This document shows, one piece after another, positions 1-64,000 of a stretch of 64,000 nt of DNA. The position numbers and the translations under genes are program-made. The notes below the pieces were generated by a model that had not been told where the DNA came from, searched no databases, and was given only the letters and a program-made list of their open reading frames with translations. The stretch comes from an uncultured Paracoccaceae bacterium (lineage in GTDB: Bacteria; Pseudomonadota; Alphaproteobacteria; Rhodobacterales; Rhodobacteraceae): contig CANNFA010000006.1 in assembly GCA_947503765.1 (NCBI GenBank), forward strand, positions 1 through 64,000, written 5' to 3'. The first letter of the stretch is position 1; every line of letters starts with the position of its first letter.

Positions 1-101
1 TCAAAATGTCCATTATCGAGAATGGACACTATCAGCCGCGGTCTCCCCACATCAGAGCGGTCAGACCGGACGCATACATATGGAGTGCTTTCATTAATCA
101 T
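1..101 (-). CDS. Possible partial CDS running off the left edge
   Basis: An ATG at 99-101 on the minus strand opens at least 33 codons with no stop before the window edge. An AGGA lies 4 bases upstream of it. The predicted protein starts MINESTPYVCVRSDR. The codons (ACT, CCA, GTA and others) are unlike the strongly GC-ending codons elsewhere in the window, so this could be acquired DNA or chance. No family is recognised. It lies downstream of the lipB terminator on the same strand, so it would need its own promoter. Confidence 0.25.
   Translation of the reverse strand, partial: MINESTPYVCVRSDRSDVGRPRLIVSILDNGHF
7..28. repeat. Perfect 8-bp inverted repeat, possible operator
   Basis: TGTCCATT (7-14) and AATGGACA (21-28) are perfect reverse complements around a 6-base centre. 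The 22-bp dyad has the size of a dimeric repressor site. It would lie inside the possible partial reading frame at 1-101 if that frame is real, and in an intergenic region if it is not. No T-run follows, so a terminator is unlikely. Confidence 0.35.
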
Positions 102-166
102 GGTTTCCTAGGAGAATCTGCGATTGCATCGCCGCGCGGCCGGGGTTCGAGAATTCCTGTCTTCCC

Positions 167-204
167 GAAAAAAGCGACGGGCCGCCCCCGATCATCCGGC
201 CCGT
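167..204 (-). terminator. Rho-independent terminator of lipB
   Basis: On the minus strand an 8-bp perfect stem (ACGGGCCG at 197-204 pairing with CGGCCCGT at 177-184) is followed closely by six T residues (168-173 on the complementary strand). The stop codon of lipB (192-194) sits in the loop, so the stem begins within the last codons of the gene. Confidence 0.75.
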
Positions 205-881
205 GGTCGAGTAGCGGCAGAGGCTTCGGGGCTGTCGCCGAACGCCTCGGCGAAGGTCGCCTTCAGGGCCATGTCGAGGTCGGCCATCGTCACCGGCAGG
301 CCAAGATCCACCAGCGACGTGATCCCGTGGCCGGTGATGCCGCAGGGCACGATGCCGTCGAAATGGCCCAGATCGGGCTCCACGTTGATCGAAATTCCAT
401 GGAACGACACCCATTTGCGCAAGCGGATACCGATCGCGGCGATCTTGTCCTCGCGCGGGGTGCCGTCCGGCAGGGGGGGCTTTTCGGGCCGCGCGACCCA
501 GACGCCGACGCGGCCGTCCCTTATCTCGCCGGTGACGTTGAAGCGGTCCAGCGTGGCGATCACCCAGGCCTCCAGCCGCTGCACGAAGACGCGGATGTCG
601 CGGCCGCGCCGGTTCAGGTCGAGCATGACGTAGATCACGCGCTGACCGGGACCGTGATAGGTGTACTGCCCGCCGCGCCGCGCCTTGAACACCGGAAAGC
701 GGTGCGGATCGGTCAGATCGGCGGGCCGGGCCGAGGTGCCGGCAGTGTAGAGCGGCGGATGTTCGAGAAGCCACACCGCCTCGGGCGCGGTGCCGGCGGC
801 GATAGCGGCGGCGCGCGCCTCCATCTCGGCCAGCGCGTCCTCGTAGCCGGTCAGCCCGTCCGAGACGATCCAGTCCACCAT
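192..881 (-). CDS. lipB: Octanoyl-[acyl-carrier-protein]:protein N-octanoyltransferase LipB
   Basis: LipB transfers an octanoyl group from acyl carrier protein to the lipoyl domains of 2-oxoacid dehydrogenases and the glycine cleavage H protein, the first step of endogenous lipoate synthesis in the cytoplasm. The 229-residue product has the family features: a substrate-loop motif [11 protein letters not shown] near residues 70-80, the catalytic lysine in [10 protein letters not shown] (K146) and the catalytic cysteine in [11 protein letters not shown] (C180). The frame is open 57 codons further upstream. I chose the ATG at 881 because family homology begins there (MVDWIVSDG) and a purine-rich GAAAGGGAA precedes it. 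It is monocistronic, ends in its own terminator, and is divergent from the secreted protein gene at 1073. Confidence 0.93.
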
Positions 882-1072
882 CGCGTCCGTTCCCTTTCTC
901 GCCCGCTCGCCGTTCTGATAGCGCCGCCGCGACAAAAGCGCCACCGATGCGGAATTGGGGGCCGGAAACAGTATGGATATCCGCAATTGAACCGAAACCC
1001 GTCGCCATGCGACATATACGTGATAAACTTGCGGGCATACGCGCCAAATCATGTCCCTCGGGAGGGGAAACC

Positions 1073-2356
1073 ATGTTGAGAGTCAAACTGATCGCCCTCG
1101 CCGCTGCCGCGGCGCTGCTGCTTGTCCCGGTACCGCGTGCCAGTGCCGATTCGGGCGACGCCATCCTCGGTGCCATCGTCGGCGGCGTGATCACAGGCAT
1201 CGCCATCAACGAGGCGAACAAGAACAAGCCGCCCAAGCGCCGGGTCGTGGTCCGCCCCGCGCCCGAAAGCCCGCAGCGCAAGGCCAACCGGCTGACCCAG
1301 ACCGCGCTCAACTATTTCAGCTTCAATGCCGGCTATGCGGACGGGCTGTTCGGCCCGCAGACCGCGACGGGGGTGCGCGCCTACCAGGGGTTCCTCGACT
1401 TTCCGCAGACCGGCAAGCTGGCGGCGGTTGAGCATGACATCCTGATGGGTGCCTACAACCGCGGCCAGGCGGGCGATTACGCGACCGTCACGCTGGTCAA
1501 TTCCAGCCCGCTGGGTCCGCGTGCCCTGCTGGTCGCGCAGCGCGATGCGATGCTGGGCCGTGTCGCCTCGAACCCCGGCACGACCGTTCCCGTCACCTCG
1601 ACCAGCGACGGCGGCCCGACCATCGCGGAAAACGACACCGGCACCCTGACGGGGCTGCCGCTGATCCCGGTGCCGACGGGCAAGGGCAACCTCGCCGATT
1701 TCTGCGGCACCGACGCGGTGACCGGCCCGCGGGTGACGCTGGCCGCGATGGGCGAGCCGGAGCCGGCGCTGAACCAGGCGTTCTGTGCCGCGCGGGCCGA
1801 GGCGATCGACACCGCCGCCACCCTCGCCGCCGCCGTCGAGGGCGTCAGCATGGCCGGCATCGAGGCGCAATGCGACCAGCTTGGCCCGGTGATGAAGCCC
1901 TACGTGGCGAACCTGCCCGGCATGCCGCGTGCCGGCGTGATCGACGAGGTGCGCGATTTCGTCGATGACAGCGGCGCGGATGCGGCGCAGCTGGCCTCGA
2001 CCGCGCGGATCTGCCTTGGCACCGGCTATCGCACCGGCGACTTGGATGCCGCGATCGGCTCCGGCCTGCTGCTGGTGGCGCTCGGCCAGCCGGCCTATGG
2101 CGAGCTGATGGGCCATCACCTGCACCACGGCTTCGGCGTCGCCGCGAACGAGAACCGGGCGCTGGACTGGCTGGTCTGGACGACGGACGAGCTGCGGGCC
2201 GGGGCGATGCCGGTCTTCGGCAGCGGCGACAGCGGCCGCGCCGACCTGGTGGACGAGGCCGTGTACCGGCTGAATGGCGGCGCCGCACCGGCGCCGGGTC
2301 CGTCCAAGAACGCCGCCTCCAAGGGGCGTCTGCCCACGGCCGGCACCGCCAACTGA
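1073..2356 (+). CDS. Secreted peptidoglycan-binding domain protein
   Basis: The 427-residue protein starts with a clear signal peptide ([18 protein letters not shown], cleavage likely after ASA near residue 24). It then has a short glycine-rich segment ([15 protein letters not shown]) that could insert in a membrane or act as a glycine-zipper. Residues about 70-115 ([20 protein letters not shown] and on) look like a PG_binding_1 repeat. The rest has cysteines and no recognised enzyme domain. A role at the cell wall is inferred from the domain alone. The start at 1073 is set by GGAGGGG just upstream. The reading frame is open further 5', but homology and the signal peptide argue against a longer form. 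A strong terminator follows at 2377. Confidence 0.75.
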
Positions 2357-2376
2357 GCGGGCCGCGACTGCGCGCG

Positions 2377-2410
2377 AAACCGGGCTGCACCTGCGGCCCG
2401 GTTTTCTTTT
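2377..2410 (+). terminator. Rho-independent terminator
   Basis: A 9-bp perfect stem, AAACCGGGC (2377-2385) with GCCCGGTTT (2396-2404), is followed by TTTTCTTTT. It ends transcription of the peptidoglycan-binding protein gene and insulates the tRNA gene that follows. Confidence 0.85.
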
Positions 2411-2490
2411 GCGCTTTCTTCGGACGCGGTGAAAATCGGGCTTCACATCGCCGGGGCGCTCGGGTACACCCCGCGCACCGATTCAAGAGT

Positions 2491-2577
2491 GCGGTCGTGG
2501 CGGAATTGGTAGACGCGCAGCGTTGAGGTCGCTGTGGGGTAACACCCGTGGAAGTTCGAGTCTTCTCGACCGCACCA
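2491..2577 (+). tRNA. tRNA-Leu (anticodon GAG)
   Basis: The 87-base gene folds as a class II tRNA with a long variable arm. The acceptor stem is GCGGTCG pairing with CGACCGC (2567-2573). The anticodon stem CAGCG/CGCTG encloses the loop TTGAGGT, giving anticodon GAG at 2525-2527, which reads CUC and CUU. The T-arm contains GTTCGAG. The discriminator A and the CCA end (2575-2577) are encoded in the DNA. There is no adjacent integrase or att-like duplication. Confidence 0.96.
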
Positions 2578-2672
2578 ACTCTTCTCCCTTGCTTTCAGAC
2601 GATCGGCGGCTAATGCCGTCAGCGGCGCGGCGTCAGCCATGGCGCGCAGCGGCGTGGAAACTGCACCGGATT

Positions 2673-2699
2673 TTAACGGTTCCGTTAACCCCGCGTTAA
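2673..2699. promoter_or_regulatory. CtrA-like box upstream of the polysaccharide transferase
   Basis: The sequence TTAACCCCGCGTTAA (2685-2699) fits the alphaproteobacterial CtrA site TTAA-N7-TTAA exactly. It overlaps a second dyad, TTAACGG (2673-2679) and CCGTTAA (2682-2688). The two sites lie about 60-90 bp upstream of the start codon at 2761. Binding by CtrA is inferred from the pattern only. Confidence 0.5.
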
Positions 2700-2760
2700 G
2701 CCTGTTCTCGCTACACAAGACCCCGGACTGGCCTTTTTCCAGCGATTTCGGGGGGATGCG

Positions 2761-3429
2761 ATGGCCGACATATCTGTTCCGGCCGGCCGCGCGGCGCGGC
2801 GCCTTTGGCCGGCGGGGCCGGCGGCGAAACCGGCGCGGCGCGCTTTCCACCGCAGCGCCGCAAAGCGCGGCTTCGACATCGCCGTCTGTCTTGCGCTGCT
2901 GCCGATGTTGGCCCTGGCCGCGCTGATCGTGGCGCTGCTCAACCCGGCGGTAAACCCCGGCCCGGTTTTCTTCGTGCAGGCGCGGATGGGGCGCGGCTGC
3001 GTGCCGTTCGCCGCGGTCAAGTTCCGTACCATGCGCCCCGGAAACGGCGCGCGCCGCCTGCCCGAAGGCCCGCTGGAGGTGGCGCGGATAACCCGGCTTG
3101 GCCGGGCGATGCGGCGCGCGCGGCTGGACGAGCTGCCGCAGATCCTGAACGTGCTGGCCGGCCAGATGAGCCTGATCGGCCCGCGGCCCGATTGTCTTGA
3201 CCATGCGCGGCACTTCCTGCGCACGGTGCCCGGCTACCGCGCGCGCCATGCCGTGCGGCCGGGGATCAGCGGGCTGGCGCAGACCGAGATCGGCTATGTC
3301 GCCGGCTCGCACGCCACGCGGCGCAAGGTGCTGGCCGATCTCTACTACATCCGCCACTCGTCGCTGCGGCTGGAGGCCTGGCTGATCTGGCGTACATTGT
3401 CGGTGGTGGCGCGGCGGCAGGGGGCGTGA
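2761..3429 (+). CDS. Undecaprenyl-phosphate sugar phosphotransferase (initiating enzyme for polysaccharide synthesis)
   Basis: This is a small monotopic phosphoglycosyl transferase of the bacterial sugar transferase family (WcaJ/PssY/PglC type). It moves a sugar-1-phosphate from a nucleotide sugar to undecaprenyl phosphate at the inner membrane to start an exopolysaccharide, capsule or O-antigen unit. In its 222 residues, KRGFDIAVCLALLPMLA (about 35-51) begins the membrane-embedded re-entrant helix, KFRTM lies near residue 87, and RLDELPQ and SLIGPRP carry the catalytic Asp-Glu and the conserved Arg-Pro. The enzyme lacks the N-terminal four-helix domain of long forms. It stands alone after tRNA-Leu, behind a CtrA-like box, and is 2-7 kb from the kps genes on the other strand, which suggests a shared surface-polysaccharide theme. 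The sugar specificity cannot be told. Confidence 0.88.
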   Translation: MADISVPAGRAARRLWPAGPAAKPARRAFHRSAAKRGFDIAVCLALLPMLALAALIVALLNPAVNPGPVFFVQARMGRGCVPFAAVKFRTMRPGNGARRLPEGPLEVARITRLGRAMRRARLDELPQILNVLAGQMSLIGPRPDCLDHARHFLRTVPGYRARHAVRPGISGLAQTEIGYVAGSHATRRKVLADLYYIRHSSLRLEAWLIWRTLSVVARRQGA

Positions 3430-3436
3430 CGCGCGC

Positions 3437-4063
3437 TCAGGCGTCCCCGTCGCGCAGGACGATGTCGGCGGGGCGGCTGCCGGAACGCACCTTTCGGACG
3501 TTCGGCAGATCGTTGCTTTCGAGTTTGCGGGCGCAGGTTTCCGGGTCGAGGTGCTGCCATCGCGCGGCGAGCCGCCGGGTCAGCACATCCATCGGCACGT
3601 CGAGATAGATCGTCGTGTCCAGCAGCGGCGCGAGATCCGTCCAGGGCGGTTCGTCCAGCAGCAGGTAATTGCCCTCGGTCAGCAGGTGGCGGACGGTTTG
3701 CGGGATCATCCGTGCCCCGGCGCGGGCGATCTCGATCTCGCGGTCGAAGACCGGCACCGCGATCTCCGGCTCTGCATTGGCGCGCAGGCGGGCCAGCATG
3801 TGGCCATAGCCCGCCACGTCGAAGGTATGCGGCGCGCCCTTGCGTGACAGCCAGCCGCGCGCCTTCAGCAGGATGTCGTCGAAATGGTAGCCGTCCATCG
3901 GCAGGATCGCGGCGCTGCCGGGGTCGGCGGCGTTCAGATGGTCGGCCAGCGTCTCGGCAATGGTCGATTTGCCCGCGCCGGGCGGCCCGGCGATGGCGGT
4001 GACATGGCGGCCGGTGCGGCCGCGCCGCTCAAGCTGGGCGGCAAGGGAAGCAATGGCATTCAT
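3437..4063 (-). CDS. P-loop nucleoside/nucleotide kinase family protein
   Basis: The protein has a Walker A motif GPPGAGKST near residues 26-34 and then PMDGYHFDD, the acceptor-site motif of the uridine kinase/phosphoribulokinase/pantothenate kinase (PRK/URK) superfamily. TEGNYLLLDEPPW and VRKV follow further on. This pattern matches the PanK/FrcK-like kinases annotated as nucleoside/nucleotide kinase family proteins. The true substrate is unknown and may be a sugar, a nucleoside or pantothenate. The start is uncertain. ATG at 4063 (208 residues, MNAIASLAAQ) fits the family, and 4081 or 4135 are in frame upstream, but none has a good ribosome-binding site. It is convergent with the sugar transferase gene, with only 7 bases between the stops. 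Confidence 0.72.
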   Translation of the reverse strand: MNAIASLAAQLERRGRTGRHVTAIAGPPGAGKSTIAETLADHLNAADPGSAAILPMDGYHFDDILLKARGWLSRKGAPHTFDVAGYGHMLARLRANAEPEIAVPVFDREIEIARAGARMIPQTVRHLLTEGNYLLLDEPPWTDLAPLLDTTIYLDVPMDVLTRRLAARWQHLDPETCARKLESNDLPNVRKVRSGSRPADIVLRDGDA

Positions 4064-4219
4064 GGCGGTTGCATACGTCATTCGGCCCGGCCTGTCCCGG
4101 AAAAGACGCAGGCGGGCGGACCGAACCCTTCCCATGCGCCGCGCGGGGCCCGAGCCGCTTTCAACCGCCGCGCTTGCGGCCTAGGCTTGGCGCGAAGATG
4201 ATACAGGAAAGGCGCCCTC

Positions 4220-5152
4220 ATGTGGTCCCCGGCAGAGCGTTACCCCGACCCCGCGATCGAGATTCTGGACGACCGGTTCGCCGGTCTGGTGCTGTGGCAC
4301 GCGGCGGTCGAACGGCTTGCGACCGGTTTTCGCTGGTCCGAGGGGCCGGTCTGGTTCGGCGATCACCGCTGCCTGATCTGGTCGGACATCCCGAACGACC
4401 GGCTGATGCGCTGGGACGAGGAAACCGGCGGGGTGCAGGAATTCCGCCGCGGCGGCCATGCCAACGGCAATACCCGCGACCGGCAGGGGCGGCTGATCTC
4501 CTGCCAGCACGGCGCCCGCGCGGTGGTGCGCACCGAGCTTGACGGCACGCTGACCGTTCTGGCGGACAGCTTCGACGGCAGGCGGCTCAATTCGCCCAAT
4601 GACGTGGTGGCGCATTCCGACGGGTCGATCTGGTTCACCGACCCGACCTTCGGCATCCTGTCGCATTACGAGGGCGGCATCGCCACCCCGGAGCTGCCCA
4701 CAAACGTCTACCGGATCGACCCGGACAGCGGCGAGGTCGCGCCGGTGATCGAGGGGATCGACCAGCCCAACGGGCTGTGCTTTTCACCCGACGAATCGCG
4801 GCTTTACCTGGTGCAATCGGGCGCGCCCAAATGCATCCACGTCTTCGAGATGGCCGCGGACGGGCGCGGCGTGACCGAGGGGCGCGTATTCGTCGAGGCG
4901 GGCGAGGCCGGCACGCCGGACGGGTTCCGCTGCGACGCGCGGGGCAATCTCTGGGCCGGCTGGGGGCTGGGCGAGGGGTTGGACGGGGTGCGCGTCTTCG
5001 CCCCCGACGGCACCGCGATCGGCCATGTCCACCTGCCGGAACGCTGCGCCAACCTTTGCTTCGGCGGGCGCCACCGCACACGGCTGTTCATGGCGGCCAG
5101 CCGGTCGCTCTATGCGCTGCATGTCGCGGTGCAGGGGGTTCCCTACGTCTGA
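4220..5152 (+). CDS. SMP-30/gluconolactonase family protein
   Basis: This 310-residue six-bladed beta-propeller belongs to the SMP-30/gluconolaconase/LRE family, which hydrolyses sugar lactones with a bound divalent metal. The expected metal ligands are present: Glu in SEGPVWF (about residue 41), Asn in LNSPNDVV (about 122), Asn in QPNGLCFSPDES and Asp in GTPDGFRCDARGNLWAG. No signal peptide is seen, so it is cytoplasmic. A ribosome-binding site AGGAAAGG lies 7 bases before the ATG. It stands alone between divergent and convergent neighbours, so its sugar pathway cannot be inferred from context. Members of this family have varied substrates. Confidence 0.85.
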   Translation: MWSPAERYPDPAIEILDDRFAGLVLWHAAVERLATGFRWSEGPVWFGDHRCLIWSDIPNDRLMRWDEETGGVQEFRRGGHANGNTRDRQGRLISCQHGARAVVRTELDGTLTVLADSFDGRRLNSPNDVVAHSDGSIWFTDPTFGILSHYEGGIATPELPTNVYRIDPDSGEVAPVIEGIDQPNGLCFSPDESRLYLVQSGAPKCIHVFEMAADGRGVTEGRVFVEAGEAGTPDGFRCDARGNLWAGWGLGEGLDGVRVFAPDGTAIGHVHLPERCANLCFGGRHRTRLFMAASRSLYALHVAVQGVPYV

Positions 5153-5180
5153 TGGCATCGCTGCCGCGCCCGCGTGCGCC

Positions 5181-7241
5181 CTACCGCCAGAGAAAGGCGT
5201 AGCTGGCCAGCAGGCCCTGAAGTTTCGCCAGCGCGCGGTTGGCCGGGCCGGGGCGGGGCAGGGTGCCGGCGGCAAGGCGTTCGGCGACCACCTCGGCCGG
5301 GCAGGGGCTGTTCGTGACCGGGTCGTGATAGCGCGGATAGGCGATCAGGACCGCATGGGCCAGCGCGGCGACCGAGGGCCGCGCCTGCCGCCGCGCCGGG
5401 ACCGCGCCCAGGTCGCGGGTCAGGCCCCATCCCGCATAGAACGGCGTGCCCAGGCAGGTGACGGGCACCCCGCGCAGCAGCGCCTCGAAACCCAGCAGCG
5501 AAGTCATCGTCCACACCTCCGCGACCTCGCCGATCAGCGCCGCGGGATCGGCGCCGCTTGCCACCAGATCGGCGGCGGCCGCGTCGCCGGGCGGCAGCGC
5601 GCCGGTGCGCAGCCCCGCCTCGACATCGGGGTGCGGCTTGTAGATCAGCACGGCGTCGGGGTTGGCGGCGCGCGCGGTGCGCAGAAGGGCGGCATTGGTG
5701 CCCACCGCCCCGGTTCCGGTGCGGATCGAGGCGTCATCCTCGACCTGGCCGGGCACCAGGATGCGGCGGCCCGGTGGCAGGTCCGGCAGCGGCACGGCGG
5801 CAAGGTTGTATTTCGACAGCCGCGCCCGCGTCAGCAACACCACCAGCCGCTCGGCGCGGGCAAGGCGCGCGGGCGGCAGCGCCGCGGCCTCGGCGATCAG
5901 CGCCTCCAGCCGGCTGGGGCGCGTCGGGTCGTAGTAGATGCCCAGATCGTCCGTCACCAGCGACAGCGGCGGCACCAGCGCCGCGCCCAGCCCGCGCGAG
6001 CGCAGGAACCCGTCCTCGACCCGCACGAGGCCGCCCGCGCTGGCCGCCGCGCGGGTCAGCGCGGGCGTTTCGCGGCCGGCCCAGACCATCAGGCGCCGCC
6101 CCTCGCGCTGCGCGGTGCGGGCGGCGCGCGCCGGATCGTCCTGGAACCGCAGCCGCCGTTCGGCGCGGAAGACCCGTTGCAGCGGCCGGCGCTTCCACAG
6201 GCGCATCCCGGCGGCGACATAGCCGTGCCGGTCGGCGCGCCAGGCGTTCGCCTGCGCCTCCAGCGCGGCAATGGCGTCTTCCAGCGGGCAAAGCCGGTCG
6301 CGGTGCGGGTCGTACCATGCCGGGTAAAGGATCATCGCGGCGGCGAATAGCTGCGCGCGGGTCAGGCGGCGGGTGCGGCGGGCGACCGGGTTCTGATCCT
6401 GCGTCAGGCCCCAACCGGCATAGAACGGCTGGCCGAAGACGCGGGGGCGGTGGCCGGCAAAGATCGCCTCGAACCCGAGGCCGGAAGACACGGTATAGAC
6501 GGCCGTCGCCCCCTCCAGCAGCCGCCAGGGGCTGACCGGGTCCGTCAGCAGCGTGATGTGCGGCGCGCGATCTTCCGGCCCGAAATGCCCGGCGCGGTGA
6601 CCCGAAAGCGTTTCGGGATGCGCCTTGATGACGATCCGCGCGCCGGGGTTTTCCTCCTGCGCGAAGACCAGCATCTCGCGGAAGGTGCCGGGGCCGGCCG
6701 CACCGTGGGCGATGGACGCATCGCCGCGCGTCTGGTCGATGACCAGCACATAGGGCGCGTCCGGCACCGGCGCATCGGGATCGAAGGCGTTGTATTTCGA
6801 CAGGTGCGCCGCGCGGATCCAGTCCGACGCGGCGCGGGCGCGGTCCAGAAGCGCGGTGTCGTCAAGCGGATGGGTCGCCAGCAGCGTCTCCAGATCGCTT
6901 GGCGCGCTGCTGTCGAAATGAACCCCCGTCCGGTCGAGTTGAAGCCCCAGCGGCGGGCTGCCCGCGCGCCCCGGATGGACCGAGCGCAAAAGCGCATCCT
7001 CGACGCGCAACACCTGGCTGCCGGTGCGCTTTGCCATTGTCTCGCCGCGCGGGGCGGTCGGGCTTTTGCCCCAGGTGCCGACCCAGTCGTCCGGGCCAGG
7101 CCGGCCAAGCCGGATGTCCCAGCCGGCAAGCGCCAGGATGCGGCGCAGCCGGCGCCCCGTCAGGAACCCGCCGTTATAGACGTAAAGACGCCGCCGGGGG
7201 ATGTTCCCGGCGGCGTCCATTGAAGTGTCGGCGCGGCACAT
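5181..7241 (-). CDS. kpsC: Capsular polysaccharide linker synthesis protein, KpsC family
   Basis: KpsC is a cytoplasmic membrane-associated Kdo transferase that builds the beta-Kdo linker between the lipid anchor and the capsule in ABC-dependent capsule systems. The roughly 686-residue protein shows the characteristic internal duplication. RVEDALLRS with a following QLDRTGVHFD, near residues 80-110, is repeated as RVEDGFLRSRGLG with VTDDLGIYYD in the second half. SKYN, HP and GFEALL/GFEAIF with PFYAGWGLT also occur in both halves. Both repeats look intact. The start is ambiguous: ATG at 7241 lies 10 bases after the kpsD-like stop, and ATG at 7220 is also possible. It is last in the kpsS-kpsD-kpsC operon, and it is convergent with the SMP-30 gene. 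Confidence 0.9.
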   Translation of the reverse strand: MCRADTSMDAAGNIPRRRLYVYNGGFLTGRRLRRILALAGWDIRLGRPGPDDWVGTWGKSPTAPRGETMAKRTGSQVLRVEDALLRSVHPGRAGSPPLGLQLDRTGVHFDSSAPSDLETLLATHPLDDTALLDRARAASDWIRAAHLSKYNAFDPDAPVPDAPYVLVIDQTRGDASIAHGAAGPGTFREMLVFAQEENPGARIVIKAHPETLSGHRAGHFGPEDRAPHITLLTDPVSPWRLLEGATAVYTVSSGLGFEAIFAGHRPRVFGQPFYAGWGLTQDQNPVARRTRRLTRAQLFAAAMILYPAWYDPHRDRLCPLEDAIAALEAQANAWRADRHGYVAAGMRLWKRRPLQRVFRAERRLRFQDDPARAARTAQREGRRLMVWAGRETPALTRAAASAGGLVRVEDGFLRSRGLGAALVPPLSLVTDDLGIYYDPTRPSRLEALIAEAAALPPARLARAERLVVLLTRARLSKYNLAAVPLPDLPPGRRILVPGQVEDDASIRTGTGAVGTNAALLRTARAANPDAVLIYKPHPDVEAGLRTGALPPGDAAAADLVASGADPAALIGEVAEVWTMTSLLGFEALLRGVPVTCLGTPFYAGWGLTRDLGAVPARRQARPSVAALAHAVLIAYPRYHDPVTNSPCPAEVVAERLAAGTLPRPGPANRALAKLQGLLASYAFLWR

Positions 7242-7251
7242 GGCCGGCGCG

Positions 7252-8400
7252 TCAGTCGCTGCCCGAGAAGGTATCGACCGCGCCGGCGATGCCGCCGACC
7301 GCGCTGACCGATCCGGTAAGCGCCGACAGAACCTTGCTCCACTGGGCGAAGGGCGCCTCGGTGACATAGACGGTGTCGCCGTCGCGGATCACGAAGTCGC
7401 GCGCCATGAACAGCCCGTTGGGTTCGGTCAGGTCCAGCACGTAGACCATGCGCTGGGTGCCCAGCAGGTCGGTCCGGCCCAGCACCTGGCTGGCGATCTC
7501 CACCGGCTCGTTGCGCAGGACGAACACGCCGGTCGGATCGGCCGAGGTGGTCGACAAGCCGCCGACCTGGGCGATCGCCTCGATCGCGGAGATGGTCTGG
7601 GTGTCGAACCGCACCCGGCTTTGCGAGCCGGTCGCGCCCAGCGCGGTGAACGAGCGGGTATCGGCCTCGACCAGGATGCGGTCGTTGCCGCGCAGCGCGA
7701 TGTCGGCGCGCGGATCCTCGAACAGGTCGCTGAACCAGACCTCGCCGGTCTCGCTGCCGCGGATCACCCGGACGCGGGCGATTTCCGGCTCGACGGTGAC
7801 ACCGCCGGCACGGGCCAGCATCGCCGACAGGGTGCGCGTCGGCCGCTCGATGGCGAACACGCCCTGGCTGGTGACGGCGCCGGTGACCGAGACCGTCGCG
7901 CCGTCGCCCGCGACGCGGCGCACCATGACCTGCGGGTCGGGCGTCTGGTCGGCCAGCTTTTCGGTGATCAGCCGGCGAATCGCCTCGGGGGTGTTGCCGG
8001 CGGCGCGGATGCGCCCGGCATAGGGCACATAGACAAAGCCGGCGCCGTCCACCTGGACCTCTTCGAGCATGGTGGCATTGGTGCCGGTCGCGGCCAGCAG
8101 ACCGTCATCGACGTTTTCGTAGATCGTCAGGCCCAGCGTGTCGCCGGGGCGGATCGTGTCCGACCCGACCTGGCCGGCATTCTGGAACGCGGTCGAGAAG
8201 CCCAGGGCGGGCACCACGGCGGTGGCGCGCGTCACCCGGTCGTTGACCGACACGATGAAGGCATCGCCCTGCCGTTGAACCGATCCGGCATAGATTTCAC
8301 GTTTGGTGGGGCCGGCGCGCGGCAACCCGCAGCTTGCGGCGAAACCGACAAGCGCCAGGAGCGCGGCCATGCGCGCGATGCGCGATGACTGGATTTTCAC
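7252..8400 (-). CDS. Outer-membrane polysaccharide export lipoprotein, Wza/KpsD (OPX) family
   Basis: OPX proteins form the periplasmic and outer-membrane channel through which capsule or exopolysaccharide leaves the cell. The 382-residue protein has a lipoprotein signal peptide with lipobox AASC and Cys24. A polysaccharide export (Poly_export) domain begins around residue 80 (IRPGDTLGLTIYEN), followed by SLBB-type segments (VSVTGAVTSQGVFAI and the ISAIEAIAQVGGL region). The start is GTG at 8398-8400 with GAGGAG about 9 bases upstream. It lies between the kpsS-like gene (97-base gap) and the kpsC-like gene (10-base gap), so all three are probably one operon. The inner-membrane ABC parts (kpsM, kpsT, kpsE) are not in this window. 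Confidence 0.88.
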   Translation of the reverse strand: MKIQSSRIARMAALLALVGFAASCGLPRAGPTKREIYAGSVQRQGDAFIVSVNDRVTRATAVVPALGFSTAFQNAGQVGSDTIRPGDTLGLTIYENVDDGLLAATGTNATMLEEVQVDGAGFVYVPYAGRIRAAGNTPEAIRRLITEKLADQTPDPQVMVRRVAGDGATVSVTGAVTSQGVFAIERPTRTLSAMLARAGGVTVEPEIARVRVIRGSETGEVWFSDLFEDPRADIALRGNDRILVEADTRSFTALGATGSQSRVRFDTQTISAIEAIAQVGGLSTTSADPTGVFVLRNEPVEIASQVLGRTDLLGTQRMVYVLDLTEPNGLFMARDFVIRDGDTVYVTEAPFAQWSKVLSALTGSVSAVGGIAGAVDTFSGSD

Positions 8401-8496
8401 TGCTCGGTCTCCTCGACCTTTATTGTTCTGCCTCGGCTTTTTTGGCCAAGCTAGCGGAAACAGCGGCCCGAAACCAGCGTGCAGTGGGGGGGCGGG

Positions 8497-9783
8497 TCAC
8501 TTGATGAGGCGCAACTGTTGCCTTGGTGCCGCTGTCCCGCGCCGGAACGCCTCGTAGGGATCGTGGGGGGACAGCATCATGTCGACCACCTGCCGCAGGA
8601 GCTGGCGCCGCCCGCGGGCCGAGTAGAAGCCGCCCGGTACCTGGCTGGTTTCCAGCAGGAAGTGGCGGTAATCGCGGTAGGCGCGGTTGTCGGGGCGGGT
8701 GGGCTGCGCGAAGAAGTCCGGCAATGCCTGGGTCGAGACGAATTCGGGCTTCGCATAGACCGCATTGCCGAACACCCGCAGCGGCAGACCGCGCCAGAGC
8801 ACCTGCTGCGCCGCGGTGGAATTGACGGTCACGGCGCCGCGCGCATGGTCCAGCAGTTGCGCCAGCTTGCCGCCGCGCACGTAATGGACGCGCCCCGCCA
8901 CCCCGCAGCGCGCCGCGATCTCGCGGATGTCGCGGCGGATCGGCGCGCGCCCGTCCTCCAGCGGGTGGGCCTTGAACACCATGTGGTGGTGGCCCGGCGC
9001 GCCTGCGGCAAAGCCCTCGATCACCGTTTCAAGGAACTCGCGCATCGTGGCGAACTGGCTGTGCTCGCGGAAGCTCGAATCATGCGCCAGTTGCAGCAGC
9101 GTCAGGTAGTAGGGAAAGCCGCCATACTTGACGCGCCACGTCGCCTGAACCCGGTCGGCCCAGAGCATCGGCATCAGCAGCAGGCGCTTGAGATACAGGC
9201 GGAATTCCTGCAGCACCGTCAGCTCGCGGTGCGGCTCGAAACCGGTATAGCCGCGGTTCGCCAGCAGCAGAAAGCCGTGATAGGCCGCGCCGTAGAACAC
9301 GTGCTGGCGCATGTCGCCCCAATGCGCCGGCGGCTCGGGGATGTCGAGTTCCGCCTGCGCCAGCGTTTCCTGCATCTCGGCGATGCCCAGCCGCATCAGC
9401 GCCGAATTGCCGTTCGAGCCGCCACGCTCGTAGGTGACCCAGTAGGGCCGCAGGTAGCCTTCTTCGAAGACGTGGATGGCCAGCCCGAGCTCGCGCGCGG
9501 CGGCGATCGCCTCGGCGTGGATGCGGCGGGTGTCGCCGTAAAGCACGATGTCGGTGGCGCCCTTGTCCGCGGCGATGGCGCGAAAGGTGGCGGGCCAGTC
9601 GGCGGCGGGGCCGCGATAGGGAACGAAGCTGGCCCGGTCCGGCCAGAAGACGCGGTCGCCCGCATTGAAGCCGACGCGCCAGACCCCGGCCCCCGCCGCG
9701 CGCAGCATCTTGCCAAGCTGGGCGAAGAACGGGCCGTGCGGGCCTTGCAGGAACAGGAATGTCCGGGGCGTGCCGGAAGTCAT
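8497..9783 (-). CDS. kpsS: Capsular polysaccharide linker synthesis protein, KpsS family
   Basis: KpsS is the Kdo transferase that acts on the phosphatidylglycerol anchor in the assembly of ABC-exported capsules, working with KpsC. The 428-residue product shows the capsule biosynthesis domain from the start (FLFLQGPHGPFFAQLGKML). EEGYLRPYWVTYERGG lies near residue 105, and HPLEDGR, TVNSTAAQQ and GLPLRVFG in the C-terminal half match the family. The ATG at 9783 is set by GAAAGG 8 bases upstream. The frame stays open far upstream antisense to ribE-ribBA, but that extension is a high-GC artefact. First gene of the kps operon. It is divergent from ribE with a 216-base intergenic region. Confidence 0.9.
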   Translation of the reverse strand: MTSGTPRTFLFLQGPHGPFFAQLGKMLRAAGAGVWRVGFNAGDRVFWPDRASFVPYRGPAADWPATFRAIAADKGATDIVLYGDTRRIHAEAIAAARELGLAIHVFEEGYLRPYWVTYERGGSNGNSALMRLGIAEMQETLAQAELDIPEPPAHWGDMRQHVFYGAAYHGFLLLANRGYTGFEPHRELTVLQEFRLYLKRLLLMPMLWADRVQATWRVKYGGFPYYLTLLQLAHDSSFREHSQFATMREFLETVIEGFAAGAPGHHHMVFKAHPLEDGRAPIRRDIREIAARCGVAGRVHYVRGGKLAQLLDHARGAVTVNSTAAQQVLWRGLPLRVFGNAVYAKPEFVSTQALPDFFAQPTRPDNRAYRDYRHFLLETSQVPGGFYSARGRRQLLRQVVDMMLSPHDPYEAFRRGTAAPRQQLRLIK

Positions 9784-9999
9784 GCGGATACCTTTCGGGC
9801 CGGGCCTGCATGGCCGGGCATTTGCGGATTGTCCTAGCATCCCGCGGATTTCGGGCAAAGTTATGTCTTGGATGAAGATTTCGGATGGCAAGCCTGTCCG
9901 CCCCGCGGCACAGGGGCGGCGCGCACAGGGTGCCGCGCGGGGGTTGTCCTTCGCGGCCCCGGCGGGCAGGTTGGCGCGGAACCGCGCAAGGGGGATGGC

Positions 10000-10602
10000 A
10001 TGTTCACGGGGATCGTCACCGATATCGGCGAGGTGCTGGAGGTGGAGCGGCGCGGCGATCTGCGCGCGCGCATCGCCACCGGCTATGACGTGGCCGGGAT
10101 CGCGATCGGCGCGTCGATCGCCTGCGACGGGGTGTGCCTGACGGTGATCGCCACCGGCACCGAACCGCGCGCCTGGTTCGACGTGGAGATCAGCGCCGAG
10201 ACGGTGGCGCGCACCACCATCGGGCGCACCGCCTGGGCGCCCGGCACCCGGCTGAACCTGGAGCGGGCGCTGAAGGTCGGGGACGAGCTGGGCGGGCATA
10301 TCGTGTCGGGCCATGTCGACGGCGTGGCCGAGGTGCTGACGGTCGCGCCCGAAGGGGATTCGACTCGCATCCGGTTTCGCGCGCCCGCGGATCTTGCGCG
10401 TTTCGTCGCGCCCAAGGGGTCGGTGGCGCTGAACGGCACGTCGCTGACCGTGAACGAGGTGTCGGGCGCCGAATTCGGCGTGAACCTGATCCCGCATACG
10501 ACCGAGGCGACGACCTGGAGCGCCGTGCGCGCGGGCGACGCGGTGAATATCGAGATCGACACCATGGCGCGCTATGTCGCGCGGCTTCAGGAAGCGGGCT
10601 GA
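10000..10602 (+). CDS. ribE: Riboflavin synthase, alpha subunit
   Basis: The enzyme dismutates two 6,7-dimethyl-8-ribityllumazine molecules to riboflavin and a pyrimidinedione, the last step of riboflavin synthesis. The 200-residue protein has the two lumazine-binding barrels of the family. The N-terminal MFTGIVTDIG motif and CDGVCLTV mark the first, and GGHIVSGHVDGVAEV with KGSVALNGTSLTVNEV marks the second. The ATG at 10000 follows AAGGGGGA. It leads a cluster with ribBA, ribH and nusB on the same strand, separated from ribBA by 162 bases. I found no FMN riboswitch-like conserved sequence upstream. Confidence 0.95.
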   Translation: MFTGIVTDIGEVLEVERRGDLRARIATGYDVAGIAIGASIACDGVCLTVIATGTEPRAWFDVEISAETVARTTIGRTAWAPGTRLNLERALKVGDELGGHIVSGHVDGVAEVLTVAPEGDSTRIRFRAPADLARFVAPKGSVALNGTSLTVNEVSGAEFGVNLIPHTTEATTWSAVRAGDAVNIEIDTMARYVARLQEAG

Positions 10603-10764
10603 GGCGCGCTTCGGCGAATCTGTGCGGGCGCAAGGGGCCGGGACGGCTGACGCCAGGCGCCGGCCGGAGATCTCGCGCCCGAATGCGGCGAAAGCGCCGC
10701 GTCGCTCTGGCCAAGGCCGGGCGCATCGGCTATCTGGCGCGCGCAAGGGTTCCGGGGACGACCG

Positions 10765-11889
10765 ATGAGCGAGAAATACGACACCGCAGGTCCGGTTGAG
10801 CGCGACTGGTCGGACGCGATTTCCTCTGTCGAGGAGATCATCGACGACGCGCGCAACGGGCGGATGTTCATCCTGGTGGACCACGAGGACCGCGAGAACG
10901 AGGGCGACCTGGTGATTCCGGCGCAGATGGCCACGCCCGAGGCGATCAACTTCATGGCGATGCACGGCCGCGGGCTGATCTGCCTGGCGTTGCCGACCGA
11001 ACGCATCGACGCGCTGGGCCTGCCCCTGATGGCGTCGCAGAACTCGTCGCGGCACGAGACAGCGTTCACCGTGTCGATCGAGGCGCGCGAGGGCGTCACC
11101 ACCGGCATCTCGGCGCATGACCGGGCGCGAACCGTGTCGGTGGCCATCGACCCGACCAGGGGCGCCGCCGACATCGCCACGCCGGGCCACGTCTTTCCGC
11201 TGCGCGCGCGCGAGGGCGGGGTGCTGGTGCGCGCGGGCCATACCGAGGCGGCGGTGGACATCGCGCGGCTTGCGGGCCTCAATCCCGCCGGCGTGATCTG
11301 CGAGATCATGAAGGAAGACGGCAACATGGCGCGGCTGCCCGACCTGATCGGGTTCGCGCAATTGCACGGGCTGAAGATCGGCACGATTTCCGATCTGATC
11401 GCCTATCGCCACCGGCACGACAACTTGGTGAACGAAAGCGCGGTCAAGGCGGTGACCAGCGAATTCGGCGGCGAATGGATGCTGCGGGTCTTCACTGACG
11501 ACACCCAGGGCGCCGAGCATATCGTGCTGTCCAAAGGCGACATTGCCGACGGTGCGCCGGTGCTGACGCGGATGCATGCGCTGAACCCGCTGGAGGATGC
11601 GCTGGGGCTGGGTCCGCACCCGGCGAACGAATTGCGCAATGCCATGCTGGAGATCGCCCGCGAGGGGCGCGGCCTGCTGGTGATGCTGCGCGATCCGGCG
11701 ATGAAGCTGGTCACCGGCGGCCAGGTCAGCCCGCAGATCCTGCGCCAATACGGGCTGGGCGCGCAGATCCTGACGGCGCTGGGCGTAACCGAACTGATCC
11801 TGCTGACCAACTCTCCGCTGCCAAGGGTGGTGGGGCTGGAAGGCTACGGGCTGTCCATCGCCGGCACCCGCCCGATCCCGGAGGTGTGA
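10765..11889 (+). CDS. ribB: 3,4-dihydroxy-2-butanone-4-phosphate synthase with a degenerate GTP cyclohydrolase II-like domain
   Basis: The N-terminal half (residues about 15-215) is an intact RibB, which makes dihydroxybutanone phosphate from ribulose 5-phosphate. It has DHEDRENEGD, HG(R)GLICLAL, and RAGHTEAAVDIARLAGL with PAGVICEI. The C-terminal half (about 220-374) aligns in length and fold with GTP cyclohydrolase II but lacks its zinc-binding cysteines. Where RibA has the R-V-H-S-E-C-L-T-G-D and C-x-C segment, this protein reads TRMHALNPLEDALGLGP with no cysteine. It is therefore unlikely to open the GTP ring. This domain state is known in alphaproteobacteria, where such proteins have been called RibBX. 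A true RibA should be elsewhere in the genome. The stop is 2 bases before ribH. Confidence 0.92.
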   Translation: MSEKYDTAGPVERDWSDAISSVEEIIDDARNGRMFILVDHEDRENEGDLVIPAQMATPEAINFMAMHGRGLICLALPTERIDALGLPLMASQNSSRHETAFTVSIEAREGVTTGISAHDRARTVSVAIDPTRGAADIATPGHVFPLRAREGGVLVRAGHTEAAVDIARLAGLNPAGVICEIMKEDGNMARLPDLIGFAQLHGLKIGTISDLIAYRHRHDNLVNESAVKAVTSEFGGEWMLRVFTDDTQGAEHIVLSKGDIADGAPVLTRMHALNPLEDALGLGPHPANELRNAMLEIAREGRGLLVMLRDPAMKLVTGGQVSPQILRQYGLGAQILTALGVTELILLTNSPLPRVVGLEGYGLSIAGTRPIPEV

Positions 11890-11891
11890 AG

Positions 11892-12437
11892 ATGGCTGGC
11901 CACGAGACCCAGGACGCGCTGCCGCTGCCGCAATTCGACGATCCGGTGAAGGTGCTGCTGGTGGTGGCGCCCTATTACGGCGACATCGCGGGCAACCTGG
12001 TGACCGGCGCGCGCGCGGTGCTGGAAAGCGTGGGCGCAACCAGCGAGGAGGTGCATGTGCCCGGCGCGCTGGAGATCCCGAGCGCGGTTGCGGCGGCGCA
12101 CCGACTGTCGAATTTCGACGGCTATGTCGGGCTGGGCTGCGTGATCCGAGGCGAGACGACGCATTACGACACCGTGTGCAACGACAGCTCGCGCGGGTTG
12201 ATGCTGCTGGGCTTGCAGGGCTGTGCCATCGGCAACGGCATCCTCACGGTGGAAAACCGCGCCCAGGCAGAGGTGCGGGCCGATCCGGGCGGGCAGGACA
12301 AGGGCGGCGGCGCGGCGGCGGCCGCGCTGCACCTGATCGCGCTGGCGCGGCGCTGGGGCCAGCCCAAGGGCGGGCTCGGCTTCCTGCCGCAGGGCAGCTA
12401 CCAGGTGGCGGGCGGCGAAGGGCCGGACCTGGCATGA
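11892..12437 (+). CDS. ribH: 6,7-dimethyl-8-ribityllumazine synthase
   Basis: RibH condenses dihydroxybutanone phosphate from RibB with the pyrimidinedione to form lumazine, the substrate of RibE. The 181-residue protein shows the family motifs VPGALEIPSAV, VIRGETTHYDTVCN and GNGILTVENRAQAE. GGAGGT sits 7 bases before the ATG at 11892, which is why I prefer it to the in-frame GTG at 11886. The stop codon overlaps the nusB start (ATGA), indicating translational coupling. Confidence 0.95.
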   Translation: MAGHETQDALPLPQFDDPVKVLLVVAPYYGDIAGNLVTGARAVLESVGATSEEVHVPGALEIPSAVAAAHRLSNFDGYVGLGCVIRGETTHYDTVCNDSSRGLMLLGLQGCAIGNGILTVENRAQAEVRADPGGQDKGGGAAAAALHLIALARRWGQPKGGLGFLPQGSYQVAGGEGPDLA

Positions 12438-12898
12438 GCCAGAAGGTCAGCAAGCGGCAGATGCGGTCCGCGGCGCGGCTCTACGCGGTGCAGGCGCTGT
12501 TCCAGATGGAGGCGGCGGGCACGAGCGTCGACGCGGTGCGCCGCGAGTTCGAGGATTTCCGCTTTGGCGCCGAGGTCGAGGGCGGCGCGATGGTCGAGGG
12601 CGATGTCGACCATTTCCGCGCCCTGACCGAAGAGGCGGTGAACGCGCAGGCCCGGATCGACCAGATGACCGACCGGGCGCTGGTGGCCAAGTGGCCCATC
12701 GCGCGGATCGACCCGACGCTCCGGGCGCTGTTCCGCGCGGCGGGGGCCGAGCTGATCCTGGACGCCACGCCGCCGAGGGTGGTGATCACCGAATTCGTGG
12801 ACGTGGCCAAGGCGTTTTTTCCGGAGGGGCGGGAGCCGAAATTCGTCAATGCGGTTCTCGATCACATGGCGCGAGAGGCGCGGCCGGAAGCCTTCTGA
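12434..12898 (+). CDS. nusB: Transcription antitermination factor NusB
   Basis: NusB binds boxA RNA together with NusE (S10) and supports processive antitermination on rRNA operons. The 154-residue all-helical protein has the typical RSAARLYAVQALFQME start, a central WPIARIDPTLRALFRAA segment and the terminal VITEFVDVAKAFF. The ribH-nusB link is conserved in many bacteria. The start overlaps the ribH stop by four bases. It ends at an AT-rich, palindromic intergenic region facing the convergent CBS-domain gene. Confidence 0.94.
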   Translation: MSQKVSKRQMRSAARLYAVQALFQMEAAGTSVDAVRREFEDFRFGAEVEGGAMVEGDVDHFRALTEEAVNAQARIDQMTDRALVAKWPIARIDPTLRALFRAAGAELILDATPPRVVITEFVDVAKAFFPEGREPKFVNAVLDHMAREARPEAF

Positions 12899-12922
12899 GA
12901 AGTACGTATCGCGCAATGTAGA

Positions 12923-12955
12923 GATATTTTGCGCATATTTTGCGATCAAAATATC
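12923..12955. repeat. AT-rich inverted repeat between convergent genes
   Basis: GATATTTT (12923-12930) and AAAATATC (12948-12955) form a perfect 8-bp dyad around a 17-base centre. The whole stretch of about 12900-12975 is far richer in A and T than its surroundings. It lies between convergent nusB and the CBS-domain gene, so it may be a bidirectional termination region or a protein-binding site. Neither role can be shown from the sequence. Confidence 0.45.
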
Positions 12956-13043
12956 ACATATCGAACATTGTATGGTCCAAGGAGGGTTCGGGACCCCACC
13001 CCCGTTCCGACCAATGGCCGGGCCCCGTCCGATCGGCGCAGGC

Positions 13044-14339
13044 TCAGCTCTGGGGGCGGATCTTCAGCCGGGTGATGCGGTTGTCCTTGCGCGCCAGCAC
13101 CTCGAAGCGGAAGCCGTGGAAGCTGAATACCTGGCCCTGCGACGGGATCATCTGCGCCTCGTGGATGACCAGCCCGGCGATGGTGTTCGCCTCGTCGTCC
13201 GGCAGGTTCCAGTCGGTCGCGCGGTTCAGATCGCGGATCGTGGTGGCGCCGTCGATGACATAATCGCCGTCATCGGTGCGGCGCAGGGGGTTATCCTCGT
13301 CGAGGTCGAATTCGTCGGTGATCTCGCCCACGATCTCCTCGAGGATATCCTCGAGGGTGATCAGCCCTTCGAGCGAGCCGTATTCGTCGACCACCAGCGC
13401 GAAATGGGTGCGCAGGGCCAGAAACTGGCGCATCTGGTCGTCCAGCGTGGTGGTTTCGGGAACGAAATAGGGCGGCATCGCTGCATCGAGCACGTTGAAG
13501 TCGGCCAGCGCGTCGGTGTCCGTCTCGGCCGCGCCGATCACGGCATACATCGTGCGCAGCAGATCCTTGGCGTGGATCACGCCGACGATGTTCTCGGGCT
13601 CTCCCTGGAAAACGGGCAGGCGGGTATGCGAGGACTTGATGCATTGCTCGAGCACCTCGAGCGGCGGGCGGGCGGCGTCGACCATCTCGATCTGGCTGCG
13701 GTGGAGCATGATTTCCTCGACCGTGCGGTCGGCAAGGTCGAGCGCGCCGAGCAGGCGGTCGCGGTCCTCCTTTTCCACCGCGCCCTCGGAATGGCCCAGC
13801 GTGATGGCGCCGACGATCTCTTCGCGCACGGCGAGGATCTGGCTGGCCGGGTCGGTCTGCACACCGAACAGCCGCAGGATGCCCCGCACCAGCGCGCGCA
13901 CCGCGCCGACCACCGGGCTGAGCACCAGGATCACCAGCCGGATCGCGGGCGCCACGAAACTGGCGGCGGTTTCGGCATTGGTGATGGCGTAGGTCTTGGG
14001 CAGAACCTCGGCGAAGATCAGCACCAGCAGCGTCATCACCAGCGTGGCGATGGCGACGCCGGAATCGCCCAGCATCCGGGTGAACAGCGCCGTCGCCAGC
14101 GAGGTGGCGAGGATGTTCACCAGGTTGTTGCCCAGCAGCACCGACCCGATCAGCCGTTCGCTGTCCTCGGTGATCTTCAGCGCGGTCCCGGCGGCGCGCG
14201 AGCCCTTGTCGGCCTGGGTGCGCAGCTTGCCGCGCGAGGCGGCGGTCAGCGCGGTTTCGGAGCCGGAAAAGAAGGCGGACAGCACCAGCAGCCCGAGTAT
14301 CGCGGCGGCGGTGATCCAGAAGGCGGCATCGAGGGCCAT
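13044..14339 (-). CDS. CNNM/CorC-HlyC family membrane protein with CBS domains
   Basis: Members of this family (CorB, YfjD and hemolysin-C-like proteins) are implicated in divalent cation homeostasis. The 431-residue protein has a DUF21/CNNM transmembrane domain with about four helices (residues 5-190, starting LDAAFWITAAAILGLLVLSA and including LIFAEVLPKTYA). A CBS-domain pair follows (about 210-340, with TRLPVFQGEPENIVGVIHAK and VVDEYGSLEGLITLEDILEE). The end is a C-terminal CorC_HlyC domain (about 355-430). The label hemolysin is historical. It lies just downstream of xerD on the same strand. Confidence 0.88.
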   Translation of the reverse strand: MALDAAFWITAAAILGLLVLSAFFSGSETALTAASRGKLRTQADKGSRAAGTALKITEDSERLIGSVLLGNNLVNILATSLATALFTRMLGDSGVAIATLVMTLLVLIFAEVLPKTYAITNAETAASFVAPAIRLVILVLSPVVGAVRALVRGILRLFGVQTDPASQILAVREEIVGAITLGHSEGAVEKEDRDRLLGALDLADRTVEEIMLHRSQIEMVDAARPPLEVLEQCIKSSHTRLPVFQGEPENIVGVIHAKDLLRTMYAVIGAAETDTDALADFNVLDAAMPPYFVPETTTLDDQMRQFLALRTHFALVVDEYGSLEGLITLEDILEEIVGEITDEFDLDEDNPLRRTDDGDYVIDGATTIRDLNRATDWNLPDDEANTIAGLVIHEAQMIPSQGQVFSFHGFRFEVLARKDNRITRLKIRPQS

Positions 14340-14424
14340 GGTCAGGTGTCCTTGGGTGGCTGCGCGGGGGTTCTAGGGGCAGGCGGGGGCGGCTGGCAAG
14401 AGGCACCGCGGGCCGCCGCCCCGG

Positions 14425-15357
14425 TCACGGCTTTGGCGTGCGCGCCAGCGGATGATGGTCGAGCACCAGGTCCCGAAGCCGCTCGTCGAGGACGTGGGTG
14501 TAAATCTCCGTGGTGGACACATCGGCATGGCCCAGAAGCGTCTGGATCGACATCAGATCGGCGCCATTGGCCAGAAGATGCGTGGCGAAGGCATGGCGCA
14601 GGGTGTGCGGCGTGACCTTGCCGGGCGGCACGCCCCCGGCCACCGCCAGTTCCTTGATCAGCACGTAGAAGCGGTGGCGCGTCAGGTGGCCCGCCTTGCC
14701 GCGCGACGGAAACAGGAAGCGCGAGGCCGGCGCGCCACGTTTGCGGGCCGCCGCGTCCTGCGCATCGCGCTCGGCCAGCCAGGCGCGCAGGGCGGTGCGG
14801 GCCGGCGGCGACAGCGGCACCATGCGCTCGCGGCCGCCCTTGCCGGCGACCAGCAGCATCCGCGGATCGCCCCGCGCCGCGGCGGCGGGCAGCGACACCA
14901 GTTCGGTCACGCGCATGCCCGTGGCATAAAGCAATTCCAGCAGGCAGGTGTTGCGCAGCCGGTCGGAGGCGGCGCGCCCATGGGTCTGCGCCGCGCCCAG
15001 CAGCGCGTCGATCTCGGGAACCGACAGGGTTTTCGGCAGCCGCGCATCGCGGCCCGGCCCCTTGATCCGCAGTGCCGGGTTGTCCTTGCGCCAGCCCTCG
15101 TCGAACGCGAACCGGTACAGCTGGCGGATCGCCGACAGGCGCCGCGCGCGGGTGGCGCGGGCCAGGCCCTGGGCGTCGCAATGGACAAGATACGCCTCGA
15201 TCTCGGGCTGGCCGGCAGCGGCGAAATCGGTGCCGCGCCGCGCCAGCCAGGCGGCGAAATCCTTCAGGTCGCGGGCATAGGCAAGCTGGGTGTTGGTGGC
15301 CGCGTCCAGTTCGGCCGCCTGCGCCTCGATGAAGGTCTGGATCCACCGCTCGCTCAT
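14425..15357 (-). CDS. xerD: Tyrosine recombinase XerD (site-specific, chromosome dimer resolution)
   Basis: XerD works with XerC at dif during division, under FtsK control, to resolve chromosome dimers. The 310-residue protein has an N-terminal SAM-like DNA-binding domain (residues 1-90) and a C-terminal catalytic domain. All catalytic residues are visible: R149 in TGMRVTE, K173 in GKGGRER, H251 and R254 in HTLRHAFATH, H277 in LLGHADV and the nucleophile Y286 in EIYTHV. The ATG overlaps the stop of the upstream hypothetical gene by four bases. XerC-like recombinases are similar, but chromosomal context and length favour XerD. No att sites or cassette genes accompany it. Confidence 0.88.
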   Translation of the reverse strand: MSERWIQTFIEAQAAELDAATNTQLAYARDLKDFAAWLARRGTDFAAAGQPEIEAYLVHCDAQGLARATRARRLSAIRQLYRFAFDEGWRKDNPALRIKGPGRDARLPKTLSVPEIDALLGAAQTHGRAASDRLRNTCLLELLYATGMRVTELVSLPAAAARGDPRMLLVAGKGGRERMVPLSPPARTALRAWLAERDAQDAAARKRGAPASRFLFPSRGKAGHLTRHRFYVLIKELAVAGGVPPGKVTPHTLRHAFATHLLANGADLMSIQTLLGHADVSTTEIYTHVLDERLRDLVLDHHPLARTPKP

Positions 15358-16889
15358 GCGTCCTCGACCAGGATCAGCGTCTGCAGCGCGATCTGCCGTG
15401 CCGTGTCTTCCAGCCCGGCCGCGCGCAGCAGCGCGATGGCGTCGCGCAGTTTCGACGTGTCGCCGTGCCCGCCGCCGCGTGACAGGATCAGCGCGCGCAG
15501 GATCGCCTCGCCCAGGTTGCCGCGCTGGACCAGCGGGGCAAGGCGTTCGGGTGCGCCGCCGGCGCCGAACCCGTCCGCGATGGCGGCGGCGGCCGGGCCG
15601 GGGGGCGCGGTGTCCGCCACATCGCCGCGCGCCACCGCCTTGAGGAACCGCTCGCGCGGATCTTCCGGCTGCCGGGCGATGGCCGCGGTCTCGTAGGCAT
15701 CCGACAGCAGCCCGATCTCGAAGGCGAGCCGGGCCGCGTCCCCCTCGAGCGTCAGGCCCTGCAGGCGCTTGCCGTAAAGCTCGGCGAAGACCGGGTGCAG
15801 GTCCGCATCCTTCAGCGCCGCCCAGGCCGGGGCCAGCGTCCGCGCCGCTTCGTCCGATCCGGCATTCAGCGCGGCATCGAACCGTTGCACCGCCGCGACC
15901 CGGTCCCAGACCCCGCCCGAGGCCGCCGGTGCGCGTTCGGTGTAAAGGCCCAGCAACTGGTTGGCGTCGATCGCGCCGGACCGGGCCAGCCGCTCGGCGG
16001 CCTCGATCTGTGCCTTCCAGCCGGTGTTCAGCTGCAGATCCGCCTGCGCGAAGGGCAGCGGCAGAAGGCCGGTCGGGATCGGCTCTGCAATCGCCTCGTA
16101 AAGCCGGAAGACCAGCGGTGAGGGGCGCTTGGGCGGGGCGAGTTGCGGTACGCCCTCGAAGGTTTCGGGGTCGAGATAGCGCGCCAGGATCGCGTCCTCG
16201 GCGCCGCTCAGATCGCCCAGCGCGCGCCCGGTTTCCAGCGTCAGCGCCGCGGTGGCCCAATCGCCGTTTCGCGCCAGGCAGAAGATGCGCGCGGCCAGCG
16301 AGGGCGCGAGATCGGGCGCGGCCGCCAGCTTGCGGCAGGCGGCATCCTCTGTGCCCAGCAGCAGGCTGGCGTCGAAATAGCGCGCGAAGCTGTCCGCGTC
16401 GCCCGGCCCGGCGCGGTCCAGCAGCGCATGCGCCTGGTCGACCGCGCCCATCGCGATCAGCGTGTCGACGCGCGCCAGGAACAACCGGTGGTTCGGGTCG
16501 CTGTCGGCAGGCGGATCCAGCTCTGCCAGAAGCAGCGTATGCAGCAGATCGCGCGCCGCCGGCAGCAGCCCGTCATGCAGGTCGTCCATCAGCGTGGCAA
16601 GCTCGGCGCTGGCGCTGTTGCCCCACAGGTCGACCGGCAGCCCGGTGACCGAGGCCGGCAGCAGCCCGACCGCATCGCTCGACACCGCGCCCAGGGGGGT
16701 CACGTCGATGGTCTCGATCCCGGCGCCGTCGCTGGTGCCCGGCTCGGGCGGATGCGCCTCGTCGGGGACCGTGCTCAGCGTGTCCGAAAGCCAGTCGATG
16801 GCCGACATCGGTCCGCCCTGCGCCAGCGCCGCACCCGCCCCGGCCGCCGTGCCAAGCGCCAGCCCGAGAAGAAGCGCCCTAGCTGCCAT
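15354..16889 (-). CDS. Secreted helical-repeat hypothetical protein
   Basis: The function is not recognised. The 511-residue protein has a signal peptide (MAARALLLGLALGTAAGAGA with cleavage after ALA near residue 23). The rest is alanine- and leucine-rich helical sequence with a TPR-like look, such as AARDLLHTLLLAEL, RVDTLIAMGAVDQAHALLDRA and FLKAVARGD. It is probably periplasmic. It overlaps the 44-residue membrane protein gene upstream by 11 bases and the xerD start by 4 bases, so the three are translationally linked. The same arrangement next to xerD and divergent aroK is familiar from Rhodobacterales genomes. An envelope assembly role is only a guess. Confidence 0.7.
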   Translation of the reverse strand: MAARALLLGLALGTAAGAGAALAQGGPMSAIDWLSDTLSTVPDEAHPPEPGTSDGAGIETIDVTPLGAVSSDAVGLLPASVTGLPVDLWGNSASAELATLMDDLHDGLLPAARDLLHTLLLAELDPPADSDPNHRLFLARVDTLIAMGAVDQAHALLDRAGPGDADSFARYFDASLLLGTEDAACRKLAAAPDLAPSLAARIFCLARNGDWATAALTLETGRALGDLSGAEDAILARYLDPETFEGVPQLAPPKRPSPLVFRLYEAIAEPIPTGLLPLPFAQADLQLNTGWKAQIEAAERLARSGAIDANQLLGLYTERAPAASGGVWDRVAAVQRFDAALNAGSDEAARTLAPAWAALKDADLHPVFAELYGKRLQGLTLEGDAARLAFEIGLLSDAYETAAIARQPEDPRERFLKAVARGDVADTAPPGPAAAAIADGFGAGGAPERLAPLVQRGNLGEAILRALILSRGGGHGDTSKLRDAIALLRAAGLEDTARQIALQTLILVEDA

Positions 16890-17013
16890 CCAGGATCACC
16901 GGTTCGCTCACATCCGCCTGGTCCGGCGACATGTCGCCAAGATAGGCATAGCCGATCACGCCAAGCGCCGTCAGAACCGCCAGGATCAGGATCAGCTTCA
17001 GTATGGTCTTCAT
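16879..17013 (-). CDS. Small single-pass membrane protein (44 residues)
   Basis: The predicted product begins MKTILKLILILAVLTALGV, a single hydrophobic helix, and continues with a short acidic tail (residues 25-44) facing one side of the membrane. GGGAGAG lies 3-9 bases before the ATG at 17013. The gene overlaps the next gene by 11 bases, which supports real translation. The region between it and aroK on the other strand (17014-17150) is a divergent promoter region. Function unknown. Confidence 0.65.
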   Translation of the reverse strand: MKTILKLILILAVLTALGVIGYAYLGDMSPDQADVSEPVILDGS

Positions 17014-17150
17014 GGCTCTCCCGCCTGCCTCGTGCCGGTAGCGCCGCGCGCATCGCGCCGCGCGGGTTTCCGCCCGAATTATATATGGCATTTCCGGGCG
17101 CGACACGCCATTCATCGGCCGAGCGAATTTTTGCGCAGGTGAAGGCCGCC

Positions 17151-17699
17151 TTGAGATACCGCCTGAAGAAGACCGTGGTCCTTGTCGGCATGATGGGGTC
17201 GGGCAAGACCGCCGTGGGGCAGGCGCTGGCGCGGCTGCTGGGGGTGCCGTTCCTTGATTCGGACGCCGAGATCGTGGCCGCCTCCAACCTGTCCATCGCC
17301 GAGATTTTCGACCGCTACGGCGAGCCGTTCTTCCGCGAAAAGGAAACCCAGGTGATCACCCGCCTGCTGGCGGGGGCGCCGGGCGTGCTGTCGACGGGGG
17401 GCGGTGCCTACATGGCCGAGCGCAACCGCGCGCTGATCTCGCGGATGGGCGTGGCGGTGTGGCTGCGCGCCGATGTCGATCTGCTCTGGAGCCGGGTGCG
17501 CCACAAGTCGACGCGCCCGCTGCTGCGAACCGAAGACCCGTTCGGCACGCTCAGGGCGCTGTGCGCCGAGCGCGATCCGGTCTATGCGCAGGCCGATCTG
17601 GCGGCCGATGCGCGCGCCGATTATGCCATCGACGACATGGCGCGCCGCGTGGTCCGGGTGCTGCGCGCCCGGCCCGACGTTCTGGAGGAGATAGAATGA
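17151..17699 (+). CDS. aroK: Shikimate kinase
   Basis: AroK phosphorylates shikimate at O3 with ATP, the fifth step of the common aromatic pathway. The protein has a Walker A GMMGSGKTAVGQ, the shikimate-binding DSDAEI and FREKE segments, the TGGGAYM loop and the lid arginines in STRPLL. The start is uncertain. TTG at 17151 (182 residues, preceded by AGGTGAAGG) gives the usual family N-terminus. GTG at 17139 and ATG at 17085 (204 residues, no ribosome-binding site) are alternatives. The stop overlaps the aroB start (ATGA), the conserved aroK-aroB coupling. Confidence 0.93.
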   Translation: MRYRLKKTVVLVGMMGSGKTAVGQALARLLGVPFLDSDAEIVAASNLSIAEIFDRYGEPFFREKETQVITRLLAGAPGVLSTGGGAYMAERNRALISRMGVAVWLRADVDLLWSRVRHKSTRPLLRTEDPFGTLRALCAERDPVYAQADLAADARADYAIDDMARRVVRVLRARPDVLEEIE

Positions 17700-18808
17700 C
17701 CGAAACAGTACGGGTGGTTCTGGGCGCGCGGTCCTATGACGTGCGCATCGGTCCGGGGCTGATCGCGGGCGCCGCGGGCCATGTCGCGCCGCTGCTGGCG
17801 CGCCCGCGCGTGGCCATCGTCACCGACGCGCATGTCGCGCCGCTGCACCTGGACGCCCTGCGCGCCGCGCTGCGCGGCGGCGGGATCGACAGCGTGGCGC
17901 TGACGCTGCCGCCGGGCGAGGCGACCAAGGGCTGGGACGCGCTTGGCCGCTGCACCGAATGGCTGCTGGAGCAGAAGGTGGAACGGCGCGACGTGGTGCT
18001 GGCGCTGGGCGGCGGGGTGATCGGTGACCTGGCCGGCTTTGCCGCCGCCATCCTGCGCCGCGGCGTGCGCTTCGTGCAGGTGCCGACGACGCTGCTGGCA
18101 CAGGTGGATTCGTCCGTCGGCGGCAAGACCGGGATCAACGCGCCGCAGGGCAAGAACCTGGTCGGCGCATTCCACCAGCCATCGCTGGTGCTGGCCGATA
18201 CCGGCACGCTGGGCACGCTGCCCGGCCGCGATTTCCTGGCCGGCTACGGCGAGGTGGTGAAATACGGGCTGCTGGGCGATACCGCCTTCTTCGAATGGCT
18301 GGAAACGCACGGCCCCGCGCTGGCGGCCGGCGATGCGGACTTGCGGGCCGAGGCGGTGCGCCGGTCGGTGCAGATGAAGGCCGACATCGTCGCACGCGAC
18401 GAGACCGAGGCGGGCGACCGCGCGCTTCTGAACCTCGGGCACACCTTCTGCCATGCCCTGGAGGCGGCGACAGGCTATTCGGACCGGCTCCTGCATGGCG
18501 AGGGGGTGGCGGTGGGCTGCGCGCTGGCCTTCGAGCTGTCGGCGCGCCTTGGCCTCTGCTCGCAGGAGGAGCCGAGCCGTGTGCGCGCGCATCTGCGGGC
18601 CATGGGGATGAAGACCGACCTTGCCGACATTTCCGGCCCGCTGCCGGATGCGGACGGTCTGCTGGGCCTGATGGCGCAGGACAAGAAGGTGCTGGACGGG
18701 CAGATCCACTATGTCCTGGCCCGCGGCATCGGCGCGGCCTTCGTCACCGCGGACGTGCCGGCCGATACGGTGCGCGGCGTGCTGGCCGACGCGCTGGCCG
18801 CGCGGTAG
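17696..18808 (+). CDS. aroB: 3-dehydroquinate synthase
   Basis: AroB converts DAHP to 3-dehydroquinate, the second step of the shikimate pathway, using NAD and a divalent metal. The 370-residue protein has LALGGGVIGDLAGFAAA (NAD-binding), VPTTLLAQVDSSVGGKTGIN, GYGEVVKYG and the metal ligands in LNLGHTFCHALE and LLHGEGVAVG. The length is normal for the family. It is translationally coupled to aroK. A palindromic repeat follows at 18823, and nothing else shares the strand until 19776. Confidence 0.96.
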   Translation: MTETVRVVLGARSYDVRIGPGLIAGAAGHVAPLLARPRVAIVTDAHVAPLHLDALRAALRGGGIDSVALTLPPGEATKGWDALGRCTEWLLEQKVERRDVVLALGGGVIGDLAGFAAAILRRGVRFVQVPTTLLAQVDSSVGGKTGINAPQGKNLVGAFHQPSLVLADTGTLGTLPGRDFLAGYGEVVKYGLLGDTAFFEWLETHGPALAAGDADLRAEAVRRSVQMKADIVARDETEAGDRALLNLGHTFCHALEAATGYSDRLLHGEGVAVGCALAFELSARLGLCSQEEPSRVRAHLRAMGMKTDLADISGPLPDADGLLGLMAQDKKVLDGQIHYVLARGIGAAFVTADVPADTVRGVLADALAAR

Positions 18809-18822
18809 AGCGCCGCCCGAGG

Positions 18823-18859
18823 CACCACGCGCCCCGGACCCGATCCGGGGCCTCGCGCC
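18823..18859. repeat. Palindromic intergenic repeat, copy 1
   Basis: A 37-base unit with core GCCCCGGA (18831-18838) and TCCGGGGC (18844-18851) flanked by CACCACGC and CTCGCGCC. A second copy, differing at one base, starts 102 bases downstream. A related CCCGGGCCTGACCCGGG core occurs three times at 23190-23265. These look like REP-type dispersed palindromes. Confidence 0.7.
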
Positions 18860-18924
18860 GTCCCGTGAAGACCTCGCCAGAACGGGATCCCACCGTCGAT
18901 ATCGCGGCCCGCCGGCGCCCGTGT

Positions 18925-18961
18925 CACCACGCGCCCCGGACCTGATCCGGGGCCTCGCGCC
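18925..18961. repeat. Palindromic intergenic repeat, copy 2
   Basis: Same 37-base unit as at 18823, with CCTGA instead of CCCGA in the loop. Both copies lie in the 284-base gap between aroB and ssb (convergent), which holds no other recognisable feature. Either hairpin could also slow convergent transcription, but neither has a T-run. Confidence 0.7.
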
Positions 18962-19092
18962 TTCCGGCGAAAGCCCCGCTAGAGCATGTCGCTCTCAATC
19001 GAATTCACCCGCCGGTGAGGCCGCGTTGTTCTGCGAAAACGCGGCGTCGCCCCGGCGGCCGAATGCGCGATTCCGAATGACCGCGGCACGCC

Positions 19093-19584
19093 CTAGAACG
19101 GGATTTCGTCGTCGATGTCGCCGCCCGCCGGTGCCGGCCCGCCATAATCGCCCTGGCCGCCGCCGCTGCCGCCGCCATAGCCGCCGCGATCGCCGTAATC
19201 GGCGTTGCCACCGCCGCCGCCGCCGCCTTCGCCGCGGCCGTCCAGCATCGTCAGCTCTCCCTTGTAGGGGCGCAGCACAACCTCGGTGCTGTAGCGGTCA
19301 TTGCCGGACTGGTCCTGCCATTTGCGGGTTTCCAGCTGCCCCTCCAGATAGACCTTGGAGCCTTTCCGCAGGTATTGCTCGGCGATCCGGGCCAGCGGTT
19401 CGGAAAAGATGGCGACAGAGTGCCATTCCGTCCGCTCGCGCCGCTCGCCGGTATTGCGATCCTTCCAGTTTTCCGAGGTGGCGACGCGCAGGTTACAGAC
19501 CTTGCCGCCGTTCTGGAAGGTGCGCACCTCGGGGTCGCGGCCGAGATTGCCCACCAGGATCACCTTGTTCACCGAACCGGCCAT
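19093..19584 (-). CDS. ssb: Single-stranded DNA-binding protein
   Basis: SSB coats single-stranded DNA in replication, repair and recombination and recruits partners through its tail. The 163-residue protein has an OB fold (residues about 5-110: [42 protein letters not shown]). A glycine-rich flexible linker follows (about 118-150), and the canonical acidic tip DDEIPF ends the protein. Start ATG at 19584. It is divergent from the lytic transglycosylase gene with a 191-base gap. No clear SOS box was identified there. Confidence 0.96.
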
Positions 19585-19775
19585 ACGCTGTCCTTTTCAT
19601 CGAATCCGTGGCTGTCGCGTCTTGTTAGACCACCAGATCGGGGTGAACAAATCCTTATTGCCGGCGGGCGGGGCCGGGGCGCGCGCGGCCGCCGCCGCTT
19701 GCGCGGCAAAAGGACTCGAACCGGCGGCGAAAATCCTTATGATGCCGGGCACGGAACAAAGAAGGCAGTGGACAG

Positions 19776-20375
19776 ATGCGTATTCTCTGGGGGTGCGTCT
19801 GCGTGGCCATGGGAGTGGCCACCTCTCTGGGCGCGGGAGCGGCATCGGCCGACGGGCTGAAATTCTCGTCGAAAAACCGGACGTTGCTTTTCAATTCGCA
19901 GACCAAGGTTCTGGATGACCGGGCAAAGACGCAATACGCGGCTTCGGTCAAGTATCAGCCGAAGCGATTCGATCTCGAAAGCGCGACATCGCCGGCCTAT
20001 GGCGGGGCATATGCCGGCCCGTTTCTGGCGCTGGCGCGCGCGGCGGCCCGCAAGCACAGCATCCCCGAGGATCTGTTCCTGCGGCTGGTGCAGCAGGAAT
20101 CGGGCTGGAAGCCGCATATCGAGTCGCACAAGGGTGCCTACGGGCTGGCACAGCTGATGCCCGAGACGGCGAAGACGCTGGGGGTGGATCACACCGACCC
20201 GGTGCAGAACCTCGACGGCGGCGCCCGTTACCTGCGGATGCAGTATGACCGGTTCGGCTCGTGGCGGCTGGCGCTGGCGGCGTATAATGCCGGACCCGAG
20301 GCAGTGCAGAAATACAAGGGCGTGCCGCCCTATGCCGAGACCACGAATTACGTGAAGGTGATCTGGGGCAGCTGA
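19776..20375 (+). CDS. Lytic transglycosylase, SLT family
   Basis: A periplasmic enzyme that cleaves the MurNAc-GlcNAc bond of peptidoglycan non-hydrolytically. The 199-residue protein has a signal peptide ([19 protein letters not shown], ending ASA near residue 25). A low-complexity segment follows, then an SLT domain from about residue 80, with the catalytic Glu in RLVQQESGW and the motifs [25 protein letters not shown] and [12 protein letters not shown]. It is short for a housekeeping transglycosylase and resembles the small soluble forms often linked to secretion or flagellar systems. No such system is adjacent. Confidence 0.88.
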
Positions 20376-20399
20376 ACCCGGGCCGATGCGTCCGGTTTC

Positions 20400-20446
20400 G
20401 GATCGCCTTCGGCGATCCGATCCGTGCGAGGGGCGTTGCCCCTCGC
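20400..20446. terminator. Tandem hairpins between convergent genes
   Basis: Two perfect hairpins stand side by side. GGATCGCC/GGCGATCC is at 20400-20418 and GCGAGGGGC/GCCCCTCGC at 20426-20446, both with 3-base loops. They lie between the transglycosylase stop and the convergent gene at 20499, as expected for a bidirectional terminator. There is no T-run, so Rho-independent action is uncertain. Confidence 0.5.
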
Positions 20447-20498
20447 GCTCCCCAAGGTACTTGAGGCAAGATGAGGAACAGGGCCGGGCGCCTTGCTG

Positions 20499-20957
20499 TC
20501 AGCGGGCGGCGCAGCTGCGGATGCTGGCAATGGCGGCGGCCGTGCCGTCCAGCGGCAGTTCCACCTGCGCCTCGCCCTTTTCGAGCAGCGCCGTGCGCCC
20601 GGCGCGGATGGCGGCCAGCGCCGGCGGCGGCAGCGTGACATGCGACCACATGCCGTCCGACGCGCCGGTCAGGGTGAACGCCTCGTCGCCGATCTCCATT
20701 TCGGCGCTGAAATCGCCGGGTGCGCGCGCGTCGTTCACGGCGAGGATCCAGGCGCTGCCGTCCCAGGACAGGCGCATGGCGCGCGCGCCGAAGCTGCGGG
20801 TCGCGGCGCAATAGTCGATGCGCCCGCCGATCACGCCGCGCACGACGCTCCAGCCGCCGGCGCTGGCAAAGCGGGTTTCTGTGATCGCGCCCTGCGCGCT
20901 GGCGGCAAGGGGCGCAAGGCAGAGCGCGGCGGCGAGGAGCGGGGCGGCAATGGTCAC
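20499..20957 (-). CDS. Small secreted hypothetical protein
   Basis: The 152-residue product has a signal peptide (MTIAAPLLAAALCLAPLAAS, cleavage after SAQ or ASA) and about 130 mature residues. There are two cysteines (in IDYCAATRS and at the very end in IRSCAAR) that could form a disulfide. The spacing of hydrophobic and glycine residues suggests a beta-rich fold, as in invasion-locus-B-like proteins, but I cannot assign it to a family with confidence. Start ATG at 20957. It sits alone between convergent and same-strand neighbours. Confidence 0.6.
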   Translation of the reverse strand: MTIAAPLLAAALCLAPLAASAQGAITETRFASAGGWSVVRGVIGGRIDYCAATRSFGARAMRLSWDGSAWILAVNDARAPGDFSAEMEIGDEAFTLTGASDGMWSHVTLPPPALAAIRAGRTALLEKGEAQVELPLDGTAAAIASIRSCAAR

Positions 20958-21083
20958 GGGTCTGCGGCCTTCTGTCGGTACCTGATGCGCGCAGGATCGC
21001 CGCGGCGGGACCGCCGCGCAAGGGGCATGATCGCGGCGCGGCGGGGATCCCCGGTCCGGGGCCGGAAAGCGGATCCGCGCGCG

Positions 21084-23168
21084 CTATTCGGCGGCGATCT
21101 CGATCACCGGCTCCATCCCCGCCAGCTCGTCCTCGTCCAGCCAGCACAGCATCCGGTGGCCGCCGCCGATGTCGCGGTAGGGCGGCAGCTCGGTCTCGCA
21201 CCTGTTCTCCGGCACCCTGTCCTTCCACCGGCAGCGGGTCTGGAACGGGCAGCCCGGCGGCGGGTTCATCGCCGAGGGCACGTCGCCTTCCAGCACGATG
21301 CTCTTCTTGCGCACCCGCGTGTCGGCGATGGGCACGGCGGACAGCAGCGCCTCGGTATAGGGGTGATAGGGCGGCGCGAAGATCTGCTGCGTGCTGCCGG
21401 TCTCGACGATATGGCCCAGATACATCACCACCACCCGGTCGGCGAGGTAGCGCACGATCGACAGGTCGTGGCTGATGAACAGAAGCGTCGTCTTCTGCTC
21501 GCGCTGGATTTCCATCAGCAGGTCGGTGACGGCGGCCTGCACGCTGACATCCAGCGCGGAAACCGGCTCGTCGGCCACGACGATGCGCGCGCCGCCGGAA
21601 AAGGCGCGGGCGATGCCGACGCGCTGTTTCTGCCCGCCCGAAAGCTGGCGCGGCATCCGCCCCGCGAATTCGCGCGGCAGCTTCACGAGATCCAGCAGCT
21701 CCAGCATCCGGGTGCGCCGCTCGGCCTCGGTCCGGCCGATGCCGAACACCTCGAGCGCGCGCATGATCTGGCGGCCGACGCTCATCGACGGGTTCAGCGT
21801 GTCGAACGGGTTCTGGAACACCATCTGCACGGCAGAGACCAGCGCCGCGCCGCGCTTTTCGATGGGGATGTCGCCGATCGGCTTGTCGTCCAGCAGGATC
21901 TGCCCCTCGGTCGCCGTCTCAAGCCCCATCAGCACCTTGGCGAAGGTGGACTTGCCGCAGCCCGATTCGCCGACGATGGCGAGCGTCTCGGATTCGCGCG
22001 CCTCGAAGCTGATCGATTCGTTGGCCTTGATCACCTTCCTGTCGCCGCCGCCGAACAGGGCGCTGGCCGCGACCTCGTAGTATTTCTTCAGCCCCTCCAT
22101 CCTGAGCACGGTGCGCCCGACGCTTGTGCCGTCCTGCGCGATGCCGTCCTCGGGCGGCGCGGCCCAGTCGATCTCGTGCACCCGCCGGCAGCGCGAGCGG
22201 TGTCGGTCGTCGCCGGAACTCGGCACCATCGGCACGCTGCCCGCATCGCATGTGCCGACCTCGAAATAATCGCAGCGCGGCCCGAAATTGCAGCCCGGCG
22301 GGCGTTCGTGCGGCAACGGGAAGTTGCCGGGGATCGCCACCAGCGGCCGGGCATTCTTGTCCGCGCCCGGCAGCGGGATCGAGCGGAACAGCGCCTGCGT
22401 GTAGGGATGGCGCATCCGGTCGAACACGTCCTCGATCGACCCCGTCTCCACCGCCTCGCCGGAATACATCACGCAGATCCGGTCGCAGGTTTCCAGGATC
22501 AGGCCCAGGTTGTGGCTGATGAACAGCATCGAGGTGCCGTATTTGCGGCCCAGATCCTTGACGAGATCGACTACCGCGGCCTCCACCGTCACGTCGAGCG
22601 CGGTGGTCGGCTCGTCCAGGATCAGCAGGCTGGGCCGCGACATCAGCGCCATGGCGATCACGATGCGCTGCTGCTGGCCGCCCGAAAGCTGGTGCGGATA
22701 GCTGCGCAGGATCCGCTCGGGATCGGGCAGCTTGACGTCGTGCACGACGTCCAGCGCGCGGGCGCGCGCCTCGTGCTCGGACAGCCCCTCGTGGATCATC
22801 GGCACCTCGACCAGCTGCTTGCCGATCCGCATCGCCGGGTTGAGGCTGGCCATCGGCTCCTGGTAGATCATGGCGATCTCGTTGCCGCGCAGGGTGCGCA
22901 GCTCCTCGGGCGACATCGTGGCCAGGTCGCGCCCCTTGAAGCGGATCGCGCCGCCGGTGATGCGCCCGTTCACGCCCAGATCGCGCATCACGCCCAGCGC
23001 CACGGTGGACTTGCCGCAGCCCGATTCGCCCACCAGCCCCATCGCCTCGCCGGGCCGGACGGTGCAGGAGAAATCCATCACCGCGGGGATCTCGCGCAGC
23101 CGGGTGAAGAAACTGATCGACAGATTGTCGATCTCCAGCACCGGGCCGTCATAATCGCGTTTCGCCAT
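21084..23168 (-). CDS. Peptide-type ABC transporter, fused double ATPase (DppD-DppF fusion)
   Basis: This 694-residue protein energises the two permeases encoded just upstream in the operon. It carries two complete ABC ATPase domains. The first (about 10-265) has Walker A GESGCGKST, signature LSGGQQQR and Walker B LLILDEP. The second (about 355-600) has GESGCGKST again, LSGGQKQRVGIARA and VVADEPVSALD. Each is followed by an oligopeptide C-terminal cysteine motif (PPGCNFGPRCDYFEVGTC and PPGCPFQTRCRWKD). These motifs place it in the dipeptide/oligopeptide/nickel subfamily. Fused ATPases of this kind are known (YejF, GsiA). It is the last gene of the operon, separated from the permease gene by a 108-base gap filled with palindromic repeats. 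Confidence 0.92.
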   Translation of the reverse strand: MAKRDYDGPVLEIDNLSISFFTRLREIPAVMDFSCTVRPGEAMGLVGESGCGKSTVALGVMRDLGVNGRITGGAIRFKGRDLATMSPEELRTLRGNEIAMIYQEPMASLNPAMRIGKQLVEVPMIHEGLSEHEARARALDVVHDVKLPDPERILRSYPHQLSGGQQQRIVIAMALMSRPSLLILDEPTTALDVTVEAAVVDLVKDLGRKYGTSMLFISHNLGLILETCDRICVMYSGEAVETGSIEDVFDRMRHPYTQALFRSIPLPGADKNARPLVAIPGNFPLPHERPPGCNFGPRCDYFEVGTCDAGSVPMVPSSGDDRHRSRCRRVHEIDWAAPPEDGIAQDGTSVGRTVLRMEGLKKYYEVAASALFGGGDRKVIKANESISFEARESETLAIVGESGCGKSTFAKVLMGLETATEGQILLDDKPIGDIPIEKRGAALVSAVQMVFQNPFDTLNPSMSVGRQIMRALEVFGIGRTEAERRTRMLELLDLVKLPREFAGRMPRQLSGGQKQRVGIARAFSGGARIVVADEPVSALDVSVQAAVTDLLMEIQREQKTTLLFISHDLSIVRYLADRVVVMYLGHIVETGSTQQIFAPPYHPYTEALLSAVPIADTRVRKKSIVLEGDVPSAMNPPPGCPFQTRCRWKDRVPENRCETELPPYRDIGGGHRMLCWLDEDELAGMEPVIEIAAE

Positions 23169-23189
23169 CTCCGCGTCCCTTTTCTCCTG

Positions 23190-23265
23190 TCCCGGGCCTG
23201 ACCCGGGATCCGTCCCGGGCCTGACCCGGGACCTCGCGACCAGAGGCCCCGGGCCTGACCCGGGG
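23190..23265. repeat. Three tandem palindromic repeats
   Basis: TCCCGGGCCTGACCCGGGA occurs at 23190-23208 and again at 23213-23231. CCCCGGGCCTGACCCGGGG occurs at 23247-23265. The CCTCGCG tail after the second copy matches the tail of the repeats at 18823 and 18925. The array lies in the gap between the permease and ATPase genes of one operon, where such hairpins could tune the relative mRNA levels. Confidence 0.75.
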
Positions 23266-23276
23266 CGGGTGCCGCC

Positions 23277-24689
23277 TCAATCCCGCAAGCTTTCCTCGCG
23301 CAGCCCATCCGCCAGCAGGTTCAGACCCAGCACCAGGCTCAGCAGTGCCAGTGCCGGCGGCAGGGCAGGGTGCAGGTAGATCGTCAGCAGCTTGCGCCCC
23401 TCGTTGATGGTCGACCCCCAGTCGGGGCTTTCCGGGCTGAGCCCCAGCCCGAAGAACCCCAGCGTGCCCAGAAGGATGGTGGTATAGCCGATGCGCAGGC
23501 AGAAATCGACGATCAGCGGCCCGCGCGCATTCGGCAGGATCTCCCACAGCATGATGTACCACGGCCCCTCGCCGCGGGTCTGTGCGGCGGCCACGTAATC
23601 GCGCGTCTTGATGTCCATCGCCAGGCCGCGCACGATGCGGAACACGGTGGGCGAGTTCACGAACACCACCGACACGAACACCACCAGCAGGTTCGGCGGA
23701 AACGCGATCAGCCCCAGCGGATCGGCGTTCCACGCGATGCCGGAATACAGCCACAGCCCGATCACCAGCGTGATGCCGATATAGACCGCGCGCTTGCCCG
23801 GCTGGGTGTGGAAGCGCGAATTGAACAGCACCGCGAAGAAGATGATCGGAAAGACGAACAACACCGCGGCCATGTAGACCGGGATGCCGGTTTCCACGAT
23901 CTCGGGCGTGACCAGCAGGTAGAACAGCAGGATAACCGGGAAGGCCAGGATCAGGTTGGCCAGGAACGACAGGAACGTGTCCAGCCGCCCGCCGTAATAG
24001 GCCGCCGGCAGGCCCAGCGTGATCCCCACCATGAAGGCGAAGAGCGTGGCGAAGGGGGCGATCTTGATCACCTCCCAGGCGCCCTTGACCACGCGGCTGA
24101 ACACGTCGCGCGCCAGGTTGTCGCCGCCCAGCAGGTAATAGGGATACTCGCCCGGCTCGGTGCCGCGCAGCGGCGTGCCCGGCACCTTGTTCTTCATCCC
24201 CGACACCTGCGCCAGCGCGTCGTGGGTGACGACCATGTCGAGCGCGCCGAAGATTCCGGTGAAGACCCAGAACATCACCAGCGCAAAGCCGATCATGCCG
24301 ATCGTCGAATCGAACAGCTTGCCGTAAAGGCCCAGCCGCCGCTTGAACGCGATGGACAGCGCGAAGGTCGCGGCAAGCGCGATCCAGACCGGCAGGAGCC
24401 GCAGAGAGATCGCCCCGATGATCCCCTTGGCGGCATATCCGGGCAACACCAGGCCGCCGACCAGAAAGGCCAGGACCGCCGCCGCGATCAGCGCGGCGCC
24501 GGCCATTGCCGCGCGCCCCGCCCACGGCGCCGGGCGCGCCGGCGCGTCCGCCGGCCCCTGCACGATGCGCATGCCGCCCAGCGACAGCACCATCTGGCCC
24601 AGCAGGCCCGCCGCCAACAGCGCCGCCGCCGCCACGAGGACAGGGATCAGAACGGGCCCCATCGCCCCGGTCCAGGTCAGCGGCTCCAT
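23277..24689 (-). CDS. Peptide-type ABC transporter permease, DppC family, enlarged
   Basis: This inner-membrane subunit pairs with the DppB-like permease. The C-terminal part (about 210-470) is a standard BPD_transp_1 domain with an EAA-type loop (YVAAAQTRGEGPWYIMLWEI, then LPNARGPLI) and the terminal GLGLSPESPDWG. It is 470 residues, against roughly 300 for typical DppC. The extra length is an N-terminal extension with two or three predicted helices (residues 10-35, 55-80 and 90-110) and an insert in the middle (about 300-330). Start ATG at 24689. It is downstream of the DppB-like gene with a 121-base gap that contains a GC-rich hairpin. Confidence 0.88.
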   Translation of the reverse strand: MEPLTWTGAMGPVLIPVLVAAAALLAAGLLGQMVLSLGGMRIVQGPADAPARPAPWAGRAAMAGAALIAAAVLAFLVGGLVLPGYAAKGIIGAISLRLLPVWIALAATFALSIAFKRRLGLYGKLFDSTIGMIGFALVMFWVFTGIFGALDMVVTHDALAQVSGMKNKVPGTPLRGTEPGEYPYYLLGGDNLARDVFSRVVKGAWEVIKIAPFATLFAFMVGITLGLPAAYYGGRLDTFLSFLANLILAFPVILLFYLLVTPEIVETGIPVYMAAVLFVFPIIFFAVLFNSRFHTQPGKRAVYIGITLVIGLWLYSGIAWNADPLGLIAFPPNLLVVFVSVVFVNSPTVFRIVRGLAMDIKTRDYVAAAQTRGEGPWYIMLWEILPNARGPLIVDFCLRIGYTTILLGTLGFFGLGLSPESPDWGSTINEGRKLLTIYLHPALPPALALLSLVLGLNLLADGLREESLRD

Positions 24690-24810
24690 GCGTTGCTCCC
24701 TGCCGGCTTCTTCGGTTCCGAAATATCCCGGGGGGCCCGCAGGGCGGGGGCAGAGCCCCCTCCACGCCGGCCGCCGGGCGGGCCGCGAAGGATCCGTGCC
24801 GCGCCGCCCA

Positions 24811-25857
24811 TCACGTCACCCGGATCCGCGGGTTCAGGTAGACATAGCCGATATCCGAGATCAGCTGCGTGACCAGCACCACGAAGACCGACACCACCGA
24901 CACGCCCAGCAGCAGCTCGATGTCGTTGTTGCCCGCCGCCTCCACCAGCGTCCAGCCGAAGCCCTTGTAGTTGAACAGCGTCTCGACGATCACCACGCCG
25001 TTCAGCAGCCAGGGAAACTGCAGCATGATCACCGTGAACGGTGCGATCAGCGCGTTCCTGAGCGCGTGGCGCAGCACGATGGTGCGGAACCGCGCGCCCT
25101 TCAGCCGTGCGGTGCGGATATATTGCGCCGTCATCACCTCGGCCATGCTCGCCCGCGTCATCCGCGCGATATAGCCCATTCCGTACAGCGCGATGGTCAG
25201 CACCGGCAGGGTGAAATTCTCCCATGTGATGTTCTCCATGGCGCTGGTCGCGGTGCCCTTGAACCATTTCAGCCCCACCGCCGACGACGCGAAGACCGCG
25301 ATGAAGATCACGCCCGAGACATATTCCGGCGTTGCCGTGGTCATGATCGAGGCGGTGGACAGCGTGCGGTCGAGCTTCGATCCCTCGCGCATCCCGGCCA
25401 GCACCCCGATCAGCAGCGCGCCCGGCACCATCACGCACATCACCGCCAGCATCAGCCACGCGGTCAGGCCCAGCCGGGTGGCAACGATCTCGGCCACGGG
25501 GGCGCGGAACCGGGTGGACCAGCCCCAGTCGCCCTGCAGCACGCCGCAAAAGCGCGGCGCGGCCTCCGGCCGAGTGCCTTCGCCGATGCAGCGGCCGCGC
25601 ACCGTGCCGCCGTCATCCTCGACGACATAGCCGGGCACCACGCCCAGCCATTCGCCGTATTTCACGAACAGGTTGCGGTCGTAGCCGCGATCGGCCAGCC
25701 AGCGCGACACCTCGGCATCGCTCATGCGCATGTTGCCCTGGGTCTTGGCCAGCTTTTCGAGGTTCGGATAGAGGTTGGTCAGGAAAAAGACGATGAAGGT
25801 CAGGCAGAGCGCGGTCAGGATCATCACCCAGACCCGTCTGAGAATGAAAAGACCCAT
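24811..25857 (-). CDS. Peptide-type ABC transporter permease, DppB family
   Basis: A 348-residue inner-membrane protein with the DppB N-terminus (MGLFILRRVWVMILTALCLT as the first helix) and a BPD_transp_1 domain from about residue 125. The EAA loop is YIRTARLKGARFRTIVLRHA. Between the first helix and the domain lies an unusually long periplasmic segment (about 35-120) with two cysteines (in RGRCIGEG and PRFCGVL), absent from ordinary DppB proteins, which might form a disulfide. It lies 92 bases downstream of the binding protein gene. Confidence 0.9.
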   Translation of the reverse strand: MGLFILRRVWVMILTALCLTFIVFFLTNLYPNLEKLAKTQGNMRMSDAEVSRWLADRGYDRNLFVKYGEWLGVVPGYVVEDDGGTVRGRCIGEGTRPEAAPRFCGVLQGDWGWSTRFRAPVAEIVATRLGLTAWLMLAVMCVMVPGALLIGVLAGMREGSKLDRTLSTASIMTTATPEYVSGVIFIAVFASSAVGLKWFKGTATSAMENITWENFTLPVLTIALYGMGYIARMTRASMAEVMTAQYIRTARLKGARFRTIVLRHALRNALIAPFTVIMLQFPWLLNGVVIVETLFNYKGFGWTLVEAAGNNDIELLLGVSVVSVFVVLVTQLISDIGYVYLNPRIRVT

Positions 25858-25949
25858 ATGCCGTCCTGCCCCTGCGCGGCGCCCGCCGGATCGGGCCCAA
25901 GCGGCCGGGCGCGCGCGGCGCCCGGTCCGGTATCGTTACCCCGCCGCGC

Positions 25950-27614
25950 TCAGGCGGCGAAGCCGATCTTGTAGAGATGGATCTCGTGCGACGGGTGCTT
26001 TTCCGCGTTCACGAGGGTGCCGTTATGGTGGTTGTAGAGCGACCGCCAGTAGGGCTGGATGATCACGCCGTCATCGCGCAGCGTCTGCTCGATCTCGGCC
26101 ACGACCGTGCGGCGCTTGTCGGCATCGGCGATGGCGTTGGCCTGGCCGATCAGGGCGTCGAAATCGGGGTTCGAATAGGCCGCCTCGTTCCAGGCCTCGC
26201 CCGAGCGGTAGGCCAGCGTCAGGATCTGCACGTCGAGCGGGCGGTGGTTCCACTGGGTGGCGCTGAACGGGTATTCGGTCCACTTGTTCCAGAAGGTGTT
26301 GCCCGGCAGGATCGTGCGCTTGACCGGGATCCCGGCATCGCGCAGCTGCGCGGCCACCGCATCGCCCGTGTTGCGCTGCCAGTCGTCGTCGACGGTGATC
26401 AGCTCGTGCTCGAAATCGGCCATCCCGGCCTCTTCCATCAGCGCCTTGGCGCCGGCGGGGTCGTGCTCGGCCGGGCCGATATCGGCATAGGCCGGATGGA
26501 TCGGGCAGACATGGTGGTTCGCCGCCACCTCGCCGCGGCCCGAATAGCCCAGCTCCAGCAGCACGGCATTGTCGGCCGCCATCGCCAGCGCGCGGCGCAC
26601 GCGCGCGTCCGAATAGGGTTTCTGGCCGTCCACCTCGGCCTCCTGGTTGCCGCGGAAGACGATGGTTGCGGCGGTCACGGTCTCGGTTCGGGTCCAGCCG
26701 ATCGCGTCCATCACGTCGATGAAATCGCCCACGGTTTCATAGAGCAGGTCGACCTCTTCGGATTCGGCCGCTGCGACCCAGGCGGAGGGATCGGTGCCGT
26801 AGTCGATGAACTCGACCCGGTCGACATAGGGGCCGCCGTAAACCTCGGTGCCCCACCATTCGTGGTCTGTGATGCGCTCCAGCACGCAGTTGATTCCGAC
26901 CTCCAGGCTGACGGGCCGGAACGGGCCGGTGCCGATGCCGTTGTCGAACGGGTTGCCGCCGTCATAGCTGGCATGGGTGATCGCGGCGGGGTAGTCCGAC
27001 ATGTTGGCGATGACCGAGATGTCGGGCGCGGACAGGTTCAGCTTCACGGTGGTCTCGTCCACCTTTTCGATCGCGCCGTCGCGGGCCTGGCCGGTTTCGG
27101 GGTCGATCAGCCCGCCCATGCGGCTGGCCATGGAATTGGCCTCCATGCCCTTGTCGCACCAGCCGGTGATGTTGCGCACCACGTCGTCGGCGGTGAACGG
27201 ATCGCCGTTGTTCCACTTGGCCCCCTGGCGCACATTCAGCGTGTATTCGGTGGCGTCGTCGTTCACCTCCCAGTCTTCCAGCAGCATCCCGCGAAAGCTG
27301 CCATCGGCGTTGTATTCCACCAGGTATTCCAGAAAACCGCGCGACTGGTTGCCGATCTCGGACCAGTCATAGGCGCGCGGATCCTTCATGCCCTTGACCG
27401 ATTGCTGGATGCGCAGCGTACCGCCGGGCTGGATCCCGGCCTGGGCGCGGGCCGGGCTGGCCAGCCCGATCATGCCATAGGCGGCCGGCGCCGCGACGCC
27501 AAGCGCGGTGGCGCGGGTCAGGAATTCGCGGCGGTCCATCCTGCCGGCGCGGTATTCGTCCGCGTGCATCCGTGCGGCGGGGTGAATTCGCTTGCTGCCG
27601 GGGGTGTCTGTCAT
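25950..27614 (-). CDS. ABC transporter substrate-binding protein, family 5, Tat-exported
   Basis: This periplasmic receptor delivers the substrate, probably a peptide or related solute, to the DppB/DppC-like permeases. The 554-residue protein begins with a Tat signal: twin arginines R28-R29 in DRREFLTRA, then a mild hydrophobic stretch ending ASPARAQ. Mature family-5 features include [43 protein letters not shown] and [15 protein letters not shown]. The start at 27614 is set by GGGAGA upstream. Frames further 5' are open but cross the regulatory region. First gene of the operon, behind direct repeats and a palindrome, and next to an AraC regulator. Use of Tat suggests folding or cofactor needs before export. 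Confidence 0.92.
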
Positions 27615-27759
27615 GGTCGTCTCCCTGTTCGTCATTGTTGGTTCGTGCGGCCCGTGCCGAAGCCTGCGGCCGTGCGGCCGGCGGCGTTCATCAGATAGCG
27701 GCCGCGTCCCCGGTTTCCACGGCGGGCTGTCGGCGCGCGCCATTTCCGCCGGACTGGCC

Positions 27760-27814
27760 GAAAGCGACATGATTTTGGAATGAAAGCGACATTTCCGGTT
27801 CATTGCAACCGGAA
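27760..27814. promoter_or_regulatory. Phased direct repeats and palindrome upstream of the transporter operon
   Basis: GAAAGCGACAT occurs at 27760-27770 and again at 27782-27792, exactly 22 bases apart, which places both copies on one face of the helix. This is the usual layout of AraC-family half-sites. TTCCGGTT (27793-27800) and AACCGGAA (27807-27814) form a perfect dyad directly beside the second copy. All lie in the 286-base gap between the AraC gene and the binding-protein gene, about 150-200 bases upstream of the latter. The remainder of that gap shows nothing else. Confidence 0.6.
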
Positions 27815-27900
27815 TGTTGCACAGCGGGCGCCTTGGCCGCTGCGCGGGCGGCGGCACTGCGCCCTGTCCCGAAGCGCCTGCCTCGGGGCGTCGACACCCC

Positions 27901-28728
27901 TCAGCCGTGCTTGCGGAAGGCCGTGGGGGTTTCGCCGGTATGCTTCTGGAACGCGCGGGTGAAATAGGCCGGCGAGTTGAAGCCCAGATCCTCGGCGATA
28001 TCCTTGACCGGGCGCCGGGTTTCCGACAGCAGGCGCCGGGCCTCGAAATGGATGCGGTCGGCCAGCAGCGCCGAGGCGGACCGTCCGCAGGCGATCTTGC
28101 AGCAGCGTGTCAGATGGGTCGGCGTGACGCCAAGCTGCGCGGCGAAATAGTTGATCGTCCGCCCGGTTCTGAAATCACGCTCGACCATCGCCGAATAGGC
28201 GGCGGCAAGGCGGCGTGCGGCGTCGGGGTGCATGTCCTGCCGGTTGCCTTCCTCGACCTCGCGGTCCAGCCAGACGGCGAGTAGCCCGGCATGGGCGAGC
28301 ATCGCGCGTTCCTTGCCGGGGCGGTCGGATTTCAGCTCGTTCTGGATATTCTCGACCATCTTCGACAATTCGGCCTGCTGCGCCGCGTCGCGGAACCGCA
28401 GATGCACCGGTTCCTCGGGCAGGTTCAGCGACCGGTCGGGCGGCAGGAATACCGAAGTGCCGAAGACCTGTCCCGACATCTCGTAGCCGTGCATCGTGTT
28501 GGCCGGCAGGAACACCGCGTGATGCGCGCCGAAGCCCTGGGTCACCCCGGCGACGGTGATCCGCCCCTGGCCGCGGGTGAACCACATGAGCAGGGGCTGT
28601 GCGTAGGATCGCATCGCCTCTGTCCGCCACCGGGTTTCGGCGGTGACGCGTGGCAGGCTTTCCACTCGGAACCGGCGCGTCTTTAGCGCCTGATTGATGT
28701 CAGGTCGGGTCTCGCTGAATATCCGCAT
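27901..28728 (-). CDS. AraC family transcriptional regulator
   Basis: The 275-residue protein has an N-terminal cupin-like sensing domain (about 20-150, with [19 protein letters not shown]). A C-terminal AraC DNA-binding domain (about 175-275) carries two helix-turn-helix motifs ([18 protein letters not shown] and [20 protein letters not shown]), ending [12 protein letters not shown]. The ATG at 28728 begins [11 protein letters not shown]. It has no strong ribosome-binding site, and an upstream in-frame ATG would add low-complexity residues. It is encoded on the same strand directly upstream of the peptide-type transporter, and the phased repeats between them make it the likely regulator. The inducer is unknown. 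Confidence 0.88.
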
Positions 28729-28821
28729 GGCGTTCGATGATACTGTCCCAGGTTCTCCGCCAAGCACCCTTGTCATTCCCGGTGTCTGTGTCGGCCCCCT
28801 GGCAGGAGGGCCGCCCGGCAT

Positions 28822-29706
28822 TCAGGGCATCTGGACGGTCATCCACTGCCTCATCCTTGACCGAAACCAGGTACGCTGTCTCTTGGCGAATTGCCGCGTT
28901 GCGGTTTTTCCCTCGGCGACTGCGTCTTTCAGGCTACGGTTGCCGCGCAGGTGGTCGATCAGGGCGCGCGCGCCGATCGCCTTGGCCGAGGGCCAGGCCG
29001 GATCCCAGCCGGAGTCGAGGTTGCGCCGCGCCTCTTCCAGCGCGCCGTTGGCGATCATCGCGTCGAACCGCCGCTCGATCCGCGCGTTCAGCCAGTCGCG
29101 GTCCGCGTCGAGCAGAACGGTCTGCGCGTCCTCCAGCCGCAGAAGCGGCGGCGGCGTGGCGTCCTGCCAGTCGGCGATGCCGCGCCCGGTGCCGTGCAGC
29201 ACCTCCCAGGCGCGCTGCACCCGCGCCGGGTTCCACGGGTCGATCCGTGCCGCGCTGGCCGCGTCCAGCTCGCCCAGCAGCGCCTCCGCGCCCTCGGCGG
29301 CGATGCGGCTGTCGGCCAGTTGCCGCACCTCCGGCAGGGTCGGCGGAATCTCGGCCAGCCCGCCGGTCAGGGCGCTGAAATACAGGCCCGTTCCCCCGAC
29401 GATGATCGGCCGCGCGCCCTGCATCAGCAGCGGCGCCACCTCGCGCAGCCATTGGCCGACCGAATAGGGCGCATCCCCCGCGATATGGCCATACAGGCGG
29501 TGCGGCGCGACCGCTTCCTCGTCGCGGGTGGGCCGCGCCGTCAGAACGCGCCAGTTGGCGAAGACCTGGATCGCGTCGGCATTGACGATGACGCCGCCGC
29601 GCCGCGCCGCGATCTCCAGCGCGACGGCGGATTTTCCGCTGGCGGTCGGCCCGGCGATCAGCACCGGCCGCTCCGCGTCCATCTGTTTCAGCCAATCGCC
29701 CCGCAT
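28822..29706 (-). CDS. miaA: tRNA dimethylallyltransferase
   Basis: MiaA adds dimethylallyl to N6 of A37 in tRNAs reading codons starting with U. The protein has the P-loop [15 protein letters not shown], then [19 protein letters not shown], the catalytic region with [29 protein letters not shown] and the C-terminal KRQRTWFR. The common DSMQ motif reads NADAIQ here. The start is uncertain: ATG at 29706 (294 residues) or 29682 (286). Neither has a clear ribosome-binding site. It is divergent from pyrH, with about 90 bases between the starts. Confidence 0.93.
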
Positions 29707-29795
29707 CCGCCGCGCCGCGCCCCATTCGTCATTGTGTACGGGGCGCTTTTGCGACATTTTGCGCCGCGAGCAAAGGGGCGACCGGGGGCAAGGCG

Positions 29796-30557
29796 ATGAA
29801 CGACGAAACGGCAAAGACCGCGGGGGACACGGCCACGGATATCCCCGAGACGAAATACAAGCGCGTCCTGCTGAAGATTTCCGGCGAGGCGCTGATGGGC
29901 GACCAGGGCTACGGGCTGCACCCGCCCACGGTCGAGCGCATCGCCGCCGAGGTGAAGTCGGTGCACGACATGGGCGTCGAGATCTGCATGGTGATCGGCG
30001 GCGGCAACATCTTTCGCGGGCTGGCCGGCAGCGCGCAGGGGATGGAACGCACCACCGCCGACTACATGGGCATGCTGGCCACGGTGATGAACGCGCTGGC
30101 GATGCAGTCGGCGCTGGAAGGCTTGGGCGTCTTCACCCGGGTGATCAGCGCGATTCGCATGGACGAGGTGGCAGAGCCCTACATCCGCCGCCGCGCGGTG
30201 CGGCACCTCGAAAAGGCGCGGGTCTGCATCTTTGCCGCCGGCACCGGCAACCCCTATTTCACCACCGACACCGCCGCGACGCTGCGCGCCAACGAGATGT
30301 CCTGCGAGGCGATCTTCAAGGGCACCAAGGTCGACGGCGTCTATGACCGCGACCCCGAGAAATTCCCCGACGCGGTGCGCTATGACCGGGTGACCTATGA
30401 CGAGGTGCTGCAAAAGCACCTGAACGTCATGGATGCCTCGGCGATCGCTTTGGCGCGGGACAACAACCTGCCGATCATCGTGTTCTCGCTGGACGAGCCG
30501 GGCGGCTTTCGCGGTATCCTGGCCGGGCGCGGCACCTATACAACCGTGCACGGCTAG
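29796..30557 (+). CDS. pyrH: UMP kinase
   Basis: PyrH phosphorylates UMP to UDP in the cytoplasm and feeds nucleotide-sugar and CTP supply. The 253-residue amino-acid-kinase-fold protein has [53 protein letters not shown] and [12 protein letters not shown]. It has a slightly extended N-terminus. AAGGCG precedes the ATG. It opens the plus-strand series pyrH-frr-uppS-cdsA-dxr-rseP, the usual alphaproteobacterial order. rpsB and tsf, which often precede it, are not in this window. Confidence 0.95.
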
Positions 30558-30642
30558 GGCTATACAGCGCGCGGGCCGGCCTTCGGATGCGGGGCGCGGC
30601 ACCGGATTGGTCAACCACTTGGGCAATGAAAAGAGTGCGGCG

Positions 30643-31206
30643 ATGTCAGACGAGATCGAAATCGACACGGACGATCTGAAACGGCGGATGGATGGCGCGA
30701 TGACGGCCCTCAGGGCCGAATTCGCATCGCTCAGGACTGGGCGGGCCAGCGCCTCTATGGTGGAGCCGATCACGGTGGATGCCTACGGCGCGCAGACCCC
30801 GATCAACCAGGTCGGCACCGTCAACGTGCCCGAGCCGCGGATGGTGACGATCAACGTCTGGGACAAGGGCCTTGTGAACAAGGTGGAAAAGGCGATCCGC
30901 GAGTCGGGGCTGGGGATCAATCCGCAGATGAACGGCACGATCATCATGCTGCCGATCCCCGAATTGAACGAGGAACGCCGCCGCGAGCTGACCAAGGTGG
31001 CCGGCCAATATGCCGAAGGCGCCCGCGTGGCGATCCGCAACGTGCGGCGCGACGGGATGGAGCAGCTCAAGAAGGCCAAGGCGGCCGGCATGTCCGAGGA
31101 CGAGAACAAGCTGTGGCACGACGAGATCCAGAACATGACCGACAGCCAGATCAAGGCGGTGGACGAGGCGCTGGAGATCAAGCAAGCCGAGATCATGCAG
31201 GTCTGA
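30643..31206 (+). CDS. frr: Ribosome recycling factor
   Basis: RRF, with EF-G, splits the post-termination ribosome. The 187-residue protein has the standard length and motifs: [48 protein letters not shown] and [16 protein letters not shown]. Start ATG at 30643, 85 bases after pyrH. The 227 bases to uppS include an A/T-rich stretch near 31370-31420 that could hold a promoter for the downstream lipid genes. Confidence 0.96.
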
Positions 31207-31433
31207 GCGGCCGCGCCGGGCGCGCTGCCTGCCGGCGGGGCAGGGGCGCCGCCATCCGTTCCGGGCCGGCCACAGGCCGCGGCGCGCACACCTCCGCACC
31301 GTGCCTCGGGCCGCGGCGGCCCCGCATGGCGCATTTGCCGATCCGCCGGGAACTTTTCCTCCGCTATTTTTGAACCATCCGCATCTGTGTTAAAGACATC
31401 TCAAAGAACATAACCGATCCGAGGAGCAGTGCC

Positions 31434-32153
31434 GTGACCAAGTCCCCAAGATCCGGGCCCGAACATGTCGCCATCATCATGGACGGCAACGGCCGCTGGG
31501 CGCAGTCGCGCGGCAAGCCGCGGCTGTTCGGGCATCATGCCGGCGCCAAGCGCGTCCGGGAGATCGTGCGCGCCTGCCCGGATCACGGGGTCAAGTACCT
31601 GACGATATTCGCCTTTTCCACCGAAAACTGGAAGCGGACCCAATCCGAGGTGGCCGGGTTGATGAGCCTGTTCCGGCGCTACATCCAGCGCGAGGCGCGC
31701 GATCTGCTGGCCGAAGGCGTGCGCGTGCGCTTCATCGGCGACCGGGTGCGTCTGGACGCCAAGTTGCAAAGGCTGATGGACGAGCTGGAGCTTCTGACGT
31801 CGAAGAACGACAAGGTGCACCTGACCATCGCGCTGAATTACGGCGGCCGCGACGAGGTGGCGCGCGCCACCAAACGGCTGGCCCGCGACGTCAAGGCCGG
31901 ACGGCTCGACCCCGAAACGGTGAATGACGAGACGCTGACGCGCTATCTGGACACCTGCCTGCTGCCCGATCCCGACCTTGTCGTGCGCACCTCGGGCGAG
32001 GCGCGGATTTCCAACTTCCTGCTGTGGCAATCGGCCTATGCCGAATACGAATTCATCGACACGCTGTGGCCCGATTTCACGCGCGACGTGTTCGCCGGCA
32101 TCGTGCGCGACTATGCCGGGCGCGAGCGCCGGTTCGGTGCCGTCCTGACATGA
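31434..32153 (+). CDS. uppS: Isoprenyl (undecaprenyl diphosphate) synthase
   Basis: UppS extends farnesyl diphosphate with isopentenyl units to C55-PP, the lipid carrier for peptidoglycan and surface polysaccharides. The 239-residue cis-prenyltransferase has HVAIIMDGNGRWA (catalytic Asp), then TIFAFSTENWKR, NYGGRDEVARA and RTSGEARISNFLLWQSAYAE. The start codon is GTG at 31434, supported by GAGGAG 7 bases upstream. The stop overlaps the cdsA start (ATGA). It supplies carrier for the sugar transferase at 2761. Confidence 0.95.
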   Translation: MTKSPRSGPEHVAIIMDGNGRWAQSRGKPRLFGHHAGAKRVREIVRACPDHGVKYLTIFAFSTENWKRTQSEVAGLMSLFRRYIQREARDLLAEGVRVRFIGDRVRLDAKLQRLMDELELLTSKNDKVHLTIALNYGGRDEVARATKRLARDVKAGRLDPETVNDETLTRYLDTCLLPDPDLVVRTSGEARISNFLLWQSAYAEYEFIDTLWPDFTRDVFAGIVRDYAGRERRFGAVLT

Positions 32154-32944
32154 AATGGCGCGGGCGCAGCTGGGACGATCTGCGCCCTCGGGTTCTGACC
32201 GGGGCCGTCCTGACGGTCCTGGGCACGCTGGTGATCTGGCTGGGCGGCTGGCCGTACCTGCTGAGCGCGGCGCTGGTGGTCGCGGTGATGTCCTGGGAAC
32301 TGGCCACGATGCTGGCGCCCGCCCGTCGGGCCGAAGCGGTGCAGATCGCGCTGCTGGCCGCCGCGGCGCTGCTGCTGGCGCAATGGCTGCCGGGCCTGTT
32401 CACCCTGCCGCTGCTGATCGCGCCGGCGCTGGTCGGGGCCAGCCTGTTGCGGCGGCACCCGGTAGTGTTCGCGGCCTATTGCGCGGCGATCCTGGCCTTC
32501 GGCTACGGCATGCTTCAGGCGCGCAACGTGCACGGGGTCGACTGGCTGCTTTGGCTGGTCTTTACCGTGGTGGCGACGGATGTGGCGGGCTATTTCGGCG
32601 GCCGGTCGATCGGCGGGCTGAAATTCTGGCCGCGCGTCAGCCCGAAAAAGACCTGGGCCGGCATCCTGTGCGGCTGGGCGGCGGCGGCGGCGCTGGGCGC
32701 GATCTTTGCGGCGATCACCGGCGCGGGGGTGCAACTGGTCTGGATCTCGGTGCTGCTGAGCTTTGCCTCGCAGATGGGCGACATCGCCGAAAGCGCGATC
32801 AAGCGGCTGGCCGGCGTCAAGGACAGCTCGACCCTGCTGCCCGGCCATGGCGGGCTGATGGACCGCTTCGACGGGCTGCTGGGCGGCGCGCTGTTCATGC
32901 TGGCGGCGGCATGGCTTCTGGGCGTGCCGGATATCGCGGTCTGA
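32150..32944 (+). CDS. cdsA: Phosphatidate cytidylyltransferase (CDP-diacylglycerol synthase)
   Basis: CdsA makes CDP-diacylglycerol from phosphatidate and CTP at the inner membrane, the branch point for all phospholipids. The 264-residue polytopic protein has about seven or eight hydrophobic helices and the family signature SAIKRLAGVKD with LLPGHGGLMDRFDG (residues about 222-248). It is coupled to uppS by a 4-base overlap, and its stop is one base before dxr. Confidence 0.94.
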   Translation: MKWRGRSWDDLRPRVLTGAVLTVLGTLVIWLGGWPYLLSAALVVAVMSWELATMLAPARRAEAVQIALLAAAALLLAQWLPGLFTLPLLIAPALVGASLLRRHPVVFAAYCAAILAFGYGMLQARNVHGVDWLLWLVFTVVATDVAGYFGGRSIGGLKFWPRVSPKKTWAGILCGWAAAAALGAIFAAITGAGVQLVWISVLLSFASQMGDIAESAIKRLAGVKDSSTLLPGHGGLMDRFDGLLGGALFMLAAAWLLGVPDIAV

Positions 32945-32945
32945 A

Positions 32946-34130
32946 ATGGTGCGCCGCGTCACGATCTTCGGGGCCACCGGGTCCATCGGGCAAAGCACGC
33001 TGGACCTGATCGGCCGCGCGCCGGACCGCTACCGCGTCGTGGCGCTGACCGGAGGCGCGAACGTCGCGCGGCTGGCGGCCGATGCGCGCCGGACCCGCGC
33101 CGAGATCGCGGTGACCGCGCAGGAGGACCGGCTGGACGAGCTGCGCGATGCGCTGGCCGGCTCGGGCATCGCGGCGGCGGCGGGGCCGGCGGCCTTGCTG
33201 GAGGCGGCAGAGCGGCCGGCGGACTGGATCATGTCGGCCATCGTCGGCGCGGCGGGGCTGGCGCCGGGGCTGGCGGCGCTGCGCCAGGGCACGACGCTGG
33301 CGCTGGCCAACAAGGAAAGCCTGGTGACGGCCGGCCCGCTGCTGATGGACACGGCGCGCGCGCATGGCGCCACGGTCCTGCCGGTGGACAGCGAGCATTC
33401 GGCGGTGTTCCAGGCGCTGACGGGCGAGGATCCGGGCGCGGTCGAGCGGGTGATCATCACCGCCTCGGGCGGGGCGTTCCGCGACTGGCCGCTGGAGGCG
33501 CTGGCGGGTGCCACGCCCGAACAGGCGGCCTGCCACCCGAACTGGGACATGGGCCAGCGGATCACCATCGACAGCGCGTCGATGTTCAACAAGTCGCTTG
33601 AACTCATTGAAACAAAGGAATTCTTCGGCATTTCGCCCGACCGGATAGAGGTGCTGGTGCATCCCGAAAGCCTGGTGCACGCGCTGGTCGGCTACCGCGA
33701 TGGCGGGCTCATGGCGCATCTGGGCCCGCCCGACATGCGCCACGCGATCGGCTATGCGCTGAACTGGCCCGAACGCGGCGATGTCCCGGTGGAGCGGCTG
33801 GATCTGGCGCGCATCGGCAGCCTGACATTCCGCCCCCCCGACGAGGTGCGCTGGCCCGCGCTGCGCCTCGCGCGCGAGGTGATGCAGACCGGCGGCCTTG
33901 CCGGCGCCGCCTTCAACGCGGCCAAGGAGATCGCGCTTGACGGGTTCATCGCGCGGCGCATCGGGTTCCAGCGGATGGCCGGCGTGGTCGAGGAGGTGCT
34001 GACGCGATTGTCAGCGGACGGGGGCCTTGGTATCGCCCCATTCGATCTTGATAACGTGGCGCAAATGGATCATCTCGCACGGGTCCGGGCGTGGGAAGTC
34101 ATCGCGGGCACAGACGCGCGAGGCACATGA
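32946..34130 (+). CDS. dxr: 1-deoxy-D-xylulose-5-phosphate reductoisomerase
   Basis: Dxr forms MEP from DXP with NADPH, the committed step of the non-mevalonate isoprenoid pathway, which ultimately feeds UppS. The 394-residue protein has the NADPH loop IFGATGSIGQSTLDL, NKESLVTAG, VDSEHSAVFQ, ASGGAFRDW and HPNWDMGQRITIDSASM. It begins one base after cdsA. The C-terminus is complete (GVVEEVLTRL and on). Confidence 0.95.
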   Translation: MVRRVTIFGATGSIGQSTLDLIGRAPDRYRVVALTGGANVARLAADARRTRAEIAVTAQEDRLDELRDALAGSGIAAAAGPAALLEAAERPADWIMSAIVGAAGLAPGLAALRQGTTLALANKESLVTAGPLLMDTARAHGATVLPVDSEHSAVFQALTGEDPGAVERVIITASGGAFRDWPLEALAGATPEQAACHPNWDMGQRITIDSASMFNKSLELIETKEFFGISPDRIEVLVHPESLVHALVGYRDGGLMAHLGPPDMRHAIGYALNWPERGDVPVERLDLARIGSLTFRPPDEVRWPALRLAREVMQTGGLAGAAFNAAKEIALDGFIARRIGFQRMAGVVEEVLTRLSADGGLGIAPFDLDNVAQMDHLARVRAWEVIAGTDARGT

Positions 34131-34188
34131 CCGCACGGCCTGCGCGGGGCAGAACCGATCCGCCAGGGGCAGCAAAGAGGCAGGCAAT

Positions 34189-35526
34189 TTGGAACTTACC
34201 GAGCTTATTCCGACCTTCGGCAACACGATCTATACCGTCGGGGCCTTCATCATCGCGCTGAGCGTGATCGTCGCGGTCCACGAATACGGCCATTACATCG
34301 TCGGGCGCTGGTGCGGGATCAAGGCAGAGGTGTTCTCGCTGGGCTTCGGTCCCGTTCTCTGGAGCCGGATGGACAGGCGCGGCACGAAATGGCAGGTCGC
34401 CGCGCTACCGTTCGGCGGGTATGTCAAGTTCCTGGGCGATGCAGGCGCGGCCAGCGACAAGGCCAGCGATGAATTCGAGGCGATGGACGCCGAAACCCGG
34501 CGCCATACGATGCACGGCGCGCCGCTCTGGGCGCGGATGCTGACCGTCGCGGCGGGCCCCGCATTCAATTTCATCATGTCGATCCTGATTTTCTCGGCGG
34601 TGATCCTCGTCACCGGCGTCGCCAGCGATCCGCTGCGCGTGGGCGAGCTGCGCCAGGTGCCGGGGCTGGAGGATCAGTTGCAGCCCGGCGACGAGATCCT
34701 GGCCGTCGAGGGGCAGGACGCGCCGGGGGTCGAGGAGTTCCGCACCTTCGTCGACACGCTGCCGGTGGAGCCGGAACTGGCCTATACCCTGCGCCGGGAC
34801 GGGGACGAGGTGACGACGCGCGCGCCCTATCCGTTCCCGCCGCTGGTTGCCTCGCTGACGCCCGGATCGGCGGCGATGGCGGCCGGGCTAGAGCAGGGCG
34901 ACGTGATCACCGCGGTCAACGAAGAGCCGATCGCCTCGTTCGAGGAATTGCGCCGCATCGTCGGCGCGTCGGACGGCGCCGAACTGACGCTGGACGTCTG
35001 GCATGACGGCGCCACCCGCGAGGTCGTGCTGACGCCCAAGCGCATGGACCTGCCGCTGCCCGATGGCGGGTTCGAGACGCGCTGGCTGATCGGCATCACC
35101 GGCGGGCTGATCTTTGCGCCGGAGACCGAAACGCCGGGGCTGGGCGCGGCGGCGTCCTACGGGGTGCAGCAGACATGGTACATCGTGCGCACCTCGCTGT
35201 CGGGCCTCTACAACATGACCATCGGCGCGATCGACAGCTGCAACCTGCGCGGCCCGATCGGCATCGCGCAGACCAGCGGCGCGGCGGCCAGCCAGGGGCT
35301 GGACAGCTTCATCTGGTTCATCGCGGTGCTGTCCACGGCGGTCGGCCTGCTCAACCTGTTCCCGATCCCGGTGCTGGATGGCGGCCACCTGGTGTTCCAC
35401 GTCTACGAGGCGGTGACGGGCCGCCCGCCCAGCGACCGCGCCCTGCGGATCCTGATGACGGTGGGACTGGCGCTGCTGTTGACGCTGATGGTGTTCGCGC
35501 TGTCGAATGACCTGTTCTGTCCGTGA
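34189..35526 (+). CDS. rseP: RIP metalloprotease RseP (site-2 protease family)
   Basis: This inner-membrane zinc protease cleaves membrane-embedded anti-sigma factors and leftover signal peptides. The 445-residue protein has the active-site motif HEYGH at residues 31-35 in the first helix and the third ligand in LDGGH near residue 399. PDZ-like segments sit in between (PGLEDQLQPGDEILAVEGQ and GSAAMAAGLEQGDVITAVNEE). The start is TTG at 34189 with AAGAGG 8 bases upstream. The longer ATG-initiated frame overlaps dxr and has no membrane or protease homology. Placement before bamA is typical. Confidence 0.93.
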   Translation: MELTELIPTFGNTIYTVGAFIIALSVIVAVHEYGHYIVGRWCGIKAEVFSLGFGPVLWSRMDRRGTKWQVAALPFGGYVKFLGDAGAASDKASDEFEAMDAETRRHTMHGAPLWARMLTVAAGPAFNFIMSILIFSAVILVTGVASDPLRVGELRQVPGLEDQLQPGDEILAVEGQDAPGVEEFRTFVDTLPVEPELAYTLRRDGDEVTTRAPYPFPPLVASLTPGSAAMAAGLEQGDVITAVNEEPIASFEELRRIVGASDGAELTLDVWHDGATREVVLTPKRMDLPLPDGGFETRWLIGITGGLIFAPETETPGLGAAASYGVQQTWYIVRTSLSGLYNMTIGAIDSCNLRGPIGIAQTSGAAASQGLDSFIWFIAVLSTAVGLLNLFPIPVLDGGHLVFHVYEAVTGRPPSDRALRILMTVGLALLLTLMVFALSNDLFCP

Positions 35527-35657
35527 GTATCCGGCTGTGATCCGAAAGACACAATGCGCCGGGGCCGGTCCCTGAACTGGCCCCGAATGGCCGCATTTCC
35601 GCCTGAATTCGTCCTTACCCTTTGATCCACGATCCGATCTGGCAAAGGATAGGGACA

Positions 35658-35783
35658 ATGCAAACGCTTCGCTCCGGGTATCACGGTCTGTCGCTTCTGG
35701 CGAACCTGAACTGGGATCGCATCCTGTTCGCAGGCGGGGCCGCAGCGGCGCTGTTCGCGGCGGGTTTCGTCGTCTCTCTCTGA
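35658..35783 (+). CDS. Conserved-looking 41-residue membrane peptide
   Basis: The ORF starts MQTLRSGYHGLSLL, has one hydrophobic helix (about residues 22-40) and ends at TGA 35781. AGGATAGGG precedes the ATG. It sits between rseP and bamA with a terminator right behind it, so it is a separate short transcript or the tail of the rseP unit. I recall small proteins of this N-terminal pattern (LRSGYHGLSLLANLNWDR) in Rhodobacterales. The function is unknown. Confidence 0.6.
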   Translation: MQTLRSGYHGLSLLANLNWDRILFAGGAAAALFAAGFVVSL

Positions 35784-35826
35784 CAGCATCAATCCAGCCT
35801 TCCGGCCACCATATCTGGTGGCGCAC

Positions 35827-35858
35827 CGGCCTTCCGATTCATATCGGTGGGCCGTTTT
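35827..35858 (+). terminator. Rho-independent terminator before bamA
   Basis: CGGCC (35827-35831) pairs with GGCCG (35850-35854), and an inner stem CCGAT (35834-35838) pairs with ATCGG (35843-35847) around a 4-base loop. TTTT follows, then CCCGTTTT. An additional CCACC/GGTGG hairpin lies just upstream. It separates the rseP and small-ORF unit from bamA. Confidence 0.65.
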
Positions 35859-35927
35859 CCCGTTTTGACTCGGCCCATCATTCGCGCTACTCACACTGAA
35901 AATAACATTCGGTGGGATGGGGGACAC

Positions 35928-38303
35928 ATGAAGCGGGCACTCAACGCCGCGCGGCGGGCAGGCCGAACCACCCTTTGGGGGCTCTGCCGGGCAACTGCTG
36001 CAACACTCATCGCGATTACAACGCTCTACGCGGCATCGGTGACGACGGCCGACGCGCAGAACTATCGCTTTTCGAGAATCGAGGTCGAGGGAAACACGCG
36101 GATCGAGTCCGCGACCATCGTCACCTACGCGGGAATCGAGCCGGGCGAGGCGGTCAGCGCGGCGCAGCTGAACAGCGCATATCAGAACGTGCTGAACTCC
36201 GGGCTGTTCCAATCTGTTGCAATCGAGCCACGCGGCGGCACTCTTGTGATCGCGGTGCAGGAATTTCCGACGATCAACCGCATCAACATCGAGGGCAATT
36301 CGCGCCTCAAGGACGAGATCCTGCTGGCGCTGCTGCAATCGCAGCCCCGGCGCGTCTATTCGCCCAGCACCGCCGAGGCCGACGCCGCCGCCATCGTGGG
36401 CGCCTACGAGGAAGCCGGGCGACTGGCCGCGACCGTGTCGCCGGTGATCATCAAGCGCACCAACAACCGCGTCGACCTGGTGTTCGAGGTCAACGAAGGC
36501 CGCGTCGTCGAGGTCGAGCGCATCAGCTTCGTCGGCAACCGCAACTTCACCAGCCGGCGGCTGCGCCGGGTGCTGGAATCCAAGCAGGCCGGCCTGTTCC
36601 GTCAGCTGGTCCAGCGCGACACCTTCATCGGTGACCGGCTGCAATTCGACCGGCAGGTGCTGACCGATTTCTACCGCTCGCGCGGCTATGTCGATTTCGA
36701 GATCCTCTCGGTCTCGTCGGAATTCAGCCGCGAGCGCAATGCGTTCTTCATCACCTTCAAGGTGCAGGAAGGGCAGAAATACAGCTACGGCAACATCACC
36801 GCTTCGTCCAACCTGCCCGAGATCGACGTTGCCGCCTATCAGTCGGCGATCAAGCTGCGGCCGGGCCAGACCTACAGCCCCAGCGATATCGACATGACCA
36901 TCGCGCGGCTGGAACGGCTGGCGGTGCAGCAGGATCTCGATTTTGTCCGGGTCGAACCGCGGGTGAACCGCGATGACCGCAATCTGCGGCTGAACATCGA
37001 CTTCGCGCTGGTGCGCGGGCCGCGCATCTTCGTGGAACGGATCGACATCGAGGGCAACGCCACCACGCTTGACCGGGTGGTCCGCCGCCAGTTCACCGCG
37101 GTCGAGGGCGATCCCTTCAACCCGCGCGAGATCCGCGAGGCGTCGGAACGGATCAAGGCGCTGGGCTATTTCTCGTCGGCCGAGGTCAACCCGCGCGAGG
37201 GGTCCGGCCCCGACCAGGTGATCATCGACGTGGATGTCGAGGAACAGCCGACCGGCTCGCTGGGCTTCGGCGCGACCTACAGCGCGGCGGGCGGCTTCGG
37301 GCTGACCTTCAACTTCTCGGAGCGCAACTTCCTTGGCCGCGGCCAGGCCCTGAGCTTCGACGTGTCGGCGGGCGAGGGCACCGGCAAGTACGGCTTCGGC
37401 TTCCGCGAGCCGGCCTTCCTGGGCCGCGACGTGGCCTATTTCTTCAACGTGTCGTATGCGACCAGCGACAGCGCGAACAACACCAGCTATTCAAGCTCGC
37501 TGGGCGAGATCAAGACAGGGTTCGAATTCCCGCTGAACGAATTCACCCGGCTGAGCGTGAATGCGTTCGGGCAGTTGACCGATGTCTTTGATGTGCCGAA
37601 CAGTGGTGGAACCGCGGCAAATCCCACTGGTTCCTCGGCAATTCTGAACACTGAAGAGGCGCGCGGTCAGGAATGGACCATCGGCGCGGGCTATGACGTG
37701 ACCTACCGCACGCTGCGCAAGGGGCTGGACCCCGATGCCGGCATCCTGTTCCGCTGGGGCCAGGATTTCGGCGGCATCGCGGGCGATGTGTCTTACGTCA
37801 AGTCCGAGGCCTTTCTTGTCGGCGAGACGAAGATCATGAACGGCGATGTCACGCTGCGCGCGATCTTCCAGGGCGGCGCGTTCAACACGCTCGACAGCAC
37901 GCCCAGCCGGGTCGTCGACCGCTTCAACCTGAACGGCAAGATGCGCGGCTTCGACTATTCGGGCATCGGGCCACGCGACAGGACCGCCGGAAATGAAGAC
38001 TTCCTCGGCGGCAATTACTATGCCGTGGCCAAGTTCGAGGCGGAATTCCCGCTGGGCCTGCCCGAGGAATACGGCATCCATGGCGGGGTGTTCGTCGATG
38101 TCGGCTCGCTCTGGGGGCTGGACAACACGGCCGGCTCCTTCGGTACTGTTGACGACGGCTTCAACCTGCGCTCCGCCGCTGGTGTGTCGTTGTTCTGGGA
38201 CACGCCGATCGGGCCGCTTCGCTTCAACTTCTCCAAGGCGATCAAGAAAGAGACCTATGATGTCGAGCGCACGTTCGACCTGACGATCTCGACCAAGTTC
38301 TAG
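35928..38303 (+). CDS. bamA: Outer membrane protein assembly factor BamA
   Basis: BamA is the Omp85 barrel that inserts beta-barrel proteins into the outer membrane. The 791-residue product has a long signal peptide ending around TADAQ (residue 43). Five POTRA domains follow (about 45-445, for example YRFSRIEVEGNTRIES, INRINIEGNSRLKD, ERISFVGNRNFTSRRLRR and RGPRIFVERIDIEGNA). A C-terminal 16-strand barrel contains the conserved MRGFDYSGIGPRD motif and ends with a phenylalanine (TISTKF). ATG at 35928 with GGGGGA upstream. A TTGACT at 35865, just after the terminator, may be the -35 of its own promoter. Confidence 0.95.
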   Translation: MKRALNAARRAGRTTLWGLCRATAATLIAITTLYAASVTTADAQNYRFSRIEVEGNTRIESATIVTYAGIEPGEAVSAAQLNSAYQNVLNSGLFQSVAIEPRGGTLVIAVQEFPTINRINIEGNSRLKDEILLALLQSQPRRVYSPSTAEADAAAIVGAYEEAGRLAATVSPVIIKRTNNRVDLVFEVNEGRVVEVERISFVGNRNFTSRRLRRVLESKQAGLFRQLVQRDTFIGDRLQFDRQVLTDFYRSRGYVDFEILSVSSEFSRERNAFFITFKVQEGQKYSYGNITASSNLPEIDVAAYQSAIKLRPGQTYSPSDIDMTIARLERLAVQQDLDFVRVEPRVNRDDRNLRLNIDFALVRGPRIFVERIDIEGNATTLDRVVRRQFTAVEGDPFNPREIREASERIKALGYFSSAEVNPREGSGPDQVIIDVDVEEQPTGSLGFGATYSAAGGFGLTFNFSERNFLGRGQALSFDVSAGEGTGKYGFGFREPAFLGRDVAYFFNVSYATSDSANNTSYSSSLGEIKTGFEFPLNEFTRLSVNAFGQLTDVFDVPNSGGTAANPTGSSAILNTEEARGQEWTIGAGYDVTYRTLRKGLDPDAGILFRWGQDFGGIAGDVSYVKSEAFLVGETKIMNGDVTLRAIFQGGAFNTLDSTPSRVVDRFNLNGKMRGFDYSGIGPRDRTAGNEDFLGGNYYAVAKFEAEFPLGLPEEYGIHGGVFVDVGSLWGLDNTAGSFGTVDDGFNLRSAAGVSLFWDTPIGPLRFNFSKAIKKETYDVERTFDLTISTKF

Positions 38304-38306
38304 GCG

Positions 38307-38951
38307 ATGGGGCGTCTGCGCGCCTGTCTGCTGCCTGTAGTCTTGGCCGTGCTGCTGGCTGCCGCCTCGATGCCGGCGCCGGCGGACGCGCAGGACGGCG
38401 CGGATGCCCCGCCGCCGGTTCTGACCATCGACCAGGAACGGCTGTTCGCCGAGTCCGAGGTGGCCAAACGGATCGGCGACGAGATCGAGGCGCAGGCCGC
38501 CGCGCTCGCCGCCGAGAACCGGCATATCGAGGCGGAACTGTCCGCCGAGGAGCTGGAGCTGACCGAGAAACGCCCGACCCTGCCGGTCGAGGAATTTCGC
38601 GCGCTGGCCGATGCCTTCGACGCCAAGGTGCAGCGGATCCGCGACGAACAGGACGCCAAGGAGCGTGACCTGCAAAGCCTGCGCGAAGCGGGGCGGCAGG
38701 ATTTTCTGCGCAGCGTCACCCCGGTCCTGACCGAGATCGCCCGCGAACGCGGCGCGCTGGTGATCCTCGACCGGCGCACGGTCGTCCTGTCGGCGGGGGC
38801 TGTTGACGCGACCGACGAGGCCATCGCGCGGGTGGATGAGGCGCTTGCCGAAGAGGCCCCGCCCGAGGAGACCCCATCCGAGGAGTCCCCGTCCGAGGAA
38901 ACCCCCGCCCCGCCAGCCCCCGACATGCCGGAGGCGGATGGCGCGCAATGA
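38307..38951 (+). CDS. skp: OmpH/Skp family periplasmic chaperone
   Basis: Skp-type chaperones hold unfolded outer-membrane proteins on their way to BamA. The 214-residue protein has a signal peptide (cleavage after ADA near residue 28), then [14 protein letters not shown] long charged coiled coil follows (about 50-150), and [24 protein letters not shown] closes the trimer body. It is longer than the usual 160-170 residues because of an acidic proline-rich tail (about 185-214) with repeated EET/SP units. It starts 3 bases after bamA. Confidence 0.9.
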
Positions 38952-39063
38952 CGCGCCTCGCCGCGCCTGCGGAGCCTCAATCGCGGTGCATGGCCGCTTG
39001 TTTCGCCGACGGCCTCTTGATACGACACGCGGGCTTCGCGAGCTGACACAAGGACGGCGTTTC

Positions 39064-39528
39064 ATGGCCGATGACAACAAGAAGACAGCCGATATTCACA
39101 CGATCCAGCGGATCCTGCCGCACCGCTATCCGTTCCTGCTGATCGACCGGGTGGTGGATATCGACGGCACCAATTCGGCCACCGGCGTCAAGAACGTCAC
39201 CTTCAACGAGCCGCATTTTCAGGGCCATTTCCCCGGCACCCCGATCATGCCCGGCGTCACCATCATCGAGGCAATGGCGCAGACCGCCGGCATCATGATC
39301 GGCGTGGCCAACGACATCACCGATACCAGCCTGCTGATCTATCTGATGAGCGTGGACAAGGCCAAGTTCCGCCGCAAGGTGGTGCCGGGCGACCAGCTCA
39401 AGCTGCATATCACCGGGCTCAGGACCGGCGGCAAGGTGCTGAAATTCCATGGCCTCGCAGAGGTGGATGGCGAGCGTGCGGCCGAAGCGGAATTTGCCGC
39501 CATGGTCGATTTCACGCCCGGCGCCTGA
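39064..39528 (+). CDS. fabZ: 3-hydroxyacyl-[acyl-carrier-protein] dehydratase FabZ
   Basis: FabZ dehydrates 3-hydroxyacyl-ACP in fatty acid elongation and competes with LpxA for hydroxymyristoyl-type substrate. The 154-residue hot-dog protein has [15 protein letters not shown], the catalytic His in [15 protein letters not shown] and the catalytic Glu in [15 protein letters not shown] lies 8 bases before the ATG. It is three bases upstream of lpxA, the conserved order. Confidence 0.96.
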
Positions 39529-39531
39529 CGC

Positions 39532-40329
39532 ATGGGACTCGACCCGACCGCCCGGATCCATCCCGCCGCCATCGTCGAGGACGGCGCGCATATCGGCGCG
39601 GGGGCCGAGGTTGGCGCGTTCTCGGTCATCGGGCCGCAGGTGCGGCTCGGGCCGGGCGTGCGGATCAAGAGCCATGTCGTCGTCACCGGCACCACCGAGA
39701 TCGGCCAGGACACCGAGGTGTTTCCGTTCTGCTCGGTGGGCGACATCCCGCAGGATCTGAAATTCGCGGGCGAGGATACACGCCTGATTATCGGCGCGCG
39801 CAACACGATCCGCGAGCATGTGACGATCAACCCCGGCACCGCCCATGGCGGCGGCGAGACGGTGATCGGCGACGATTGCCTGTTCATGGCGGGCGCGCAT
39901 GTGGCGCATGATTGCCGGATCGGCAGCCGGGTGATCGTGGTCAACCAGTCGGGTATCGCCGGGCACTGCACCATCGGCGACGATGTCATCATCGGCGGTA
40001 TCTCGGGCGTCCACCAATGGGTGCGGATCGGGCGCGGCGCGATCATCGGCGGGCTGACCAAGGTGGGCAAGGACGTGATCCCCTACGGCATGGTCGACGC
40101 GCAGGCCGGCGAGCTGAAGGGGCTGAACCTTGTCGGATTGCGGCGCAAGGGCGTGGACCGGGCCGAGATCGCGGCGCTGCGGGCGGCCTATGACGCGCTG
40201 GCCTCGGGGGACGGCTCGTTCCAGGACCGCGCCCGGCGGTTGCAGGAAGACACGGACAGCGCACTGGTGGCGCAGGTGGCCGAGTTCATCCTGTCCGCCA
40301 CCGACCGGCATTTCCTGACCCCCCGCTGA
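39532..40329 (+). CDS. lpxA: UDP-N-acetylglucosamine acyltransferase
   Basis: LpxA transfers a 3-hydroxyacyl chain to UDP-GlcNAc, the first step of lipid A synthesis. The 265-residue protein is a left-handed beta-helix of hexapeptide repeats (IHPAAIVEDGAHIGAGAEVG and many more) with the catalytic His in MAGAHVAHDCRIG and a helical C-terminal domain. The stop overlaps the lpxI start by one base. Confidence 0.96.
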   Translation: MGLDPTARIHPAAIVEDGAHIGAGAEVGAFSVIGPQVRLGPGVRIKSHVVVTGTTEIGQDTEVFPFCSVGDIPQDLKFAGEDTRLIIGARNTIREHVTINPGTAHGGGETVIGDDCLFMAGAHVAHDCRIGSRVIVVNQSGIAGHCTIGDDVIIGGISGVHQWVRIGRGAIIGGLTKVGKDVIPYGMVDAQAGELKGLNLVGLRRKGVDRAEIAALRAAYDALASGDGSFQDRARRLQEDTDSALVAQVAEFILSATDRHFLTPR

Positions 40330-41135
40330 TGGCGCGGCTAGGCATCATCGCGGGGACTGGCGCGCTGCCGGGGCAGATCGCGGCGGCGCATCCCGGCGCG
40401 CTGTTCCTGGCGCTGGACGGGGTGGGTGCGGACCTGCCGGGGGGCGGGATCGAGACGGCGCGCGCCTCCTACGAACGGTTCGGCGCGCTGTTCGGCACGC
40501 TGCGCACGGCCGGTGTGACCGAGGTGGTGCTGGCCGGCGCGCTGGTGCGCCCGGCCCTTGATCCGGCGCGGTTCGACGCGGTGACGATGACGCTGGCCCC
40601 CAGGCTGGCGGCTGCGATGCAGGGCGGGGACGACGCGCTTTTGCGCGCGGTGATCGCCGCGTTCGAGGCCGAGGGCTTTGCCGTGCGCGGCGCGCATGAG
40701 CTGCTGCCGGGGCTGACGGCGGCGGCGGGGTTGCTGGCCGGGCCGGAGCCGGGCGCGCGCGATCTGGCCGATCTCGACCGCGCGTCGGAAATCCTCGCGG
40801 CGCTGGGACCGCTGGACGTGGGGCAGGGGGCCGTCGTGTCGCGCGGGCTGTGCCTGGGGGTGGAAACCGTGCAGGGCACCGACGCGATGCTGCAATTCGC
40901 CGCCGACGCCCCGGCGCATCTGCGCCGCGGCGGTGTGCTGCTGAAGGCGCCGAAACCGGGGCAGGATCTGCGCGTGGACATGCCCGCGATCGGGCCGCGC
41001 ACCGTGGCGCTGGCGGCGGCGGCGGGCCTGTCGGGCATCGCCATCGCGGCGGGCGGCGTGGTGATCGCCGAGCGCGAGGCGACCTGCGCCGCGGCGGCCG
41101 AGGCGGGGCTGTTCGTGCTGGCGAAAGACCTCTGA
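40329..41135 (+). CDS. lpxI: UDP-2,3-diacylglucosamine pyrophosphatase LpxI
   Basis: LpxI cleaves UDP-2,3-diacylglucosamine to lipid X and UMP and is the alphaproteobacterial counterpart of LpxH. The 268-residue protein has the DUF1009 features LGIIAGTGALPGQIA, GVETVQGTDAML, LLKAPKPGQDLRVDMPAIGP and AAGLSGIAIAAGGVVI. It is translationally coupled on both sides (TGATG overlaps with lpxA and lpxB), and that position between lpxA and lpxB confirms the role. Confidence 0.95.
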   Translation: MARLGIIAGTGALPGQIAAAHPGALFLALDGVGADLPGGGIETARASYERFGALFGTLRTAGVTEVVLAGALVRPALDPARFDAVTMTLAPRLAAAMQGGDDALLRAVIAAFEAEGFAVRGAHELLPGLTAAAGLLAGPEPGARDLADLDRASEILAALGPLDVGQGAVVSRGLCLGVETVQGTDAMLQFAADAPAHLRRGGVLLKAPKPGQDLRVDMPAIGPRTVALAAAAGLSGIAIAAGGVVIAEREATCAAAAEAGLFVLAKDL

Positions 41136-42286
41136 TGCGGGTGTTCCTGGTCGCGGGCGAGGCATCGGGCGACCGGCTTGGCGCGTCGCTGATGGCCGGG
41201 CTGCGCGATCTGGCGCCGGGGGCCGCGTTCGACGGGATCGGCGGCACCGCGATGCAGGCCGAAGGGCTGGTCTCGCGCTTTGCCATGGATGAGCTGAGCG
41301 TGATGGGCCTGGCCGAGGTGCTGCCGAAATACCGGCATCTGAAACGCCGCATCGCCGAAACCGCAGGCTGGGTCGTCGAAACCGCGCCGGACGTTCTGCT
41401 GACCATCGACAGCCCCGATTTCTGCCTGCGCGTCGCGGCGCAGGTCAAGGAGCGCAGCGATATCCGCTGTGTGCATTACGTCGTGCCGTCCGTCTGGGCC
41501 TGGCGCGCGGGGCGGGCGCAGAAGATGGCGCGCAGTCTTGACCAGGTGCTGGCGCTGCTGCCGTTCGAGCCGCCCTTCATGGAAGCGGTCGGTCTGCGCT
41601 GCGATTTCGTCGGCCATCCCGTCGCGGCGGAGCCGGTGGCGACCGATGCCGAACTGGCGGCGTTCCGCGCGGAGCAGGGGCTGGGCGACGCGCCGCTGGT
41701 GCTGGTGCTGCCCGGATCGCGCCGGGCAGAGGTGGCGCGGCTCGCCCCCGTCTTCGGCGAGGCACTGCGCCCGGTCCTGGCGCGCCGCCCCGAGGCGCGC
41801 GTGGTGCTGCCGGCCGCGCCGGGCATGGCGGACACGCTGCGCCAGGCGGCGGCGCGCTGGCCCGGTGCGCCCCTGGTGCTGGAGCCGGCGGCGGCCGAAA
41901 AGCGCGCGGCGTTCCGCGCGGCGGGTGTCGCGCTGGCGGCTTCGGGGACGGTGTCGCTGGAACTGGCGGCGGCGGGAACGCCGATGGTGATCGCCTACGA
42001 CATGAACTGGATGACCTGGCAGATCGTCAGCCGCATGGTCCGCGTGGACACGGTGACGCTGGTCAACCTCGTCACCGGGCGCAAGGCGGTGCCGGAATTC
42101 CTTGGCCCCGCCTGCAAGCCGGCGCTGATCGCGGCGGCGCTGTCGGCGCTTCTGGAGGATCCGGCGGCGGCCGGGGCGCAGCGCGCGGCGATGGACGAGA
42201 CGATGCGCCTTCTGGGCCGCGGGGCGGAGCCGCCGGGCCTGCGCGCCGCGCGCGCCGTGCTGGACGGGCCGGGGCAGGGCGGGTAG
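41135..42286 (+). CDS. lpxB: Lipid-A-disaccharide synthase
   Basis: LpxB joins lipid X and UDP-diacylglucosamine into the beta-1,6 disaccharide of lipid A (GT19 family). The 383-residue protein starts VFLVAGEASGDRLGA and has DELSVMGLAEVLPK, TIDSPDFCLRVA, YVVPSVWAWRAGRA, VGHPV and ASGTVSLELAAAGTPMVIAY. It is the last gene of the envelope series. Nothing recognisable follows on this strand until 44202. Confidence 0.95.
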   Translation: MRVFLVAGEASGDRLGASLMAGLRDLAPGAAFDGIGGTAMQAEGLVSRFAMDELSVMGLAEVLPKYRHLKRRIAETAGWVVETAPDVLLTIDSPDFCLRVAAQVKERSDIRCVHYVVPSVWAWRAGRAQKMARSLDQVLALLPFEPPFMEAVGLRCDFVGHPVAAEPVATDAELAAFRAEQGLGDAPLVLVLPGSRRAEVARLAPVFGEALRPVLARRPEARVVLPAAPGMADTLRQAAARWPGAPLVLEPAAAEKRAAFRAAGVALAASGTVSLELAAAGTPMVIAYDMNWMTWQIVSRMVRVDTVTLVNLVTGRKAVPEFLGPACKPALIAAALSALLEDPAAAGAQRAAMDETMRLLGRGAEPPGLRAARAVLDGPGQGG

Positions 42287-42389
42287 CGCCGCTTCCGGCG
42301 TCTGCAAAGGGCGGCGGGGTCGGGATTTTGCGTATTTTGAACGAGAAGAAACGGGCGCGCGGCCTGCGGGCCCCCGCGTTCGTCCCGCC

Positions 42390-43361
42390 TCAGTCGCCCA
42401 GCATCCATGTGCCGTCCGGAAAGAAGGCGTGAAAGGCGAAGGCGAACATCAGGTCGTGCGGCAGGTCGGCACCGGCAGCATCGCGCACCCGGATCGTGCC
42501 GACCTCGCGCCCCTCGCCGATCCGCGCGGTGTCGAGCGCGGAGGCCTGCCCCTCGGCCCAGCTCAGGATCACACCGGCCTCGGCGATGCTTTCGGCCTCG
42601 GCCAGCCGGGGCAGGGGCCAGGCGCGGCTGCCCACGCGCACCACCCGCACCAGCGGCGGGATGCCGTGGGGCGGCATCTCTCCGTTATAGAGGAACGGCC
42701 GCGCGGAACTGTCATATCCCGCATAGGGGTTGGTGCCGTAGCGGCGGGCGTGGTCCGGTTCCGCCATGACCAGCCCGGCGGGCCGGCGGGCGCGGTACGC
42801 GGCCCAGCTTTCCATCCAGGACGGCACCTGCGTCAGCGCCGTGCCCGTCAGCTCGCCCACGATGGCGCGGCCAAGCGCCTGCTGCCACCAGCTTTCGGTT
42901 TCGCGGTCATACATCACCATGCCGGAATTGCGCAGCTTGCCGGTCACGCCGAAGCTCAGCGTGCGCCCGGCGGCGCGGCGGTCGAAGACCAGCGCGGAAT
43001 TGCACAGCGGGCAGAAGGTGATGGCCAGCGGTGTGCCGGCGATGGTGTCGTTCACGATCTCGTGCCACATCAGATAGCGGATCGGGTAGGCGCGCGGCGG
43101 CGCGCCGGCGATCTCGACGGTGATGACCGGCTCGCGCGGGGCAAGCGCCGTTTCCTCGGACGCGGCGACGAAGTCGGGATCGGTGAGGGCCGGGATGCCG
43201 TCGCGCGGCGGGCCGCCCGACAGGATTTCGGCCCAGCTATCGACCGCGTTCGTGGCGAAATCGGTGTCCGGCCATTCATGGACCCAGAAGTCGGGATCGG
43301 CCCGCGCCTGGGCGGGCAGGGCGAGCACGATTGCGGCGGCAAGGGCGGGGATCAGGCGCAT
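42390..43361 (-). CDS. DUF3179 domain-containing secreted protein
   Basis: A 323-residue protein with a signal peptide (MRLIPALAAAIVLALPAQA, cleavage after ARA near residue 21). The DUF3179 domain covers almost all the rest. The domain's conserved AITFCPLCNSALVFDRR (CxxC) and MVMYDRETESWWQQ are present. The biochemical role of DUF3179 is unknown, and the CxxC could bind a metal or act in redox chemistry. GGAGGAG stands 6 bases before the ATG. The frame is open for 34 more codons upstream, but the signal peptide fixes the start. Monocistronic. Confidence 0.82.
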   Translation of the reverse strand: MRLIPALAAAIVLALPAQARADPDFWVHEWPDTDFATNAVDSWAEILSGGPPRDGIPALTDPDFVAASEETALAPREPVITVEIAGAPPRAYPIRYLMWHEIVNDTIAGTPLAITFCPLCNSALVFDRRAAGRTLSFGVTGKLRNSGMVMYDRETESWWQQALGRAIVGELTGTALTQVPSWMESWAAYRARRPAGLVMAEPDHARRYGTNPYAGYDSSARPFLYNGEMPPHGIPPLVRVVRVGSRAWPLPRLAEAESIAEAGVILSWAEGQASALDTARIGEGREVGTIRVRDAAGADLPHDLMFAFAFHAFFPDGTWMLGD

Positions 43362-43565
43362 GGGGTCTCCTCCTTGGCGGCAATGATGCGGGCAGACCCG
43401 GCGTTCTGGCAAGCGAAAGCGATCTTCGGCGGATATGGGTGCCCTGCCGCGAGTGGGGCGCAAGCGCCTGTTGCGGCACCTTTTTCGTGGAAAATCCGGC
43501 CTTGCGCCATGACGCGCTTGTGTTCGCCGGTGAGCGCCGGCAACGGCCCCGGTACCGGCCAGTGC

Positions 43566-44129
43566 CTAGTCTTCGCCCTTGTCCAGCTTGCCGCGCAGGG
43601 CCGCCAGCCCGGCGAAGGGCTTGGTGTCTTCCTCGGTCATCGGCTCCACGCCCGGCTCGGCAAAGGTTTCCTCGACCGGTTGTGTGCCGTCGGCATGCGG
43701 ATAGAGCGGCAGGTTCAGCGCCAGTTCCTCGACCAGCAGCGCGCCCAGATCGAGCGTGGCGGGAAGCGGCTCGATGCTGTCATCCTCGGGCATCTCCACC
43801 TCCTCCTCGGTGGGGGGAGGCGGCGGATCGGCGAGGTATCGGCGCAGGATGTCCGCCTCGATCCGCGTCGTGACCGGCGCCAGCGTGGCCACGCAGGGCT
43901 GCACCACGGTCGCGCCCAGCCGCGCCTCCAGCCGCCAGTCGGCGCGCCCCTCGGGAATCAGCCGCCCCTCCAGCCGCAGCTTGCGCAGCGCCAGCAGATC
44001 GAGCGCGCCGGCGATGGCCGTGCGCGCCTCGGCATCCGGCTCCAGCCGCACATCCCGCACGCCGCTCCCGCGCAGACCGGCCAGGCGCAGGCGGTGGGAA
44101 TAGATGGCAGGGCGATCCGGGCTGTCCAT
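43566..44129 (-). CDS. YceD family (DUF177) protein
   Basis: YceD proteins are small, poorly understood proteins linked to 23S rRNA or ribosome large-subunit maturation in plants and bacteria. The 187-residue product has an N-terminal beta-rich part, a VVQPCVATLAPVTTRIEADILRRY core and an acidic middle (TEEEVEMPEDD). EELALNLPLYPHA and an alanine-lysine tail follow. Residue 1 is the ATG at 44129 (MDSPDRPAIYSHRL) with AAAGGG upstream. In many bacteria rpmF and plsX follow yceD. Here neither does. It is divergent from bamE. Confidence 0.82.
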   Translation of the reverse strand: MDSPDRPAIYSHRLRLAGLRGSGVRDVRLEPDAEARTAIAGALDLLALRKLRLEGRLIPEGRADWRLEARLGATVVQPCVATLAPVTTRIEADILRRYLADPPPPPTEEEVEMPEDDSIEPLPATLDLGALLVEELALNLPLYPHADGTQPVEETFAEPGVEPMTEEDTKPFAGLAALRGKLDKGED

Positions 44130-44201
44130 TCGCTTGAACCCTTTGCATTGCATCTGCTAAGCCGGATAAAAGCTTGGCCAGTCCATGGCAAGAGGGGTGA
44201 C

Positions 44202-44657
44202 ATGAGCAGGATCGCGGCAATTCTCCGGCTGGTCTGCGCCGCGGGGCTGGTGGCCCTTGCCGCCGGCTGTTCCAATATCGACCGCACGCATGGCTATGTG
44301 CCGCCCGACAGCGACCTCAACCAGCTGGTGATCGGGGTCGATACGCGCGAGACCGTGGCCGAGGTGATCGGCCGCCCCTCTGCCGCCGGCATCCTCGACG
44401 CGGGCGGGTGGTATTACGTGAAATCGAAATTCCGCGCCTACGGCTTCCGCGCGCGCCGCGAGATCAGCCGCGAGGTGGTCGCGGTCAGCTTCGACGGAAA
44501 CGGCGTGGTCGAGAACATCGAACGCTTCGGGCTGGAGGATGGCCGCGTCATCACCATTTCGCGGCGCGTCACCGACAGCAACATCAAGGGCGTGTCGTTC
44601 CTGCGCCAGCTGTTCGGCAGCTTCGGCAACTTCACCGCCGACCAGCTTCTGAACTGA
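44202..44657 (+). CDS. bamE: Outer membrane assembly lipoprotein BamE (SmpA/OmlA family)
   Basis: BamE is a lipoprotein subunit of the Bam complex and a partner of BamA, which is encoded at 35928. The 151-residue protein has a lipoprotein signal with lipobox LAAGC (Cys23) and a SmpA/OmlA domain (YVPPDSDLNQLVIGVDTRETV, VIGRPSAAG, WYYVKSKF). The usual loop RVTDSNIKGVSFLRQLFG ends it. AGAGGGGTGAC precedes the ATG at 44202. It is divergent from yceD and convergent with msrB. Confidence 0.9.
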   Translation: MSRIAAILRLVCAAGLVALAAGCSNIDRTHGYVPPDSDLNQLVIGVDTRETVAEVIGRPSAAGILDAGGWYYVKSKFRAYGFRARREISREVVAVSFDGNGVVENIERFGLEDGRVITISRRVTDSNIKGVSFLRQLFGSFGNFTADQLLN

Positions 44658-44675
44658 GGCCCGACCTGTAAATTA

Positions 44676-44705
44676 CCCGCGCCGCGCATGGTACGGCGGC
44701 GCGGG
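44676..44705. terminator. Strong hairpin between convergent bamE and msrB
   Basis: A 10-bp perfect stem, CCCGCGCCGC (44676-44685) and GCGGCGCGGG (44696-44705), with a 10-base loop. It lies midway in the 58-base gap between two convergent stops and probably serves both, although no T-run follows on either side. Confidence 0.55.
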
Positions 44706-44715
44706 GCTCCGGTCT

Positions 44716-45144
44716 TCAGTCCTCGGGGCGAAAGTCCAGCGCGACGCCGTTCAGGCAATAGCGCAGGCCGGTCGGCGCCGGCCCGTCGGGAAAGACATGG
44801 CCCAGATGCGCGGCGCAGCGGGCGCAATGCACCTCGGTGCGGCGCATGAACAGCTTGCGATCCTCGCTCTCGCCCACCAGCTCGGGATTGGCCGGGCGGG
44901 TGAAGGACGGCCAGCCGGTGCCGCTGTCGAACTTGTCGGCCTGGTCGAACAGCGGCGCGCCGCAGCAGACGCAGTGGAACATGCCCGGCGCTTTCGGAAA
45001 ATCGTCATGGCTGAACGCGCGTTCGGTGCCGTGCTTGCGGGTGACCTTGTAGGCCAGATCGCCCAGTTCCTCGCGCCATTCGGCATCGGTCTTTTCGATG
45101 CGGGTGCCGGCGTCGGTGGTCTTGTCCTTGGCGGTGTCGGTCAT
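44716..45144 (-). CDS. msrB: Peptide-methionine (R)-S-oxide reductase MsrB
   Basis: MsrB repairs methionine-R-sulfoxide in proteins after oxidative damage. The 142-residue protein has the zinc-binding pairs in HCVCCGAPL and [23 protein letters not shown], and the catalytic cysteine in [11 protein letters not shown]. No signal peptide is present, so it is cytoplasmic. CAGGAG sits before the ATG at 45144. Monocistronic, divergent from olsB. Confidence 0.95.
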
Positions 45145-45255
45145 CGCGCGCTCCTGTCTGGTGGTGCGGGGGCGGCATCTTGTGCGCCGGCCGCTTGCGC
45201 CCCATAGATAACCCGGATGGGCGGCATTCCAAGCCGCCGCGATGCGAGGGCCGAC

Positions 45256-46002
45256 ATGCTGCGCAGGGGGGCATACCGGGCACGGATGGCGCGGGACGGG
45301 GGCGACATCGCCGCCGCGCAAGCCCTGCGCCACCGCTGCTTCATCGCCGGGACGGGCGCCGCGCCGCGCGGCGGCGGGCGCGACGTGGACGGGTTCGACA
45401 CGATCTGCCGGCACGTTCTGGTCGAGGATGTGGCGCGCGGCCGCCCGGTCTGCTGCTTTCGCCTGCTTCCCCTGCAGAGCGGCCAGGAGATCGCCCGCAG
45501 CTATGCCGCGCAGTTCTACGACCTGTCCGCGCTGGCGAGGTTTCGCGGCCCGATGGCCGAGCTGGGGCGGTTCTGCATCGACCCGGCCTGCGCGTCCGAC
45601 CCGGATATCCTGCGCGTTGCCTGGGGCGCGATGACCCGCTTCGTGGATGCGCGCGGGATCGAGATGCTGTTCGGCTGTTCGTCGTTCCGCGGCACCGATG
45701 CCGGTGCCTATCGCGATGCCTTCGCGCTTCTGGGCGCGCGCCATGCCGCGCCGGACCGGTGGCGGCCGCGCGTCAAGGCGCCGGAGGTGATCCGGCTTGA
45801 CGCGCCGCGCACCAGGTGCGGCAGCGCGGCGGGCTTGCGCACCATGCCGCCGCTGCTGCGCACCTATCTGGCGATGGGCGGCTGGGTCAGCGATCATGCG
45901 GTGGTGGACCGCGATCTGAACACGCTGCATGTCTTCACCGGGCTGGAGATCGCGGCCGTGCCGCCGGCGCGGGCCCGTGCGCTGCGCGCGGTGGCGGGCT
46001 AG
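45256..46002 (+). CDS. olsB: L-ornithine N-alpha-acyltransferase (OlsB-like)
   Basis: OlsB attaches a 3-hydroxyacyl chain from ACP to ornithine, the first step of phosphorus-free ornithine lipid synthesis. The 248-residue GNAT-fold protein has [24 protein letters not shown], the [11 protein letters not shown] acyl-ACP region and GCSSFRGTD, matching the hemolysin-like OlsB family. ATG at 45256 follows GAGGG; an upstream ATG at 45217 is also possible. olsA, which completes the lipid, is not adjacent. A nearby ugp importer makes phosphate limitation a reasonable context, but no Pho box was found here. Confidence 0.82.
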
Positions 46003-46118
46003 GCGGGGGCCTTTCAAGCCTCTGGCGGAAGTATTTGCGCCCGGATTAAGCCCGCGAGGCAAGGTGCCGGGCTGCGCGGGAGATTGACCTTTCGGCGGCG
46101 GGCCACTAGCTGCGCGGC

Positions 46119-47951
46119 ATGGCCCGTGCTCCTCTCTTGCAACTTTCCGGCATCACGCTGAATTTCGGCGGTGACCCGCTTCTGGACGGGCTGGACCTGA
46201 CCGTGCAGCCGGGCGAGCGCATCGCGCTGGTCGGGCGCAACGGGTCGGGAAAATCGACGCTGATGAAGGTGATGGCCGGGCTGGTGGAGCCGGACAGCGG
46301 CGCGCGCGTGCTGTCGCCGGGCGATTCGGTCGGCTACATGGAACAGCATCCCGACATGTCGGGTCATGCGACGCTGGGCGACTTTGCCGCCAGCGCGCTG
46401 CCACCGGACGAGGCATATCGCGTGGAGATGGCCGCCGAGGGGTTGCAGTTCGATCCGGCCACCACGGTCGGCGCCGCCTCGGGCGGCGAGCGGCGGCGCG
46501 CGGCGCTGGCCAAGCTGATGGCCGAGGCGCCCGACCTGATGCTGCTGGACGAGCCGACCAACCATCTGGACATCGCGGCGGTGCTGTGGCTGGAAGAGCA
46601 GCTTCGCGCCGCCCGCGCGGCCTATGTCCTGATCTCGCACGACCGGGCCTTCCTCAGGGCACTGACCCGCGCGACGCTGTGGCTGGACCGCGGCACGCTG
46701 CGCCGGCAGGAACGGGGGTTCGAGGATTTCGAGGCCTGGCGCGACAAGGTCTGGCAGGACGAGGACATGCAGCGCCACAAGCTGGACCGCCGCATCCGGG
46801 CAGAGGCGCGCTGGGCCGTCGAGGGGATCAGCGCGCGGCGCAAGCGCAACCAGGGGCGGCTGCGCGGCCTTCAGGCGATGCGCGCCGAGCGTGCGGCGAT
46901 GATCCGCCGGCAGGGCGCGGCCGACATGGCGCTGGATGCCGGGCCGCAATCGGGCAAGCGCGTGATCGAGGCGCGCGGCATCTCCAAGGCGTATGACGGG
47001 CGCACGATCCTGCGCGATTTCAGCCTTCGCATCCTGCGCGGCGACCGGGTGGCGCTGGTCGGCCCGAACGGGACCGGCAAGACCACGCTGCTGAAGATGC
47101 TGACCGGCGAGGTCGAGCCGGACAGCGGCAGCGTCGTGCACGGCACCAACCTCGAGATCGCGGTGTTCGACCAGAACCGCGACGGGATCGACCCCGGCGC
47201 GACGCTGTGGGACAGCCTGACGCAGGATCCCGGGCTGGGCGTTTCCGGCCAGTCCGATCAGGTGATGGTGCGCGGGGTGCCGCGGCATGTCATCGGCTAT
47301 CTCAAGGATTTCCTGTTCTCCGAGGCGCAGGCGCGCGCGCCCGTCCGCTCGCTGTCGGGCGGGGAAAAGGCGCGGCTGCTGCTGGCGCGGATCATGGCGC
47401 GGCAATCGAACCTGCTGGTGCTGGACGAGCCGACGAACGATCTGGACATCGAGACGCTGGATCTGCTTCAGGAACTGATCGGGGAATATGACGGCACCGT
47501 GCTGCTGGTCAGTCACGACCGCGATTTCCTTGACCGGGTGGCGACCACCACGATCGCCATGGAAGGCGGCGGCGCGGCGACGGTCTATGCCGGCGGCTGG
47601 TCCGACTACCGCGCCCAGCGCGGCGAGACCGCGCCGCCCCCCGCCGCCGCGAAGCCGCGCAAGCCCGCCCGCGCGGCCCCCGAAAACGCGCCGCCCGCCC
47701 GCCAGAAGCCGCCGCGCCCCGGCCTGAGCTTTACCGAGCGCCACCGGCTGGAGGCGTTGCCGGAGGAAATCGCACGGCTGGAGGCGGAAATCGAAAAACT
47801 TGCCGGGTATCTGTCGGATCCGGACCTATATGCGAAAGAGCCGATGAAGTTCGACAAGGCCACGCAGGCGCTGGCGGAACGGCAGGGCGCGCTGGCACGG
47901 GCCGAGGATGACTGGCTGGCGCTGGCGGAAAAGGCCGAGGCAGAGGGCTGA
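46119..47951 (+). CDS. ABC-F family ATPase, Uup-like
   Basis: ABC-F proteins bind ribosomes and help translation, or with Uup affect DNA transposon excision. They have no membrane domain. The 610-residue protein has two ABC domains, the first with Walker [10 protein letters not shown], signature ASGGERRR and [10 protein letters not shown], and the second with [22 protein letters not shown] and [12 protein letters not shown] linker of charged helix (about 185-275) lies between them. A basic proline- and alanine-rich stretch and coiled coil at the C-terminus (about 500-610) match the Uup C-terminal domain. The exact role is not known. Confidence 0.9.
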
Positions 47952-47994
47952 TGCAGCGCGCATCCCGGCCCCCGGAAAGGACGAACCCGACCCG

Positions 47995-49152
47995 ATGACA
48001 CGCACCGCTTTGCACTACTTTCGCTGGGCCTTTGCGGTCACCGCGCTGGGGCTCGTGCTGTCGTTCTGGCTGGGCTGGGCGGCGACGGACCGGCTGAGCG
48101 GGGCGCTGACCTTTCTGATGATCGGCACGGTGCTGGCGATCCTCGAAATCTCGCTGAGCTTCGACAACGCCATCGTCAACGCCAACAAGCTGAAATACAT
48201 GACCCCGAAATGGCAGCGGCGGTTCCTGACCTGGGGCATCGTGATCGCCGTGTTCGGGATGCGCATCGTGTTCCCGCTGGCGGTGGTGGTGGTCGCCGCC
48301 AAGATCGGGCCATGGGCGGCGATCAAGCTGGCGGCGACGCAGCCGGCGGAATACGCGGTGATCATGGAAGAGGCGCATCTGGGCATCGCGGCCTTCGGCG
48401 GCGCGTTCCTGATGATGGTCGCGCTGACCTATTTCATCGACGAGGGCAAGGACGTGGACTGGATCGGCACGCTGGAGCGCAACCTGCGCCGGCTGGCCCC
48501 GATCCGGGGGATGCAGATTTCCGTCGTGCTGGCGGTACTGCTGGGCTTTGCGCTGCTGCTGGAGGGCGAGGAGGTCGCGACCTTCCTGTTCGCCGGGCTG
48601 TTCGGGCTGGTCGTCTTCACCTGTGTCGAGATCGCGGGCCAGGTGCTGGACCGCAAGGAGCGTGCGGCAAGCACGGCCGCGACCGGCGGGCTGGGTGCGT
48701 TCCTGTACCTTGAGGTTCTGGACGCCTCGTTCAGCTTCGACGGGGTGATCGGCGCCTTCGCGCTGACCCAGAACCTGTTCCTGATCGCCATCGGGCTGGG
48801 CGTGGGCGCGATGTATGTCCGCTCGATGACGATCATGCTGGTCGAGCGGCAGACGCTGGCGCAGTTCCGCTATCTCGAACACGGGGCGTTCTATTCGATC
48901 CTGGCGCTGTCGCTGATCATGTTCGCGCAATCGAAACTGCACATCCCCGAGGCGCTGACCGGGCTGATCGGCGCGGGCCTGATCGCGCTGGCGCTGGTGT
49001 CGTCGCTACGCTGGAACCGGCGCAATCACGGCGCGGCCCTGCCCGCGGGCGGCGGTGCGGCGGATGCGCCCGCCCAGCCTCCGGCCCAATCCCCGGCCCA
49101 AACCCCGGCGCAGTCTTCCGCTCAGTCCGCCGTGCGGCAGAACATGTCGTAG
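47995..49152 (+). CDS. DUF475 integral membrane protein (TerC superfamily)
   Basis: DUF475 proteins belong with TerC-like polytopic membrane proteins, sometimes implicated in metal or tellurium stress. The 385-residue protein has about nine predicted helices and the conserved SLSFDNAIVNANKLK, EAHLGIAAFGGAFLMMVALTYF and YLEVLDASFSFDGVIGAF motifs with buried acidic residues that could bind a metal ion. Its C-terminus is a cytoplasmic or periplasmic tail with alternating PAQ units (residues about 350-380). It overlaps the convergent ArsR gene by 31 bases. Confidence 0.85.
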   Translation: MTRTALHYFRWAFAVTALGLVLSFWLGWAATDRLSGALTFLMIGTVLAILEISLSFDNAIVNANKLKYMTPKWQRRFLTWGIVIAVFGMRIVFPLAVVVVAAKIGPWAAIKLAATQPAEYAVIMEEAHLGIAAFGGAFLMMVALTYFIDEGKDVDWIGTLERNLRRLAPIRGMQISVVLAVLLGFALLLEGEEVATFLFAGLFGLVVFTCVEIAGQVLDRKERAASTAATGGLGAFLYLEVLDASFSFDGVIGAFALTQNLFLIAIGLGVGAMYVRSMTIMLVERQTLAQFRYLEHGAFYSILALSLIMFAQSKLHIPEALTGLIGAGLIALALVSSLRWNRRNHGAALPAGGGAADAPAQPPAQSPAQTPAQSSAQSAVRQNMS

Positions 49153-49526
49153 ACCACTTCCATGATCCGGGTGGAACGGTCGTCGGCCAGGCTGTAATAG
49201 ATCGTCTTGCCCTCGCGGCGCGGCGTCACCAGCCCTTCGAGCCGCAGCCGCGACAATTGCTGCGACACCGCCGCCTGGCGGGCCGACAGCAGGTCTTCAA
49301 GCTCTGTCACCGATTTCTCGCCGCTGGCCAGATGGCACAGGATCATCAGCCGGCCCTCGTGGCTGATCGCCTTGAGAAACTCCGAGGCGCGCTGCGCGTT
49401 CTGCGTCATCCGGTCCATGTGCTCGGGGCTGACATCGCCGGAAAAGACGGGCAGGTCGGTGTCGTCATCCGCGCTTTGCGCGGTCTCGTTCGCTCGGTCC
49501 AAGAGGTCGCCCCGTGGCATGGTCAT
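49122..49526 (-). CDS. ArsR family repressor, SqrR/BigR-like persulfide sensor
   Basis: The 134-residue winged-helix protein matches the SqrR/BigR branch: RLMILCHLASGEKSVTELE, RQAAVSQQLSRLRLEGLV, RREGKTIYYSL and EVVYDMFC near the end. Cysteines C64 and C130 are 66 residues apart, the same spacing as the C41/C107 pair that forms a polysulfide bridge in Rhodobacter SqrR. The DNA-binding helix is at about 82-97. It likely represses its targets until reactive sulfur species arise, so candidate targets are its own promoter and the 58-kb operon. The 3' end overlaps the DUF475 gene by 31 bases. ATG at 49526, alternative 49520. It lacks the metal-binding motif of arsenic-sensing ArsR. Confidence 0.82.
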   Translation of the reverse strand: MTMPRGDLLDRANETAQSADDDTDLPVFSGDVSPEHMDRMTQNAQRASEFLKAISHEGRLMILCHLASGEKSVTELEDLLSARQAAVSQQLSRLRLEGLVTPRREGKTIYYSLADDRSTRIMEVVYDMFCRTAD

Positions 49527-49610
49527 CTTTCGCGTTCCCGATCATACGGTGTCCCGGCTTTGCGTGAAAGCCCTGTCGCAGCGCTCTGCGCGGGGCCGGC
49601 CGGGCACGGG

Positions 49611-49656
49611 CATGATATGAGCCTTCGCGCCATGTATTCAAGTAACATGATATGAG
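49611..49656 (-). promoter_or_regulatory. Promoter and repeat operators of the SqrR-like gene
   Basis: CATGATATGAG occurs twice on the plus strand (49611-49621 and 49646-49656). Read on the minus strand, a promoter is visible between them: TTGAAT (49636-49641) and TATCAT (49612-49617) with an 18-base spacer. One repeat overlaps the -10 and the other lies just upstream of the -35, an arrangement typical of autoregulation. The rest of the 368-base gap to ugpB holds one palindrome (49780) and nothing else recognisable. Confidence 0.55.
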
Positions 49657-49779
49657 ACGCGGCGTCGCGGCGCGCATCCCGGCATGCGGGCCGCAATGCC
49701 CGGCCATGGCGCGGCAGACGTCGCGGAAAGCGGGAAACCCCCTTGAGACGCGGGCCGATAGGCGGCACAGTCCGACGCA

Positions 49780-49796
49780 GGGTCCGCTGCGGACCC
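49780..49796. repeat. 17-bp perfect palindrome upstream of ugpB
   Basis: GGGTCCGC (49780-49787) and GCGGACCC (49789-49796) form a perfect dyad with a single central base, about 100 bases before the ugpB start. It may be an operator or a hairpin in the leader. No Pho-box-like sequence was seen in this gap. Confidence 0.45.
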
Positions 49797-49894
49797 GTCG
49801 CAAGGATCGGGGAGACAGCGTTCGTGCCGGGGGCATTTCAGCACCGGCGCGGCGCGCGGATGCGTCCGCCCCCCGCGAAAACAGGGAGCTTACG

Positions 49895-51205
49895 ATGAAG
49901 TTCGGATTTACAACCATGGCGGCCGCCTCTGTGCTGCTGGCCGCGCAGGCGGCCTCGGCGCAGACCGAGGTCGAATTCTGGCATGCCTTCACCGGCCGCC
50001 TTGGCGAGCTGGTGGCAGAGCAGGTCGAGACCTTCAATGCCATGCAGGACGACTACAAGGTCATCGCCACCCACAAGGGCAACTATTCGGAAACGTTGAA
50101 CGCGGGCATCGCCGCCTTCCGCGCCGGCGAGCAGCCCGACATCCTGATGGTGTTCGAGGTCGGCACGGCCACGATGATGGCCGCCGAGGGCGCGGTGGAG
50201 CCGGTGTACAAGGTGCTCAACGATGCCGGCGTCGACTGGAACCCGGACAACTTCATCAGCTCGGTCAACGGCTATTACACCAATACGGACGGCGACATGC
50301 TGTCGCTGCCGTTCAACGCCTCGACGCCCGTTCTGTGGGTGAACCGCGACGCGCTGGAAGCGGCGGGGATCGACCCGGACGTGGACCTGACGACCTGGCA
50401 GAAGGTCGATGCCGTCCTGGACGAGCTGAAAGAGGCCGGCGCCGAATGCCCGCTGACCACGGCATGGCAAAGCTGGATTCACCTGGAAAACCTGTCGGCC
50501 TATCACGACGTGCCTTTCGCCACGAAGGATAACGGCTTTGCCGGACTGGACACCGAGCTGGCCTTCAACGGCCCGGTGCAGATCCAGCATATCGCGCAGA
50601 TGGGCGAATGGGCCGACGAAGGCAAGTTCATCTATGCCGGCCGCCGCAACGAGGGCGGGGCCAATTTCCGCGGCGGCGAATGCGCGCTGTTCACCGAAAG
50701 CTCGGCCGGCTATGCGGGCATCAAGGACGAGGCCGAATTCGACTTCGACGTGCGCCCGCTGCCCTATTGGGAAGGCGTCGAGGGCGCGCCGCAGAACACC
50801 ATCATCGGCGGCGCGTCGCTGTGGGTGATGGCCGGCCAGTCGGAAGAGGAATACAAGGGCGTTGCCGAGTATCTCAACTTCCTGTCCTCGCCCGAAATCC
50901 AGGCGAAATGGCACCAGGATACCGGCTATCTGCCGATCACCGCCGAGGCCGGGGAACTGACTCGCGAGCAGGGCTTCTACGAGGAAAACCCCGGCACCGA
51001 CATCGCCGTGACGCAGATGACCGCGAATGAGCCGACGGCCAATTCCAAGGGGATCCGGCTGGGCAATTTCGACCAGATCCGCGGCATCATCGACGAAGAG
51101 CTGGAAGCCGTGTGGGCCGGCGACAAGACCGCCGAAGAGGCCCTGAACAGCGCGGTCGAGCGCGGCAACGGGTTGCTGCGCCGCTTCGAGCAGGCCAACC
51201 GCTGA
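49895..51205 (+). CDS. ugpB: sn-glycerol-3-phosphate ABC transporter, substrate-binding protein
   Basis: UgpB captures glycerol-3-phosphate and its diesters in the periplasm. The 436-residue protein has a signal peptide (MKFGFTTMAAASVLLAAQAA, cleaved after SAQ). The fold is that of family-1 solute-binding proteins, with VEFWHAFTG, ATMMAAEGAVEPV, LPFNASTPVLWVNRDAL, GGECALFTESSAGYAG and GGASLWVM. ATG at 49895 with CAGGGAG upstream. It starts the ugp operon, but a toxin-antitoxin pair on the other strand separates it from ugpA. Confidence 0.92.
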   Translation: MKFGFTTMAAASVLLAAQAASAQTEVEFWHAFTGRLGELVAEQVETFNAMQDDYKVIATHKGNYSETLNAGIAAFRAGEQPDILMVFEVGTATMMAAEGAVEPVYKVLNDAGVDWNPDNFISSVNGYYTNTDGDMLSLPFNASTPVLWVNRDALEAAGIDPDVDLTTWQKVDAVLDELKEAGAECPLTTAWQSWIHLENLSAYHDVPFATKDNGFAGLDTELAFNGPVQIQHIAQMGEWADEGKFIYAGRRNEGGANFRGGECALFTESSAGYAGIKDEAEFDFDVRPLPYWEGVEGAPQNTIIGGASLWVMAGQSEEEYKGVAEYLNFLSSPEIQAKWHQDTGYLPITAEAGELTREQGFYEENPGTDIAVTQMTANEPTANSKGIRLGNFDQIRGIIDEELEAVWAGDKTAEEALNSAVERGNGLLRRFEQANR

Positions 51206-51226
51206 AGATAGGGGCTTCGGCGCGGG

Positions 51227-51583
51227 TCAATCCGCGCCGAAGCCTTCCCGACCCAGCCGCCGCATCACGCGGGCAACATGGTCCTGGCCGGTGAAATAGA
51301 CGGCGATGATCCGGACCGGATGCTCGGGCCTAGGCGATATGAACCAGAAGATCGCACGATCGAGGGTGACATGACGAATACCGTTGCCGATCTCGGGATG
51401 CAGGGTTCCGATCTGCGGCGCCTTGGCGATCCGGTCGGCCGCATGCCGAATGGCGCGAACGCGGCCCGCTGCGAGGTCGCGCGCCTCTCGCGTGGGTCGA
51501 CCGAAAGCCAGGTGCGTGTCCAGAAGATGACGGAATATGCGCTGCAGATCGCGATTGGCCGCGGGGGAAAACTCAACCCTCAA
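51227..51583 (-). CDS. parE: ParE/RelE superfamily toxin
   Basis: The 118-residue product has the ParE/RelE fold: FSPAANRDLQRIFRHLLD, then RIAKAPQIGTLHPEI and RAIFWFISPRPEHPVRIIAVYFTGQD at the C-terminus. Neighbouring ParE homologues are gyrase poisons, while RelE cleaves mRNA. The substrate cannot be read from the sequence. It overlaps the antitoxin gene by 11 bases and lies antisense between ugpB and ugpA. Confidence 0.85.
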   Translation of the reverse strand: MRVEFSPAANRDLQRIFRHLLDTHLAFGRPTREARDLAAGRVRAIRHAADRIAKAPQIGTLHPEIGNGIRHVTLDRAIFWFISPRPEHPVRIIAVYFTGQDHVARVMRRLGREGFGAD

Positions 51584-51848
51584 GGCCGAGCTTCCTGCTT
51601 TCCTCCGCCAGCATTTCCTCCATCATCTCGTCGAACCGCTCTGCCGGAACGAACGAGCCGTTCGCACGCCGCGTCAGCATCTCGCGGAATGCCGCCATCT
51701 CGGCATCATCCGCCACGTCCTGCCGGCGCAACACCTCCAACCCCTGCTGGATCACGGCGCTCACGCTCGAATAGCGGCCCTCGGCGACCAGTCGCCGCGC
51801 GAATTCCGCCTGCTGGTCGGTCAGGGATATCGAGGTTTTCACGGTCAT
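51573..51848 (-). CDS. parD: ParD/CopG family antitoxin
   Basis: The 91-residue antitoxin has a ribbon-helix-helix N-terminus (MTVKTSISLTDQQAEFARRL, residues 1-45). A C-terminal toxin-binding segment follows (DAEMAAFREMLTRRANGSFV and on). AAAGGAG precedes the ATG at 51848. It is transcribed before the toxin, the normal order for autoregulated TA operons. A near-perfect palindrome lies 22 bases upstream of the start and is the likely operator. Confidence 0.85.
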   Translation of the reverse strand: MTVKTSISLTDQQAEFARRLVAEGRYSSVSAVIQQGLEVLRRQDVADDAEMAAFREMLTRRANGSFVPAERFDEMMEEMLAEESRKLGLEG

Positions 51849-51869
51849 GACTGGTCTCCTTTCCCGAAC

Positions 51870-51888
51870 GGTACTACCCGGTAGCACC
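51870..51888. promoter_or_regulatory. Candidate ParD operator
   Basis: GGTACTACC and GGTAGCACC (51870-51888) form a 19-bp dyad with a single central base and one mismatch. It starts 22 bases before the parD start codon and about 20 bases before the ugpA start codon on the other strand, so binding here could also affect ugpA expression. Confidence 0.55.
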
Positions 51889-51908
51889 GCGATCAAGGAT
51901 GCGCGCTG

Positions 51909-52790
51909 ATGGAAAAACGGGTGACGTTCAAGGGCGTTCTGCTGCCGCTGCTGCTGGTGACACCGCAGATGCTGGTGACGGCCATCTTCTTCTTCTACCC
52001 GGCGGGGCAGGCGATCTGGCAATCGCTGTTCATCCCCGACCCGTTCGGCCTGTCGATGCAATATGTGGGCCTCGGGAATTTCGAGTTCCTGCTGTCCGAC
52101 CCCTATTACCGCGCGTCGTTCGTGACCACGGCGGTCTTCTCGATCCTGGTCACGGTCCTGTCGATGGGCGTGGCGCTGTACCTGGCGGTGCTGGCCGACC
52201 GTCTGATAAAGGGATCAGGCACTTACCGGACGCTCCTCATCTGGCCCTATGCCGTCGCGCCGGCCGTCGCCGGGGTGCTGTGGCTGTTCATGTTCAACAC
52301 CCGCGTCGGCGTGGTGACATGGTATCTGGGCCTTCTGGGCTATGACTGGAACCACGTTCTGAACGGGTCCGAGGCGATGGGGCTTGTCGTCATCGCGTCC
52401 GCCTGGGGGCGGATCAGCTACAACTTCCTGTTCTTCCTTGCCGGGCTCCAGGCGATTCCGCGCAGCGTGATCGAGGCCGCGGCGATCGACGGCGCGCATT
52501 TCTGGACCCGGTTCCGCACCATCGTCTTCCCGCTGCTGTCGCCCACCACGTTCTTTCTGCTGGTGGTCAACATCGTCTATGCGTTCTTCGAGACCTTCGG
52601 CGTGATCCACACCATCACCTCGGGCGGGCCGCAGCAATCGACCACGATCCTGGTCTACAAGGTCTATGCCGACGGCTTTGTCGGGCAGGATCTGGGATCG
52701 AGCGCGGCGCAGTCGGTGATCCTGCTGCTGGTGGTGGGGCTGCTGACCGTCATCCAGTTCAAGTTCATCGAGCGGAGGGTGCATTATTGA
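51909..52790 (+). CDS. ugpA: sn-glycerol-3-phosphate ABC transporter permease UgpA
   Basis: A 293-residue inner-membrane permease with six predicted helices and the EAA loop [20 protein letters not shown]. UgpA pairs with UgpE. The start is ATG at 51909 with AAGGA about 9 bases before. It resumes the ugp operon after the toxin-antitoxin insertion. The stop overlaps the start of ugpE by four bases. Confidence 0.92.
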
Positions 52791-53692
52791 CCGCCAACCC
52801 TGAACCGCTGGCCCGCACGGTGCCGCCCAAGGGCCCGAAACCGCAACCCGACGGCATGGTGGAACGGCGCGGCTTCGGCCTGTGGCTGACCCATGCCGGG
52901 CTGATCATCGGCGTTCTGTTCATCTTCTTTCCGATCTGGCTGGCCTTTGTCGCCTCGACCGTGACGCAGCCCGAAATCGTGCGCCCGCCGATGCCGCTCT
53001 GGCCGGGCGACCAGTTCTTCGTCAATTACCGCGACGCGCTGGTGTCGGGCGTCAACGCGCCGGTGGCGCGGATGCTGCTGAATTCGGGGATCATGGCGGT
53101 GGGCATCGCGGTGGGCAAGATCGTGATCTCGATCCTGTCGGCCTTTGCCATCGTGTATTTCCGGTTTCCGGGCCGCAAGCTGTTCTTCTGGCTGATCTTC
53201 CTGACGCTGATGCTGCCGGTCGAGGTGCGCATCGTGCCGACCTACGAGGTGGCGGCGAATTTCGGCATGCTCAACAGCTATTCGGGGCTGATCTTTCCGT
53301 TGATCGCCAGCGCCACCGCGACCTTCCTGTTCCGCCAGTTCTTCATGACCGTCCCGGACGAGTTGGCCGAGGCGGCGCGCGTCGACGGGGCGCGGCCCAT
53401 GCGGTTCTTCTGGGACATCCTTTTGCCGATGAGCCGCACGAACATGGCCGCGCTGTTCGTGATCCTGTTCATCTATGGCTGGAACCAGTATCTGTGGCCG
53501 CTGCTGATCACCACCGACCCGTCGATGAACACCATCGTCATGGGCATCAAGCAGATGTTCCCGTCGGGCGACGACATCGCCGACTGGCCGGTGATCATGG
53601 CGACCTCGATCCTGGCGATGGTGCCGCCCATCGTCGTGGTGATCTCGATGCAGCGGTTGTTCATCCGCGGACTAGTGGAAAGCGAGAAATAG
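52787..53692 (+). CDS. ugpE: sn-glycerol-3-phosphate ABC transporter permease UgpE
   Basis: The second permease of the Ugp system, 301 residues with six helices, ends [10 protein letters not shown]. The EAA loop is [20 protein letters not shown]. The start codon is TTG at 52787, overlapping the ugpA stop (TTGA), with GGAGGG 8 bases upstream. The N-terminus has a short proline-rich stretch of about 30 residues before the first helix. The stop is 2 bases before ugpC. Confidence 0.92.
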
Positions 53693-53694
53693 AC

Positions 53695-54702
<1,008 letters not shown>

Positions 54703-54757
54703 GGGGCCGGTGCGGGCGTACCCCTACGGGGGGACAGTTCGGGACGGGCGCGGGGGG

Positions 54758-55216
54758 TCAGGCGGCGCGAAGAAGCTCGCGCAGCACAGGTTCCTTCTTG
54801 GGCTTGTCGGCAAGCCGAAGAAGCAGTTCGGCCAGTTCCGGCTCTTTCACCCGCTTGGCGGCGGATTTGGGGCTGAACCAGTGGCGCCGGCGCTGGCCCT
54901 TTTCCTTCCAGTTGCGTTTCAGCTTCTGCACGATCATCGGATACAGCGAGACCCGGCAGCGCAGCTTGCTGCCATCGTCCAGCGTCTTGTCGTAATCGTA
55001 GGTGCCGATCTTCTTGCGCGACATGTGGCCACGCGCGCCCGCTTCTTCCAGCGCCTCGATCTCGGCGGCGGCCCAGGGCTTCTTGCCGTCCATGGTCCAG
55101 CCCTTGGGCATCACCCAGCGGCCCGTGTCGCGCGAGGTGACCATCAGGACGCGCAGGCCGCCATTCTTGTCATACTGGATCGGTAGGGCCGCGATTTGCG
55201 GTGTGGGTTTGCCCAT
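54758..55216 (-). CDS. Nudix-fold hydrolase family protein
   Basis: The 152-residue protein has a Nudix domain (residues about 7-140) and an alanine/lysine-rich C-terminal extension. The Nudix box region reads PKGWTMDGKKPWAAAEIEA, then LEEAGARG. Compared with the canonical GX5EX7REUXEEXGU, the first Glu is replaced by Lys and the Arg by Glu. It has the alternative layout seen in alphaproteobacterial members. The substrate, if any, is unknown. Start ATG at 55216; ribosome-binding site weak. It lies convergent with the ugp operon. Confidence 0.75.
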   Translation of the reverse strand: MGKPTPQIAALPIQYDKNGGLRVLMVTSRDTGRWVMPKGWTMDGKKPWAAAEIEALEEAGARGHMSRKKIGTYDYDKTLDDGSKLRCRVSLYPMIVQKLKRNWKEKGQRRRHWFSPKSAAKRVKEPELAELLLRLADKPKKEPVLRELLRAA

Positions 55217-55393
55217 CGGGTCTGCTCTTTTTCTTTTTTCTGCACCGCCGGGTAGCAGTAATCGAACATCTAACGCGAAATCTGCGTAAAAGGCAAGGTT
55301 TAGCGCCGCTTCGCGTGCATATAGGGCGATATTGCGCGGCATTCATCAAGGATGTGTGAATCCTGGGCGTGGCGTCGCTGCCACGCCGACGGC

Positions 55394-55516
55394 TCAGCCC
55401 GGCAGCGCGGCGCGGATCAGCAGCGCGACGAGCGTGAGCGCGGCCACCGAGGCCAGCCAGAGGCCGGCGAACCAGGCCAGCCGGCGCAGCGCGCGCGGGC
55501 GCAGCAACGGGCGCAT
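55394..55516 (-). CDS. DUF2474 small membrane subunit, next to cytochrome bd oxidase
   Basis: The 40-residue peptide MRPLLRPRALRRLAWFAGLW and on has one hydrophobic helix preceded by an arginine-rich N-terminus, matching DUF2474. Its ATG overlaps the cydB stop by one base. Similar peptides follow cyanide-insensitive oxidases, like CydX in E. coli, so it probably stabilises the oxidase complex. It ends with LLIRAALPG. Confidence 0.75.
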   Translation of the reverse strand: MRPLLRPRALRRLAWFAGLWLASVAALTLVALLIRAALPG

Positions 55517-56517
55517 CAGTGATAGCCCTCGTCGGGGTTCACCTTGCCGCGGAACACCCAGTAGGCATAGGCGGTGTAGGCCAGGATCAGGGGCACCAGC
55601 ACCGCCGCGCCGACCAGCGTGAAGGCAAGGCTGCTGTCGGGGGCCGCGGCCTCTTCGATGGTCAGGGCGGGGGGCACCATCATCGGGTAGAAGCTGATGC
55701 CGATGCCGATGAAGGACGCCACGAACATTCCCAGCGCCGACAGGAACGGCTGGAAATCGTGGTGGTTGCGCAGGCCGCTGAAGAAGGACAGCGTCAGAAG
55801 CAGCATCACCGCCGGAACCAGCATCGTCCACAGGCTGCCGGGAAAGCTGAACCACCGCTCGAAATAGACCGCGTCCTGGAACGGGGTCCACAGGCTGACC
55901 GCGCCGATCAGCACCAGCGTGGCGATCCCGAGGCCGAAGGCATAGCGGCGCATCCGAGCCTGAAGGCTGCCCTCGGTCTTGGCGATCAGCCATGTCGCAC
56001 CCAGAAGCGCATAGCCCACCGCGAGCGCCGCGCCCGTGGTCAGCGAGAACGGGGTGAGCCAGTCGAACCAGCCGCCGACATAGGCGCGGTTCTCGATCTC
56101 GATCCCCTGGACCAGCGCGCCCAGCGCGATGCCCTGGCAGATCGCCGCCACCGCCGAGCCGCCGAAGAACGCGGCATCCCAAAGCGGCTTGTGGGTCGAC
56201 CGCCAGCGGTATTCGAACGACACGCCGCGGAAGATCAGCGCCAGAAGCATCAGGATGATCGGCATGTAAAGCGCCGGCATCACCACGGCATAGGCCAGCG
56301 GGAACACCGCGAACAGCCCGCCGCCGCCCAGGATCAGCCAGGTTTCGTTGCCGTCCCAGACCGGCGCGACGGAGTTCATCATCTGGTCGCGCTGGCTGTC
56401 CGAGGCGGCGAACGGGAACAGGATGCCGATGCCGAGGTCGAACCCGTCGAGGATCACGTAGGTCAGCACGGCGAAGGCGATCAGCCCGGCCCAGATGAAG
56501 GAAAGATCGAATGGCAT
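55516..56517 (-). CDS. cydB: Cytochrome bd-type quinol oxidase subunit II
   Basis: CydB is the heme-free structural subunit that supports quinol oxidation. The 333-residue protein has about eight or nine helices, starting MPFDLSFIWAGLIAFAVLTY, then VLDGFDLGIG and DGNETWLILGGGG. It matches the short CioB-type rather than the longer E. coli form. Start ATG at 56517. It follows the cydA-like gene after 59 bases. Confidence 0.92.
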   Translation of the reverse strand: MPFDLSFIWAGLIAFAVLTYVILDGFDLGIGILFPFAASDSQRDQMMNSVAPVWDGNETWLILGGGGLFAVFPLAYAVVMPALYMPIILMLLALIFRGVSFEYRWRSTHKPLWDAAFFGGSAVAAICQGIALGALVQGIEIENRAYVGGWFDWLTPFSLTTGAALAVGYALLGATWLIAKTEGSLQARMRRYAFGLGIATLVLIGAVSLWTPFQDAVYFERWFSFPGSLWTMLVPAVMLLLTLSFFSGLRNHHDFQPFLSALGMFVASFIGIGISFYPMMVPPALTIEEAAAPDSSLAFTLVGAAVLVPLILAYTAYAYWVFRGKVNPDEGYH

Positions 56518-56576
56518 CGTCGGCTCCTGTCAGTCGTCTGCTTGCATGCGGCGGGCGGGGCGGCGTCGCATGGCGG

Positions 56577-57980
56577 TCATTCTGCCGGGCTGTCGCCGGG
56601 ATGCGCGGCGGGGGCGTGGCCGGCGCTGCGCAGCGGGCCTTCGCGCAGTTCGGTGCCGGGCGTGGCGGCGGGTCTGTTCATCATCCGCAGGATGTATACG
56701 GTGCCGGCGCCGAAGATCAGGAAATAGACCACGACAAAGGCGATCAGCGACACCGCGACGGCCGGCGTGTCGATCGGCGACAGCGAATGCGCGGTGCGCA
56801 GCAGGCCCTGCACCGTCCAGGGCTGGCGGCCGACCTCGGTGGTGATCCAGCCGGCCAGCACCGCGACAAAGCCCGCCGGCGCCATCGCCACCGCCACCCG
56901 GTGCAGCGCGCCATCCTCGTATAGCCGCCCGCGCAGGCGTTGCAGCAGGCTCCAGCCGCCGACGCCCAGCATGGCAAAGCCCAGCCCGACCATGATGCGG
57001 AACGACCAGAAGACGATGCCGACCGGCGGATGATCCTCGGGCGGCACGGTGTCCAGCCCGTTCAGCGGCGCGTTCAGGTCGTGTTTCAGGATCAGCGAGG
57101 ACAGTTTCGGGATTTCCAACGCGTAATCGACGCGCTGCTCGGCCGCATTGGGGATGCCGAACAGGATCAACGGTGCGCCGTCCGGATGGCTTTCGAAATG
57201 CCCCTCCATCGCCATGACCTTGACCGGCTGGTGTTCAAGCGTGTTCAGCCCGTGAAAGTCGCCGGCCAGGATTTGCAGCGGCGTGACCAGCACCGCCATC
57301 CACATCGCCATGGAGAACATGCGCCGCGCCTCCTGGGCGGTCCGGTCGCGCAGCAGGTGCAGCGCGCCGACGCCGCCGACCACGAAGGCGGTGGTCAGGT
57401 AGGCGGCCAGCACCATGTGCACCAGCCGGTAGGGGAAGGACGGGTTGAACACGATCGCCCACCAATCCTCGGGGACGAACTGGCCGTTTTCGGCGATGGC
57501 ATAGCCGACCGGGGTCTGCATCCACGAATTGACCGACAGGATCCAGAACGCCGAGCCCAGCGTGCCGACCGCCACCATCGCGGTGGCGAACATGTGCAGC
57601 CCGTCGCCCACCCGCTCGCGTCCGAACAGCATGATGCCAAGGAACCCCGCCTCGAGGAAGAAGGCCGACAGGACCTCGTAGGCCATGAGCGGGCCGAGGA
57701 TCGGGCCCGTCCGGTCGGAAAACACCGCCCAGTTGGTGCCGAACTGGTAGGACATCACGATCCCCGACACGACGCCCATGCCGAAGGCGACGGCGAAGAT
57801 CTTCTTCCAGTAGTCGAAGAGCGTGAGATAGGTGCGCTCGCCGGTGCGCAGCCACAGCGCGTTGAGAACCGCAAGGTAGCTGGCCAGCCCGATGGAAAAG
57901 GCGGGAAAGATGATGTGGAACGAGATGGTGAAGGCGAACTGGATGCGCGCCAGAAGCTCGGCGGTGACACTGGCCAACAT
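56577..57980 (-). CDS. cydA: Cytochrome bd-type quinol oxidase subunit I (CIO-type)
   Basis: CydA carries hemes b558, b595 and d and reduces O2 to water with quinol. The 467-residue protein has the axial His of heme b595 (H22 in TISFHIIFPAF), conserved GRERVGDGLHMFAT and the C-terminal GRQPWTVQGL motif. The Q-loop is short, as in cyanide-insensitive (CIO) oxidases. The last 30 residues form a hydrophilic tail. Such oxidases tolerate sulfide and cyanide. The start at 57980 faces, across 249 bases, the operon starting at 58230. Confidence 0.93.
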   Translation of the reverse strand: MLASVTAELLARIQFAFTISFHIIFPAFSIGLASYLAVLNALWLRTGERTYLTLFDYWKKIFAVAFGMGVVSGIVMSYQFGTNWAVFSDRTGPILGPLMAYEVLSAFFLEAGFLGIMLFGRERVGDGLHMFATAMVAVGTLGSAFWILSVNSWMQTPVGYAIAENGQFVPEDWWAIVFNPSFPYRLVHMVLAAYLTTAFVVGGVGALHLLRDRTAQEARRMFSMAMWMAVLVTPLQILAGDFHGLNTLEHQPVKVMAMEGHFESHPDGAPLILFGIPNAAEQRVDYALEIPKLSSLILKHDLNAPLNGLDTVPPEDHPPVGIVFWSFRIMVGLGFAMLGVGGWSLLQRLRGRLYEDGALHRVAVAMAPAGFVAVLAGWITTEVGRQPWTVQGLLRTAHSLSPIDTPAVAVSLIAFVVVYFLIFGAGTVYILRMMNRPAATPGTELREGPLRSAGHAPAAHPGDSPAE

Positions 57981-58139
57981 GGGTGTCCCTCTTTCTTGTC
58001 CTGTCCGGCGGACCGGCGCGCGGCGCCACCTTTGCAGCAGGAGCTAGGCAGACCCCCGCACATGTCCAACCCGAACGCCGCCCCTGCGGCAGCATGTCCA
58101 TTTTTTCCCGCCGCGGCGCGCGCGCCGGCGGATCGGCCC

Positions 58140-58175
58140 TTGAAGCGCGGGGCTTTCATATGCATATCAAGGAAT
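58140..58175 (+). promoter_or_regulatory. Promoter and candidate SqrR-like operator upstream of the DUF2892 gene
   Basis: TTGAAG (58140-58145) and CATATC (58163-58168) with a 17-base spacer form a plausible promoter 60-90 bases upstream of the start at 58230. The palindrome ATATGCATAT (58158-58167) overlaps the -10. The CATAT...GAAT pattern (CATAT-N10-GAAT, 58157-58175) also occurs, read on the minus strand, in the repeat region upstream of the SqrR-like gene. The shared pattern suggests common control. It is inference until binding is tested. Confidence 0.45.
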
Positions 58176-58229
58176 GTGAGGGGCGTGCAACCTGTACGCC
58201 GCAACCACGGTCATGCAAGGAGACAGGCG

Positions 58230-58442
58230 ATGTCGGTCAATATGGGTCAGGTGGACCGCGTGATACGGGCGCTGCTGGGGCTGGTGCTGCTGTATCTGGC
58301 GTTCTTCAGCGGGATCCCGGCATTGGAGGCCGGTGTGCTGAAATGGCTTGCCGCGCTGGTCGGGGTGGTGATGCTGGGCACGGCGGCGATGAGCACCTGT
58401 CCGCTCTATTCGATCTTCGGCATCAAGACCTGCCGCCGCTGA
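58230..58442 (+). CDS. DUF2892 (YgaP-type) two-helix membrane protein
   Basis: The 70-residue protein begins MSVNMGQVDRVIRALLGLVL and has two hydrophobic helices (about 12-30 and 36-55), ending STCPLYSIFGIKTCRR. The conserved cysteines in that tail are typical of DUF2892. The domain occurs alone or fused to rhodanese and often with sulfur genes. AAGGAG precedes the ATG. It leads a three-gene unit with the persulfide dioxygenase-like and SulP genes. Confidence 0.85.
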   Translation: MSVNMGQVDRVIRALLGLVLLYLAFFSGIPALEAGVLKWLAALVGVVMLGTAAMSTCPLYSIFGIKTCRR

Positions 58443-58472
58443 GCGCGGCGCTGCCGATGGAGTTTCAATGAC

Positions 58473-58514
58473 GGCGGCCGAATGGCTGATCCGAAGGGAT
58501 CGGCATCGGCCGCC
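58473..58514 (+). promoter_or_regulatory. Large hairpin between DUF2892 and persulfide dioxygenase genes
   Basis: GGCGGCCGA (58473-58481) pairs with TCGGCCGCC (58506-58514), and an inner GATCC (58488-58492) pairs with GGATC (58497-58501) around a GAAG tetraloop. It lacks a T-run, so it is more likely an RNA stability or attenuation element than a terminator. It lies 24 bases before the next start codon. Confidence 0.5.
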
Positions 58515-58537
58515 GCTTTCGCCTGAAGGGGCACAGA

Positions 58538-59422
58538 ATGACCGATCTTCCCGCGCATATGCAGCAGACGCCCGAAGTCGAGGCGTTCTTCGATCTGGCA
58601 ACCAACACGATCAGCTATGTTGTGCGCGATCCGGACAGCACAGCCTGCGCGGTGATCGATTCGGTGATGGACATCGACTATGCCGCCGGGCGGATCACCT
58701 ATGAGCATGCCGACCGGATGATTGCCTGGATCGAGGAGCGCGGCCTGACGCTGGACTGGATCATCGAAACCCACGTTCATGCCGATCACCTGTCCGCCGC
58801 GCCCTATATCCAGCAGAAACTGGGCGGCAGGATCGGCATCGGCGCGCAGATCCTGGTGGTGCAGGAGACGTTCGGAAAGGTGTTCAACGAGGGCACCGAG
58901 TTTCAGCGCGACGGCAGCCAGTTCGACCGCCTGTTCGAGGATGGGGACAGCTACCGGATCGGCACGCTCGAGGCGCACACGATCGGCACGCCCGGCCACA
59001 CGCCGGCCTGCATGACCCATGTGATCGGTGACGCGGCCTTCGTGGGCGACACGCTGTTCATGCCCGATGGCGGATCCGCGCGCGCGGATTTTCCGGGCGG
59101 CGATGCGGGGACGCTGTACGATTCGATCCAGAAGCTGCTGCAATTGCCGGACGAGATGCGCCTGTTCATGTGCCACGACTACGCCCCCGGCGGCCGCGAG
59201 ATCCGGTGGGAGACGACCGTTGCCGAACAGCGCGCGCACAACATCCATGTCGGCGGCGGCAAGACCCGCGAAGAGTTCATCGCCTTTCGCACCGCGCGCG
59301 ATGCCAGCCTCGACATGCCGCGGCTGATCATCCCGTCGCTTCAGGTGAACATGCGCGCCGGCGAGGTGCCGCGCGACGATGGTGGCGTGCCGGTGCTGAA
59401 GGTTCCGGTGAACCGGCTGTAA
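58538..59422 (+). CDS. MBL-fold persulfide dioxygenase-like protein (ETHE1/Blh family)
   Basis: The 294-residue protein has the metal-binding THVHADH motif (H79, H81, D83, H84), TPGHTPAC (H154), VGDTLF (D171) and CHDY (H213). The ARADFPGGDAGTLYDSI segment is characteristic of ETHE1-type persulfide dioxygenases, which oxidise persulfide to sulfite with iron. AAGGGG sits 6 bases before the ATG. It is followed after 4 bases by the SulP gene. The link to BigR-regulated sulfide detoxification in other proteobacteria is established; the activity of this protein is inferred. Confidence 0.85.
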   Translation: MTDLPAHMQQTPEVEAFFDLATNTISYVVRDPDSTACAVIDSVMDIDYAAGRITYEHADRMIAWIEERGLTLDWIIETHVHADHLSAAPYIQQKLGGRIGIGAQILVVQETFGKVFNEGTEFQRDGSQFDRLFEDGDSYRIGTLEAHTIGTPGHTPACMTHVIGDAAFVGDTLFMPDGGSARADFPGGDAGTLYDSIQKLLQLPDEMRLFMCHDYAPGGREIRWETTVAEQRAHNIHVGGGKTREEFIAFRTARDASLDMPRLIIPSLQVNMRAGEVPRDDGGVPVLKVPVNRL

Positions 59423-59426
59423 CCCG

Positions 59427-61139
59427 ATGCTGTCGCGCCTGTCCCGTTACCTGCCGATCCTCGACTGGGGCCGCCGCTATGATGGCGGCGACTTTTCCAG
59501 CGACCTGATCGCGGCGCTGATCGTCACGATCATGCTGATCCCGCAATCGCTGGCCTATGCGCTGCTGGCCGGCCTGCCGCCCGAGGCGGGGATCTACGCC
59601 TCGATCGTGCCGATCCTGCTATACGCGGTGTTCGGCACCAGCCGCGCGCTGGCGGTGGGGCCGGTGGCGGTGGTGTCGCTGCTGACCGCCTCGGCGGTGG
59701 GGCAGGTGGCCGATCAGGGCACGGCCGGCTATGCCGTGGCCGCGCTGACGCTGGCGCTGCTCTCGGGCGGGTTCCTGCTGCTGCTGGGGGTGTTCCGGCT
59801 GGGGTTTCTTGCCAATTTCCTGAGCCATCCGGTGATCGCCGGGTTCATCACCGCGTCGGGCATCCTGATCGCCACCAGCCAGCTGAAACACATCCTGGGG
59901 ATCGAGGCGTCGGGCCGCACGCTGATCGAGATGGCGCGCGGGCTGCTGGGCAGCCTCGGGCAGACGAGCTGGATCACCGCGGTGATCGGCGTGGGGGCCA
60001 CGGCGTTCCTGTTCTGGGTGCGCAAGGGGATGAAACCCGCGCTGCTGCGGCTCGGCCTGCCGCCCCGGCTGGCCGACGTGGCCACCAAGGCGGGGCCGGT
60101 GCTGGCGGTGGTCGTCACCACGGCGGCGGTCTGGGCCTTCGGGCTGGACGGGCGCGGCGTGGCGATCGTCGGCGAAGTGCCGCAGGGCCTGCCGCCGCTG
60201 ACGATGCCGGGCCTGTCGCCCGATCTGATCGCGCAGCTGGCGGTGCCGGCGGTGCTGATCTCGATCATCGGGTTCGTGGAATCGGTGTCGGTGGGCCAGA
60301 CCCTGGCGGCCAAGAAACGCCAGCGCATCGACCCGGATCAGGAGCTGATCGGGCTGGGCGCGGCGAATCTGGGCGCGGCCTTTACCGGCGGCTACCCGGT
60401 GACGGGCGGTTTCGCGCGCTCGGTGGTGAATTTCGACGCGGGCGCGGCGACGCCCGCCGCCGGCGCCTTTACGGCGCTGGGGCTGGCGCTGGCCGCCATG
60501 GCGCTGACGCCGCTGGTCTATTTCCTGCCCAAGGCGACACTGGCGGCAACGATCGTGGTCGCGGTGCTGAGCCTCGTGGACTTCTCCATCCTGCGCCGCA
60601 CCTGGGCCTATTCGCGGTCCGACTTCGCCGCCGTCGCCGCGACCATCGTGCTGACCCTCGTACTGGGGGTCGAGATCGGCGTTGCCTCGGGCGTGGGGCT
60701 GTCGGTGCTGCTGCACCTTTACAAGACGTCGAAGCCGCATGTCGCCGAGGTCGGGCTGGTTCCCGGCACCCAGCATTTCCGCAACATCGACCGCCACAGG
60801 GTGGAGACCGACCCCGGCCTGCTGACGCTGCGGCCCGACGAGAGCCTTTATTTCGTCAATGCGCGGTTCCTCGAAGACCTGGTGACGGACCGGATCGCGG
60901 GGGATACGGCGATCCGCGACGTGGTGCTGATGTGCTCGGCCATCAACGAGATCGACTTTTCCGCGCTCGAAAGCCTCGAGGCGCTGAACCGGCGGCTGAG
61001 CGATCTGGGGATCGGGCTGCACCTGTCCGAGGTGAAGGGCCCGGTGATGGACCGGCTGCAAAGCACGCATTTCCTTGATGCGATGACGGGCCGGGTGTTC
61101 CTGTCGCAATACGATGCATGGTGCGCCCTGCGCGCCTGA
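59427..61139 (+). CDS. SulP family anion transporter with STAS domain
   Basis: A 570-residue SLC26/SulP protein with about twelve or fourteen hydrophobic helices (residues 25-420), for example AALIVTIMLIPQSLAYALLA, and a C-terminal STAS domain (about 445-560, with SAINEIDFSALESLEALN). SulP proteins move sulfate, bicarbonate or other anions. In this gene order it could carry sulfate or sulfite produced downstream of the persulfide dioxygenase. It starts 4 bases after the upstream stop, so they are co-translated. Confidence 0.9.
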   Translation: MLSRLSRYLPILDWGRRYDGGDFSSDLIAALIVTIMLIPQSLAYALLAGLPPEAGIYASIVPILLYAVFGTSRALAVGPVAVVSLLTASAVGQVADQGTAGYAVAALTLALLSGGFLLLLGVFRLGFLANFLSHPVIAGFITASGILIATSQLKHILGIEASGRTLIEMARGLLGSLGQTSWITAVIGVGATAFLFWVRKGMKPALLRLGLPPRLADVATKAGPVLAVVVTTAAVWAFGLDGRGVAIVGEVPQGLPPLTMPGLSPDLIAQLAVPAVLISIIGFVESVSVGQTLAAKKRQRIDPDQELIGLGAANLGAAFTGGYPVTGGFARSVVNFDAGAATPAAGAFTALGLALAAMALTPLVYFLPKATLAATIVVAVLSLVDFSILRRTWAYSRSDFAAVAATIVLTLVLGVEIGVASGVGLSVLLHLYKTSKPHVAEVGLVPGTQHFRNIDRHRVETDPGLLTLRPDESLYFVNARFLEDLVTDRIAGDTAIRDVVLMCSAINEIDFSALESLEALNRRLSDLGIGLHLSEVKGPVMDRLQSTHFLDAMTGRVFLSQYDAWCALRA

Positions 61140-61206
61140 AAGAAAATGCGCCTTGCGCGACTGAAAAGGGGGGGCGCGCGCGCTGCGGCAGGGCGGGGAC
61201 GCGGCC

Positions 61207-62040
61207 TCAGCCTGACGCGGGGCTTTCCGCCGCGCCGCGCTCGAGCAGCGACAGCCCGCCGGGGCCGCGCCGGAACCGGGTGCATTCCGCCTCGGCGAAG
61301 GACAGGTCGGTATCGTCCACCATCATGCGCCGCACGGTCACGCGCGCGTCCTCGACGTCAAGTACCGCGAAATCGTTGACCGCGCCGCGCAAGCGCGAGG
61401 ACAGCGACGTGCCCGAATGGATCTGGATCGGCCCCTCGGCGCGGATCCCGGTCAGGAAGCGGCCGGCCCGCCAGCGGTGCAGATGCCCCGAAAGCACCAC
61501 ATGCGCGTTGCATTTCATCAGCGCGTCCAGCGCGCGCGGCGCCCCGCGCATCGGCGTCTTGCGCGCATCGGCCGCCTGTTCGAACGGGTGATGGCCCAGC
61601 ACGATGTTCAGCCGCCGGGGCGGGCCGCCCTCGAACAGCGCGCAGATCCGCCGCGTGGCGCGCGCGCCGATGCGGCCGCGCTGATGGCGGCGCGGATCGA
61701 CGGTGTTGACGCCGACCACCGCGATGTCGTCGTCGGCATGGACCGGCTCAAGCTCTGCCGCGATCCACTTGCGGTACTTGCGGAACGGGCGGAACAGCCG
61801 CGCGCCCAGGTTGTAGAGCGGCACGTCGTGATTGCCCGGCACCGCCATCCACGGCGCGGGCAGCGCGTCGAGAAACCCGCGCGCCTGCCGGAATTCGCGG
61901 CTGCGGGCGCGCTGCGTCAGATCGCCGGAGATCACCACGAGGTCGGGCGCCGCCTGCGTCACCGCCGCCTGAAGCGGGATCAGCAGTTCCGGGCGCGCAC
62001 GGCCGAAATGCAGGTCCGACAGGTGCACGATGCGGCGCAT
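61207..62040 (-). CDS. Calcineurin-like metallophosphoesterase
   Basis: The 277-residue protein has the five metallophosphoesterase blocks: HLSDLHFG, SGDLTQR, VPGNHD, LGHHPFE and SGHLHRW. No signal peptide is present. It is coupled by a one-base stop-start overlap (TGATG) to the upstream lipid kinase gene, suggesting related substrates, perhaps phosphorylated lipids. It might also act on cyclic nucleotides or diesters. Substrate unknown. Confidence 0.82.
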   Translation of the reverse strand: MRRIVHLSDLHFGRARPELLIPLQAAVTQAAPDLVVISGDLTQRARSREFRQARGFLDALPAPWMAVPGNHDVPLYNLGARLFRPFRKYRKWIAAELEPVHADDDIAVVGVNTVDPRRHQRGRIGARATRRICALFEGGPPRRLNIVLGHHPFEQAADARKTPMRGAPRALDALMKCNAHVVLSGHLHRWRAGRFLTGIRAEGPIQIHSGTSLSSRLRGAVNDFAVLDVEDARVTVRRMMVDDTDLSFAEAECTRFRRGPGGLSLLERGAAESPASG

Positions 62041-62969
62041 CAGGGCATGTCCCCGTCCGGGCACAGCACGCGCAGCCGGACGCCCGACCGGGCGATGCGG
62101 TAGGGGCCGCGCATCCGTTCCACCTCGCCGTCGCGGACGACATGCTGCGCGCCGCGCCGCGTGTCCAGCGTGATGTCGCGGCCCGTCACCAGCTCGAAGT
62201 CGCGCCCCCGCTCGACCCCGCGCAGCGCCAGCCGCACCGCGTGGCGGATCAGCTGCCAGCGGCCGCGGTCGCGCGAGACATAGACCGCCAGCTTTCCGTC
62301 CCGGATCGCATCGGCGCCGTCCATGCCGAATTGTTCGACCTGGTAGGCGCTGGCGCATACGAAGACCAGCGACGAGCGCATCTGCCGCGACGCGCCGTCC
62401 ACCGTCAGCATAAGGCGCATCGGCCGGTAGATCCGCAGGATCGCGCGCAGCACCGACCAGTAGGCGGCAATCCGGCTGCGCCCGAACCGGCGGTAGGTTT
62501 CCTCTCGCTGGCGGCGGATGCGCGAATAGATCCCGACACTGGCATTGTTCAGGAACACCCGCCCGTTGATCGTGCCGAGATCCAGCGCCTTGGCGCGGCC
62601 CTGCGCGATCACCTCCAGCGCGGCGTCCGTTTCCTCGGGGATGTCCAGCGAGCGGGCGAAATAGTTGAACGTGCCCGCCGGGATCACCCCCAGCACGGCG
62701 GGGGTGCCGGCCAGCGCCTCTGCCACGGTCGAGATCGTGCCGTCGCCGCCCACCGCGATCACGGTGCCGCAGCCCGACGCCGCCGCCCGCCGCGCGGCAT
62801 CGGCCAGATCGTCCCCGGCGCGGACCTCGTGGATGTCGCCGGGATGGGCGGGATCGGCCAGCCAGTCCTTGAGCGCGCTCAGAATGCGCGCCGTGTCGCC
62901 GCGCCCCGAGCCGGGGTTCACGATGGCGAGCGTTCTGGACCGAAGCGTCTCGGCGCGCGGAACCTGCAA
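62040..62969 (-). CDS. Diacylglycerol kinase-family lipid kinase (YegS/BmrU-like)
   Basis: The 309-residue protein has the DAGK catalytic motifs: TLAIVNPGSGRGD near the start, AVGGDGTISTVAEALAG, GVIPAGTFNYFAR and a C-terminal beta-sandwich. It likely phosphorylates a lipid such as diacylglycerol at the cytoplasmic membrane face. I chose the TTG at 62969 because AGGAAAGG lies 7 bases upstream. An upstream ATG at 63083 (347 residues) would add 38 residues of low-complexity sequence with no homology. It overlaps the phosphoesterase gene by one base. Confidence 0.8.
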   Translation of the reverse strand: MQVPRAETLRSRTLAIVNPGSGRGDTARILSALKDWLADPAHPGDIHEVRAGDDLADAARRAAASGCGTVIAVGGDGTISTVAEALAGTPAVLGVIPAGTFNYFARSLDIPEETDAALEVIAQGRAKALDLGTINGRVFLNNASVGIYSRIRRQREETYRRFGRSRIAAYWSVLRAILRIYRPMRLMLTVDGASRQMRSSLVFVCASAYQVEQFGMDGADAIRDGKLAVYVSRDRGRWQLIRHAVRLALRGVERGRDFELVTGRDITLDTRRGAQHVVRDGEVERMRGPYRIARSGVRLRVLCPDGDMP

Positions 62970-63121
62970 GGGGCGGCCTTTCCTGTCGGGCGTGGTCGGG
63001 TCGTGGCGGCGCGTGGCCGTGCAGACCGAACGCGCGCCGGGGCAGGCCGGTTCCGCCGGTTCGCTGCCCGGCGTCCGCGACATGATTGACGGGGGGCGCC
63101 GAACCGGGCAAGGAACGCGGC

Positions 63122-63346
63122 ATGTTCAAGCTGCAGGACGCCTTTTACCGCCCGCTCTGGCTGCGCATCGCCATCGTTGCGGTCTGCGCCGGCTGGGCCC
63201 TGTTCGAGCTGTCCTCGGGCTCCACCGGATGGGCGCTGCTGTTCGGCGCGATCGGCGCCTGGGCGGCCTATCAGTTCTTCGTCGTCTGGACCGATCCGGA
63301 CGAGGGAACCGAGGAGGCGGGCAAGGACGGGGACGACGCCGGCTGA
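63122..63346 (+). CDS. Small two-helix membrane protein
   Basis: The 74-residue protein has two hydrophobic helices (about 10-25 and 30-50) starting MFKLQDAFYRPLWLRIAIV, then a short acidic tail. It resembles the DUF3329-type small proteins of Rhodobacterales. The ATG at 63122 is preceded by AAGGAACG. The gene stands alone between the divergent lipid kinase gene and the convergent DUF2189-like gene. Function unknown. Confidence 0.65.
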   Translation: MFKLQDAFYRPLWLRIAIVAVCAGWALFELSSGSTGWALLFGAIGAWAAYQFFVVWTDPDEGTEEAGKDGDDAG

Positions 63347-63428
63347 CACCGCGTTCGGGCGGACGTCCGGCACTGGCGGCACGATCCCGACCCGGCGACG
63401 ACGCGGATCGCGCGCGCCGCCAGGGGCG

Positions 63429-64000
63429 TTAGGCGGGGGTGAGGAACACGCGCTCCTGCGCGTCCGGCACCTGACGGATGGCGCGGTAGGCATGCCATGT
63501 CGCATGGCCCAGAAGCGGGAAGATCACGATCAGGCCGATCAGCCCTGTCACTGCCGACAGCGCGAAGAATGCCAGCACCAGCGCGCCCCAGGCCAGCATC
63601 ACCGGCAGGTTGTTCCACACCATCGCCATGCTGATCCCCATTGCCGACAGCGCATCGACATTTTCCGACACCAGCATCGGCACGGAAAATACCGAGATCG
63701 CGAAGGCGAAGGCCGCGAAGAGCGCGCCCACGGCGCTGCCCACCAGCAGGATCGTCCAGCCGGTCGGGGTCAGGAACAGCATCGGCAGCAGGTCTTCGGT
63801 GCCCGGAAAGGGCTGGACCCCGAAGAACAGCGCGTAGATCAGCACGGCGGCGCGGATCCACAGGGTGAACAGCATCAGCAGGACAAGACCCAGGAACAGC
63901 CCCTGATAGCGCGACCGCGGGCGCAGCAGGACCATCTGCCAGAAGCGGGTCTTCCTGCCGCGCGCCAGCCGGTCGCTCTTGGCGTACAGCCCGTTGGCAA
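63429..64000 (-). CDS. DUF2189 family integral membrane protein (partial)
   Basis: The frame continues through the right edge: upstream of the internal ATG at 63935 lies in-frame sequence reading ANGLYAKSDRLARGRKTR and FWQ. The gene is therefore cut at its 5' end. The visible 189 codons contain about four hydrophobic helices (for example LGLVLLMLFTLWIRAAVLIY and WGALVLAFFALSAVTGLIGL) and end HATWHAYRAIRQVP with a short tail, as in DUF2189. Function unknown. Confidence 0.75.
   Translation of the reverse strand, partial: ANGLYAKSDRLARGRKTRFWQMVLLRPRSRYQGLFLGLVLLMLFTLWIRAAVLIYALFFGVQPFPGTEDLLPMLFLTPTGWTILLVGSAVGALFAAFAFAISVFSVPMLVSENVDALSAMGISMAMVWNNLPVMLAWGALVLAFFALSAVTGLIGLIVIFPLLGHATWHAYRAIRQVPDAQERVFLTPA

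Follow-up and report, generated by a model that had tools for sequence, protein, structure and literature searches.

An ArsR-family regulator of the SoxR/SqrR/BigR type and a predicted operator that it shares with an unlinked sqr gene in an uncultured Paracoccaceae bacterium

Introduction

Repressors of the ArsR/SmtB family that sense sulfane sulfur include SqrR of Rhodobacter capsulatus, SoxR of alphaproteobacterial sox clusters and BigR. Studies of SqrR and SoxR describe repression by occlusion and release of the repressor through a polysulfide bridge (PMC10451225, PMC9995734). The deduced recognition site of R. capsulatus SqrR, as given in PMC9774250, is ATTC-N8-GAAT. The R. capsulatus genes carry the locus tags rcc01453 (sqrR) and rcc00785 (sqr) (PMC10044876), and these distant tags suggest that adjacency of the two genes is not a feature of the model system either. 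Here we analyzed an ArsR-family gene, hereafter arsR, in a 64-kb stretch of DNA (the window) of an uncultured Paracoccaceae bacterium. The window lies on contig C6 of a 3.98-Mb genome, referred to as G000.

Results

The ORF at 49122..49526 on the minus strand is intact and encodes a 134-aa ArsR/SmtB-family repressor of the SoxR/SqrR/BigR sulfane-sulfur-sensing type, whose sole cysteines, C64 and C130, are separated by 66 residues and constitute the putative dithiol. In a phmmer search of the PDB, the SqrR chains 13ct_A and 6o8k_A were the top matches (131.7 and 131.6 bits, E 1.6e-37 and 1.7e-37). Residues 38-131 aligned with these chains without a gap, and 64 of 94 core residues (68%) were identical to R. 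capsulatus SqrR. C64 and C130 fell in register with the SqrR cysteine pair, whose chain numbering is the published C41/C107 plus one, and the flanking residues matched as well (RLMILC in the window protein and RLMIMC in SqrR; MFC and QFC). The initial annotation had pointed to a cysteine pair 66 residues apart with flanks like those of SqrR, and the ungapped alignment confirms this; the comparison with SqrR and BigR that it called for places both cysteines at the SqrR positions. HlyU (67 bits) and BigR (63 bits) followed in the PDB search, and metal sensors scored below 50 bits. The BigR and HlyU chains shown aligned in the same cysteine register as SqrR.

The 66-residue spacing does not by itself distinguish SqrR. 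It is more than chance, but it was kept in all 140 rows of an alignment of relatives, mostly sox-linked SoxR proteins, a set that includes the window gene itself and several genes fetched twice. Since the spacing is a consequence of gap-free homology, it marks the sulfane-sulfur-sensor subfamily and not SqrR in particular. A third cysteine, 31-32 residues upstream on the N-terminal side, is found in SqrR and many sox-linked relatives and is absent from the window protein. The NCBIfam BigR equivalog NF040642 was missed by the window protein (93.1 bits vs a cut-off of 155). The gene is single copy in G000, where the only other match was weak (E 0.008).

The window protein exceeds the cut-offs of PF01022 (HTH_5; 40 bits vs 22) and of the general HTH_metalloreg model NF033788 (83.4 bits vs 55), as would also be expected of a metal- or arsenic-sensing ArsR protein whose cysteines match those of SqrR by accident. 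We consider such a sensor extremely unlikely, because every metal sensor ranks below SqrR, HlyU and BigR in the PDB search, and no arsenic gene was seen among the neighbors read (43.5-55 kb). The metal sites of known kinds are of the CxC type or rich in His/Asp. By reading of the sequence, the sole candidate ligands are His36, His56 and His65 together with the two cysteines 66 residues apart, so that these three histidines and two cysteines make up neither kind of site. The check by which the initial annotation could have been refuted had a mixed outcome. The cysteines occupy the SqrR positions and metal sensors rank lower in the PDB search, but the trees, which contained no metal sensor, place the window protein with the SoxR type and do not make it a one-to-one ortholog of R. 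capsulatus SqrR. Judged from its sequence, 49122-49526 encodes a known kind of sulfide/persulfide-sensing repressor, and homology, the two-cysteine dyad and the operator evidence given below speak for the earlier reading of a persulfide sensor.

Downstream, arsR is convergent with a terC/DUF475 gene (47995..49152, plus strand), and the 3' ends of the two genes overlap by 31 bp (49122-49152). An ABC-F gene (abcf; 46119..47951, plus strand), named by reading, lies beyond terC and is found beside this arsR locus in each of the five genomes sampled from the genus, while terC is placed between abcf and arsR, within the genus, only in the window and in G199. On the other side, ugpB, encoding a glycerol-3-phosphate ABC transporter binding protein (49895..51205, plus strand), is divergent from arsR, and this pairing is not conserved within the genus. 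An antitoxin gene of the ParD kind (PF03693, 31 bits vs a cut-off of 21) and a ParE-like partner, the latter named by reading and matched by no Pfam family at 1e-5, lie between ugpB and ugpA at 51227-51848 on the minus strand; this pair on the opposite strand splits an otherwise standard ugpBAEC operon. No sqr gene adjoins arsR in the window.

The region upstream of arsR contains a predicted operator, TATCATGTTACTTGAATA (49635..49652, minus strand), a TAT-N12-ATA dyad whose right half is GAAT as in the SqrR site. It precedes the arsR start codon by 109 bp and ugpB by 243 bp. The predicted arsR promoter (49612..49641, minus strand), as read from the sequence, would consist of a -35-like TTGAAT (49641-49636), an 18-bp spacer and a -10-like TATCAT (49617-49612), and the predicted operator covers the -35-like element. 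The corresponding arsR promoters of the congeners G199, G200 and G198 read CAT-N9-TGAATG, and that of the window reads TAT-N9-TGAATA. The looser form YAT-N10-GAATR was present in all four promoters of the window-type arsR locus (0.09 in shuffles). As a separate observation, CATGATATGAG occurs twice upstream of arsR, 35 bp apart (49611-49621 and 49646-49656), one copy overlapping the predicted -10 and the other the predicted operator.

The position of the predicted operator within the arsR-ugpB intergenic region raises the question of whether arsR controls the divergent ugpBAEC operon, which would be a new link between persulfide signaling and glycerol-3-phosphate uptake. A distant relative, L125 (G010), carries ABC-transporter genes (27-51% identity to ugpA/ugpE/ugpC) and terC (68%) near its arsR, all no more than a few kb away. 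There, arsR is at 4995-5366 (minus strand), terC at 6444-7463 (plus strand) and the transporter genes at 1044-3485 (plus strand), an order unlike that of the window, and this proximity may be due to chance or to an old association. Control of ugp is nevertheless very improbable: the predicted site lies far nearer to arsR and overlaps its promoter, and the congeners have other neighbors at this place, namely a family-5 binding protein (G199), a cupin protein (G200) and a LysR regulator (G198). Moreover, none of the other 109 relatives' loci, of which 80 were named (mostly 10 kb per side) and 29 unnamed (1.5 kb per side), matched ugpB, ugpA, ugpE or terC, with several weak ugpC-like ATPases as the only matches.

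An sqr gene, which would encode a sulfide-oxidizing enzyme, was found elsewhere in G000, at 95305-96618 of contig C11 (G000:C11:95305-96618), followed by a DUF5368 gene and with a Tat-like signal read from its sequence. It was recognized among Pyr_redox_2 matches through NCBIfam and is called SQR because of its similarity to mitochondrial SQR chains in the PDB (238 bits, E 2.3e-69); it scored below the SQR_III_seleno cut-off (219 vs 525). This was the only SQR match in G000 at E <= 1e-30, and it lies on a different contig from the window, in agreement with the earlier remark that no sqr gene adjoins arsR. Orthologs at 72-75% occur in G199 and G200, and E <= 1e-150 matches to the protein were found in 37 of 198 genomes of the family, G000 included. 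Its promoter contains TAT-N9-TGAATA 23-40 bp before the ATG, where the dyad covers TAAGAT, which would fit a -10, downstream of the FNR-like TTGACGTGGGTCAA. The earlier suggestion that the regulon may differ from that of the model, as sqr is not adjacent, is not supported, since the sqr promoter carries the same dyad as arsR. Compared with the published SqrR site, both G000 sites have the right half GAAT in full (4 of 4 positions), and the left half agrees at two of four positions in arsR and at three of four in sqr.

YAT-N9-TGAATR had one match in the 64-kb window, the predicted operator. In the 129 kb of G000 that were scanned it had three, and two of these are the arsR and sqr sites. The exact TAT-N8-TTGAATA occurs twice in the 3.98 Mb of G000, before arsR and before sqr; as this pattern was picked by comparing the two sites, the informative part is the absence of a third occurrence. 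With up to two mismatches allowed, TATTCANNNNNCATGATATGA had the window site as its sole match. Twenty-one sites in G000 differ from TAT-N8-TTGAATA by one mismatch, most of them inside ORFs of at least 100 aa (mechanical ORFs, not gene calls). Two (L232, L234) lie shortly 5' of an ORF start, and no obvious sulfur gene was seen 3' of the one-mismatch sites, as judged from the printed N-termini. Read backwards, the pattern had 8 matches vs 23 forward, an excess that goes beyond the two exact sites.

Among relatives, YAT-N10-GAATR was detected in 14 of 32 sqr promoters of the family (shuffles 0.50, maximum 3, n=100) and was missing from the other 18, including that of the congener G199. It was also present, though more weakly, in 18 of 101 soxS-soxV intergenic regions, that of G152 included (shuffles 2.54, maximum 7). 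Occurring in some sox promoters as well, the dyad is a mark of the regulator lineage as a whole and not of the window locus in particular. It was absent from the promoters of the other paralog groups, that is, the clp-linked group (0/12) and L113-L118 (0/6), and from those of L119, L120, L122, L123, L125 and L126 (0/6). Of the relatives in the set that are not sox-linked, the six closest to R. capsulatus SqrR showed no dyad upstream.

A weight matrix was also learned from the 101 soxS-soxV intergenic regions, some of which are the same gene fetched twice. This matrix was a poor guide, with modest scores at both G000 sites: the window site ranked second in the 64 kb and reached a p of 4/300 in its own intergenic region, while the G000 sqr site had a p of 0.098 and sqr promoters were hardly enriched (4/32 at p <= 0.05). 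High matrix scores in a region, L178, where an integrase-like gene was named by reading, and upstream of a pair of PF04143 genes (L177) were discounted as evidence of targets. In many sqr promoters an FNR-like TTGATCTG..TCAA box was noticed upstream of the predicted repressor site (L176:9237-9250; L188-L216), and CAGATCA or its complement occurs in 10 of the 32 vs 0.4 expected. These FNR-like boxes together with the repressor site suggest that sqr could be under joint control by oxygen and sulfide.

The congeners carry a further operon with this kind of site. At SQR-fusion loci examined after the motif had been defined (L240-L243), the perfect dyad CATTC-N8-GAATG was present 36-57 bp before the first operon gene in all four congeners, and it contains the published deduced SqrR site. 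The first gene is a 70-aa membrane-protein-like ORF in three congeners and the PDO (persulfide dioxygenase) gene in G199. The order comprises genes for a PDO-like protein (PF00753, with ETHE1 as one of its relatives), a fusion of BLH and SQR (PF04273 and PF07992) and a permease of the SulP kind. These assignments rest on Pfam for the three G199 genes and the G198 fusion, and on similarity of the printed N-termini for the others. Besides the window-type copy, G198 has no further family member at E <= 1e-10, and the window-type regulator is thus the likely user of the PDO/SQR-operon site there. The SQR fusion was not found in G000, where the C11 gene is the one SQR match at E <= 1e-30.

Of 198 genomes sampled from the family, 171 had a match to the window protein at E <= 1e-8. 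Among the 80 best named loci out of 542 candidates, 69 were sox-linked, 10 lay beside clpP/clpX and one beside neither; a further 29 of 29 unnamed loci were sox-linked. At sox-linked loci the regulator gene stands between ORFs of ~130 aa and ~350 aa, opposite an ORF of ~246 aa, which matches the soxS-soxR-soxT arrangement described in PMC10451225; the names soxS, soxR and soxT were assigned to the family loci by reading. This arrangement is absent at the window locus.

The genus was sampled by five genomes, G000, G152, G198, G199 and G200, of which G198 has a contamination estimate of 10. The window-type locus has the order duf177-bamE-msrB-gnat-abcf-(terC)-arsR, where duf177, bamE, msrB and abcf are names given by reading, without a family search. 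G199 and G200 have two copies of the regulator each, one sox-linked and one at the window-type locus; G198 and G000 have the window-type copy only. In G152 the single copy is part of soxSRT, and the sox cluster directly adjoins this abcf flank. The SoxR of G200 is identical to that of locus L033. Beyond the genus, no abcf-arsR linkage of up to 5 kb was seen among the matches listed, their coordinates being compared by eye (G000 and G152 excepted). G152, G199 and G200 have true SoxB, at 87-100% identity to the G152 protein. No SoxB ortholog was found in G000 or G198, where matches reached 27-32% identity to the G152 query, and a second SoxB query against G000 gave a 28% match and a partial 36% match, no ortholog.

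Two trees were constructed, a larger one of 91 rows, made up of 4 PDB segments and 87 rows from the relatives' alignment of 140, and a smaller one of 53 rows. The larger tree omitted L064, L093, roughly half of the sox rows and genes present in duplicate; neither tree contained an arsenic or metal sensor. In the smaller tree the window protein grouped with the three other copies of its locus (support 90/92, not starred), and the sox-linked copies that G199 and G200 also have stood separately (100/98). In the larger tree six long-branched rows, L113-L118, joined this four-member group at 85/96. R. capsulatus SqrR paired with a sox-linked SoxR of G016 in both trees (98/93 in the larger, 95/85 in the smaller). 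For groups named after a first tree, an exclusive clade of the window locus and R. capsulatus SqrR was rejected (p-AU 0.027). A clade of the window locus and G152 SoxR was not rejected (p-AU 0.51), and the window and G199 copies as a pair had a p-AU of 0.49. The N-terminal pattern MPR..LLDR-like / LP.F.GD is common to the window protein, G152 and partly G199, and is not found in the sox-linked copies. By tree and synteny, the window protein is a SoxR/SqrR-type regulator and not a one-to-one ortholog of R. capsulatus SqrR. From its locus and its place in the tree, arsR probably descends from the SoxR lineage, stayed at the locus and outlived the sox genes, although the opposite order, with sox genes joining a solitary regulator, may also apply.

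Two other groups of relatives were noticed. One stands beside clpP/clpX in Ruegeria and relatives (L038, L042, L046, L047, L060, L061, L063, L065, L074, L082, L128, L129), and its promoters are those that lack the dyad (0/12). The other, L113-L118, is divergent, and L113-L116 have a further cysteine near the C-terminus; at the three loci read (L113, L115, L118), the regulator is accompanied by what we take to be a mandelate-racemase-like gene.

This history also allows that arsR is a leftover SoxR of a lost sox cluster, kept by drift or for autoregulation only and exerting no control over sqr. The predominance of sox-linked loci, the sox cluster and its soxS-soxR-soxT genes that G152 has at this abcf flank, the common N-terminal pattern, the clade with G152 SoxR that was not rejected, and the failure to find a SoxB ortholog in G000 are all in keeping with it. 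Yet G000 and G198, which alone among the five genomes lack true SoxB, have an intact ORF with both cysteines, and the dyad is kept upstream of arsR in four of four genomes and is also present before the G000 sqr, which makes an idle remnant unlikely.

Discussion

Our data point to arsR as a repressor of the SoxR/SqrR/BigR subfamily that responds to sulfane sulfur (persulfide/polysulfide) and likely controls itself and the unlinked sqr, in the manner of its well-characterized relative SqrR. The homology, the register of the cysteines, the presence of sqr, the absence of a SoxB ortholog and the shared dyad with its conservation form the computed basis of this proposal, and from them we infer DNA binding, a polysulfide bridge and the direction of control. 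In the proposed mechanism, the dimer with reduced dithiols would bind the dyad TAT-N12-ATA (in congeners CAT-N12-ATG, at best CATTC-N8-GAATG) and thereby occupy the -35 of its own promoter and probably the -10 of sqr, repressing both by occlusion as in the SqrR and SoxR studies. Sulfide would raise the level of persulfides, leading to a sulfur bridge between C64 and C130; the bridged repressor would then leave the DNA, and sqr and arsR would be expressed.

More tentatively, a SoxR without its sox genes might have been kept as a stand-alone repressor of sqr, with the two unlinked operators shifting together from CAT-N12-ATG to TAT-N12-ATA, a scenario that we regard as possible rather than probable. 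If true, it would be a natural re-assignment of a regulator with co-evolving unlinked operators inside one genus. The analysis as a whole shows how a shared operator can link a sensor of the SqrR/SoxR type to a likely target in the absence of adjacency. It also points to SoxR and SqrR as a single regulator lineage, the targets of which would change with the gain and loss of sox, PDO/SQR and sqr modules.

Among known systems, BigR (Xylella/Agrobacterium), YgaV (E. coli) and HlyU (Vibrio) share the ArsR fold and the conserved cysteine pair with the window protein, but similarity to them is much lower and the protein stays below the NCBIfam BigR cut-off; these were compared at the protein level. 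The resemblance to SoxR of alphaproteobacterial sox clusters (for example in Hyphomicrobium denitrificans, Paracoccus and Pseudaminobacter) extends to the subfamily and the dithiol, to the sox-linked positional counterpart in G152 and to the loose dyad found in part of the soxS-soxV regions. In contrast to these SoxR genes, arsR stands alone with its own promoter dyad in a genome in which no SoxB ortholog was found. The closest solved relative is SqrR of R. capsulatus (rcc01453; PDB 6o8k-6o8o, 13ct). The window protein differs from it in having no third N-terminal cysteine, in branching with roseobacter-type SoxR proteins, in the TAT-N12-ATA form of the G000 operators and in a predicted target SQR that is nearest in the PDB to mitochondrial SQR chains. 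It is like SqrR in its fold, in the position of the dithiol, in the 64 of 94 identical core residues and in the operator half GAAT, and also in its likely target sqr and in a sensor gene that lies apart from sqr.
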